Shown here piece after piece: positions 1 through 40,766 of a stretch of 40,766 nucleotides of DNA. The stretch's first letter is position 1. Each line of letters starts with the position of its first letter. The stretch is from assembly GCA_031264145.1 (NCBI GenBank), contig JAISEK010000018.1, positions 1 through 40,766 on the forward strand, in the 5' to 3' direction. The notes under the pieces are model-generated. The model had not been told where the DNA came from, ran no database searches, and saw only the letters and a list, made by a program, of their open reading frames with translations. The position numbers and the translations under genes are program-made. The DNA is from Deltaproteobacteria bacterium (GTDB lineage: Bacteria > Desulfobacterota > Desulfarculia > Adiutricales > Adiutricaceae).

Positions 1-4
1 CGGC

Positions 5-619
5 CTAGAAATTCAGCCGGGTGAAGGCCAGAAAATTGACCAGCGCCGTGAGGATCCAGAGCCTGGTCGAGGCCCCGATGTCCTCCGAGGCCACCTTGAG
101 GGGGTCGAAGGACATGCCCTTCCCGGCGTCCAGCACCAGGTGGGAAAGGACGCCCAGGATGGCCACCAGCCAGACGGCCATGACCGTCCGGCCTCCGGCC
201 GCCGAGACCATGGCGGCCCAGATGCCCCCGTACAGGAAGGGCACGGCCAGGGAATGGAACAGGCCCCTGTGCCTGGTCCGCTTTCTGAGGATCTCCAGGA
301 AGATGGTGTTGAACAGGAAGAAGGAGCCCACGGCCGCCAGGATCGTGGAGCCCGTCGGCCAGGGCCGGTTCAGGAAATAGCCCGGCGAGGTCACGTAGCC
401 GACCACGGCCGCCGAGCAGCCCAGGCCGGCCATGGCGCCGGCCAGCCTGAGGGGCTTTGACTCGTTATGGTCCAAGTCAGGGACGAAGCCACCCGCGAGG
501 CCGGCCAGGAAGGCCAGCGAGGAGGCGCTGCTGTCCCAGCCGAACCTGGCCGCCCCGAAGGCCACCCCCAGGGCCGAGGCTATGGCCGCCACGGCGGCAT
601 GGGTCTCGAAATTCGGCAA
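5..619 (-). CDS. YdjM/DUF457-like membrane-bound metal-dependent hydrolase
   Basis: A 204-residue integral membrane protein of the YdjM (LexA-regulated, DUF457) type. The family signature is visible: an Asp/His cluster (PDLDHN, about residues 47-52), an HRGLFHS motif near residue 117, and SHLVLDAGKG near residue 160, separated by several hydrophobic helices. Members are predicted metal-dependent hydrolases of the inner membrane, but no substrate is known. The start is TTG at 619, preceded by a GGGAGGGGAGA ribosome site 3-4 bases away; the first ATG would remove part of the N-terminal His-containing segment. The gene is monocistronic in this window, and its own promoter lies at about 694-722. 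The family call is good; the biochemical role is not established. Confidence 0.8.
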   Translation of the reverse strand: MPNFETHAAVAAIASALGVAFGAARFGWDSSASSLAFLAGLAGGFVPDLDHNESKPLRLAGAMAGLGCSAAVVGYVTSPGYFLNRPWPTGSTILAAVGSFFLFNTIFLEILRKRTRHRGLFHSLAVPFLYGGIWAAMVSAAGGRTVMAVWLVAILGVLSHLVLDAGKGMSFDPLKVASEDIGASTRLWILTALVNFLAFTRLNF

Positions 620-693
620 ACGTTCTCCCCTCCCGGGAAACGGCCAGGCCGGCGGCTCTGGCTCGGCTGGGGGCCCGCATTTGGAGCCGATTG

Positions 694-722
694 ATTATAC
701 TCAAGATTGGGAAATATTGCCA
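694..722 (-). promoter_or_regulatory. Predicted sigma70 promoter of the YdjM-like gene
   Basis: On the minus strand a perfect -10 box TATAAT (699-694) lies in an AT-rich patch inside otherwise GC-rich DNA. A weak -35 (TGGCAA, 3 of 6) sits 17 bases upstream. The distance to the TTG start at 619 gives a leader of roughly 70 bases. Confidence 0.4.
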
Positions 723-812
723 CTTCTATTTAGGTAGACCCTTCTGGCCCAGAATTTAGGTCCATCGGGCGCCAGGCCCTGCCGGGGGCTGGGTCCGAGG
801 GCCGACTTCGGG

Positions 813-818
813 TATAAT
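813..818 (+). promoter_or_regulatory. Predicted -10 box for the PMI-like/yjbQ pair
   Basis: A perfect TATAAT lies 58 bases before the ATG at 876, in a GC-rich setting. No convincing -35 is seen at 16-18 bases, so the promoter may be activator-dependent or weak. Confidence 0.35.
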
Positions 819-875
819 GGCCCTGGCCGGGCGGTCCTGGCCAGCCATCCCCACATCCCGGAGAAACCCCGTCCC

Positions 876-1829
876 ATGAAAAAAGGGGCCGTCATCACCA
901 ACGTCGCTCCGCTGCCCCTGGCGCCCATAGTGGCCGACAAGCCCTGGGGCTCCGTCTGCCGCTCCTCCTTCAACGTCCCCTCCCGGTCCGAGGGCGTCCG
1001 CTGGGGCGAGATCTGGCTGGCCTCCGAGGACTTCGGCCTGGTCTCCAAGGTCGCCTCCGGCCCCAGGGCCGGCCAGTCCCTGGCCGCGGTCAGGGCCGAG
1101 TGGGGCTCCCTGCTGACCGGCGAGGACGATCAGGGCAGAAGCCGGCAGACCCTTACCCTCAGCTTCCGTCTCGAGCGGACCGGCGAGACGCCCGGTCCCG
1201 TCAGGGCCATCGGCGGCGACGAGTTCTGGTACGTCCTGGAGGCCGGGCCCGACTCCTGGCTGGGGGCCGGCACCTCCCGGGAGGATGGCCCCTGGGGCCA
1301 GAGGCTCAACAGGCTCACGGTCGAGGCCGGGGACCGCTTCCTCGTCCCCCAGGGCCTGGTCCGCTGCCAGGGGCCCTCGGCCACCATCCTCAAGGTCCTG
1401 CCCTCTGGCTCAATGGTCCAGACCGTCCACGACTGGGACCGCCCGGCCGACCCCTGGGACTTCACGGCCCCGCCATGGCCGGTGCCCATAAGGAACGTTC
1501 CCCTCCCCACCCTCCAGACCGTCTGCAGCGGCCGGGACCGGATCCTCCTGCGGGGCCGCGGCTACACGGCCACGCTGGTCAACACGGGCTTCTTCACGGC
1601 CACGGGCCGGGCGCTCTCGGTCATCTGCCCGTGCCGGGGCCGGGGCAGCATCGAGACCTCGGGCCTCAAGGAGACCGTCCGGCTGCATCCCGGGGGGGCC
1701 GTGGTCATCCCGGCCGGGATTGGCCGCTACTCCATCAAGTCCAGCACCCTGGTGAGCTACCTCCTCTTCGAGCTGGACCCAGCCCGGCCCTTGGGGGGCC
1801 GTGACCCGCGACGAGGCCGCCAGCCATGA
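876..1829 (+). CDS. Type I mannose-6-phosphate isomerase-like cupin, zinc ligands missing
   Basis: At 317 residues this matches the short bacterial ManA type (Bacillus ManA is about 316). Collinear family segments are KPWGS (22-26), GEIWLASED (44-52), GPRAGQSL (62-69), DEFWYVLEA (115-123), [10 protein letters not shown] (151-160) and the YDWDR-like HDWDR (185-189). The metal site is gone. The family QVHP motif reads SFRL (96-99), so Gln and His become Ser and Arg. The His of the GTVHAIG motif is Arg163, and the Glu of the ETQQ-type segment is replaced by Lys. Only the Glu of the family ECWY segment (Glu116) remains. It is therefore unlikely to be a working isomerase and may be a sugar-phosphate-binding cupin or sensor. 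Its stop overlaps the yjbQ start (ATGA), so the two are translationally coupled. Confidence 0.75.
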
Positions 1830-2242
1830 AGAGCTTCCGCCAGGAACTGACCCTCAACCTCCCCTCCCGCAGGGGCTTCAGGAACATCACCCCGGAGGTC
1901 CAGAGGGCCGTCGAGCAAAGCCGCGTCCAGGAGGGGCTGTGCCTGGTCAACGCCATGCACATAACGGCCAGCGTCTTCATAAACGACGACGAGCCTGGCC
2001 TCCTGCGCGACTTCGAGCGCTGGCTGGAGGGCCTGGCCCCGGAAAAGCCCCACGACCGCTACGAGCACAACGGCCACGAGGACAACGGGGACGCCCACCT
2101 CAAGAGGACCGTCATGGGCCGGGAGGTGGTCGTGGCCATAACCAGGGGACGCCTGGATTTCGGGACCTGGGAGAGGATATTCTACGGCGAGTTCGACGGC
2201 CGGAGGGACAAGAGGATCCTGGTCAAGATCATCGGCGAGTGA
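1826..2242 (+). CDS. yjbQ: YjbQ/UPF0047 family protein
   Basis: A 138-residue protein covering the whole UPF0047 (YjbQ) fold. Signature stretches are [12 protein letters not shown] (about 49-60), [14 protein letters not shown] (about 81-94), [12 protein letters not shown] (about 111-122), EFDGRRDKR near 124 and the terminal GE. The family has low thiamine-phosphate synthase activity, which gave it the name 'secondary thiamine-phosphate synthase', but its real physiological role is uncertain. The start codon overlaps the stop of the PMI-like gene by four bases. The 291 bases after the stop, a convergent region with the Sel1 gene, show no gene or clear terminator. Confidence 0.9.
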
Positions 2243-2533
2243 GGACGTCGCTGGGAGGGGCCGGATACCGCCGGGGGAATGGCCGCCCTCGCCCATCCAG
2301 GGCCCAACGCCGTCCTTGGTTTGGCGGGCAGGGATGCCTCGGGCCAACCTGGCCAGGCCGACGCCGAGACCCGGGGAGATCGGGCCGGCCTTGACCCGAC
2401 GTCGCCGGACGGACGGGGCGTCAGGGGCCCTGGCCTCCCGGTGGCCTGGCTCCGGAACCATCGCCGGACGGCCTTCCCCCCGGTGACGGCCCCGGGCGCC
2501 GTCCTGCCCCCGGCGACCAGGCGGAAAGGGCGT

Positions 2534-4498
2534 CTACGGCCTGGTCCACATCCAGACCAGCAGCAGCGCGACCAGGATGACGGGCCACCAGATGGCGTTG
2601 CCCAGCCGCCGTCCCGAAAGGGCGCGCCTCTCGGCCCGGTCCCTCTTGCGGCCCAAGAAATACAGGAACAGGGCGGTAAAAAACATCCTGGGTATACCCA
2701 GGAGGCCCTTGGGGCCGCCGCCGTTGGCCCAGCGCATGATCCTGGCCACTATGGCGATTTCCCTGGGCTGCCCGCCCTCCACGGCGCTCAGGAGCATGGA
2801 CATGAGGCTCTCGGCGGTCCTGCTGCCCTGGTCCGCAGCCAGCTGGTTCAGCCTGACGGCCTCGTCGATGTCCTGGTCCAGGCCGTAGCCGCCCATGAGA
2901 AAGGCGGCCAGCAGGGCCTGGGCCTCGGCATGGCCCTTATCCGCCGCCACCCTGGCCAGCCTGGCCGCGCGGGGGAGGTCACTTTTCAGGCCATCGCCGG
3001 CGGCGAGCGCCTTGGCGAGCACCGTCTGCCCCTCCGGGTCGCCGTGCTCGGCGCCCTGGGCCATGAGCTCGAGCCCCCTGGCCTTGTCCCTGGGCAGTCC
3101 GTCGCCCTTGTAGAGCTTGATGCCGAGGTACATCTGGGCCATCGTCTCGCCCTTGTCGGCCGCCTTGCGCAGCAAGTCGAGCGCCTTGTCCCTGTCCGGG
3201 GCGACGCCCAGGCCCTCGTCATACATAACGCCAAGTTTGGTCATGGCCTGGGCGTCCCCGCGCCGCGCCGCCCGGACCAGCGATTGGCCGTTCTCGGGCA
3301 AGTCCCCGGGCAAGTCCCCGATCGCGTCGTCCGCCAGGTCGGCGGACGGCGGGTCGCCGTCGCCGTGGCCCATCCTCTCGATTTCCCTGGTGGCCCAGAG
3401 GAGCATCTTGTCGCCCCTGGCCTTGTCCCCGGGCAGGCCGCCGCCCTCGAGGAATTTGAGGCCGAGGTACGACTGGGCGATTTCCTCGCCCCGGTCGGCG
3501 GCCCGGAACAGCAGATCGAGCGCCCTGCCCCTTTCCCTGGGCCCGCCCCTCCCCTGGTCATACAATATGCCAAGCCTGGCCATGGCCCCGGCATCGCCCC
3601 TGCCCGAGGCCCGGACCAGCTTTTTGGGATCCCAGTCCCCGTCCTCGTCCTCTCCCGACAGGTCCTGGAACAGCTTGCCGGTGACCTTGATGCCCGCCTT
3701 CTTGATTTCCCTGGCGACCATGAGGAGCATCCTGTCGGACTTGGCCTTGTCGCGCGGCTGGCCGCCACTGCCCCCCACGTAGCGCAGGGCGAGGATCAGC
3801 TTGGCCCCCTTGTGGCCCTGTTTGGCCGCGAGGCGGAACCACTTGGCCGCCTCGGCCTCGTCCTGGGGCACGCCCTGGCCATTCTCCAGCATGACCCCCA
3901 GGGCGTACTGGGCTTCCGCGTCGCCCTGCCCGGCCGCGAGGCGGTGCCACTTGGCCGCCTCGGCCTCGTCCTGGGGCGCGCCCTGGCCGGCCCCCGGCAT
4001 GTCCCCCAGGGCGTCCGCGCCGTCCGGCCCGGCCGCGAGGAGGTACCGCCGCCTGGCCGCCTCTGCCCCTTCCTGGGGCGCGCCGCCGGACCCGAGCTCG
4101 AAGGCCAGGAGGCGCCCGGCATGGTCATCGCCCAGTTCCGCGGCCCTGCGAAGCAGCCTGATTCCCCTGGCCTGGTCCCGGGGCACGCCGTCGCCCAGGC
4201 AGTACAGGCAGCCGAGGCAGCCGGTGGAGCCCGCGTGGCCCTGCCTGGCCGCCTGCCGGTGCCATTTGGCCGACTTGGCCTTGTCCTGGGCGACGCCGTC
4301 GCCAAGAAAGTACATGATGCCGACGTTGCTCTGGGCGATGGCCTCCCCCTGCCTGGCGGCCATGAGGAACAGCCTGAAGGCCCTGGCCCTGTCCTGGGCG
4401 ACGCCGTCGCCCGCCAGATACATGTTGGCCAGCTCGATTTGGGCCAGCGGCTCGCCCATATTGGCCCTGGCATGGATAGAGTTCAATCTTTTGCCCAT
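2534..4498 (-). CDS. Sel1-repeat protein with C-terminal membrane anchor
   Basis: A 654-residue protein, mostly an array of about 13 Sel1-like (TPR-related) repeats of 34-37 residues, recognisable by recurring A-x-LG-x-MY-x-x-G-x-GV-x-x-D patterns. Two hydrophobic segments close the chain: MFFTALFLYFLG, then a last stretch rich in W, V and L ending at the C-terminus. This suggests a tail-anchored protein with the repeats facing the cytoplasm. No signal peptide is seen. ATG at 4498 was chosen because AGGGAAG lies just upstream and the repeats begin at once; the frame stays open further 5' but reads as Pro/Arg/Ser-rich shadow sequence. Sel1 arrays bind proteins and often serve secretion, motility or envelope complexes. 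The partner is unknown. It lies 100 bases after the FGE-domain gene. Confidence 0.8.
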   Translation of the reverse strand: MGKRLNSIHARANMGEPLAQIELANMYLAGDGVAQDRARAFRLFLMAARQGEAIAQSNVGIMYFLGDGVAQDKAKSAKWHRQAARQGHAGSTGCLGCLYCLGDGVPRDQARGIRLLRRAAELGDDHAGRLLAFELGSGGAPQEGAEAARRRYLLAAGPDGADALGDMPGAGQGAPQDEAEAAKWHRLAAGQGDAEAQYALGVMLENGQGVPQDEAEAAKWFRLAAKQGHKGAKLILALRYVGGSGGQPRDKAKSDRMLLMVAREIKKAGIKVTGKLFQDLSGEDEDGDWDPKKLVRASGRGDAGAMARLGILYDQGRGGPRERGRALDLLFRAADRGEEIAQSYLGLKFLEGGGLPGDKARGDKMLLWATREIERMGHGDGDPPSADLADDAIGDLPGDLPENGQSLVRAARRGDAQAMTKLGVMYDEGLGVAPDRDKALDLLRKAADKGETMAQMYLGIKLYKGDGLPRDKARGLELMAQGAEHGDPEGQTVLAKALAAGDGLKSDLPRAARLARVAADKGHAEAQALLAAFLMGGYGLDQDIDEAVRLNQLAADQGSRTAESLMSMLLSAVEGGQPREIAIVARIMRWANGGGPKGLLGIPRMFFTALFLYFLGRKRDRAERRALSGRRLGNAIWWPVILVALLLVWMWTRP

Positions 4499-4598
4499 AT
4501 GCTTCCCTGAAGACAAGACGTTTGACGCGGTGGCCAGGCTCCCCAGGCCCTGTCCCGGGACAGGCCGTCTCCCCTGGAAGGACTCCCGGCGATGCCGG

Positions 4599-5420
4599 TC
4601 ACTCGTCGCGGGCCACCCTGAAGCCGATGTTGAGGCTGCGCAGGCCGGGGAGGTCGCTCTCGCGCCAGGCGGCCTGGCAGGTCTTGGGGTCGCTGGCGAA
4701 GGCCCCGCCCCGGTGGACCTTCTCCTCGCCGCTGGCCGGGCCCCTGGGATCGCGGGAGGCCTTCGGGCCGTAGTAGGACGGGGAGAACCAGTCGGCGACC
4801 CACTCGGAGACGTTCCCCAGCATGTCGTGGAGGCCAAACTGGTTTGGCTCCCTGGTCATGACCGGGTGGGTCCCGCCCTGGGCGAAGCCCTCGCCGCACC
4901 AGGCGAAGGCGGCCATCCCGGCCGGGTCGTCCCCGAAGAAGTAGGCCGTCGCGGTGCCGGCCCTGGCGGCGTACTCCCACTCGGCCTCCGTGGGGAGGCG
5001 GTATTTGGAGGTGCCCTCCAGCTCGTTGAGCCGGGCGACGAACTCGGTCGCGTCCTCCCAGGACACGTTGTCGATGGGGACCAGGCCCCGCTGGCCCTTG
5101 CGGCCCTTCTCGCCGTAGAACCTTACCCCGCCCATGACCCTGTTCCACTGCTCGAAGGTGACCTCGCCGCGGGAGAGGCGGAAGGGCCTGGAGATGGAGA
5201 CCTCGTGGGCCGGCCGCTCGTACTCGCCGTCGCCCCGGAAGCCTGGGCCGGCCCCCATGAGGAAGCGCCCGGCCGGGACCAGGACGAAGGTCATGTCGAC
5301 CGAGTTGGTGACGATGGGGGCCCGGGCGTCGCCCTGGGCCCAGGCCTGGCCGGCCTGAAGGAGGAGGGCCGCCAGGAGGGCCAGGAAGGCGGCCGGGTGG
5401 CCAGTGGGGGTTCCTCTCAA
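4599..5420 (-). CDS. Secreted FGE-sulfatase (SUMF1) domain protein, non-canonical
   Basis: 273 residues. A signal-peptide-like N-terminus (hydrophobic FLALLAALLLQAGQAWA, then a likely cleavage site) is followed by a full FGE-sulfatase domain: FVLVPAGRFLMG, PAHEVSISRPFRLSRGEVT, YRLPTEAEWEYAARAG, FGLHDMLGNVSEWVADWF, HRGGAF and NIGFRVARDE. True formylglycine-generating enzymes have two catalytic cysteines after the RGG motif; here that segment reads GGAFASDPKTC, with one cysteine at the second position only. It is thus probably not a sulfatase activator but one of the many C-type-lectin-fold members of unknown function. The start is TTG at 5420, overlapping the nth stop (TTGA) with GGAGG upstream, indicating translational coupling. 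Confidence 0.8.
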   Translation of the reverse strand: MRGTPTGHPAAFLALLAALLLQAGQAWAQGDARAPIVTNSVDMTFVLVPAGRFLMGAGPGFRGDGEYERPAHEVSISRPFRLSRGEVTFEQWNRVMGGVRFYGEKGRKGQRGLVPIDNVSWEDATEFVARLNELEGTSKYRLPTEAEWEYAARAGTATAYFFGDDPAGMAAFAWCGEGFAQGGTHPVMTREPNQFGLHDMLGNVSEWVADWFSPSYYGPKASRDPRGPASGEEKVHRGGAFASDPKTCQAAWRESDLPGLRSLNIGFRVARDE

Positions 5421-6145
5421 GATGCGGCCTCCAAGTCGTTCTGGCCGGCCGCGGCTCCCCCGGCGGCCACGGCGCCCCGGGAGGGGCGGGAGGGGCAGGC
5501 CAGGAGGCCGCAGTCGGGACACCGTGGGCCTCGGGCCAGGCACAGGGAGCGCCCGTGGCTGATGGCCTGGTGGGAGAAGCGGGTCCACAGGCCCTGGGGC
5601 ACCAGGGCCATGAGGTCGCGCTCGACGGCCTCGGCCCGGGCCGCGCGGCTGAGCCCCAGCCGCCGGCTGACCCGGCCCAGGTGGGTGTCCACGGTGAGCC
5701 CCGGCTGGCCGAAGGCGTCGCCCAGGACGACGTTGGCCGTCTTGCGCCCCACCCCGGGGAGGGCCGTCAGCTCGGGGAGGCTCTCCGGGACGCGCCCGCC
5801 GTGGCTCTTGACCAGGATCCCGGCCATCTCGCGGATGTTCCGGGCCTTGGCCCGGAAGAGCCCGCAGGTCCTGACCAGGGCCTCGATGTCCGCCAGGTCG
5901 GCCCGGGCCATGGCCGACGGGTCCGGGAAGGCGGCGAAGAGGCCGGGCGTGACCAGGTTGACCCTCCGGTCGGAGCACTGGGCCGAGAGGATGGTGGCCA
6001 CCAGGAGCTGGAAGGGGCTCCCGAAGTCCAGGCCGCACCTCGGGTCGGGGTAGGCCCGGTCGAAGAAGGCGATGACCTCGCGGATGGGGGCCTGGGCCAT
6101 CCCCGGGGAGGGGACGGCCCGCCCGGCCTTGGGGGCGTCTGGCAT
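5417..6145 (-). CDS. nth: Endonuclease III (DNA glycosylase/AP lyase)
   Basis: A base-excision repair enzyme that removes oxidised pyrimidines and cleaves abasic sites. The 242 residues include the helix-hairpin-helix LPGVGRKTANVVLGDAFG, with the catalytic Lys after GVGR, and the catalytic Asp in TVDTHLGRVSRRLGL. The [4Fe-4S] motif is C-x6-C-x2-C-x4-C (CLARGPRC to LLAC); the usual last spacing is x5, so it is one residue short. The N-terminus has about 20 extra residues compared with E. coli, and the C-terminus has an Ala/Gly-rich tail. ATG at 6145 has GTGGAGG upstream. It is co-oriented with tkt, 49 bases downstream of it, and its stop overlaps the next gene. Confidence 0.92.
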   Translation of the reverse strand: MPDAPKAGRAVPSPGMAQAPIREVIAFFDRAYPDPRCGLDFGSPFQLLVATILSAQCSDRRVNLVTPGLFAAFPDPSAMARADLADIEALVRTCGLFRAKARNIREMAGILVKSHGGRVPESLPELTALPGVGRKTANVVLGDAFGQPGLTVDTHLGRVSRRLGLSRAARAEAVERDLMALVPQGLWTRFSHQAISHGRSLCLARGPRCPDCGLLACPSRPSRGAVAAGGAAAGQNDLEAAS

Positions 6146-6194
6146 GGGGATGGGCCTCCACTGGGCCGCCCGGGGCCGGAAGGGCCCCGGCGTC

Positions 6195-8222
6195 CTAGAA
6201 CAGCGACTCGGCCAGGCTGGCCACGTTTTCGGGGGTAAAGCCCAGCTTCCCGAAGATGGTCCCGGCCGGGGCCGAGCGGCCGAAGCCCTCGATGGAGAGG
6301 ATCTTGCCCCGCGGGCCGGCGAAGCGCTCCCAGCCCATGGAGCGGCCGGCCTCCAGGGCCAGGCGGCGGGTGAGGCCCTCCGGCAGGACCGTCTCCCGGT
6401 ACTCGGGCGACTGCCGGTCCCACAGTTCCCAGCTGGGGAGCGAGACCACCCTCAGGGCCCTCCGCCCCGCGAGGAGCGCCTGGGCGGCCAGGGCCAGGTG
6501 GACCTCGGAGCCGCTGGCCACGACTATGGCCTCCGGCCGGCCGCCGGGGGCCTCGCTAAGGACGTAGCCTCCCCTGGCCACCCCGTCCCTGAGGGCCGGG
6601 AAGTCCCCCGGTGGCAGGACCGGGAGGTTCTGGCGCGAGAGGACCAGGGCCGTGGGCCCGGGGTTGTCGAGGGCCAGGCCCCAGGCGGCGGCGGTCTCGA
6701 AGGCGTCGGCCGGCCGGATGACCAGGAGGTTGGGGATGACCCGGAGGGCGGCCAGGTGCTCCACGGGCTGGTGGGTCGGGCCGTCCTCGCCGACGCCCAC
6801 GCTGTCGTGGGTCAGGACGTAGACGGCCCTTAGGGACATGAGGGCCGAGAGCCTCAGGGCCGGGCGCAGGAAGTCGGAGAAGACCAGGAAGGTGCCGCCG
6901 AAGGGGATGAGGCCCCCGTGGAGGGCCAGGCCGTTGAGGATGGCCCCCATGGCCTGCTCCCTGACCCCGAAGTGGACGTTGCGGGCGGCCGGCCGCAGCG
7001 GGCTCACGTAGTCCTCGCCCTCGATGGCCGTCTTGTTGGAGGGGGCCAGATCGGCGCTGCCGCCGATGAGCTCGGGCAGATCCCTGGCCGCGAGGTTCAG
7101 GATTTTCCCGGAGGCCACCCTGGTGGCCACCTGGGCGTCCCGGGGGAAGAGGCCGGCCGCGGCCTCCATGAGGCCCTGGGCCAGGGAGTCGGGGAGCCTC
7201 GAGGCCAGGCGCCTCCCCAGCTCGGCGCGGAGGTCGGGGAACTTCTCCCCGTAGGCAGCGAGCGTGGCCTCCCACTCGGTCCTCTTGGCGGCGGCGGCCC
7301 TGGCCCTGGCCAGGAAGTTGGCGGCCACCCTCTCGTCCACGAAGAAGGGCTCCTGGCCGGCGAAGCCGTAGTTGGCCCTGGTGGCGGCCAGGGCCTCGGC
7401 CCCGAGGGGCTCGCCGTGGGCCCCGGGGGTGTCCTCCTTGGGGCTGCCGGCCCCCAGCCTGGTCCGGCACATGATGAGGGTCGGCCGCTCGGTCTCCTGG
7501 ATGGCGTTGTCGATGGCCAGCCAGACCGACGGCAGGTCGCCGCCGTCGGAGACGACCGAGACGTGCCAGCCGTAGGCCAGGAAGCGGCCCCGGACGTCCT
7601 CGGAGAAGGCCAGGTCGGTGTGCCCCTCTATGGTCATGTGGTTGTCGTCGTAGACGTAGACGAGCTTGCCCAGGCCCTGGGTGCCGGCCAGGGAGGCCGC
7701 CTCGGCGCCCACCCCCTCCATCAGGTCGCCGTCGGAGACCAGGGCGTAGGTGTGGTGGTCGAAGATCTCGAAGCCGGGCCGGTTGAAGCGCCGGGCCATG
7801 CTCCTCTCGGCCATGGCCAGGCCCACGCCCATGGCCAGGCCGTGCCCCAGGGGGCCGGTGGTCGCCTCCACCCCCGGGGTCAGGCCCAGCTCGGGGTGGC
7901 CGGGGGTCGGGCTGCCCCACTGCCTGAAGTTCCTGAGGTCGTCCAGGGAGAGGCCGTAGCCCGACAAGTGAAGAAAGGCGTAGAGGAGGGCCGACCCGTG
8001 GCCGGGGGAGAGGACGAAGCGGTCGCGGTCGGGCCAGCCGGGGCAGCCGGGATCGTGCCTCAGGAACCTGGTCCACAGGACGTAGGCCATCGGGGCGGCC
8101 CCCAGGGGAAACCCGGGGTGCCCGCTGCGGGCCCTCTCGACCATGTCGACGGCCAGGAGCCTCAGGGTGTCCACCGAGGCCTGGTCCTTGCGGTTGAACG
8201 CCGAAGCGTGCGCTGCCTTCAT
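6195..8222 (-). CDS. tkt: Transketolase
   Basis: A full-length thiamine-diphosphate transketolase (675 residues; E. coli TktA has 663) that interconverts pentose phosphates with glyceraldehyde-3-phosphate and fructose-6-phosphate or erythrose-4-phosphate. Motifs seen: [15 protein letters not shown] near the N-terminus, [12 protein letters not shown], the ThDP-binding [48 protein letters not shown] in the pyrimidine-binding domain, and [20 protein letters not shown]. The C-terminal domain is complete. ATG at 8222 is preceded by GGAGG. It follows wbpA by 46 bases on the same strand and so may share its transcript. Confidence 0.95.
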
Positions 8223-8268
8223 GATGCCTCCGTCCGGCGTCCCGGGCCGGGAGCCGGGACGCCGCGCC

Positions 8269-9576
8269 TTAGGCCTTGACCACCGTCGGGGCCGCCGGGA
8301 AGGCGCCCCTGGTGTCGATGACCAGATTCGAGTGTTTCAGGATAAAGGGCTTGTCGAAGGCCCTGTGGTCGGTCAGGAGGACCGCGGCGTCAAAGGAGGC
8401 CAGCGACTCGGGGGTCAGGGGCACGCTCCTGAGGCCGAAGTCGCCCCTCCTGGTCCGGGGCATCAGGGGCACGTGGGGGTCGCTGTACTCCACCTGGGCG
8501 CCGGCCTGGGCCAGCAGCCCCAGGACCTCAAGCGAGGGGCTCTCGCGCATGTCCTCGACGTTCTTCTTGTAGGCCATGCCCAGAAGCAGGATCCTCGAGC
8601 CCCTCAGGGGCTTCGAGCGGTCGTTCAGGGCGGCGGAGATCTTGTCGACCACGTAGCGGGGCATGCCGGCGTTTATCTCGCCGGCCAGCTCGATGAAGCG
8701 GGTGTGGACCCCGTAGCCCCGGGCCTTCCAGGTCAGGTAGAAGGGATCGATGGGGATGCAGTGGCCCCCGATGCCCGGGCCGGGATAGAAGGGCGTGTAG
8801 CCGAAGGGCTTGGTGGCCGCGGCGTTGATGATCTCGTGTATGTCCAGGCCCATCCTGGAGGCCACGACCTTGAGCTCGTTGACCAGCCCGATGTTGACGG
8901 CCCGGTAGATGTTCTCCAGGAGCTTGGTCAGCTCAGCCGCCCTGGTGGAGCTGACCGGGACCATGCGCTCCACCACCTGGCCGTAGAGGGCCAGGCCGAC
9001 CCTGGCCGAGGACTCGGTGGAGCCTCCCAGGACCTTGGGGATGGTCTGCGTCTGGAAGTCGGGGTTGGCCGGATCCTCGCGCTCCGGGGAGTAGACCAGG
9101 AAAAAATCCTTCCCGATGGTGAGCCCCCTGGCCTCGATGGGCGGCCTGAGCACCTCCTCGGTCGTCCCGGGGAAGGTGGTGCTCTCCAGCGAGAGCAGCT
9201 GGCCCGGCCGCAGGTGGTCCAGCAGGGCCGCGAGGGTGCCCTCCACGAAGGCCAGATCCGGCTCCCGCTCCCTGGTGAGCGGGGTCGGGACGCAGATTAT
9301 GAGGGCGTCGGCCTCCCTGGCCAGGTGGAAGTCGGTCGAGGCCGAGAAGAGGTTGGCCGACCCCTTGAGGCGCTCGTCGGAGATGTGGCCGATGTAGCTC
9401 TCCCGCCGGCCTATCTTCCTTATCTTTTCCTCGTCGATGTCCAGGCCCAGGACCTGGAAGCCCACCTCGGCGAAGGAGAGGGCCAGCGGGAGCCCGACGT
9501 AGCCCAGGCCGGCGATGGCGACGATGGCCTTGCGGTCGGCTATTCTCTTGATAAAGGCCTCTTCGTGGTTGGTCAT
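8269..9576 (-). CDS. wbpA: UDP-N-acetyl-D-glucosamine 6-dehydrogenase (WbpA type)
   Basis: A 435-residue nucleotide-sugar 6-dehydrogenase that oxidises the C6 hydroxyl to a carboxylate in two NAD-dependent steps. Features seen: N-terminal Rossmann motif [18 protein letters not shown], the conserved FYSPERxxPxx-like [12 protein letters not shown], the central helix [21 protein letters not shown], the catalytic cysteine in [16 protein letters not shown], and the C-terminal domain with [21 protein letters not shown]. The WbpA/WbpO subgroup acts on UDP-GlcNAc or UDP-GalNAc rather than UDP-glucose. The adjoining wbpE and wbpBD genes point to UDP-GlcNAc and the diacetamido-glucuronate pathway. ATG at 9576 has a GGAAGGGACGAGG ribosome site. 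Confidence 0.88.
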
Positions 9577-9622
9577 GCGCCTCGTCCCTTCCGCCCCCTA
9601 GGGGAAATCAGCGTCGCCAGGC

Positions 9623-10786
9623 CTAGCGGCCCGCGACCTCCAGGGCCTCCAGGAGGGCGGCCACGACCCTGTCCTGGTCGGCCGGCCCCAGGTATGGGTG
9701 CATCGGCAGGCTCATGACCTCGCTGGCGGCCTTCTCGGCCTGGGGGAGCTGGCCCGGTCGGCCGCCCAGGCTGGCGAAGACTGGCTGGAGATGCAGGCAC
9801 TTGGGGTAGTAGACCATGGTCGGCACCCCAAGGCCCCGCATGTGCTCCATGATGGCCGCCCGCCTCTCGGCCGGCACCCGCACGGTGTACTGGGCCCAGG
9901 CGGACAGAAGCCCGCCCGGGACGGCCGGGGCCGAGGGGACCAGGCCGGCCAGGGCCCGCTCGTAGCGGAGGGCCACCTCCTGCCTGGCGTCCAGCTCGGC
10001 CGGGAAGGCGTCGAGCTTGACCAGAAGGACGGCCGCCTGGAGCGTGTCGAGGCGGGAGTTGAGGCCCAGCCGGATGTGCTCGTAGCGGTGCCCGCCTGTC
10101 CCGTGGGCCCTGGAGCTGCGGATGACGTCGGCCAGCTCCACGTTGTTGGTGAAGACGGCCCCGCCGTCGCCGTAGCAGCCCAGAGGCTTGGCCGGGAAGA
10201 AGCTCGTCGCCCCGACCTGGCCCAGGGACCCGGCCTTCCGGCCCCCGTACACGCCCCCGAAGCCCTGGGCCGCGTCCTCCAGGATGACCAGGCCGTGCCG
10301 GTCGGCTATCCGGGCCACGGCCTCGTAGTCGTACGGCAGGCCGAACAGATCCACCGGGATGACGGCCCTGGGGACCAGGAGGCCCTCCCTCTGGACCCGG
10401 CCTATCATCTCCTCCAGGCTCGCGGGATCGATGTTGAAGGTGACCGGGTTCACGTCCACGAAGATGGGCGTGGCCCCCCTCAGGGCCACCACCTCGGCGG
10501 TGGAGAAGAAGGTGAAGGCCGGGCAGAAGACGGCCTCCCCGGGCCCCACGTCCCAGGCCAGGAGGGCCAGCATGAGGGCGTCGGTCCCGTTGGCGCAGGC
10601 CACGCACTCCCTGACCCCTACGTACTCGGCCAGGGCCTCCTCGAGCCTCCTGACCTGGGGCCCCAGGATGTACTGGGCCGAGCCGGCCGCCGCCAGCAGG
10701 GCCTCCCTCAGGGCCGGCTCAAGCCGCAGGAACTGTTTCCGGAGATCGATGAAGGGAAGGCTGTCCACCTTTTCTTGGGACGTCAT
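9623..10786 (-). CDS. wbpE: DegT/DnrJ/EryC1 sugar aminotransferase (WbpE-like)
   Basis: A 387-residue PLP-dependent aminotransferase predicted to put an amino group on C3 of the UDP-3-keto-GlcNAcA made by the neighbouring oxidoreductase. Motifs: PFIDLRKQ at the N-terminus, ACANGTDALMLALLAWDVGPG, the PxxTFFSTAEVVALRGATP stretch, EDAAQGFGGVYGGRKAG, the PLP-lysine motif SFFPAKPLGCYGDGGA, and RLDTLQAAVL. ATG at 10786 was chosen because AAAGGA lies 7 bases upstream and the protein then starts just before the conserved IDL; the open frame further 5' is shadow of wbpBD. It sits between wbpBD and wbpA, 41 and 46 bases away. Confidence 0.88.
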   Translation of the reverse strand: MTSQEKVDSLPFIDLRKQFLRLEPALREALLAAAGSAQYILGPQVRRLEEALAEYVGVRECVACANGTDALMLALLAWDVGPGEAVFCPAFTFFSTAEVVALRGATPIFVDVNPVTFNIDPASLEEMIGRVQREGLLVPRAVIPVDLFGLPYDYEAVARIADRHGLVILEDAAQGFGGVYGGRKAGSLGQVGATSFFPAKPLGCYGDGGAVFTNNVELADVIRSSRAHGTGGHRYEHIRLGLNSRLDTLQAAVLLVKLDAFPAELDARQEVALRYERALAGLVPSAPAVPGGLLSAWAQYTVRVPAERRAAIMEHMRGLGVPTMVYYPKCLHLQPVFASLGGRPGQLPQAEKAASEVMSLPMHPYLGPADQDRVVAALLEALEVAGR

Positions 10787-10827
10787 TGGGGTCCTTTCTC
10801 CCGGCTCGGTTAGTGTCTCTTTGGGCC

Positions 10828-12459
10828 TCAGTCCCCGGCCTCCCTGGGCTCGAGGGGCCCCAGGCCCCCAGGGCCCTCCCGGAAGGCCAGGCCGCACGAG
10901 GGGCAGACCAGGGACCCGGGCAGTTCCAGGCCGCACTGGCAGATCCAGCCCCTGCGCCTGGCCGGCACGCCCACCATGAGCGCGTAGTCGGGGACGTCGG
11001 AGGCCACCACGGCCCCGGCCCCGATGAAGCTGAAGCGTCCCAGCGTGTGGCCGCAGACTATGGTGGCGTTGGCCCCGATGGACGCCCCATACCTGACCAG
11101 GGTCGGCCTCAGCTCGCCCATGCGGCTGATGAAGGCCCTGGGGTTGTGGACGTTGGTGAAGACCATGCTGGGGCCGCAGAAGACGCGGTCCTCCAGGGTC
11201 ACGCCCTCGTACACGCTCACGTTGTTCTGGATCTTGCAGCCGTCCCCTATGACGGCCCGGGGCCCGACGACCACGTTCTGGCCTATGTTGGTGCCGGCCC
11301 CCACGCGAGCCCCGGCCATGACGTGGGAAAAGTGCCAGATCCTGGTCCCCGGGCCCACGCTGGCCCCGGGATCGACTATGGCCGTGGGGTGGGCGAAGAA
11401 GCCCCGCTGGCCGTCGCCAGCCTCGGCCGCGCCCGCCTGGGCGGTTACGGATCCCCTGGCCGGCCGGCCCCTGTTCTCCCTGAGGGCCAGGTCGAGGGCC
11501 AAAAGGACCTTCATGACCTCCAGGGCCTCCCTCCCGTGGCTGTCGGGCGGCTCGGCCCGGCTCGCGACGCAGCCCAGGAAGGCCAGGCACTGCTCCCTGA
11601 GGGACTCCCGCGGCTCCAGGGCGATGGTCCGGCCGGCGGCGTCCCTGACGGCCTCAGGGGTCTGGCCCCTCCAGGCCACCCTGTGGCCGTAGACGGCCAG
11701 CTTGGCCTCCCAGGGCGCCGTGTCGTCGAAGACGGCCATCCCCTCGGTCCCGATGACGGCCAGGCGCTGCTCCTTGAAGGGGTTCAGCCAGCTCAGGGAA
11801 AGGTGGGCCGTGGTCCCGTCGTCGAAGCCCAGGCTGCCCTCGACGATGTCCTCGACCCCGCTGGTCAGATAGCTGGCCCCGTTGGCCTCGACCGACGTGG
11901 GGCTCCGGCCGACGAGGCCCAGGATCATCGCGACGTCGTGCGGGGCGAATGACCAGGCGACGTTCTCGTCCTTCCTTATCTTGCCGAAGTTGTGGCGCCT
12001 GGACCAGACCCTCAGGACCCGCCCCAGCTCGCCGGCGGCGACCATGCGCCTCAGCTCGGCGTAGGCCGGGTGGCGGTTGAGGAGGTGGTCGACCATGAGG
12101 ATGCGCCCGTTCCGGCGGGCGGCCTCGACCATGGCCTCGCCGTCCTCGACGCTGAGGGCCAGGGGCTTCTCCACGAACACGTCGCGGCCGGCGGCCAGGG
12201 CCCGCAGGGCCAGGCCGGCGTGGGTGGGGGCCGGGGTGGCGATGGCCACGGCCGCTATCCCGGCGTCCTCCAGGACCGCGCCGAGGCCGTCCACGGTCCT
12301 GAGGCCGGGATAGGCCGCCTCGATGGCCGAGCGGGTCCCCGGGTCGGGGTCGCAGACGAGCCCCAGGGCCCCCAGGGCGTGGAAATCGCGGACCAGGTTA
12401 CGGCCCCAGTAGCCGGCGCCGACGACGGCCACCCTGGGCGGGGGCTTTGGTTGGGTCAT
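10828..12459 (-). CDS. wbpBD: Fused WbpB-like oxidoreductase and WbpD-like acetyltransferase with zinc ribbon
   Basis: 543 residues with two enzymes in one chain. Residues 1 to about 335 form a Gfo/Idh/MocA NAD oxidoreductase ([29 protein letters not shown], the HLLNRHPAY catalytic region), as in WbpB, which oxidises C3 of UDP-GlcNAcA. From about 355 to 510 lies a left-handed beta-helix acetyltransferase of hexapeptide repeats with the WbpD signature [28 protein letters not shown] and NPRAF. The last 45 residues hold CxC and CxxC pairs (GWICQCG and CPSCG) like a zinc ribbon. With WbpE and WbpA this covers four steps to UDP-GlcNAc(3NAc)A; no WbpI epimerase is present. ATG at 12459 follows GAGGGG. 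Separate genes are the rule in Pseudomonas. Confidence 0.88.
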
Positions 12460-12593
12460 AGAGGCGTCCCCTCAGGTCGATCGAGGTAACGGGGGTGGAA
12501 AAGGCCGGCGCACGGGCAGGAGGCTTCCCCCCTGGCTGGCCGATCCTCGAAGAACTTGCTCATTCCCGGCCGAGGGGCCGCCCGCCCAGCGGC

Positions 12594-13409
12594 CTACCGG
12601 TTCCCCAGCCCGGCCAGGGCCTGGGCCCGATCCCGGAAGGCCCTGACCTTGTTGTCCAGCGACCAGACCTCCAGGGCCCGCCAAAAATCCGGCTGCCCCT
12701 CCCTGTCAGGCACCAGGACCACCCTGTCGCCGTCCAGGAGGGCCAGATCCCTGATGGTCCTCATCTCGCCGAAGCCGAGGGAGGTCAGGGCGCCCACGTC
12801 CAGGAGCAGGAAGCCGCGCCCGCTTTCCAGGAACGACAGGCAGTCCGGCCCCTCGGCGGCCAGCTGCCCGTCCGCCAGGCCCAGGACCCAGTCGCCCTCG
12901 GCCGGGGGGCCGGCGGGGGAGGGCCCTGCCGCGCCTGCCGGGGGGACGTCCGGGGACGCCTGTCCCGGGGAGGCCTCGGGCAGCGCCGGCGAGCCGGCCA
13001 GCGCAGGCTGGGCCTCGGGCCGTCCCAGGGAGGCCTCGGCCTCGGCGATGGCCTGGTTCAAGGCCGGCAGCCAGTCGACCTCCTCGCCCTCGCCGGCCTC
13101 CAGCCTCGAGAGCAGGGCCTCGACCGCGTCCAGGACCTGAAAAAGCTGGTTTATTATGGCGGGCGGGCAGACGTGGCCGGGGGCGTCGCGAACGGTCTGG
13201 AGCAGGTTCTCGGCCCCGTGGAGCATGCCGTAGAGCCCGCGGAGGTTGACGAAGCCGCTGTTGCCCTTGATGGTGTGGAGGGTGCCCATGAGGGAGTTCA
13301 GGTCATCCAGCGATCCCGGCTGCCTCTCCAGCTCCAGCAGTTGGGTCCCGGCCGTGGTCAGGTGATCCCTCGCGTCAAAAATGAACTCGTCCATCAACTC
13401 GCTGGCCAC
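12594..13409 (-). CDS. HPt phosphotransfer domain joined to a STAS-like domain
   Basis: 271 residues. Residues 1 to about 115 are a histidine phosphotransfer domain of the CheA-P1/HPt kind; LHTIKGNSGF places the phospho-acceptor at His45. A low-complexity Ala/Pro/Gly linker spans about 130-170. The C-terminal part (about 175-270) has the look of a STAS (anti-anti-sigma) domain: a short strand, LLLDVGALTSLGFGEMR, a strand-rich core, and a final helix after EVWSLDNKVRAF. The HPt call is firm; the STAS call is inferred from the pattern. It could pass a phosphate from an unlinked kinase to control of the surface-polysaccharide genes downstream. The start is GTG at 13409 with GGAGGCGG upstream. 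It precedes wbpBD by 134 bases. Confidence 0.7.
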   Translation of the reverse strand: MASELMDEFIFDARDHLTTAGTQLLELERQPGSLDDLNSLMGTLHTIKGNSGFVNLRGLYGMLHGAENLLQTVRDAPGHVCPPAIINQLFQVLDAVEALLSRLEAGEGEEVDWLPALNQAIAEAEASLGRPEAQPALAGSPALPEASPGQASPDVPPAGAAGPSPAGPPAEGDWVLGLADGQLAAEGPDCLSFLESGRGFLLLDVGALTSLGFGEMRTIRDLALLDGDRVVLVPDREGQPDFWRALEVWSLDNKVRAFRDRAQALAGLGNR

Positions 13410-13569
13410 GATTCCGCCTCCAACCCAACAGGGGGCATCAAGGAAGGGCCGCCAGGGCCCTAATGGTGGGGACCGGGGGCCGCCCCCAAAAACCAGCCTG
13501 GGCCCCTCCGGAGGCCGTAAGGCTCCCTGACAGGCCCAGCCGCGGCCGAGGTGGTCCTAATCCGCGGAG

Positions 13570-13578
13570 ATTATAGCA
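13570..13578 (-). promoter_or_regulatory. Extended -10 promoter of the HPt-wbp-tkt run
   Basis: On the minus strand TGCTATAAT (13578-13570) is a perfect extended -10 element (TGn followed by TATAAT). A 4-of-6 -35 (GCGACA) lies about 16 bases upstream. The predicted start near 13563 leaves a leader of about 150 bases before the GTG at 13409. Confidence 0.5.
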
Positions 13579-13588
13579 TGACTCGGGC

Positions 13589-13641
13589 GCCTGTCGCCAC
13601 CTCGCCCTGGCCCGGCCGGCCCTGGCGGCCGGCGACAGGCA
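13589..13641. repeat. Inverted repeat, 10-bp arms
   Basis: GCCTGTCGCC (13589-13598) and its exact complement (13632-13641) flank 33 GC-rich bases directly upstream of the minus-strand promoter and before the tandem duplication. It could be a regulator site or boundary structure; no T-run follows. Confidence 0.4.
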
Positions 13642-13953
13642 CCCCGCGAGAGCAATGGCCCACTCGATCCCAAAATAGCGCCGTTATCGCCATCCGGCCC
13701 TTAACGGAGCTTGCCAATGGGCATTCTCCTCCCGGATGGCAATATGTGGCCTGGCAGCCAACGGTCAGGGGACAGTTTTGACCAAGGGGCCAGAGCGGGT
13801 CCCGGAAACCAAGGAGCGTCATGTTGACTATCCGGTGTCTCATTTCAAATGTGACTTAACTTTAAATGAAATCTATAAACCGCCACTTAAAGCTATTCTT
13901 GGCGACCTCCTCGGCTAAGATAGTCGAACATCGCAAAAATTAAAAAAATTTAG

Positions 13954-13982
13954 TTGACAGGGATAACTTTTTTGACTACACT
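13954..13982 (+). promoter_or_regulatory. Strong sigma70 promoter in repeat copy 1
   Basis: Perfect -35 TTGACA (13954-13959), 17-base spacer, -10 TACACT (13977-13982). An A/T-only run just upstream (about 13936-13951) resembles an UP element, as found before stable RNA genes. Both hexamers and the spacing are kept in copy 2 although the spacer has diverged. Confidence 0.6.
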
Positions 13983-13988
13983 TCGTCC

Positions 13989-14121
13989 CACGTGGTTACT
14001 ATGCATACCTAGCGCCTAGGCGTAGCTTTCTTGTTCGCCTAATTTCCATACACAACCCCTCCTGAGCCAAAACAAGACAATGGCAAAGGGTCATGAATTC
14101 CATCCGCGCCCGGGCCTTACT
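13989..14121 (+). ncRNA. Candidate small RNA, copy 1
   Basis: The DNA downstream of the copy 1 promoter has no usable reading frame but is conserved in copy 2. It holds a small hairpin, CCTAG-CGC-CTAGG (about 14006-14018), followed by an unpaired-looking segment and a GC-rich end near GCCCGGGCC. No typical terminator with a T-run is seen, so the 3' end is unknown. It matches no RNA class I recognise. Confidence 0.3.
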
Positions 14122-14470
14122 GGCCGCCACCGGGCCGGGGCTTTACGTTTCCTGGCACGATCCGGGGCCAGTTCGATCCCAAAGTACCACTATTATCATC
14201 AGCCCACACTTAACAAAGCTTGCAAAAAATAAATTCTCCTCTCAGATGACAATATGTGGCTTGACAGACAAAGGATAATTTTGACCAAGGCCCAAAGGAC
14301 CCCAGAAACCATACCAGAAATTAAGGCGTGTCATATTGACTATCAAGCCATTGCCGTATTTCAAATGTCATTTAGCCTTATATGAAGTCCACGAAACCTC
14401 AACTTAAAGCCATTCTTTTGGTCCACCTCGGCTAAGATGGTCGAACATCGCAAAAATAAAAAAAATTTAG

Positions 14471-14499
14471 TTGACAAGGACAAATTTTTAGATTACACT
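14471..14499 (+). promoter_or_regulatory. Strong sigma70 promoter in repeat copy 2
   Basis: TTGACA (14471-14476), 17-base spacer, TACACT (14494-14499), with the same A/T run upstream. It could drive the copy 2 RNA, or a long-leader transcript of the XRE gene at 14850. Confidence 0.6.
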
Positions 14500-14505
14500 T
14501 CGCCT

Positions 14506-14727
14506 CACGTGGTTACTATGCATGCCTAGTGCCTAGGTGTGGTTTTCTTGTTCGTCTAATTTCCATATACGACTCTTCTAGAGCCAAAACAAGATAACGG
14601 CAAAGGGGCAGGATTTCCGTCCATGCCCGGGCCTTTCGGGACAATCCCGGATCGGGCCCCGGGCCGTCCCTCCCAGATACTGGGCCCCTGGCCTGTGACC
14701 CGGCAGCCGCCGGGTCACAGGCCAGGG
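14506..14727 (+). ncRNA. Candidate small RNA or long leader, copy 2
   Basis: This is the counterpart of the copy 1 RNA, with hairpin CCTAG-TGC-CTAGG. At the base of that hairpin one pair changes from A/C to G/T and another from C/A to C/G, which tends to preserve or improve pairing. The transcript would run into the 19-bp inverted repeat at 14686-14727, a possible 3' structure. Otherwise it continues to the XRE gene. Confidence 0.3.
14686..14727 (+). repeat. Perfect 19-bp inverted repeat, 4-base loop
   Basis: The arms 14686-14704 and 14709-14727 are exact complements, separated by AGCC, giving a very stable hairpin. There is no T-run after it, so it is not a classic intrinsic terminator. It lies 122 bases before the XRE gene and could end the upstream RNA or be an operator. 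Confidence 0.7.
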
Positions 14728-14849
14728 CGTCCTGGTTTCCGGGGATCCTGGCCGCCCATGGCCCGGATCCGCATACCTTCCCAAGCCCGGCGTGGGGCCG
14801 GCTTTAGGGAAAACATCCATAAACGCCTCTAAACACAAGGAGAAACACG

Positions 14850-15062
14850 ATGCAGGAACCCGCCAAAGTCAATCCCCAGGCCTTCGCCACGGCCAGAAAG
14901 TCACAGCTCCTGGACAAGAATTCCCTGGCCCGCATGGCCGGCGTGTCCTCTCTGACCATCACCCGCCTGGAGACAGGCAAGCCCGTCCTCCTGAGCAACA
15001 TCAAGAAGGTCATGCAGGCCCTGGGCTACACCGTGGCCGACAAGGATCGCTTCTTCATGTAG
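14850..15062 (+). CDS. Small XRE-family HTH regulator (paralogue A)
   Basis: A 70-residue, single-domain XRE/Cro-type DNA-binding protein: LLDKNSLARMAGVSSLTITRLETGK is the helix-turn-helix, followed by IKKVMQALGYTV. ATG at 14850 has AAGGAG 8 bases upstream. It resembles the protein at 22567 in sequence and in its leader, so the two are paralogues. No toxin gene lies beside it. It may be transcribed from the copy 2 promoter of the tandem repeat, 350 bases upstream, and could be autoregulated through the hairpin between them; this is inference. Confidence 0.8.
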   Translation: MQEPAKVNPQAFATARKSQLLDKNSLARMAGVSSLTITRLETGKPVLLSNIKKVMQALGYTVADKDRFFM

Positions 15063-15358
15063 GCCCAGGGACCCGCCCGTTCTTCCCGGCCCGAAGGCGC
15101 CCCCTGGCCTTTGGGCCGTTTTTTCTCAGCCCCCGGCCTGCCAGGCTGGGTCTTGATATTTTGGCCAGAATGGCGTTTAATGTCGCAAGCGGCTCCAAGC
15201 CCAGGCACGCACTGGCACTGGCGTCCGTAGCCAGGCCAGGGGAGGCGAAAGACGCCTTGCCGGACTCTCGATCTGGCTAAATCAATGGAAAACCGATCAA
15301 AAAATTATTAAAGACGCCAATTGATATATACTATCGAACCATGAGCTAAAAAGGAATC

Positions 15359-15496
15359 ATGCCTGTAGCCATCAAATATGACTTGCCTGGCGGCCTCGTA
15401 TATCCTCGGATCCTAATGCCTGAGGCGAGTCCGCCGATCGCCCGGGTGCGGACATCCCCTTGGGCGGCCTTCGCCATAGGTTGGCGCTCATGCTGA
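15359..15496 (+). CDS. Doubtful 45-residue reading frame
   Basis: A short frame with a good ribosome site (AAAAAGGA before ATG at 15359) and an upstream AT-rich stretch holding TATACT (about 15328-15333). The peptide starts MPVAIKYDLPGGLV and is not recognised. Codon use only partly fits the genome. It may be a small protein, or the 5' end of a lost gene. Confidence 0.2.
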   Translation: MPVAIKYDLPGGLVYPRILMPEASPPIARVRTSPWAAFAIGWRSC

Positions 15497-15893
15497 CGAC
15501 CAAAAATGACCTGGCTTGAAGCCCATTATTGATTCTTTAATCTGGCAAAGACATGGCCTTTGCGTGACCGGCGAGATTGATTCGGACTTGAAAACACCCT
15601 TCCAGAGAACCTAACTCCCATTAATTTTTGGTTCCCTCGCGCGCCATCCCTGACTGGTGGCGTGAGTCCTTCCCATTTTTCTGCCAGGCCCGTTCCCTTC
15701 CCGTTGTCAGGGGGGAGCCGGTTCGATCCCCGCCCGCGAGGCGGCGATGGATGGTTCTCGCCGCCCGGCCCGCGACGGCATCCTCCCGACGCCTCACCGG
15801 ACGGCCGCGGGCGAGGGGGCCGCGGCCCACTCCACTCGCCCGGGGGGTCGGGTACCCCCATGGACGACGTGGCGTTAGCCCAGGACTAGCCTC
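15497..15893. other. Intergenic region without supported gene
   Basis: Mixed GC content, no frame with the genome's codon bias, and no tRNA. The GGTTCGATCC string near 15719 looks like a T-loop, but there is no acceptor stem around it. It ends in two hairpins before the MFS gene. Confidence 0.5.
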
Positions 15894-15920
15894 CTCCGCG
15901 CCGCCCCTGGCGCGGAGTTT
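15894..15920 (+). terminator. Hairpin with short T-run upstream of the MFS gene
   Basis: CTCCGCGCC (15894-15902), a 6-base loop, GGCGCGGAG (15909-15917), then TTT. It is the first of two tandem structures in the leader region. Confidence 0.5.
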
Positions 15921-15935
15921 CCCGGTCCGTCCGCC

Positions 15936-15959
15936 GCCCCCTGGGCCGGGGGGCTTTTT
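15936..15959 (+). terminator. Intrinsic terminator or attenuator 40 bases before the MFS gene
   Basis: GCCCCC (15936-15941), a 7-base loop, GGGGGC (15949-15954), then TTTTT: a standard rho-independent terminator. No gene precedes it closely on this strand, so it may attenuate transcription into the MFS-Rnf-like operon. Confidence 0.6.
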
Positions 15960-15999
15960 GCGGCCCAGGCGCGGGACAGGCCCCAACGAGAGGCCCACG

Positions 16000-17226
16000 A
16001 TGCCACCTCCCCCACCCCAGGAGCCCTCCCAGGAGCCCGTCTTCGGCGGCCCCAAGCCCCCGCTGTGGACGCCGACCTTCGCGACCTTCATCCTGATAAA
16101 CTTCTTCATATTCCTGGGCTTCGACATGCTCCTGCCGACGTTGTCGGTGTATCTGGACGCCCAGGGCTGCTCGAAGGAGGAGATCGGCCTGATCTTCGGC
16201 TCCTTCGCCGTCTCCTCGGTCTTCAGCCGCCTGATGAGCGCCCGCCTCTCCCGCCGGCTGGGGGCCACCAGGGTCCTGAGGTGCGGGCTGGCCATCTGCT
16301 TCGTGGGCTCGATTACCTTCTTCCTGGTCCCCCACCAGCTCTTCTACGCCCTGGCCAGGCTCCTCCACGGGGCCGGGGTGGGCCTGACCTCCACGCTCAT
16401 GGTCTCCATGGCCGCCCAGGTCATCCCGCCCCAGCGCCTTGGCGAGGGCCTGGGCTACCTCGGCCTGGGGGCCACGGTGGCCCTGGCCATCGGCCCGCTG
16501 GTGGGCCTGGACCTGGCCCAGACCCACGGCTACAGGGCCATGTTCTCGTCGGTCGCCCTGTGCTCGGTCATCGCCGGGCTCATCAGCCTCTCGCTGCCCT
16601 TCATCCGCCTGGCCTCGGACCTGGCCCCCGATCCCCCCGGCCTCGGGTCCCTCATAGAGACCAGGGCCCTGGCGCCGGCCTCGCTGATCTTCATCATGGG
16701 CTCGGCCTCCTGCGCCGTGACCGCCTTTTTGGCCATCTACTGCCAGGAGATCGGCCAGGGCGACGCGGCCATTTTCTTCGTGGTCTCGACCATCGGGACC
16801 CTCTCGGCCAGGATGACCACCGGGCGGCTCTATGACCGCTACGGCCCGGCCATGGTCATCCCCCCGGGGGCCGTGGTCCTCATCGCCTCCATCCTCATGC
16901 TGGTGGCCTTCCCGTCCAGGGGCCCCATGACCGTCGCGGCCATAGTCTACGGCCTGGGCATAGGCTCCCTCTTCCCGGCCATCCAGGCCCTCACCCTGGC
17001 CTCGGTCCCCGCCGGCCGCCGCACGGCCGCCTCCGCGGCCTTCTTCATCTGCTTCGATCTGGGCATAGGCCTGGGCACCCTGTCCCTGGGCCTCCTGGCC
17101 GGCCACTTCGGCACCTTCAGGGTGGTGTACCTGGCCTCGCCGGTCATGCTGGCCTTCCTGGTCGTGGCCTTCTTCGCCATCGTCCCCAGGCGGGCCGGGC
17201 CCGGGCACCCAGGGGCCTCTGGCTGA
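16000..17226 (+). CDS. MFS transporter
   Basis: A 408-residue major facilitator with about 12 hydrophobic segments. It has a cytoplasmic Pro-rich N-terminus, the inter-helix 2-3 motif region (MSARLSRRLGATRVLRCG), and a repeated counterpart in the second half (MTTGRLYDRYGPAMVIPPG). The substrate cannot be told from sequence; the overall look is of a proton-linked drug or sugar exporter. ATG at 16000 was chosen over an earlier in-frame start because the frame before it carries the terminator hairpins and lacks membrane segments; GAGAGG lies upstream. Its stop TGA overlaps the ATG of the RnfC-like gene (TGATG), so the transporter is translationally tied to the redox genes. Confidence 0.85.
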   Translation: MPPPPPQEPSQEPVFGGPKPPLWTPTFATFILINFFIFLGFDMLLPTLSVYLDAQGCSKEEIGLIFGSFAVSSVFSRLMSARLSRRLGATRVLRCGLAICFVGSITFFLVPHQLFYALARLLHGAGVGLTSTLMVSMAAQVIPPQRLGEGLGYLGLGATVALAIGPLVGLDLAQTHGYRAMFSSVALCSVIAGLISLSLPFIRLASDLAPDPPGLGSLIETRALAPASLIFIMGSASCAVTAFLAIYCQEIGQGDAAIFFVVSTIGTLSARMTTGRLYDRYGPAMVIPPGAVVLIASILMLVAFPSRGPMTVAAIVYGLGIGSLFPAIQALTLASVPAGRRTAASAAFFICFDLGIGLGTLSLGLLAGHFGTFRVVYLASPVMLAFLVVAFFAIVPRRAGPGHPGASG

Positions 17227-18383
17227 TGGCGGGCCGGGACCACAGGGTCCTGAAGGCCTGGCCCCAGGCCGCCTCGGCCAGCCTGTCCTTCGATGGCCGC
17301 CCGGCCCCCGGGCTAAAGCCGGGACGCCCGGTCTCGCGGGGGCAGCTGCTGGCCATCTCCAGGGCCGCCGGCCAGGGCGACCTGCGGGCCCCGTTCAGCG
17401 GCACCGTGGCCAGCCTCTCCCCCGGCCTGGTCGAGCTGGCCTTCCGGGAGGGCGTCTCGGGCCAGGTGCCCCGCCCCCTTGACCTGGGATCGGTCGGGGG
17501 CGCCGATCTGGCCCCGGCCCTGAAGTCCCTGGGCCTGGATCTGCCCCGGCCGGCCCCCCCTGGCCAGCCGGCCCTCATATCCGCCCTGGACCCCGAGCCG
17601 GGCCTTGGCCTGGCCAGGGCCCTGTGGCAGGACCAGAGGACGACCCTCCAGCGGGGCCTGGCCCTCCTGGGCCGCCTTTGGCCGGACAGCGAGCTGGTCG
17701 AGATCCTGCCGCCCAGGCTCGATCCCCTTGGCGCCGGCCGGGCCTTGCGGTTCAGGGAGGGCTTCCCCATGACCCTCCCGTCCCTCCTGAGGATGAGGGT
17801 CCTGGGCCTTCCCTGGCCCAGCCCGGACGGGGTGGTCGGGCCGGAGCGGCTCTGGGCCCTGGGGACGGTGGCCCGCTCGGGCCTCCCCCTGACCCTCGTC
17901 CCCGTCTCCGTGCAGGGCTTCCACTACCTGGCCCCGCCGGGCCTCAGGCTCTCCGAGGTCCTGGCGGCCGTGAACCTCAAGCCCCTCCTGGGCGATTTGG
18001 CCCTCCTGGGCGGCCTGGCCACCGGCCGGCCCACGGCCAGGCTCGGGCGCGGCCTGCGGGCCTCCGACTTGTCCCTCCGGCTCATCAGGGCCGGCCGCCT
18101 GCCCCGCCCCCCGGCCCCCTGCAGGCTCTGCGGCCTCTGCCGCCAGGCCTGCCCCCTGGGGCTCCAGGTGGATCTGGCCGGCCAGTTCCCCCTGGAGGGG
18201 TGGGCCAGGCTGCCGGCCAAGGTCCTCGGCGCCCTGGCCGGCTGCGCCGGCTGCGGGGCCTGCGCCCTGGCCTGCCCCAGCCTGAGGCCCCTGCTGGCGC
18301 TGGCCCAGGCGGCCGGGGCCGACGACCCCTACGGGCGGGCCCCCTGGGGCCCCCCGGCTGGCCCCGGCCCGCGGCAGCAGTGA
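17226..18383 (+). CDS. Reduced RnfC-like iron-sulfur protein
   Basis: 385 residues. The N-terminal lipoyl-like domain matches RnfC (GLKPGRPVSRGQLLAIS, then LRAPFSGTVASLSPG, about 29-70). A short, divergent middle follows, then two [4Fe-4S] motifs of the RnfC tail: CRLCGLCRQACP (about 299) and CAGCGACALACP (about 340). In known RnfC proteins the middle binds FMN and NADH through a Gly-rich GGAGFPT-type loop; I cannot find it here, and the chain is shorter than usual (about 440 residues or more). It may thus relay electrons without oxidising NADH. It overlaps both neighbours (TGATG and GTGA). The codon use is extremely GC-rich, like the next gene. RnfC kinship is clear; function is open. Confidence 0.75.
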   Translation: MAGRDHRVLKAWPQAASASLSFDGRPAPGLKPGRPVSRGQLLAISRAAGQGDLRAPFSGTVASLSPGLVELAFREGVSGQVPRPLDLGSVGGADLAPALKSLGLDLPRPAPPGQPALISALDPEPGLGLARALWQDQRTTLQRGLALLGRLWPDSELVEILPPRLDPLGAGRALRFREGFPMTLPSLLRMRVLGLPWPSPDGVVGPERLWALGTVARSGLPLTLVPVSVQGFHYLAPPGLRLSEVLAAVNLKPLLGDLALLGGLATGRPTARLGRGLRASDLSLRLIRAGRLPRPPAPCRLCGLCRQACPLGLQVDLAGQFPLEGWARLPAKVLGALAGCAGCGACALACPSLRPLLALAQAAGADDPYGRAPWGPPAGPGPRQQ

Positions 18384-19777
18384 CCGGGCCGATCCTGAGG
18401 CTGAGGCCTGGGCCCTACGCCGTCCGCGGCCCCCTGGGACAGGAGGCCGCGATGGCCCTGGCCCTGGCCCCCTGGCTGGCGGCCCTGGCCCTGGCCGGAC
18501 CAGCCTGGCCGCTCATGGCCCCCCTGGCCGCCCTTCTGGCCGCGGCCGCCCTGGGGCCGGAGCCTGGCCGGGGACGGCCGCTGGGCCGCGCGGTTCTCGG
18601 CGCCGGGCTCGCGACCGTCCTGGCCGGCCCACTCCTGGGGCCGGCCCCCGCCGCCCTGTCCGGCCTGGTCCTGGCCCTGACGGCCAGGGGGGGCGGCCTC
18701 TTCAGGCACCCATTCCTCCCGGCCGCCCTGGCGGGCCTGCTGGCCGGCCTGGTGGCCCCCGGCCCCCAGCCGGGGTCCTGCCCCCCCGTCTGGCCGGCCC
18801 TCCTGCCGGCCGCCCTGGCCTCGCTGGCCCTGGGCCGCCAGAGGCCGGCCGCCGCCCTCCTCCCCTTCCCCCTCTGGATCCTGGCCGCCCTCCTCGGCCC
18901 CAGCCTGGGCCTCGGGCCAGCGGACCTGCCGTCCCTCCTGCCCTTCTGGCTGGGCCTGGCCTTCTGCCTGGGCCGCCAGTTCTGGCCCACGGGGAGGCTG
19001 GCCCCGCCGGCCGTCCTCGTCACCGTGGCCGGGCTGGCCCCGGTCCTCGGGCCCGGAATGAGGATCCCGGCCCTGGCCCTCCTGTGCCTCGCAGAGACCG
19101 CCCTGAGCCTCCGGGCCAGACGGGCGGCCGGGCGTCTGGCCGCCAGCGACGGGGAGGGCCGCGAATGGCCCGAGGACCCGCTCCTGGTGGCCATCAGGCT
19201 GTGCGGGAGGGAGGCGGACGACCCGGCGGCCCTCTACCAGGGGCCGCCCGGCTGCCGTCTGGCGGCGACCCTGGACGGCGGGCCCCAGAACTGCCCCCAG
19301 GGCTGCCTCTCCTTCGGGGACTGCCTGGCCGCGTGCCCCCACGGGGCCATGAGGCCGGCCGGGCCGGGCCTTCCGCCCAGGCTGGACAAGGCCCGCTGCC
19401 GGGGCTGCGGGGCCTGCGTCCCGGCCTGCCCCAAGGGGCTGATGGTCCTGCGGCCCAGGACGGCCTCCTTCTCGGTGGCCTGCCGGGGGGCGGCCAGGCT
19501 CAGGGACATGGACCGGCTCTGCCCCAGGGGCTGCCTCGGCTGCGGACGCTGCCGCAAGGCCTGCCCTTCCGGGGCCATCGGCCGCCTGGGCCTCCTGGCC
19601 CCGCCGGAGGCCGACCCGGACATCTGCCGGGAGAGCCTCCCCGGCTGCGGCCTGGCCTGCCGAAGGGCCTGCCCCCGCTCTCTCCCCGGCCCGGCCATGG
19701 GCCGCTTCGACGGGGAGCGGGAGGCGGCCCAGGCGCCAGGGGCCGGCGTCCCAGACCGGCCAGGCCAGGGCCGGTAG
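18380..19777 (+). CDS. RnfD-like membrane protein fused to RnfB-type ferredoxin domain
   Basis: 465 residues starting with GTG that overlaps the previous stop (GTGA). Residues 1 to about 270 carry several membrane helices with RnfD hallmarks (LRLRPGPYAVRGPLG at the start; LSGLVLALTARGG and HPFLPAAL inside). The SGAT motif that carries covalent FMN in RnfD is not seen. Residues 305-465 match the ferredoxin half of RnfB: CPQGCLSFGDCLAACP, CRGCGACVPACP, CPRGCLGCGRCRKACP and a final C-x6-C-x3-C-x3-CP, so up to four clusters. The RnfB N-terminal cysteine domain is missing. I know of no standard RnfD-RnfB fusion. Subunits A, E and G are absent from the window. Confidence 0.7.
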   Translation: MTGPILRLRPGPYAVRGPLGQEAAMALALAPWLAALALAGPAWPLMAPLAALLAAAALGPEPGRGRPLGRAVLGAGLATVLAGPLLGPAPAALSGLVLALTARGGGLFRHPFLPAALAGLLAGLVAPGPQPGSCPPVWPALLPAALASLALGRQRPAAALLPFPLWILAALLGPSLGLGPADLPSLLPFWLGLAFCLGRQFWPTGRLAPPAVLVTVAGLAPVLGPGMRIPALALLCLAETALSLRARRAAGRLAASDGEGREWPEDPLLVAIRLCGREADDPAALYQGPPGCRLAATLDGGPQNCPQGCLSFGDCLAACPHGAMRPAGPGLPPRLDKARCRGCGACVPACPKGLMVLRPRTASFSVACRGAARLRDMDRLCPRGCLGCGRCRKACPSGAIGRLGLLAPPEADPDICRESLPGCGLACRRACPRSLPGPAMGRFDGEREAAQAPGAGVPDRPGQGR

Positions 19778-20202
19778 GGCGGGGGCGCGCCGCTGGGCCA
19801 AGGGATCGCCGGGGCATGCCCGGCCCCCCCGCCAGATAAGGGCCACTGGCCGCGGGCCGCCGGCCCGCCCCTGGCCAATCCCGACACATAGCCACATATA
19901 TTTAATTATTTATAATATTAATATAATTTTAACAGCCAAATAGTTCTATCTATATCACAATCACCACCTTAGACCTGGCGGACAGTCACCCCTGGTCTTG
20001 CATTTCAGGGCCATTTATGGTAACAATGCCCTCGCAAGGCCCCGACGGCCCAGGCCGGTGGCCGGGATGACGCCTAAGTCCCGAGTCTCATGGACACGCC
20101 AGAACCCCTGGAAAACCTGCAACTGACCAGTCTTGATGCTTATTATCAGGGCTTTTTCTAAGCAGATTTCAAAAAGGCAGGCTTTTCACATCCTCATCAA
20201 AT
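19778..20202. other. Intergenic, GC-rich then AT-rich
   Basis: After the Rnf-like operon about 110 GC-rich bases are followed by an abrupt AT-rich stretch (around 19890-19945 is almost pure A/T). No frame longer than about 25 codons with a ribosome site is seen, and no clear terminator follows the operon. Confidence 0.5.
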
Positions 20203-20231
20203 TTGACATCATAAGGTCGCAATATTGTAAA
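20203..20231 (+). promoter_or_regulatory. Predicted sigma70 promoter of apgM
   Basis: TTGACA (20203-20208), 17-base spacer, TGTAAA (20226-20231, 4 of 6). It would give a leader of about 195 bases before the ATG at 20432. Confidence 0.45.
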
Positions 20232-20431
20232 CTTTTTTGATTTTCGTTTTTTTCTGATCCCACAGGAATCCCTAGAAACCCGCTCCTGGCCCTCTTTCAA
20301 CGGTCCAAAAAAATTTTTGACGGCCCAATATAATTTTGTCTTGCCATGGGATCTAAAAAGTGCTATTTTAATTCCGCTTTCTCGTTAGTTCCTGGCCTAG
20401 TTTGGCCACAAACGGCTCGAACGTTTTTTTC

Positions 20432-21667
20432 ATGAAATATATAATCCTAATCGGCGACGGCATGGGCGACCGGCCCATCGCCTCGCTCGGCGGACGGACC
20501 CCCCTGGCCCAGGCCTCGACGCCCTGCCTGGACCGGCTGGCCTCAGGGGGGCGGCTGGGCCTGGCCCAGACCATTCCCGAGGGCATGCCCCCGGGCTCGG
20601 ACGTGGCCATCATGTCCCTTCTGGGCTACGATCCCCGGGGGGTCCTGACCGGCCGGGGGCCCCTGGAGGCCCTGGCCCTGGGCGTGCCCCTGGCCGACGG
20701 CGACCTGGCCTTCCGCCTGAACCTGGTCACGCTGGAGTTCGGCCGCGAGACGGTCATGCGCAACCATGCGGCCGGGGACATCGGCTCCCAGGAGGCTGGT
20801 GGCCTAATCGCGGCCCTCGCGGGAAGGATGCCCTTGGAGCCGGGCCAGGCCATCCACCAGGGCGTCTCCTATCGGAACGTCCTCGTCTGGCCGGGGGCCC
20901 CTGAGGGCCTCGCCTCCATCCCGCCCCACGACCACCTCGACCGGCCCATCGACGGGATCCTCGACCTGGATGGCTACCAGCCGATCTCTAGGCTGGTCAG
21001 GGCCTCCTGGCCCATACTGGCCGGGTGCCCCGAGAACCGGGCCCGGGCCGCGGCGGGCCAGCCCCAGGCCAATTCCATCTGGCTGTGGGGCCAGGGCCGG
21101 ACCCCCAGGGTCAGGACCTACCTCGAGCGCTGGGGCCTCACGGGGGCCACCGTCTCGGCCGTGGACATCATCCGCGGGCTGGGCCTGGCCACGGGGCTCT
21201 CGCCCATCCCCGTCCCCGGGGCCACGGGCGGGCTCGACACCAACTACGCCGGCAAGGTAGAGGCGGCCCAAAGGGCCCTGGCCGGCTCCGATCTGGCCGT
21301 CCTGCACCTGGAGGCCCCTGACGAGACCTCCCACCAGGGCCAGCTGGGGCAGAAGCTCCAGGCCATCGAGAACTTTGACCGGCTGGTAGTCGGGCCCATG
21401 CTGGAGGGCCTCGGCCGTGCCGGGGCCGACTACAGGGTCCTGGCCGCCTGCGACCACTACACGCCCATAGAGCTGAAGACGCACACGGCCGATCCAGTGC
21501 CCTTCATCCTCTACGACAGCCGCGGGCCCCAGCCCGGGGACGGGGGGCCGGACCGAGGGCTCGGGGCGGCGGCCTACAGCGAGGCGGAGGCCGCCTCGAC
21601 GGGCCTAGTCATCCCCGACGGGACCAGCCTTGGCCGGCTCCTGTTCGGGCCCGAGATTGGCGGCTAG
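20432..21667 (+). CDS. apgM: Cofactor-independent phosphoglycerate mutase, archaeal type
   Basis: 411 residues of the ApgM branch of the alkaline-phosphatase superfamily, which interconverts 3- and 2-phosphoglycerate using metal ions. Seen: N-terminal MKYIILIGDGMGDRP with the metal Asp, PPGSDVAIMSLLGYDP with the phospho-acceptor Ser, GRGPLEAL, the NLVTL and RNHAAGDI region, DETSHQGQLGQKLQAIENFD, and AACDHYTPIELKTHTADPVPF with metal His/Asp residues. ATG at 20432 matches the family N-terminus. A TTG 30 bases earlier is possible but no better, and neither has a clear Shine-Dalgarno. Genes of this type are common in archaea and in several deltaproteobacteria. It is not in an operon with other glycolysis genes here. 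Confidence 0.92.
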   Translation: MKYIILIGDGMGDRPIASLGGRTPLAQASTPCLDRLASGGRLGLAQTIPEGMPPGSDVAIMSLLGYDPRGVLTGRGPLEALALGVPLADGDLAFRLNLVTLEFGRETVMRNHAAGDIGSQEAGGLIAALAGRMPLEPGQAIHQGVSYRNVLVWPGAPEGLASIPPHDHLDRPIDGILDLDGYQPISRLVRASWPILAGCPENRARAAAGQPQANSIWLWGQGRTPRVRTYLERWGLTGATVSAVDIIRGLGLATGLSPIPVPGATGGLDTNYAGKVEAAQRALAGSDLAVLHLEAPDETSHQGQLGQKLQAIENFDRLVVGPMLEGLGRAGADYRVLAACDHYTPIELKTHTADPVPFILYDSRGPQPGDGGPDRGLGAAAYSEAEAASTGLVIPDGTSLGRLLFGPEIGG

Positions 21668-21700
21668 ACCGCGCCACCTGGGGGACCGCCAGACGGAAAC

Positions 21701-22165
21701 ATGCGCCAGACGAAAAGCCCAGACGCCAGCCAGGCCCCAGTCTCCACCAGCTGGTACCGGGTCCTCTACGTTGACACCGACACCATGGGGATTGTCAACA
21801 ATGGCCACTATTTCAGGTTTTTCGAGCTGGCCAGGAACGACTTTCTGCGCCACCTGGGCCTGCCGTACTCCGAGGTGGAAAGAAGGGGCATAAGGACCCC
21901 CCTGACCGAGGCCGGGGCCCATTTTTTCGCGTCCTTCCACTACGACGACCTGATCCGCATCGAGTGCTGGATCTCCCAGGTCAAGAGGGCCAGCTTCCGC
22001 TTCGAGTACCTCCTGTTCCTGGAGGGGGACGCGAGCCCCAGGGTCTCGGGCCACACGGTCCACGCCACCCTGGCCGAGGATCTCAGGGTGGTCAAGATCC
22101 CTGACTGGCTCAGGGCAACCATCTGCCCGGCCGACGCGGGCCAGCCTGGCCGGGCCCGGCGGTAG
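21701..22165 (+). CDS. YbgC/4HBT-family acyl-CoA thioesterase
   Basis: 154 residues with the hot-dog thioesterase signature VLYVDTDTMGIVNNGHYFRFFELARNDFL-type N-terminal half (about residues 20-50; Asp26 at the usual catalytic place). It continues with the family pattern PLTEAGAHFF, YDDLIRIECWISQ and RASFRFEYLL. Such proteins hydrolyse short or hydroxyacyl-CoA esters; YbgC acts with Tol-Pal and phospholipid metabolism in E. coli, but the actual substrate here is unknown. The N-terminus has about 16 extra residues. It follows apgM by 33 bases and is probably co-transcribed. Confidence 0.82.
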   Translation: MRQTKSPDASQAPVSTSWYRVLYVDTDTMGIVNNGHYFRFFELARNDFLRHLGLPYSEVERRGIRTPLTEAGAHFFASFHYDDLIRIECWISQVKRASFRFEYLLFLEGDASPRVSGHTVHATLAEDLRVVKIPDWLRATICPADAGQPGRARR

Positions 22166-22566
22166 CGCGCCCCGGCCCCCAAGAATTTCCGCCTCCCGCC
22201 CGCCTAGGCCAACGCCAGCCAAGCCGTCGGCCGGGAGCCAGGACGAGACAACCGGAGCCCTTTTTTGTCCCCCAGCCGCGGGCCGGCCCCGGGCGGGACA
22301 AGAGACGGCCACCAGGCTTTTCCCGAGACCTCCGTCCCCTCGCGGCGCGGACACGGTCCCCATCATAGCGTTCCCAGGGCTTCCAGCCATCGGCTGGCCT
22401 GCCGGACTCTGGTCTTGGCCTTTTGCCCCCAAACCCAGTGAATCATTTGGGATTGGTCGAAGCAACGTAGGATCGGCCCCCGGCCGGTCGCCGTAACAAC
22501 AGACCGCCCCACCCCTGGCCCGCGGCCACCGGGGCGGCACATGACACACAAACAGGAGAATACACG
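22166..22566. other. Intergenic region
   Basis: 401 GC-rich bases. No frame with genome-like codon use is supported on either strand. The last 20 bases hold the AGGAG ribosome site of the next gene. Confidence 0.5.
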
Positions 22567-22776
22567 ATGAAGGTCAATGGCGCGGCTTTTAAGAAGATGA
22601 GGGAGAACCGCCTCTTGGGCCCCTATAATCTTGCCAAGCTGGCTGGGATCTCGCCCAGCATTATCAAATCCATAGAGCAGGGCGGCTCGCCCCGGCTCGA
22701 GTCCATACGGAAGGTCCTGGCCGCCCTCGATCTCACGGTGCAGGACGCCTACCAGCATAAGATGCTCGAGGACTGA
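22567..22776 (+). CDS. Small XRE-family HTH regulator (paralogue B)
   Basis: 69 residues, a lone XRE helix-turn-helix domain: LLGPYNLAKLAGISPSIIKS is the HTH, followed by a recognition-helix tail and IRKVLAALDLTVQDAY. It aligns end to end with the protein at 14850 (shared KVNxxAF, LL, LAxxAG, IxKVxxAL, TVxD). The leaders also agree (AAGGAGAAACACG versus CAGGAGAATACACG before ATG), so they come from one duplication. No partner toxin is adjacent. A GC-rich hairpin (CGGCCCC/GGGGCCG, about 22781-22801) follows the stop without a T-run. Confidence 0.8.
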   Translation: MKVNGAAFKKMRENRLLGPYNLAKLAGISPSIIKSIEQGGSPRLESIRKVLAALDLTVQDAYQHKMLED

Positions 22777-23949
22777 CCGTCGGCCCCGCCACTGGGGCCG
22801 CCAAAGGCCAGGACGCTCCCCCGGCCCACGGGGGCGACCCGCGCCCGGCCTGGAAACACCTTCCCCCACGCCCGGCCCGAGGGTCGTTGCCGCGAATCCC
22901 GCCGTCAATGACCCTAGGCCCTGCCCAACGCCCCGGCAAGGCTTGCCGGCGTCACGGGGCCCCCGCCCCGCCTGGCGCCTTCGGGAGACCGGCCGGGCCC
23001 GTCCCTGCCCGCCTTGACGCCCTTGCCCGTCCCACGGACAATTTTGGGCCTTTCCCCCTTTCCCGCCGGGCTTTCGCCTCGCCGGGAACCGGCGCCGGGG
23101 CCGCATCCAGCGCGGCCGGCGCGCCCGCTTCCAGGGAGCAGGCCTTAGCGGCCCCACCGTACCACATCCCGCATCCCCCGCCCCAGCCCTGCGCCGCGAT
23201 GGTCCCAGCGGCGACGAGGCGGCCCGAGGTTTTCGGACGTCTCTGCGCCAGTCGACCGGCCGCCGCGCAATGGCCATCTTGAGGCAGACCTCGCGCTGAA
23301 TGGCGTAACCGGGGCCGCCGCGCTGACCCAGCCACCACCGAAGCGGCCATCCCAGGGCCATGGGCTGGACCAGAACGCCTGCCTGCCCGGCGGCAGTCAC
23401 TCCGGCGGGGCGCTGGAGCCAGCCGCGGACGCGACCAGGAAAAACGGCCCGGCCACCCAGCCCGGCAGGGCGGCGGAGGCATTTTCGACTCGGCCGGGGC
23501 AAGGGCCTGGGTGCCCGCTGGCCTCGACGGGCCCCTCGGCGGTCTTCCAGGGCAGGCGCGCCTTCTTCCTGGGCCCCATGCGCTCATCGGGCGTCACGGG
23601 CCGGTCCAGCCCAGGGCGGCGACGATCCCCTGGGCGATGCCGGATCCCCCCGAGGGCCATCCCCCGGATGCGGCGCGCCGGCATCCGGGGGATGGCCGCC
23701 AGGATCGGTTCCGGCGGGTTGGCGGCGCGGGGAGGCCTGAAAGGCGCCACGGCCGCATTCCGGGACATCGTGGCCCCCATTGTCCAGGGCCCAGCCCTGG
23801 CATCACCGGGATCCAGCTCGATCGCCCGCTGGTTGCCCGACCGATCCTCGACTGACTGGACTTTGGCCTGTTCGGGCGGGAAGGCGCCCTGGCGTAGGCC
23901 TTCCGGCAAACGGCCGGCCCAAAGGCGCGAAAAACGAAAAAAGTAATCC
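22777..23949. other. Long GC-rich region without a supported gene
   Basis: Nearly 1.2 kb of GC-rich sequence. Open frames exist on both strands, but their translations are Arg/Pro/Gly-rich shadow-like strings without domains or ribosome sites. It may be a gene eroded beyond recognition. It contains the large inverted repeat at 23655-23697 and ends at the rpmI promoter. Confidence 0.5.
23655..23697. repeat. Perfect 17-bp inverted repeat with 9-base loop
   Basis: The arms 23655-23671 and 23681-23697 are exact complements; the loop GGCGCGCCG is itself nearly palindromic. There is no T-run on either side. It could be a protein-binding or extragenic palindromic element. Confidence 0.7.
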
Positions 23950-23979
23950 TTGACACGAGCCTCCGCTTTGGGGTAATAT
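23950..23979 (+). promoter_or_regulatory. Sigma70 promoter of rpmI-rplT
   Basis: TTGACA (23950-23955), 18-base spacer, TAATAT (23974-23979). It gives a leader of about 90 bases before rpmI, the place where L20 autoregulation of this operon acts in other bacteria. Confidence 0.65.
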
Positions 23980-24074
23980 TCCAAGGCTATGCCGCCCAAG
24001 CCAAACCCTGGCCCCACGAGGCAAGCCCGGAAAGGCCCTGAGCGGGGCCAAGGTCCAGAATACAGGAGTTCCCG

Positions 24075-24278
24075 ATGCCCAAGATGAAGAGCAACCGCGG
24101 CGCCGCCAAGCGCTTCAAGACCACCGGCAGCGGCAAGGTCAAGCGCAACCGGGCCTACGCCAGGCACATACTGACGACCAAGACCACAAAGCAGAAGCGC
24201 GGCCTGCGTTCCCCGGCCCTCGTGGACCCCTCCAACGTGAAATCCATCAAGAAGCTCCTGCCCTACCTGGGCATCTAG
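24075..24278 (+). CDS. rpmI: 50S ribosomal protein L35
   Basis: A 67-residue, very basic protein with the L35 signature from the first residues ([20 protein letters not shown]) through [20 protein letters not shown] to the final [10 protein letters not shown]. Complete. ATG has AGGAG 7 bases upstream. It is first in the operon, followed by rplT 87 bases on. infC, which normally precedes rpmI, is 10 kb away on the other strand. Confidence 0.97.
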
Positions 24279-24365
24279 CCACCGGTTCCCGGCCGCCCAG
24301 GTGGGCCGCCCGGGGAATGACCGCCGGCCGGCTGGGCCCCTGGCGGAACCATAAGGAGATTAGCC

Positions 24366-24713
24366 ATGCGCGTCAAGGGCGGATTGCAAGCCAAGAAACG
24401 CCACAAGAAATATTTGTCCATGGCCAAGGGCTTCCGGGCCGGCCGGCGCACCCTCTACCGCAGCGCCCGCGAGGGCGTCGAGCGCGGGCTGTGCTACGCC
24501 TATCGCGACCGCAGGGTCCGCAAGCGCGAGATGCGCTCCCTGTGGATCGTCCGCATATCCGCCGCGGCCAAGGAACTGGGCACCTCCTACTCCAGGCTCA
24601 TTGACGCCCTGAACAAGGCCAACATGGCCATCGACCGCAAGATGCTCTCCGAGTTGGCCACCACCGACCCCCAGGGCTTCGCCAGCCTGGTCAAGACGGC
24701 CCAGGCCGCCTAG
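24366..24713 (+). CDS. rplT: 50S ribosomal protein L20
   Basis: 115 residues, full length. Typical L20 segments: MRVKGGLQAKKRHKKYLSMAKGFRAGRRTLYRSA, then YAYRDRRVRKREMRSLWIVRISAA and YSRLIDALNKANMAIDRKMLSELA. It binds 23S rRNA early in 50S assembly and in many bacteria represses its own operon. It has a strong ribosome site (AAGGAG) 9 bases before ATG. Confidence 0.97.
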   Translation: MRVKGGLQAKKRHKKYLSMAKGFRAGRRTLYRSAREGVERGLCYAYRDRRVRKREMRSLWIVRISAAAKELGTSYSRLIDALNKANMAIDRKMLSELATTDPQGFASLVKTAQAA

Positions 24714-25058
24714 GGGATCGCTGGCCCATGCCCGGCGCCCCCATGCCAAAGGAGCCCCGGAGCCGGGGCACCAAGGACCGAGGGAAGCCGCGCCCCGGCT
24801 TGGCCGGCAAGGCCGACCCCGTCAGGGACAACCATTGAAAGGCCGCCTGGTCTTGTGCCGGACGGTCTTTTCTCTTTTTATGCGCGCCGGTCTGCCTTCC
24901 AGGGGGGACGTCTCCGGCCCAGGGCGGGCGATCCCGGCCGCCGGGCCAGAGCCGGCCCATGCCCGGCGGCCGGCCTATCCGAATCCCCATTCACGCCATG
25001 ACTTGACGGCATCCCCGCAGCCGGCCGCCTTCTGGCCAGCCAGCCTGGATTTGGGCAC
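24714..25058. other. rplT-pheS intergenic region
   Basis: 345 bases with no supported gene. It contains a small GC hairpin (around 24754-24767) without a T-run. No clear promoter is seen, so pheS may be read from the rplT transcript. Confidence 0.45.
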
Positions 25059-26075
25059 ATGATGAGCGACGTTCTTGAAGACATTGAGCGGACCAGGCAG
25101 GAGGCCCTCAGGGCCATCGGTGCGGCGGCCGACGCCGAGGCCCTGGAACGGACGCGGATAGACTTTCTGGGCTCCAAGGGCCGGCTGACCGAGCTCACGC
25201 GCTCGCTGGGCTCCCTCCCAAGGGAGGAACGGCCGGCGGCCGGCCAGGCGGCCAACAGGGCCAAGGAGGAGGTCGCCCGGGCCCACAAGGCCGCGCTGGA
25301 GGCCTTGGGCCCTGCCCGGCCCGAGGCCCCGGAGCTCGACGTCTCCCTGCCCGGCCGCAGGCCGGCCATGGGCCACCGGCACCTCATCTCCAGGACCGCG
25401 CACGAGATCTGCCAGATCTTCGCCAAGCTGGGCCTCTCGGTGGTCGAGGGCCCGGAGGTCGAGACCGACTACTACAATTTCGAGGCCCTGAACTTTCCCC
25501 GCGACCATCCCTCCAGGGACATGCAGGAGACCTTGTTCGTGGGCGACGGGCTTCTCCTCCGGACCCACACCTCCCCGGTCCAGATAAGGACCATGGAAAA
25601 GAGCGGGCCGCCCGTCTGGATCGTGGTCCCCGGCAAGACCTACCGCCGGGACGACGACATAACCCACTCCCCCATGTTCAACCAGATTGAGGGCCTGGTG
25701 GTCGACAAGGGCATCACCATGGCCGATCTCAAGGGCGTCCTGACAGCCTTCGCCTCCTCCTTCTTCTCGGCGGACACCAGGATACGCCTCAGGCCGAGCT
25801 TCTTTCCCTTCACCGAGCCCTCGGCCGAGGTGGACATCGCCTGCGTCCTCTGCGGCGGCCGGGGCTGCCGCCTGTGCAAGGGCTCCGGCTGGCTGGAACT
25901 CCTGGGCAGCGGGATGGTCGATCCGGCCCTCTACGGCTTCGTGGGCTACGACCCCGGCGAGGTCAGCGGCTTCGCCTTCGGCCTGGGCGTTGACCGGGCG
26001 GCCATGCTCAAGTATGGCCTCTCGAGCATCCGCCACCTCTACGAGGGCGATCTGCGCTTCTCCAGACAGTTCTGA
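25059..26075 (+). CDS. pheS: Phenylalanyl-tRNA synthetase alpha chain
   Basis: 338 residues (E. coli 327). An N-terminal coiled-coil arm (residues 1 to about 95) is followed by the class II catalytic core: GRRPAMGHRHLISRT, EVETDYYNFEALNFPRDHPSRD, THTSPVQIRTM (motif 2 neighbourhood), GKTYRRDDDITHSPMFNQIEG, FFPFTEPSAEVDI, and motif 3 as FGLGVDRAAMLKYGL. It charges tRNA-Phe as an alpha2-beta2 enzyme with PheT. Unusually, pheT does not follow; the next gene is waaA. The start could be either of two adjacent ATGs (25059 or 25062), and the ribosome site is weak. Confidence 0.95.
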   Translation: MMSDVLEDIERTRQEALRAIGAAADAEALERTRIDFLGSKGRLTELTRSLGSLPREERPAAGQAANRAKEEVARAHKAALEALGPARPEAPELDVSLPGRRPAMGHRHLISRTAHEICQIFAKLGLSVVEGPEVETDYYNFEALNFPRDHPSRDMQETLFVGDGLLLRTHTSPVQIRTMEKSGPPVWIVVPGKTYRRDDDITHSPMFNQIEGLVVDKGITMADLKGVLTAFASSFFSADTRIRLRPSFFPFTEPSAEVDIACVLCGGRGCRLCKGSGWLELLGSGMVDPALYGFVGYDPGEVSGFAFGLGVDRAAMLKYGLSSIRHLYEGDLRFSRQF

Positions 26076-26307
26076 ACAATCGGCGCCCCGGCCGCTGGTG
26101 GCCGTCCCCGCTGGACCGCCCGGCGGCTCCGGCTCCGGCGCGGATCGTCTTCTCGCCCATCGGCATGTCCTGTCGCCACGGCCCCCGCGGCTATGGGGAC
26201 GGACATCGCCTGTTGCCTGGGGTCAGGAGTAATCCCCGTGCGCCCCGGCCGCCGGCGAATGTCCCGCGGCCACGGCCTGGGGGCCCAGGGCACCACCGGC
26301 GTCAGCC

Positions 26308-26336
26308 TTTCAATCCGCGTCCGCTTTAAGTATAAT
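26308..26336 (+). promoter_or_regulatory. Predicted promoter of the waaA operon
   Basis: A perfect -10 TATAAT (26331-26336) stands 17 bases after a weak -35 TTTCAA (26308-26313). It lies 150 bases before the waaA ATG in the 411-base gap after pheS, which otherwise shows no gene and no pheT remnant. Confidence 0.45.
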
Positions 26337-26486
26337 ATGATTTGTCTTGATACCATGTGGCTACCCTCAAGTGTTCTGGTGACTGAAAATAAACCTGTTC
26401 GTCATACAATACACTAACGGCATTCCCGCCCATTGCCCACTGTCCCGCCCGGAGGGCCCTGGGACCGATTGGAGGGTACCAGTCCT

Positions 26487-27770
26487 ATGCGCGCCCTATA
26501 CGCCATCATATATACCTTGGCCTTCTGCCTGGCCACCCCCTACTGGCTGGTCCGGGGTCTCCTCAACCCCTCCTACCTTAGGACGCTCAAGGCCCGCTTC
26601 ATCGGGCCGGGCAAGGTCCTGCCCAAGATGGACGGCCAGAGGCGGGTATGGGTCTGGGCCCTCTCCCTGGGCGAGGTCCTGTCGGCCAGGGAGCTGGTCA
26701 AGGAGCTTATCGATGGCGGCTACGACGTGGTCGTCACGGCCACGACCCTCTCCGGCCTGGCCCAGGCCAGGGCCATCTGGCCCAAGCTGGCCATCTTCCC
26801 CTCGCCCCTGGATTTCCGGCTCTCCACCCGCCGCTTCCTGGATCTGGTCGACCCGGACAGGCTCATCCTGGTGGAGACGGACATCTGGCCCGGCATCCTG
26901 ATGGGCCTCAAACGCCGCAACCTCCCCGCGCACCTCGTCTCGGCCCGCCTCTCCCCCAGATCCTTCAAGAACTACCGCCGCATTTCGTTCTTCTGGGGCA
27001 AGGTCCTGAGGCACTTCGACTCCATCTCGGCCCAGACGGCCGAGGACAGGGAGAAGTTCCTGGCCCTGGGGGCGGATCCGGCCAGGGTCTCGGTGACCGG
27101 CAACCTCAAGTTTGACCAGCCGTCGGTCAAGGCCAGCTCGGAGGAAAAGCTGGCCATCCTGGAGGAGACCGGCTGGCCCGACGGACGCTGGCTAGTGGCG
27201 GGCAGCACCCATATCGGCGAGGAGGACCTGATCATGTCCTCCTTCGTCGAGCTCTGGCCCAGGCACGGGGACCTGCGCCTTCTCATAGCCCCCAGGGACC
27301 GGCACAAGTTCGGGCTGACCTGGCGGATAGTGAGCGAGGCCTTCCCCAAGGACTCGGCCAGGCGCAGCAGGCCAGGCCCGTCCGACTCAGGGGCCAGGGT
27401 CTTTCTCCTCGACACCCTGGGCGATCTGGAGCGCTACTACTCCCTGGCCGAGGTGGCACTCATCGGCAAGAGCTGGCCGGGACCACATGACGGGGGCGGC
27501 CATAACCCCCTGGAGGCCGCCGCCAGGGGCAAGCCCGTCGTCTCCGGGCCCCGGGTCTCCAACTTCAAGTGGATGTACAAGGCCCTGGCCGAGGCCGGGG
27601 CGGCCAGGACAGTCGACAAGTCCGAGCTGACGGCCGTCCTGGACGAGCTTTTGTCCACGCCGGGACTGGCCGAGTCCATGGGCCGAAAGGGCCGTGAGTT
27701 CGTGGAATCCCACCGTGGGGCGGCCGGCGAGACCATCAAGTCCCTCCTGCCCCCCCTTGAGCTGAAGTGA
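26487..27770 (+). CDS. waaA: 3-deoxy-D-manno-octulosonic acid (Kdo) transferase
   Basis: 427 residues of glycosyltransferase family GT30, which adds Kdo from CMP-Kdo to the lipid A precursor at the inner membrane. The N-terminal hydrophobic helix (ALYAIIYTLAFCLATPYWLV) anchors it. Then come VWVWALSLGEVLSARELV with the conserved Glu, TATTLSGLAQA, PSPLDFRLSTRRFLD, VETDIWPGILMGLKRR, ARLSPRSFKNYRRI, TGNLKFDQ, WLVAGSTHIGEE, APRDRHKF, and GGGHNPLEAAARGKPVVSGP. ATG at 26487 with GGAGGG upstream was preferred to an ATG 54 bases earlier, since the membrane helix starts here. First gene of the LPS core operon; its stop overlaps the lpxK start. Confidence 0.93.
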   Translation: MRALYAIIYTLAFCLATPYWLVRGLLNPSYLRTLKARFIGPGKVLPKMDGQRRVWVWALSLGEVLSARELVKELIDGGYDVVVTATTLSGLAQARAIWPKLAIFPSPLDFRLSTRRFLDLVDPDRLILVETDIWPGILMGLKRRNLPAHLVSARLSPRSFKNYRRISFFWGKVLRHFDSISAQTAEDREKFLALGADPARVSVTGNLKFDQPSVKASSEEKLAILEETGWPDGRWLVAGSTHIGEEDLIMSSFVELWPRHGDLRLLIAPRDRHKFGLTWRIVSEAFPKDSARRSRPGPSDSGARVFLLDTLGDLERYYSLAEVALIGKSWPGPHDGGGHNPLEAAARGKPVVSGPRVSNFKWMYKALAEAGAARTVDKSELTAVLDELLSTPGLAESMGRKGREFVESHRGAAGETIKSLLPPLELK

Positions 27771-28852
27771 CCCATCCCGCCGCCCGGTACCGCTTTCTGG
27801 CCCCGAGGCCGGCCCTGCGGCCCCTGGGCGCCATCTGGGGCTGGCTCATGGAGCTGCGCCGCCGGGCCTACGGGAAGGGCCTCCTGCCGTCCAGGAGGGT
27901 GGCCCGCCCGGTGCTATCGGTGGGCAACCTGACCCTGGGCGGCAACGGCAAGACGCCCATGTGCGTCTTCCTGGCCCAGGCCCTGGAGAGGAGGGGCCTC
28001 AGGACGGCCATCCTCTCCCGCGGCTACGGCCGCCGGCCCAGAAGGGGCCACCCCGAGCCGCTCGTGGTATCCCTGGGCCAAGGCCCCCTGCTCCCGGTCG
28101 CCGAAAGCGGCGACGAGCCCTTCCTCATGGCCCAGCGGACGCGGGCCCTCATAGTGCTGGCCAGGAGGCGGGCCCTGGCCGCCGACCTGGCCATAGGGCT
28201 GGGGGCCGAAGTGCTCATCCTTGACGACGGCTTCCAGCACCTGTCCCTGGAGAGGGACCTGGACATCCTCATGCTCCAGGCCGGCCGCGACCTGGCTGAC
28301 GATTTCGTCATCCCCGCCGGCTTCTTGAGGGAAAGGGCCGCGACACTGGCCAAGGCCGACCTCCTGGTGGCCCTGGGCCGCGATCTCCCCCCGGCCCTCT
28401 CCAGGCTGGCCGCCGGCCGGCCCCTCTTCCTGGCCAGGGCGGCCCCCTCCGGCCTCCGGGCCCTCAGTAGCGGACTGCCCGTCGACCCGGCCTCCCTCAA
28501 GGGCAAGCGCCTGGCCGCCTTCTGCGGTCTGGCCCGGCCTGGGTCCTTCTTCGGGTCCCTCTCCGAGATGGGCCTTCGGGCCGGCTCCCACCTTTGCCTG
28601 CCGGATCACGAGGGCTACGGCCCAAAGACCATTGGCCGCCTCGGGGAGTTCAGGGCCCTCAGCCAGGCCGACTTCCTACTGACGACCGCCAAGGACGCCG
28701 TCAAGCTCCCCTCCGGCCTGCCTCTGCCCGTCCTGACCCTGGAGTCGGACCTGGTCCTGGAGAGGCCCGAGGATTTCATTTCCGAGACCCTCCGCCGTTT
28801 GGGGCACCTTACCTGGCTTGCCGGAAAAGATGAGCCCAAAGACCCTCATTGA
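27767..28852 (+). CDS. lpxK: Tetraacyldisaccharide 4'-kinase
   Basis: 361 residues. LpxK phosphorylates the 4' position of the lipid A disaccharide precursor. Seen: PVLSVGNLTLGGNGKTPM with the P-loop, ILSRGYGRR, VAESGDEPFLMAQRT, LILDDGFQHLSLERDLDILMLQ (Walker B-like DDGFQH), VIPAGFLRER, the FCGLARPGSFFGSL segment and DFLLTTAKDAVKL. The start is GTG at 27767, overlapping the waaA stop (GTGA), so translation is coupled. The N-terminal anchor is short and amphipathic rather than a clear membrane helix. Confidence 0.93.
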   Translation: MTHPAARYRFLAPRPALRPLGAIWGWLMELRRRAYGKGLLPSRRVARPVLSVGNLTLGGNGKTPMCVFLAQALERRGLRTAILSRGYGRRPRRGHPEPLVVSLGQGPLLPVAESGDEPFLMAQRTRALIVLARRRALAADLAIGLGAEVLILDDGFQHLSLERDLDILMLQAGRDLADDFVIPAGFLRERAATLAKADLLVALGRDLPPALSRLAAGRPLFLARAAPSGLRALSSGLPVDPASLKGKRLAAFCGLARPGSFFGSLSEMGLRAGSHLCLPDHEGYGPKTIGRLGEFRALSQADFLLTTAKDAVKLPSGLPLPVLTLESDLVLERPEDFISETLRRLGHLTWLAGKDEPKDPH

Positions 28853-30248
28853 AAAACCAGGCCCGCTCCTCGTCAGAGGCCTCAACTGGCTGGGGGACGC
28901 CGTCATGAGCTTCCCGGCCCTCGTGGCCGTCGCCGGGGCCCTGCCGGGCCGCAGGATTGTCGTCCTGGCCAGGCCCGGCTCGGCCGATGCCTACGCCGGC
29001 CTGGGCTGCGTCTCCGAGGTCCTCACCGAGGACCGCTCCCTCTCCTCCCGCCTCTCAGCGGCCAAAAGGATCCGGGCCCTGGCCCCCTCCGGGGCCCTCG
29101 TCCTGCCCAACTCTTTCTCCTCGGCCTTCTTCGCCTTCCTCACCGGGGCCCCGGTAAGGGTCGGGACCGCCCGCAACCTGAGATCACCCTTGCTGACCCG
29201 GCCAGTGGGGCTAGCGCCCCGGGAGGAGGCGGCCCACGAGTGCTTCAGGTTCCTGCGCCTGGCCGAGGAGCTGGGCCTCCAGGCCCCGTTCTCCAGGCCC
29301 TCCCTGGAGGCTCCGCCTCTTCCGCCGGGACTGGTCCTCCCAGCCGGCCTGAGGCTGGCCGTGGCCCCCGGTGCCGCCTTCGGCGGGGCCAAGCGCTGGC
29401 CGGCCGAGCATTTCGCCAAGACGGCGAGGCTGATCCTGGAGGGCCGCCAGGGCGTGGTGGTCATCCTTGGCGGCCCGGCCGAGGCCGGCGCGGCCAGGAT
29501 GGTCGAGGAGGGCCTGTCCACCGGCCCCCCTGTCCTCAACCTGGCCGGCAGGACAAGGCTCGGGGAAGCCATGGCCGTCCTGGCCCGCTGCCATCTCACC
29601 CTTTCCAACGACTCGGGCCTCATGCACCTCTCAGGGGCCCTGGACGTGCCCGTTGTGGCCGTCTTCGGCCCGACCAACCCGGTCAGGACCTCGCCCCTGG
29701 CCCGGCGGCTGGCCATCCTGCGCCACCCGGCCCCCTGCTCGCCCTGCCGCTTCAGGGAATGCCCCAGGGAAAGACGCATCTGCTTCGATGATCTGACCCC
29801 CAGGGAGGCTGCCCAGGCGGCCTCCGTCCTCCTGAGCCCAGTGGAGAAGGGCCGCCGGCAGATCTTCTGGAGCCCAACCGACGATCAGATCTGGCCCGAC
29901 CGGCCGCCCCGGGACTTCGTCTTTTTTTCCCCGGCCACGGAAATCGCCAAGGCCGGCGGCAAGCCCGCCTCGGCCCCGGCCTGGGTCAAGGTCATCTGGA
30001 AGCCCCTGGAGGACGTGAGCGACTGGCGGGGCCTCATCCACGAATACAGGCTAGATCCCTCGTCCTCCTTCTGGCTGGGAGACGACGGCCGCCACGTGAG
30101 GCTGGCCAGGAGCCTGGGCGGACGCTCGGTCCTGGTCATGACCGGGCGGGCCCGCGGCGAGATCCCAGCCCTCCTGGCCGAGGGCGCCATCCCGGATCTG
30201 GCCGCGCCCGACCTGGCCCGGGCCATGGAATGGATGGCCTCGGTCTAG
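28830..30248 (+). CDS. waaF: ADP-heptose:LPS heptosyltransferase II with a degenerate HAD-like tail
   Basis: 472 residues from ATG 28830 (an alternative TTG at 28818 is less likely); overlaps lpxK by 23 bases. Residues 1 to about 335 are a GT9 heptosyltransferase: LLVRGLNWLGDAVMSFPAL, VAPGAAFGGAKRWPAEHFA, LTLSNDSGLMHLSGALDVPVVAVFGPTNP, and the Cys-rich CSPCRFRECP tail typical of WaaF. The extra ~110 residues end like GmhB heptose-bisphosphate phosphatase: SFWLGDDGRHVRLARSLG and VLVMTG, then PDLAAPDLARAMEWM. But VFFSPATEI stands where the HAD motif VFLDRDGTI should be, so both catalytic Asp residues are lost, and the middle of the domain is deleted. The tail seems a remnant of a WaaF-GmhB fusion. 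Confidence 0.85.
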   Translation: MSPKTLIEKPGPLLVRGLNWLGDAVMSFPALVAVAGALPGRRIVVLARPGSADAYAGLGCVSEVLTEDRSLSSRLSAAKRIRALAPSGALVLPNSFSSAFFAFLTGAPVRVGTARNLRSPLLTRPVGLAPREEAAHECFRFLRLAEELGLQAPFSRPSLEAPPLPPGLVLPAGLRLAVAPGAAFGGAKRWPAEHFAKTARLILEGRQGVVVILGGPAEAGAARMVEEGLSTGPPVLNLAGRTRLGEAMAVLARCHLTLSNDSGLMHLSGALDVPVVAVFGPTNPVRTSPLARRLAILRHPAPCSPCRFRECPRERRICFDDLTPREAAQAASVLLSPVEKGRRQIFWSPTDDQIWPDRPPRDFVFFSPATEIAKAGGKPASAPAWVKVIWKPLEDVSDWRGLIHEYRLDPSSSFWLGDDGRHVRLARSLGGRSVLVMTGRARGEIPALLAEGAIPDLAAPDLARAMEWMASV

Positions 30249-30257
30249 GGGCGAACG

Positions 30258-31322
30258 ATGGTGGACTTCCAACGCATCCTGATCATCAAGATGAGCGCCC
30301 TGGGCGACATCGTCCATGCCCTGCCATCCCTGGCGGCCCTTCGCCTCCTCTTTCCCCGGGCCACCATAAGCTGGCTGGTCGAGCCCCAGTTCGCCGCCCT
30401 CCTACCTGGGCCGCCCTACATCGACGATGTCATCGTCTTCCGCAAGAACGCCCTCCGGAAAATGGCCCTCCGGGAAAAGGCGAGGTACCTCTGGAACCTT
30501 AGGGGGGAGCTACACGCCCGCCGCTTCGATCTGGTCCTGGATCTCCAGGGCCTCCTCAAAAGCACCCTGATCGCCCTCCTGAGCGGCTGCCGCCGCCGTT
30601 ACGGCTACTGCGAGATGCGGGAGGGGAGCTTTCTATTCACCAGGCCCATCCGCGGCCCCCATGCCCGGGGACACGTCATCGAGCGCTACCGGGACGTGGT
30701 CCGCTTCCTGGGCCCCGTCCCGGACGAGGTCACCTTCCCCCTCCCCGATTTTTCCGCCCCCAGGGCCCGACTGGCCGCCGACCTGGCCTCCATGGGCCTC
30801 AGGAGCCCCCTGGCCCTCCTCTTCCCAGGGGCAGGCTGGGAATCCAAGCTCTGGCCACTCCAGAAATACGCCGTTTTGGCCCAAAGTCTCGCCGCCGACG
30901 GTCTTTCCGTGGCCATCGGCGGCACCGCCGGGGACGGTCCCCTGGCCCAGGGCATCATCCGGCTCTGCCCGCCGCCCGTCCCGGCGGATCTTACCGGCAA
31001 GACCGATCTGGCCGGCCTCATGGCCCTGACAAGCCTGGCCTCGGTCTGCCTGGGGGCCGACACCGGCCCCCTCCACCTGGCCGCGGCCGCCGGCACCCCG
31101 ACCGTTTCCCTTTTCGGGCCCAGCAGCGGGGAGAGGGCCGGTACCTATGGCCCCCTGGGCCGCTACGTCTCCACGCCCGCCCCCTGTTCGCCCTGCTTCA
31201 AGCGCCGCTGTCCAGGCCAGTTCGTCTGCATGGACCAAGTCGGGGTCGGCCAGGTCCTCGATAAATGCCGCGAGGTCCTGGCCCTCGTCGGCCCCAAGCC
31301 CCTGGGGCCGCCCCAGAGCTAG
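30258..31322 (+). CDS. waaC: Heptosyltransferase (WaaC-like, GT9)
   Basis: 354 residues of the GT9 family, predicted to add the first heptose to Kdo-lipid A. Seen: RILIIKMSALGDIVHALPSLAALR at the N-terminus (the classic WaaC opening, with the catalytic Asp), LVLDLQGLLKSTLIALLSG, LFPGAGWESKLWPLQKYAVLA, and CLGADTGPLHLAAAAGTPTVSLFGPS with the ADP-heptose-binding Asp. The tail carries CSPCFKRRCPG like many deltaproteobacterial members. AGGGG precedes ATG at 30258, only 9 bases after waaF. Last gene of the operon. Assignment as HepI rather than HepII rests on the N-terminus and order. Confidence 0.88.
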   Translation: MVDFQRILIIKMSALGDIVHALPSLAALRLLFPRATISWLVEPQFAALLPGPPYIDDVIVFRKNALRKMALREKARYLWNLRGELHARRFDLVLDLQGLLKSTLIALLSGCRRRYGYCEMREGSFLFTRPIRGPHARGHVIERYRDVVRFLGPVPDEVTFPLPDFSAPRARLAADLASMGLRSPLALLFPGAGWESKLWPLQKYAVLAQSLAADGLSVAIGGTAGDGPLAQGIIRLCPPPVPADLTGKTDLAGLMALTSLASVCLGADTGPLHLAAAAGTPTVSLFGPSSGERAGTYGPLGRYVSTPAPCSPCFKRRCPGQFVCMDQVGVGQVLDKCREVLALVGPKPLGPPQS

Positions 31323-31383
31323 GGACACCATCCGCCCATGGAGGCTTCCCTCCCCAGCCCTAGACAGGGCACCCGCCCCAAAA

Positions 31384-31399
31384 GCCGCCTGAAGGCGGC
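31384..31399 (+). terminator. Hairpin after waaC
   Basis: GCCGCC-TGAA-GGCGGC with a stable tetraloop, 61 bases after the waaC stop. A T-run is missing (CCGCTCCTT follows), so it is a possible but not classic terminator. Confidence 0.35.
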
Positions 31400-31903
31400 C
31401 CGCTCCTTGCCTGTGCGCTGGGCCTCGGCACCACCGGCAACTCGCCCCGTAGCCTGGCGGGATGGTGCTGTTTGGCCTAAATGGCAGGATTGCCTGCCCC
31501 CCCCCGGGAAGCGGCCAGTTTTGCGGGCTAGCGGCGGCGACGCCTCGGTGCCCCCAATGGCCCGGCGTCCCACTGGCCAGCCACAGCGACTTGTGGCCGG
31601 GAAGGAAAACCCGATAAGCCGGCCAAGCTTTTCCCTGGCCCCAGCCCAAGGGTATCGTCAATGCCAACATCCGGCATTACGGCCCTGTGGTCCCTTACCG
31701 AACGCCGCCAGTCTTTCCTCTTGGCCACCAGCCAGTCGGGATCGCCGCCTCTCTCGTGGCTCCAGCCGCAGATCTCCCCCATGGACAGTTCGCCATGGCC
31801 ACGGCCCTTTGCAGCTGCCTCGCCCTTGGCGCATAAAGAGCTTCCAGGCAAATGGACGCAAACACGGTGCCCGAGTCAAGTGGCGATAAACCCAAATCCG
31901 ATC
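31400..31903. other. Intergenic region without supported gene
   Basis: About 500 bases. Frames on both strands are open over 100-180 codons, but their translations carry no domain I recognise, have no ribosome site and lack the genome's third-position bias. It could be a decayed gene. Confidence 0.4.
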
Positions 31904-31932
31904 TTGACAAACAACCTCGCGGCGCTTATTCT
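31904..31932 (+). promoter_or_regulatory. Orphan sigma70-like promoter
   Basis: TTGACA (31904-31909), 17-base spacer, TATTCT (31927-31932). No gene starts nearby on this strand; what follows directly is the two-part stem at 31939-31992. Confidence 0.4.
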
Positions 31933-31938
31933 CTTCAA

Positions 31939-31992
31939 TGGCCAGGGCAGCCCACCTCTCGACCCGCCCCCACGGCTGCCAGTTGCTGGCCA
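31939..31992 (+). ncRNA. Candidate structured RNA after orphan promoter
   Basis: The predicted transcript would begin almost exactly at a nested stem: TGGCCAG (31939-31945) pairs with CTGGCCA (31986-31992), and GGCAGCC (31946-31952) pairs with GGCTGCC (31974-31980), with one 5-base bulge and a 21-base loop. The 3' end is unknown; an A-rich, not T-rich, stretch follows. Confidence 0.25.
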
Positions 31993-32409
31993 ATTTGCAA
32001 AACGAGCAAAAAAATACCATGAAGTATCTTAAGGCAATATCGAGACCATAATATAGATAAATGCATATATGAGAAGTCAAGACCACCTTCTAATATATAG
32101 CTAATATCTCCGGGCGGCCACTTAATGAAGTGGCCGCTCTTAGCGACAATGGTAAAGCTGTGGTGTAAGCTGTCGTCCCCCCTGGACAGCCATTCACCAT
32201 AATTATTCTGGTACCACATATCACTCACAGCTTTCTGCTGGAAATATAGCGCCCAAATCGAAAGTTCATCCTTTCTGTCAGGCATTTTTCCAGACCCTGT
32301 CCCGCATCAGGTTGGTATATCGCACTTTTTTTATCGTGCTGTTCTTTAGCATTAATCCCTCTACCCAATGGAAAATTGGGCCAAAAATAAGCGAGGAGTG
32401 CCTTCAATC

Positions 32410-32709
32410 ATGCCTATATACGAATTTGAATGCGCCAAGTGCCATCAGGTGACTGAAGCCTTGCTCAAATTTTCCGACCAGCCTCTTTCGGTCTGCCCAA
32501 ACTGTGGCGGCCCGATGTCCAAGCTCATGAGCATGAACAGCTTCCAGCTCAAGGGCGGCGGCTGGTACGCAACCGACTACGCCAGGAAAACCGACAAGCC
32601 CGCAGCCAGCCACGCCAAGCCCGACGATAAGCCCGCCGAAAAGGCCTGCTCGTCCACCGAAAGTGCCCCCGCCGCCCCGGTCAAGGACAAGCCGGCCAAG
32701 GAGGCCTAG
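32410..32709 (+). CDS. FmdB-type zinc-ribbon protein
   Basis: 99 residues. The FmdB (CxxC_CxxC_SSSS) putative regulator domain fills the first 45: MPIYEFECAKCHQVTEALLKF, then VCPNCGGPMSKLMS, giving CxxC (Cys8, Cys11) and CxxC (about Cys29, Cys32). The rest is a Lys/Ala/Pro-rich disordered tail. The family was first linked to formamidase/amidase regulation, but most members have no tested function. ATG at 32410 was chosen because the family starts exactly with MPxYEF; GAGGAG lies 12 bases upstream. An isolated gene. Confidence 0.88.
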   Translation: MPIYEFECAKCHQVTEALLKFSDQPLSVCPNCGGPMSKLMSMNSFQLKGGGWYATDYARKTDKPAASHAKPDDKPAEKACSSTESAPAAPVKDKPAKEA

Positions 32710-32932
32710 GCATTCAACTCCTTGAACAAGGACAGGGCAGAAGACACCTGGCCCGAAAGTCCGTCACCGCACGCTAGGGCCAGGAAAAAGCCAACCCCGT
32801 TCCCAGGCCAAGCTTTTGGGCTCCCAGACACAGAAAAGACTGGACCCTCCGTCATCCCTGCGCCCTACCTGCCCCAGACTGGACGAGACATGGCCTGGTC
32901 CTCATATTTTCCTTACCCGTGAGGTAGGCGCC

Positions 32933-33025
32933 ATGCCGTCAACCGATCTAACCGCTTATGAGAAGCAGTTAGCTGAGCAATTGTCGGAAGATCCTATTTT
33001 TTGCCAAGCGTATTTCCTTTCTTGA
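32933..33025 (+). pseudogene. Possible truncated antitoxin-like fragment
   Basis: A 30-residue frame (ATG 32933, GAGG upstream) reads MPSTDLTAYEKQLAEQLSED, then PIFCQAYFLS and a stop. The spacing of L, E, DP and Y/L residues resembles the first 30 residues of addiction-module (HigA/HipB-like) antitoxins. The HTH that should follow is not found in any frame. The match is short and could be chance. Confidence 0.2.
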
Positions 33026-33203
33026 CCTCATCAGGCAGACATATTGGCCAATTTTTCCCATAGCTCCGCTTTGTAAATTAAAAGTTAATTTATATTCCTA
33101 AATAACGATAATATCAAACTATATACCAGATACAATAATTTTATATTAGCAAGAATCTAAAAAGACTACTTTTTAAGATCTCTTAAAACTTTATAATGTC
33201 TAG

Positions 33204-33409
33204 GAGTGGGTGTATGATAGGATGGAGTATGATTCCTACGGCAACGACCCTGTGAAGGAACCTGTCGGCCCGCCATCAGACAGTTATCACGTCATCGTGG
33301 GTGCAGCTGGAAACTAAGCACCTTTGGGTGCCACTCGAGCCGCCGTGACGGCGTATTCCATAAAGAACGCGCCAACGCCCTCGGCTTCCGGCTGGCCTTA
33401 AGTCCATAG
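33204..33409 (+). pseudogene. Remnant of an FGE-sulfatase (SUMF1) domain gene
   Basis: The C-terminal third of an FGE-type domain, broken by a stop and a frameshift. The first frame reads EWVYDRMEYDSYGNDPVKEP, then VGPPSDSYHVIVGAAGN and a stop (TAA around 33315), as in the family pattern EWxxDxYG, DPxGP, SYRVxRGGSW. The second frame resumes with CHSSRRDGVFHKERANALGF and RLALSP, matching the family CRSAxR to LGFRL ending. No 5' part is seen upstream in the AT-rich DNA. It is not a copy of the intact FGE gene at 4599-5420; the sequences differ clearly. Confidence 0.75.
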
Positions 33410-33738
33410 TAGCGACCAGCGTGAATCGCCGCATCGAACACCGGAGAGCACCAAGGCATATATCCATTCAAAAACCTTTGCCGTCACCAAGTGACTATGC
33501 CAACTCTATCCGCACCTAATTCTCTCCACCAAACAGACAGCTCCTACTTTTCTTTGACGCCCCGACAACCCCAGCTCAACCTGACCAGAATCTTGACACC
33601 TCGCACCACCCGTCGAGGCAAATTCCCCTCTCCGCGGGCGTGCCCCTTGGCATGGCTGCTGTTGGCTTAGGCGAACCTCTGCGGTTTTGAAAGATATTTT
33701 TTGTGTTAAAATAGATTTGCTATTCATGGTATTTTTTA
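33410..33738. other. Intergenic, falling GC, no gene seen
   Basis: About 330 bases between the FGE remnant and the palindrome. No frame with domain content or codon bias. Confidence 0.4.
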
Positions 33739-33774
33739 AAAATTTAATAACTATATATATAGTTATTAAATTTT
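33739..33774. repeat. Perfect 36-bp A/T palindrome
   Basis: The sequence 33739-33774 equals its own reverse complement, centred on TATATATA, and continues imperfectly on both sides. Such a tract can extrude a cruciform. It is followed directly by a tetranucleotide repeat. Confidence 0.8.
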
Positions 33775-33786
33775 AAATATAAAATT

Positions 33787-33802
33787 TATGTATGTATGTA
33801 TG
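33787..33802. repeat. TATG tetranucleotide repeat (4 units)
   Basis: Four direct TATG units at 33787-33802, continuing as TATAA. Not in a reading frame I support. Confidence 0.8.
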
Positions 33803-33821
33803 TATAATTTAAAGATAGTTT

Positions 33822-33850
33822 TACCTTGACTTATTGATCAAATCAAGGTA
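33822..33850. promoter_or_regulatory. Operator-like inverted repeat
   Basis: TACCTTGA (33822-33829) and its complement TCAAGGTA (33843-33850) flank a core containing TTGATCAA. It looks like a dimeric regulator site, but there is no clear target gene; the 70-codon frame at 33885 is doubtful. Confidence 0.35.
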
Positions 33851-34034
33851 CTACCACGAACGATGTTCAGGGGAGGCAGGAAATATGGCGTTTTTGGACA
33901 AAAAGGCCTCGCATTGCCGGCTCCTGGCATTCCCGTGGAGGTTCCTTGGCCCTGGGGAACGTTCCTGCCGGATGAATAAGGCCAAATGTCTGGCGTCGGC
34001 CAGAGAAACGGGTCTTAGTGGAAAGCCAGGTCGG

Positions 34035-34081
34035 CCGGAAAAAACAAAGCCAAATGCCCACGAAGGGTTACATTTGGCTTT
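34035..34081 (-). terminator. Intrinsic terminator of thrS-infC
   Basis: On the minus strand AAAGCCAAATG (34081-34071) pairs with its complement (34056-34046) around a 14-base loop, and a GTTTTTT tract follows. It lies about 100 bases after the infC stop. A short T-run on the other side may make it weakly bidirectional. Confidence 0.75.
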
Positions 34082-34181
34082 TACGTTATGGCGATAATTG
34101 AATCTGGGCCTTGGGCACCCCACGGGACCCTGGCCCAAAACCCGAGATTGGCCGGGCCTGGTTTACCCTGGACGGGGAGAG

Positions 34182-34715
34182 TCAAGGCTTGGGGGCAAGG
34201 ATCATGATTATGGAGCGGCCCTCCAGTTTGGGCATGGACTCAGGCTGGCCGGCCTCGGCCACGTCCTTGATGACCTTCTCCATGAACTGTTGGCCAAGGT
34301 AGGCGTGGGCGATCTCGCGGCCCTTGAACATCAAGGACACCTTGATCTTGTTCTTTTCGGCCAGAAACTTCAGAATGTTCCTGAGCTTGAACTGGTAGTC
34401 GTGCTCGTCGGTCTTGGGGCGGAACTTGATTTCCTTAACTTCTATGACGTTGGCCTTCTTCTTGGACTCGGAGAGCTTCTTGCTCTGCTGGTACTTGTAA
34501 CGCCCAAAGTCCATAATCCGACAGACTGGCGGATCGGCTTCTGGGGCGACCTCAACCAAGTCCAACCCGGCGGTCCTGGCGGCCTCGAGGGCCTTGGCCA
34601 GGACCAAGATGCCCAACTGCTCGCCTTCGTCGCTGATGACGCGGACCTGCGGGCTCCTGATGGAGTTATTGACGTTGACCCGCTTGTTGTCCGAGTCTTT
34701 CCTCTTGATGTTAAT
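34182..34715 (-). CDS. infC: Translation initiation factor IF-3 (AUU start)
   Basis: 177 residues (E. coli 180). IF-3 binds the 30S subunit and proofreads the start codon and initiator tRNA. From the ATT at 34715 the chain reads INIKRKDSDNKRVNVNNSIR, then SPQVRVISDEGEQLGI, the normal IF-3 N-domain opening. Family motifs follow: LDLVEVAPEADPPVCRIMDFGRYKYQ, KEIKFRPKTDEHDY, LKFLAEKNKIKVSLMFKGREIAH and a C-terminal PKLEGRSIIMILAP. No ATG, GTG or TTG gives a complete N-domain; the first (TTG at 34616) would delete 33 residues. A GGGAGGT ribosome site sits 7 bases before ATT. The rare AUU start is the known basis of infC autoregulation. Confidence 0.93.
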   Translation of the reverse strand: MNIKRKDSDNKRVNVNNSIRSPQVRVISDEGEQLGILVLAKALEAARTAGLDLVEVAPEADPPVCRIMDFGRYKYQQSKKLSESKKKANVIEVKEIKFRPKTDEHDYQFKLRNILKFLAEKNKIKVSLMFKGREIAHAYLGQQFMEKVIKDVAEAGQPESMPKLEGRSIIMILAPKP

Positions 34716-34814
34716 CTTGGCACCTCCCTGACTGGTGGAAAAGGAAAACAGTCCCTCGACGCATGCCCCTTGGTCTTCCCAAGATCCAAACCGGCAAACA
34801 TCCTGGCCCCTGAC

Positions 34815-34843
34815 ATTATATAGGGCCCGGTCAACTTTTTAAA
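34815..34843 (-). promoter_or_regulatory. Predicted infC promoter
   Basis: In the 166 bases between thrS and infC, a perfect -10 TATAAT (34820-34815), 17-base spacer and -35 TTTAAA (34843-34838, 4 of 6) lie downstream of several A/T tracts. infC can thus be transcribed apart from thrS, with a leader near 90 bases. Confidence 0.55.
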
Positions 34844-34881
34844 GGTTTTTTGAAGGCTTTTTTAATGCTTTTGGGGGCCAA

Positions 34882-36822
34882 TTAATCCCAGGAAGGGGTG
34901 GCCGCCTCCTTGAGCAGCAGCTCCTGGAAGGCCAGGGGATCCATCGGGCCCAGTTCCTCCCCTCCCCGCCTCCTGACGGAGGCTGTCCCGGCCTGCACCT
35001 CCTTGTCGCCGAAGACGAGCATGAAGGGTATTTTGGCTAGACGGGCTTCGCGTATTTTATAGCCTAGCTTCTCGTTTCGCAAGTCCGTCTCGACCCTCAG
35101 GCCGGCCTTGGACAGACGGGCCTGGAAATCCAGGGCCTGCTCGTCGGCCCGATTGGTCACGGTCAGAAGGATCGCCTGGACGGGGGCCAGCCAGACGGGA
35201 AAGGCCCCGGCGTAGTGCTCAATCAGGATGCCTATGAATCTCTCCAGGCTGCCGAAGACCGTGCGGTGGAGCATGACCGGCCGCTTCTTCTGGTTGTCGT
35301 TGTCGGTGTATGTGAGGTCAAAGCGTTCAGGGAGGGTAAAGTCGCACTGGATGGTGCCACACTGCCAGCTGCGGCCAAGGGCGTCCTTGAGCTTAACGTC
35401 GATCTTGGGGCCATAGAAGGCCCCGTCGCCCTCGTTGATCTCGTAGCCGGCCCCCAGCGACCCAAGGGCCTCCTTCAAGGCCGCCGTGGCCATTTCCCAG
35501 TCCTCATCTGTCCCTATGCTCTTGGCAGGCCTGGTGGAGAGCTCCATCTCGAAAGGGAAGTCGAAGACGCCCATAAGATCGGAGATGAGCCTAAGGACGC
35601 CCTTAATTTCGTCGGCCACCTGCCCCGGCGTGCAGAAAAGGTGGCTGTCGTCCTGGGTGAACTGCCGTACCCTGGTAAGGCCATGCAGGACGCCGCTCTT
35701 CTCGTGTCTCTGGACCGTTCCCAGCTCGAAGAGCCTCAGAGGCAGATCCCTAAAGGATCTGAGCCGGGAGCGATAGATGAACATATGGGCTAGACAGTTC
35801 ATGGGCTTTATCGCATAGCCCTGGCCATCGATCTCGGTAAAGTACATGTTCTCTGAGTAATAGTCCAGGTGGCCACTCTTGCGCCAGAGTTCCGACCTCA
35901 GTATCTGTGGCCCCATGACCACCTGGTAACCGCGCCTCAGATGTTCCTGGCGCTCGAAATTTTCCAAGATCGTCCTCAGGAGGGCACCCTTCGGGTGCCA
36001 GACGACCAGGCCACCGCCTATCTCCTCGTGGACGGAAAAAAGATCCAGTTCCCGGCCCAGCCTTCGGTGGTCGCGACGTTTGGCCTCCTCGAGCATGTCC
36101 AGATGGGCCTTGAGATCCTTTGGGCTGAAGAAGGCCGTCCCATAAATGCGCTGAAGCATGGGGCGCTTCTCGTCGCCCCGCCAGTAGGCCCCGGCGACGC
36201 TCAGGAGCTTGAAGGCCGCCCCCAGGGAGGTATCGGCGATGTGTGGCCCCCGGCACAGGTCGGTAAAGTCGCCGCACCGATAAAGGCTGACCTTGGTCTC
36301 CCCTGCCTTGACCAGATCCTCTATGAGCTCGGCCTTGTAGATCTCGCCCTTGGCCCTGAACATCTCTGCCGCCTCGCCGGCGGGTAGCTCAGAGCGGCTG
36401 AAAGTCTGGGCCTCGGCCACTATGCTCTCCATGGCCTTGGAAATCCGCTCCAAATCGTCGAGGGTGAAAGGCTCTGGGAGGTCAAAGTCATAATAGAAGC
36501 CGTCCTGGATGGACGGACCTATGGCCACCTTGACCCCTGGGAAGAGTCTCGTGACGGCCTCGGCCATGACGTGGGAGACGCTGTGCCGCAGAAGATCCAG
36601 TGCCTCAGGATCCACCTGCAGGACTGGCTCAATCGGCGTCCCAGGTTCCAAGGTGGCCGACAGATCCGCCAGACGTCCTCCGACCCTGGCCGCCAGGGGC
36701 TTGCCAGGCCCCTTGCGCGGCAGCCCGGCCAGCGCGAATAGCTCCAGGGCCGTGGGGCTGGCCTCCTTGGTCCACTCGACGTCGTCCAGCCGGCCGGCAT
36801 TCAGAACCTGATAAACGCTCAT
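34882..36822 (-). CDS. thrS: Threonyl-tRNA synthetase
   Basis: 646 residues, full length (E. coli 642). Order: N-terminal TGS-like domain (1 to about 65), editing domain with [10 protein letters not shown] (the HxxxH zinc/editing motif) and CRGPHIADT, then the class II core with [14 protein letters not shown], the zinc Cys in [10 protein letters not shown], motif 2 [50 protein letters not shown], and motif 3 [20 protein letters not shown]. The anticodon-binding domain closes the protein. ATG at 36822 is preceded by AGAGGTG and an A-run. The gene precedes infC, as in the usual thrS-infC-rpmI-rplT order, but the ribosomal genes are elsewhere. Confidence 0.97.
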
Positions 36823-36889
36823 TTTTTTTCACCTCTGGCACAGACTATGCTTGGGCCGCCAAGGCTCCCAAGGTCCTCCGGGCCACGGC

Positions 36890-36918
36890 ATCATACAGGA
36901 TGGCCGGAAAAAATCAGA
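36890..36918 (-). promoter_or_regulatory. Possible thrS promoter
   Basis: -10 TATGAT (36895-36890) with a weak TTCTGA-like -35 about 18 bases upstream. The leader would be near 60 bases. No T-box or other aptamer is seen. Confidence 0.35.
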
Positions 36919-37254
36919 AACTTAAGGGCCGGGCCAGGATCGTCAGGTCCCGGGCCCGCCTCACGATAACCTTATTGAGGCGCAACCACCCTGCCAAGTT
37001 TGAAAAAGTAGCACAAGGACGAGCCCTTTGCAAGAAATTTCAATGCCTCTTCCGCCAATCCACGGCCAGGCCGCGCTGACTTAGTGCCAGACCAGCCAAG
37101 AAACCGGCCCCTCATGGATGACGGCTTCATTTCATTGTCAGGGAACATCCGGCTAACGATGAAGCTGGCCGTGGGTGGCAACTAAACCCTAGCCACGTCT
37201 TCCCGCCAAGCTTGCGGCCATGTGGCCTAGATACGGCCTCCGGCCCTTCGCCCA
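36919..37254. other. Intergenic region
   Basis: No supported gene. GC content falls towards the island that runs to tRNA-Val. Confidence 0.4.
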
Positions 37255-37734
37255 AGGTCCAAAGATAATTTTACCGTCCAGTCAGTAATAATGGTAACGA
37301 GAAGAAAGTGGACAGTCTTCTTGGCGACAAGGCCAGATTATTTTGACGGTTTGATGCCGATAAGTTCGTCGACTTTATGTCAGTACCGGGGCTGAAGGAA
37401 AGGCGGCATAAATATGGCAAATGTTTTGGGAACCGGGTATATCTATTTGCAGTAATTTTAGAGACTACTGTTGCTCTACAAGTAGTATTTAACCCAAATC
37501 AATCAGCGAATAGCTGTACGATAAGATTAATGGCATTTGTGGACGTTCTGGAGCGAAAATATGCGGTCCCGTGAGTAGTCGAGAATGTTTTGTTACAACA
37601 TCGACAGTACAGAAGAACGCCGTCATGATTTTTCCGTATCTGGCACGAATAGATATGTTGCCAGAACGGCGTATATTGTAAAATTTACAGCTATTATTTC
37701 TGTAATAAAAATTATTCAAATCTATATCGGCCAT
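37255..37734 (-). pseudogene. Decayed IS transposase (zinc-ribbon N-terminus plus DDE fragment)
   Basis: Read from ATG 37734 on the minus strand: MADIDLNNFYYRNNSCKFYN, then IRRSGNISIRARYGK, resembles the zinc-ribbon start of a class of IS1-like DDE transposases (FYCxNxxCxxYGxxGxGNIxxRxxYGK), with one cysteine already Tyr. Later stops and frameshifts follow. A second piece in another frame reads KVDELIGIKPSK, stop, SGLVAKKTVHFLLVTIITD, like the first catalytic DDE segment (QxDELWxFVxKK). The exact family is uncertain. The low GC and multiple breaks show an old insertion. Terminal inverted repeats were not identified. Confidence 0.5.
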
Positions 37735-38023
37735 AAAAGACCTTATAGGCATAAAAATAGATCTTTATACCTAGTAAAGTCTCAGGCGTCAAATTTTATT
37801 AATGGAGCTAGACCACGACCCGCTAACGCCGAGGCGCCTCCTTCTCGTACGACCGCAGCCGCTGCCCTCAAAAAAGATAGGACAATCTCAGGCGGACAAT
37901 TTGGAACGGTATATGTGGCTGCCGAGAGTTGGTGTAATACCGCATTTGTCAAATGAATAAAAACGTAAAATTACGTCTTATAACTCTATTAATTAACGTG
38001 GCTTGGTTTTCAGGCGTTAGTTT
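37735..38023. other. AT-rich spacer
   Basis: About 290 bases. A plus-strand frame crosses it (37585-37956) but is antisense to the transposase remnant in part and carries no domain. No gene supported. Confidence 0.4.
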
Positions 38024-38464
38024 TTATCCCGCATGAGAAGCGAAGTAGAATATTTTCCATTGGTTATTGCCTAAGTGGCGCAAAGTAATGCGAAGCAGCG
38101 TTGGCCCTGTAAATTCAACGCTGACACCATATATTTCCACCTCTGAACCTCTAAGCCAACGACGCAGACGGTTGCCATTAGTCTGAAGCGGATGCGTGTA
38201 GGCAAACTGATAGCCAGAGCAGCATATTTCAAACAACGCTATTTTTATGAACTCTTCCAGTGTTTTCCCTGTGTAAATATTCTTCTGCGTCAGTTCAAAA
38301 GCCTTTTCGAATTCTTTTTCATTAACATAGCTAATGAAGTCGGCGGCAATTTGGCACTGAGAGGAAAAGTCATACGGCATTTTAAGCCAATAGACGCCGC
38401 CAAGAGACAACGCTGCCAAGGTGAATAATGAAATCGCAATTATATGTCTGCGTGATATATTCAT
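38024..38464 (-). CDS. Hypothetical membrane-anchored protein, low GC
   Basis: 146 residues. A basic start (MNISRRH) and one hydrophobic helix (IIAISLFTLAALSLGGVYWL, about 8-27) make a signal anchor or signal peptide, so most of the chain faces the periplasm. It has a KEFEKAFELTQKNIYTGKTL helix-rich part and a beta-rich end (VEIYGVSVEF, LLRITLRHLG, WKIFYFASHAG), reminiscent of small DUF4864/NTF2-like folds, but I do not recognise a family. Codon use is AT-rich and unlike the rest of the window, so the gene was probably acquired with the island. The frame is intact over its whole length although its neighbours are decayed. No good ribosome site is seen. Confidence 0.6.
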   Translation of the reverse strand: MNISRRHIIAISLFTLAALSLGGVYWLKMPYDFSSQCQIAADFISYVNEKEFEKAFELTQKNIYTGKTLEEFIKIALFEICCSGYQFAYTHPLQTNGNRLRRWLRGSEVEIYGVSVEFTGPTLLRITLRHLGNNQWKIFYFASHAG

Positions 38465-38477
38465 AAGCTATAGAGTG

Positions 38478-38703
38478 TTATGGGGTTTTGGCATACTTCC
38501 TATGGCTAAAGACCGTGGGATTCTGGTCTCTGCAAAGAAAGCCAGTCGAAACCGGTCTTACGGCTTCTCCCCCACTAGCCGATGCCCCGACTTGCGGATT
38601 GTTCACAGCGGCGTTGATGTCCCGGTCATGCTGAGCTCCGCGATCTTTCAAATATGCCCTGGCTGCCGGATCGGGATAGCACTTACCATGTACCCAAATC
38701 ACG
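38478..38703 (-). pseudogene. C-terminal remnant of a TnpB/OrfB-type (IS200/IS605) protein
   Basis: The frame ends with YLKDRGAQHDRDINAAVNNP, then QVGASASGGEAVRPVS. The HDRDINAAVN block is the C-terminal RuvC-III signature of TnpB/OrfB proteins, including the catalytic Asp, and the GEAVRP end is also typical. The preceding zinc-finger cysteines are lost and the rest of the protein is absent or scrambled. It ends 13 bases before the start of the low-GC gene. Confidence 0.65.
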
Positions 38704-38879
38704 AGGTGGAGAGGATTAGCGGAAGCCCCGGGCCGAGACGTATGCCCTTCACAACCACACGCTCGGGTACGCAAACAACCAGGCCAGACACTCCATCCTT
38801 AGAAGCGGCCGAGTCGTTTTTTGTCCGGTGGCCGCCTGGCGGCTGGCCACGCTTCGGCTCCTGTCAGGGCTTGATTAAG

Positions 38880-39560
38880 CCAGTGAGAATTCCAACACAG
38901 TAAAGACCGTCTGCTCTTTTGGATCAATAAGACCGGCCACGTGGCCGCATATAGCGGGTCTCAGCGAGCCTTTCAAGTCTGAGGACTGTCGTGGGTCATC
39001 AGCCTCGAGGCTATAGCGCAGCGGATAATCCGGCCGTTGTACTGGCACCAGCGGTCAGTATCCACCGTTCCTCTGGTCTCGACATTCCTGATAACAAAGC
39101 TCCGAAGAAGTGATTCCATTAACGGCTCTGTCCGCTGAAAAGGGAACAGCTTGTTTTCCTCCCGCCCCCAGATCCTTTAAGTATAGCTTCCTTTTTTTTC
39201 TGTCAAGCCACTCTCTGGCAACTACTTCAAAGGAATTTAGCGCCTCGGTGACGCTAAGCGTTTTTAGGCCTCTTTTTTGAAGTTTTTTCGAAGCCTTGGA
39301 TCAATTTCGGAAATAAGGGAACGTTTAACGTCAATAAGTTTTTCTCGCGCCTCTCTCTCTCTCTCTCTCTCTCTCTGATAAATATATAACTTGTAAGTTC
39401 CGAAAGCGAGAGTCAACCTCTGCCCTTGAAACTCATAGCCAAATCCCCGCAACTTCAGGGCTGCCGGAGACAAACAGATACTGGCCGTCAGAACCGAGGA
39501 TTATATTGCCCTCTCCAGGTGCCTGAGATTCTTGACGCAAGTATCGGTCAGACTCAGGAC
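38880..39560 (-). pseudogene. Decayed tyrosine integrase (P4-like) next to tRNA-Val
   Basis: Pieces of a phage P4-type integrase appear in order but in shifting frames: SLTDTCVKNLRHLERA (N-terminus, about 39554), GSDGQYLFVSGSPEVAGIW (DUF4102 arm domain), GYEFQGQRLTLAFGTYK, AREKLIDVKRSLISEIDPRL, SFEVVAREWLDRKKRK (about 39205), RNVETRGTVDTDRW, LKGSLRP and HVAGLIDPKE (about 38910). These match the family's LTDTAIRxAKP, LSDGxGLYLxV, LxLGxYPxVSLAEARExR, IDPS, TFExVAREWL and ITDPKE landmarks. The catalytic C-terminal half is gone. A (CT)13 tract sits inside. Its place directly downstream of the tRNA 3' end is where such integrases insert. Confidence 0.8.
39351..39376. repeat. (CT)13 dinucleotide tract
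   Basis: Thirteen CT units inside the integrase remnant, read on the minus strand as repeated Arg-Glu. It lies where the family has the VSLAEAR segment, so it is probably an expansion after decay began. Confidence 0.85.
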
Positions 39561-39640
39561 GGTACTGCTTTCAAAAAAATCCAAGATACCTTCCTAGAGC
39601 ACCTGTTAAGGGTTCTGGTCGGAACGGGGCAGGACACACA

Positions 39641-39683
39641 CAAAAAAAGGCCGAGAGCCTCGATTTCAAGGGGCTTTCGGCCT
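39641..39683 (-). terminator. Intrinsic terminator of tRNA-Val
   Basis: On the minus strand AGGCCGAAAGCC pairs with GGCTCTCGGCCT (39683-39648, one G-T type mismatch) around a 12-base loop and is followed by seven T. It lies 27 bases after the tRNA 3' end. Confidence 0.8.
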
Positions 39684-39709
39684 ATATGGGATGAGCCTGG
39701 ATTGTCAAA

Positions 39710-39784
39710 TGGTAGGCGTGAAGAGATTTGAACTCTTGACCACTACCGTGTCAGGGTAGTGCTCTCCCACTGAGCTACACGCCT
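39710..39784 (-). tRNA. tRNA-Val (anticodon GAC)
   Basis: 75 bases including an encoded CCA. Acceptor AGGCGTG/CACGCCT pairs fully. D-arm GCTC-AGTGGGA-GAGC, anticodon arm CTACC-CTGACAC-GGTAG with GAC at positions 34-36, T-arm AAGAG-TTCAAAT-CTCTT. The discriminator is A. It reads GUC and GUU codons. The 3' end faces the integrase remnant, so this tRNA was probably the attachment site of the lost element. Confidence 0.93.
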
Positions 39785-39815
39785 TTGCTGGCCATTACTA
39801 GGAACGGCCAGGCAC

Positions 39816-39845
39816 ATTATGTCCCAGGCCCCCCCTGTTTGTCAA
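39816..39845 (-). promoter_or_regulatory. tRNA-Val promoter
   Basis: TTGACA (39845-39840), 18-base spacer, CATAAT (39821-39816, 5 of 6), about 32 bases before the tRNA 5' end. Confidence 0.7.
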
Positions 39846-39867
39846 GGCCAAAATCAGCTCAGGGACT

Positions 39868-39899
39868 GCCCAAGGGAAGGGGGTCTCCTTCCCTTAGGG
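39868..39899 (-). terminator. Hairpin after the secretin gene
   Basis: AAGGGAAGG (39895-39887) and CCTTCCCTT (39880-39872) form a 9-bp stem with an outer CCC/GGG extension, 23 bases after the secretin stop. The T-run is missing, so termination is possible but not certain. Confidence 0.4.
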
Positions 39900-39921
39900 C
39901 TATCTGTCCCCTCCCTGGGCC

Positions 39922-40766
39922 TCAGATGTTGATGGGGATTATGTTGGCGGTGATGAAGATGAGCATCTCGGACTTGTTGTTGGTAATGGCCCTGTTCTGG
40001 AAGAGCCAGCCGAAGAGCGGGATGTTGTGGAGCCCAGGCACACGGCCGGAGGTGTTGTTCTGGGTATCGGAGATGATTCCGCCGATGACGACCGTCTCCC
40101 CGTCCTTGACCATGAGCTTGGTGCGGGCCTCGCGCTTGTCGATGGCCGGCTCGCTGGAGCCGCTGAGGGTGGTGGGGCTGTCCTTGGTCAGGGTTATGTC
40201 CAGCGTCACGATCTGGCCGTTTTCCTCGATGTGTGGGGTGACCCTCAGCTCCATGACCGCATCCTTGAACTCGGTGTTGGAGGGGGTGCTGGAGGAGGCA
40301 CCGCTCTTGTAGGGGATCTCGAAGCCCTGCTTGATGTAGACTTCCTGGTCGTTGGAGGCCATGATGCGGGGCGAGGATATGATCCTGGTCTGGCCCACCG
40401 CCTCGGAGGCCCTAAGCTCGGCCGTGAGGGCCAATGTCCCGGCCTTGTTGAGGAAGGCACCGCCAAGCCGGCTAATGCCATCAGGATTGACGTCAATCGC
40501 CCCGAGCAGTTCCCGAGGCCTCAATGTGAGGTCATCGGGGAAAGCGTTGTAGTCCTTGGCGGGGCGACTCTCGTTGGAGAGGTCAAGGCGGTCGTAGGCT
40601 CCGGCCCAACGTACGCCCAGCTCCTGGGTGAAGTTGTTCGTGGCCTCCACGATCCGGGCCTCAATCAGGATCTGCTTGGTGACCCTGTCGTTGCGGATGA
40701 AGATCTGGGTTATGGCCGCGATGGTCGAGATGTCGTCCTCGACGTAGATGTCGTTGCCGATGACCC
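39922..40766 (-). CDS. pilQ: Secretin (PilQ/GspD family), C-terminal part, truncated by the window edge
   Basis: The 281 residues visible form the secretin pore domain and run off the window at their N-terminal side. Seen: VTKQILIEARIVEATNNFTQ and ELGVRW (start of the secretin domain), LTAELRASEAVGQTRIISSPRIMASNDQEVYIKQGFEIPY, then AVMELRVTPHIEENGQIVTL, TKLMVKDGETVVIGGIISD, and the VPGLHNIPLFGWLFQNRAIT and EMLIFITANII ending. Secretins form outer-membrane rings; the RITKQILIEARIVEA style and short C-terminus without an S-domain favour type IV pilus PilQ over GspD. An internal GTG at 40650 is not the start. Neighbouring pil genes would lie outside the window. Confidence 0.85.
   Translation of the reverse strand, partial: VIGNDIYVEDDISTIAAITQIFIRNDRVTKQILIEARIVEATNNFTQELGVRWAGAYDRLDLSNESRPAKDYNAFPDDLTLRPRELLGAIDVNPDGISRLGGAFLNKAGTLALTAELRASEAVGQTRIISSPRIMASNDQEVYIKQGFEIPYKSGASSSTPSNTEFKDAVMELRVTPHIEENGQIVTLDITLTKDSPTTLSGSSEPAIDKREARTKLMVKDGETVVIGGIISDTQNNTSGRVPGLHNIPLFGWLFQNRAITNNKSEMLIFITANIIPINI

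Follow-up and report, generated by a model that had tools for sequence, protein, structure and literature searches.

Rnf is usually viewed as an all-or-nothing six-subunit pump. Its electron path runs from RnfB to RnfA-E, and Na+-NQR contains a homologue of RnfC, NqrA, which remains a member of the complex despite the loss of its redox cofactors (PMC12174285). In Desulfovibrio-type Rnf the operon also carries a decaheme cytochrome and ApbE (dhcA-rnfCDGEAB-rnfF/apbE), as in D. alaskensis G20 (PMC4841214). Meheust et al. described in 2021 NQR/RNF-like systems in which extracytosolic flavoproteins are fed by an RnfD/NqrB membrane domain that is fused to a cytosolic domain for electron input (PMC8238504).

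Here we compare with these systems a three-gene operon found in the window, i.e., the whole stretch of 40,766 nucleotides that was analysed. The host genome belongs to the Adiutricaceae, termite-gut bacteria related to Ca. Adiutrix and putative acetogens. In this family a known energy-conserving pump apparently survives only as an electron-transfer unit that does not pump, and the whole family has kept it. No earlier report of such a reduced Rnf unit was found in the open literature searched.

Gene layout and protein folds

The locus spans positions 16000-19777 of the + strand and encodes, in this order, an MFS transporter, an RnfC-like protein and an RnfD-RnfB fusion protein (Table 1). The reading frames confirm the overlaps given in the earlier note, 1 base between the MFS and RnfC-like genes and 4 bases between the RnfC-like and fusion genes.

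Table 1 Features of the operon, in coordinates of the window.
Feature	Position	Strand	Details
MFS transporter, 408 aa	16000..17226	+	First operon gene; stop TGA 17224-17226
RnfC-like protein, 385 aa	17226..18383	+	ATG 17226, stop 18381-18383; RnfC fold without FMN loop
Two [4Fe-4S] motifs of the RnfC-like protein	18120..18278	+	C299, 302, 305, 309 and C340, 343, 346, 350
RnfD-RnfB fusion protein, 465 aa	18380..19777	+	GTG 18380, stop TAG; AF2, Foldseek/VIA, family search
RnfD-like membrane domain, residues 13-258	18416..19153	+	Ten predicted helices, no SGAT
RnfB C-terminal polyferredoxin, residues 264-442	19169..19705	+	20 Cys, up to five [4Fe-4S]

The second protein matches 7zc6_C over its full length in profile comparison (E 6e-32), and its predicted structure (AF2 pLDDT 92) has the RnfC fold throughout, with Z 30.5 to 9eri_C. 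The eight cluster cysteines, in two four-cysteine motifs, are present in 21/21 relatives. The GGAGFPT loop, which forms the FMN/NADH site, is missing from all aligned family members.

In the fusion protein, the polyferredoxin half matches 9eri_B both in profile comparison (E 2.7e-38) and in structure (Z 16.2); 19 of its cluster cysteines are kept in 22/22 sequences and one in 21/22. The N-terminal TM helix of RnfB and its PF04060 domain are absent from the fusion, and PF00175, the NAD-binding domain of NqrF, gives no match in it, the C-terminal half being a polyferredoxin. The best profiles and folds for the whole protein are RnfB and RnfD/NqrB, with no NapH profile among the matches listed.

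The N-terminal half is modelled as a ten-helix membrane subunit of the RnfD type (AF2 pLDDT of the fusion, 78.6). Its closest structural matches are RnfD (Z 14.3 to 8rbq_D and 13.8 to 8ahx_D), followed by NqrB at about 12, and the next fold class scores about 8. PF03116 gives no match to this domain, which is too divergent, and the hhalign alignment to RnfD is collinear but weak (pairwise E 0.006, probability 6.5%; the control alignment to MFS yields 15 columns). The RnfD assignment therefore rests on the predicted fold. The SGAT flavinylation motif is found in 0/22 fusion proteins.

Fold and motif counts thus agree with the earlier note, which had described an RnfC-like protein with two [4Fe-4S] motifs and no GGAGFPT loop, followed by an RnfD-like membrane part without SGAT joined to the cluster-rich half of RnfB. 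The note had listed the missing loop and SGAT motif in its account of a reduced unit, but they are not marks of this reduction, since related complete operons lack them too: in a sample of complete Rnf operons from related phylum members picked by similarity, SGAT occurs in 0/22 RnfD and the FMN loop in 1/22 RnfC.

The unit has the RnfC, RnfD and RnfB folds in common with canonical Rnf (A. woodii 9eri, C. tetanomorphum 7zc6, A. vinelandii 8ahx) but lacks its FMN/NAD loop, its covalent-FMN motif and PF04060; RnfA/E were not detected, and RnfG is not in the operon. Therefore, no trans-membrane electron path is visible. Unlike NqrA, the RnfC-like protein retains both [4Fe-4S] motifs.

Distribution in the family and descent

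Neither PF02508 (RnfA/E) nor standard RnfD (PF03116) was detected in the host genome or in any of 37 family genomes, although each search was positive in four control genomes. The absence of RnfA and RnfE claimed in the earlier note is therefore borne out and extends, together with that of standard RnfD, to the family. A check for a complete rnf operon elsewhere in the host genome found none, and the sole RnfC_N match in that genome is a PduS-like protein. RnfG is not among the identified conserved neighbours of the operon.

The RnfC-like protein occurs in 33/37 family genomes and the fusion in 30/37. Of the 21 loci read, almost all have the two genes side by side, which is far beyond chance. 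The endosymbiont Ca. A. intracellularis departs from this, with the genes on separate contigs, as do loci truncated by contig ends.

Several features point to a Desulfovibrio-type operon, decaheme cytochrome-rnfCDGEAB-apbE, as the ancestor of the redox pair: (i) In the tree, the RnfC-like protein groups with Desulfovibrio-type RnfC (support 100/99). (ii) The deletion of the FMN loop is common to both. (iii) The RnfB half of the fusion scores 167-173 bits against Desulfovibrio-type RnfB, versus at most 86 against the other Rnf loci read. (iv) The 20 polyferredoxin cysteines align with the Desulfovibrio-type RnfB pattern. The gene order C-D-...-B is also alike (loci L113-L115). Descent from the Rnf of the host's own order or class was considered and is disfavoured, as the RnfB proteins there are fused to a pyridine-nucleotide oxidoreductase and the RnfC proteins fall elsewhere in the tree.

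As a model of the parent we took locus L114, with the order decaheme cytochrome, RnfC, D, G, E, A, B, ApbE, which is also that of the D. alaskensis operon dhcA-rnfCDGEABF (PMC4841214). Compared with the Desulfovibrio-type operon, which has D, G, E, A and a full-length B, the Adiutricaceae operon is without G, E, A, the cytochrome and the RnfB N-terminus, and its D is fused to B. Judged from gene order only, a single deletion that starts at the end of rnfD, takes out G, E and A and stops within rnfB would yield both the observed order and the fusion. PF04060 is present in L114-type RnfB and gone from the fusion, and its loss would be expected if its electron partner, RnfA/E, were gone.

The unit could instead be a decaying Rnf relic with no present function, as the earlier note had allowed in speaking of a degenerating Rnf. 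That description suits only the membrane domain, the weakly constrained and fastest-evolving part of the fusion, with 29-55% identity between members of the genus and dN/dS of 0.4-0.7, which is deleted in Smac51. Moreover, one genome that is 93% complete (G012) has neither gene, and the smallest genome (G026) yielded no fusion, its RnfC-like match being divided between two pieces that overlap. The Fe-S parts behave otherwise: the 8 + 20 cluster cysteines are nearly invariant in the aligned sequences, and dN/dS, for pairs with unsaturated dS, is 0.14-0.49 for the RnfC-like protein and 0.20-0.41 for the polyferredoxin. The RnfC-like protein is also widespread in the family, and both genes survive the split of the operon in the reduced genome of Ca. 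A. intracellularis. We consequently regard a functionless relic as improbable, and the cluster conservation and dN/dS agree with the earlier view of a reduced, Rnf-derived unit under selection.

Candidate functions of the redox pair

On balance, we consider it probable that the redox pair is a non-pumping, membrane-tethered, ferredoxin-linked relay, a remnant of a Desulfovibrio-type rnf operon. The polyferredoxin half would take electrons from reduced ferredoxin, or donate to it. The RnfC-like protein, which may dock on the RnfD-like anchor at the inner face of the membrane, would exchange these electrons with the polyferredoxin through its two clusters. Electrons would then pass to or from a partner other than NAD, because the RnfC-like protein is without the FMN loop. 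What the MFS transporter carries is probably a compound consumed or produced in the partner reaction.

With an RnfD-type membrane domain and a cytosolic domain for electron input in the same chain, the fusion protein also resembles the NQR/RNF-like flavinylated systems (PMC8238504), and the pair could likewise export electrons across the membrane. However, its input domain is an RnfB polyferredoxin rather than NqrF, RnfC is retained, and the membrane domain lacks the flavinylation motif, evolves fastest and is missing in Smac51. No nearby partner was seen, and no FMN-binding or ApbE gene is among the identified conserved neighbours. Such an exporter seems quite unlikely.

A role as low-potential activase or reductase that serves a metalloenzyme, e.g., in reductive activation of a Wood-Ljungdahl corrinoid protein or electron supply to nitrogenase, is doubtful, if less so. 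PduS, a relative of RnfC, acts in cobalamin reduction. Acetyl-CoA synthase is present in 27/37 family genomes, including all 12 good ones, and nitrogen-fixation capacity has been reported for Adiutricaceae (PMC11257099). However, a RACo-family activator is already encoded in 37/37 genomes, which weakens corrinoid activation as a needed role, and no corrinoid-protein or nitrogenase gene is linked to the operon. No redox enzyme consistently adjoins it; the conserved neighbours are housekeeping genes that differ between genera.

The MFS protein matches PF07690 (MFS_1, E 1.9e-38); its best NCBIfam models, PRK05122 and PRK12382, score far below their cut-offs, and by these nearest models it is efflux-like. 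The gene lies directly upstream of the RnfC-like gene in 14/21 loci, which are all 14 of those outside genus g6 with upstream DNA. Genus g6 keeps both redox genes and has no operon-type MFS; a move of the gene elsewhere in g6 was rejected, as the nearest g6 MFS sits in another clade. Thus, the linkage is conserved outside g6 but the transporter is dispensable, and of the earlier suggestion that a transporter is coupled in place of the missing subunits, the linkage stands and the general coupling does not. Direct driving or gating of the transporter by electron flow through the pair, which the one-base overlap and the constant upstream position might suggest, is very improbable given g6; MFS proteins are not known to need redox input.

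More tentatively, the internal deletion may have domesticated the electron-input module of the ion-pumping Rnf complex, leaving a ferredoxin-linked reductase that does not pump, has a new acceptor and is dedicated to a transporter-linked pathway.

The absence of the FMN loop from Desulfovibrio-type RnfC bears on what Desulfovibrio-type Rnf reduces. A family-wide remnant with no detectable trans-membrane redox core suggests that the cytoplasmic electron module of Rnf can be inherited alone, with a separate function that can be tested. It also calls for caution in the putative acetogens of termite guts, where matches to rnfB and rnfC alone are insufficient to annotate energy conservation by Rnf.

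Structural identity of the three products

The three open frames overlap by 1 and 4 bases, exactly as the earlier note stated. The first encodes an MFS transporter (PF07690, E 1.9e-38) that resembles the named subfamilies only distantly. By itself, the RnfC-like protein (C) matches only generic [4Fe-4S] models in Pfam; a profile from 21 relatives aligns full-length with a solved RnfC (7zc6_C, E 6e-32), and its AlphaFold2 model (pLDDT 92) fits RnfC with Z 30.5 across 365 residues and NqrA with Z about 24.

Features of the reduced unit and of related loci
Feature	Location	Positions
MFS transporter gene	Window (+)	16000-17226
C, RnfC-like	Window (+)	17226-18383
DB, RnfD-RnfB fusion	Window (+)	18380-19777
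Smac51 fusion protein	L054	7389-8093
RnfB with FAD/NAD(P) unit	L119	5780-7888
RnfB with FAD/NAD(P) unit	L120	3782-5869
Second RACo-family paralogue	G000:C128	1455-2159

The model of the third product, DB, built from 22 relatives (pLDDT 78.6), has halves resembling two different Rnf subunits: the first (residues 13-258) fits RnfD with Z 14.3 and 13.8 and NqrB with Z about 12, with urea/ammonium channel folds well below (Z about 8), and the second (residues 264-442) fits RnfB with Z 16.2. Because both matches lie in one protein, the predicted structure bears out the RnfD-RnfB fusion proposed earlier. The RnfD half has no Pfam match and draws weak support from sequence. The transmembrane helix and small cluster domain (PF04060) of RnfB are gone from DB.

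Distribution and selection in the Adiutricaceae

Named relatives come from Ca. Adiutrix and Deltaproteobacteria MAGs, i.e., the Adiutricaceae, which are termite-gut bacteria and putative acetogens (PMC9137090). Among 37 genomes of this family, from 11 genera, C is present in 33 and a strong DB match in 30, and neither RnfA/E nor a standard RnfD was found; standard RnfD is present in sister families of the same order and class. C adjoins DB at nearly all of 21 loci read. The MFS gene directly precedes C at 14, the other seven being two contig ends and five loci of genus g6, where rnhB-yraN-rsmI-like genes precede C-DB. In Ca. A. intracellularis, C and DB are unlinked and both retained, with DB behind a thiD-like gene. 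In the complete genome of strain Smac51, the fusion (frame 235 aa) is without its membrane part, having lost about 200 membrane-domain residues and kept the N-terminal GPF motif and polyferredoxin. The frames that hold the fusion proteins of genus g8 (L055, L081, L083) contain very long stretches of low complexity or rich in repeats, both ahead of the membrane domain and inside it; two MFS copies lie upstream in L055 at least.

All eight cysteines of C are invariant (21 sequences), as are 19 of 20 in DB, the remaining one occurring in 21 of 22 sequences. Within-genus dN/dS (NG86; dS partly high) is 0.08-0.35 for MFS, 0.14-0.49 for C, 0.20-0.41 for the DB polyferredoxin half and 0.38-0.72 for its membrane half. 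Selection is preserving the Fe-S parts; the membrane half seems to serve as an anchor.

Motif losses and a proposed Desulfovibrio-type parent

The missing FMN/NADH loop of RnfC (GGAGFPT) and flavinylation motif of RnfD (SGAT) had been taken as signs of reduction. Neither is peculiar to this unit: in complete operons of related phylum members, picked by similarity and with some loci overlapping, 21 of 22 RnfC are without the loop and all 22 RnfD without SGAT. Both losses are probably older than the reduction. At two loci from the order or class of the Adiutricaceae (L119, L120), RnfB is fused to a Fer4_20 + Pyr_redox_2 (NfnB/GltD-like) FAD/NAD(P) unit and RnfC is without the FMN loop; the pyridine-nucleotide site seems to have shifted from RnfC to RnfB. 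The sole RnfC_N match in the genome of the window is a PduS-like protein (L001, at G000:C112) that carries GGAGFPT, apparently in a microcompartment locus.

Among phylum members, the RnfC closest to C by far is that of three complete Desulfovibrio-type operons, L113-L115 (212-216 bits vs 134 or less). They join the Adiutricaceae proteins in the tree (support 100/99), and the whole FMN loop is missing at the same place in both. The DB polyferredoxin half is likewise closest to their RnfB (167-173 bits vs 86 or less), with which its cysteine pattern lines up. L114 reads ten-heme c3-type cytochrome, RnfC, RnfD, RnfG, RnfE, RnfA, RnfB, ApbE, the dhcA-rnfCDGEABF arrangement known from D. alaskensis (PMC4841214). 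Given this C-D-G-E-A-B order, a single deletion that starts at the 3' end of rnfD and reaches into rnfB would suffice to leave C and a D-B fusion, and we infer that it accounts at once for the gene order, the fusion point and every missing operon piece. The decaheme cytochrome-rnfCDGEAB-apbE operon of L113-L115 is complete and its RnfC is without the whole loop, which puts in question NAD as the partner of Desulfovibrio-type RnfC.

Proposed role

The C-DB unit is a real, conserved variant derived from Rnf, apparently not described before, and falls outside the Rnf complex family by that family's defining features. In Rnf, electrons pass from ferredoxin through the RnfB polyferredoxin and small ferredoxin domain to the RnfA/E [2Fe-2S] cluster, then through RnfG, the RnfD riboflavin, two RnfC clusters and FMN to NAD (PMC12174285). 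The carriers across the membrane and back (RnfA/E, the RnfB small domain) were not found, the operon carries no RnfG, and the NAD end of the path is lacking. Corrinoid activation is a role that the C-DB pair may have but need not, because RACo is already present in all 37 genomes. A second RACo-family paralogue, with family counterparts in many genomes, has one in-frame stop within the match, possibly only because the match runs on beyond the gene end. The function we infer for the C-DB unit is a non-pumping relay at the cytoplasmic face, in which the remaining parts, the RnfC clusters and the polyferredoxin on the ferredoxin side, both held by the RnfD-like anchor, would link ferredoxin with a putative partner, and the MFS protein would transport something belonging to the partner reaction.
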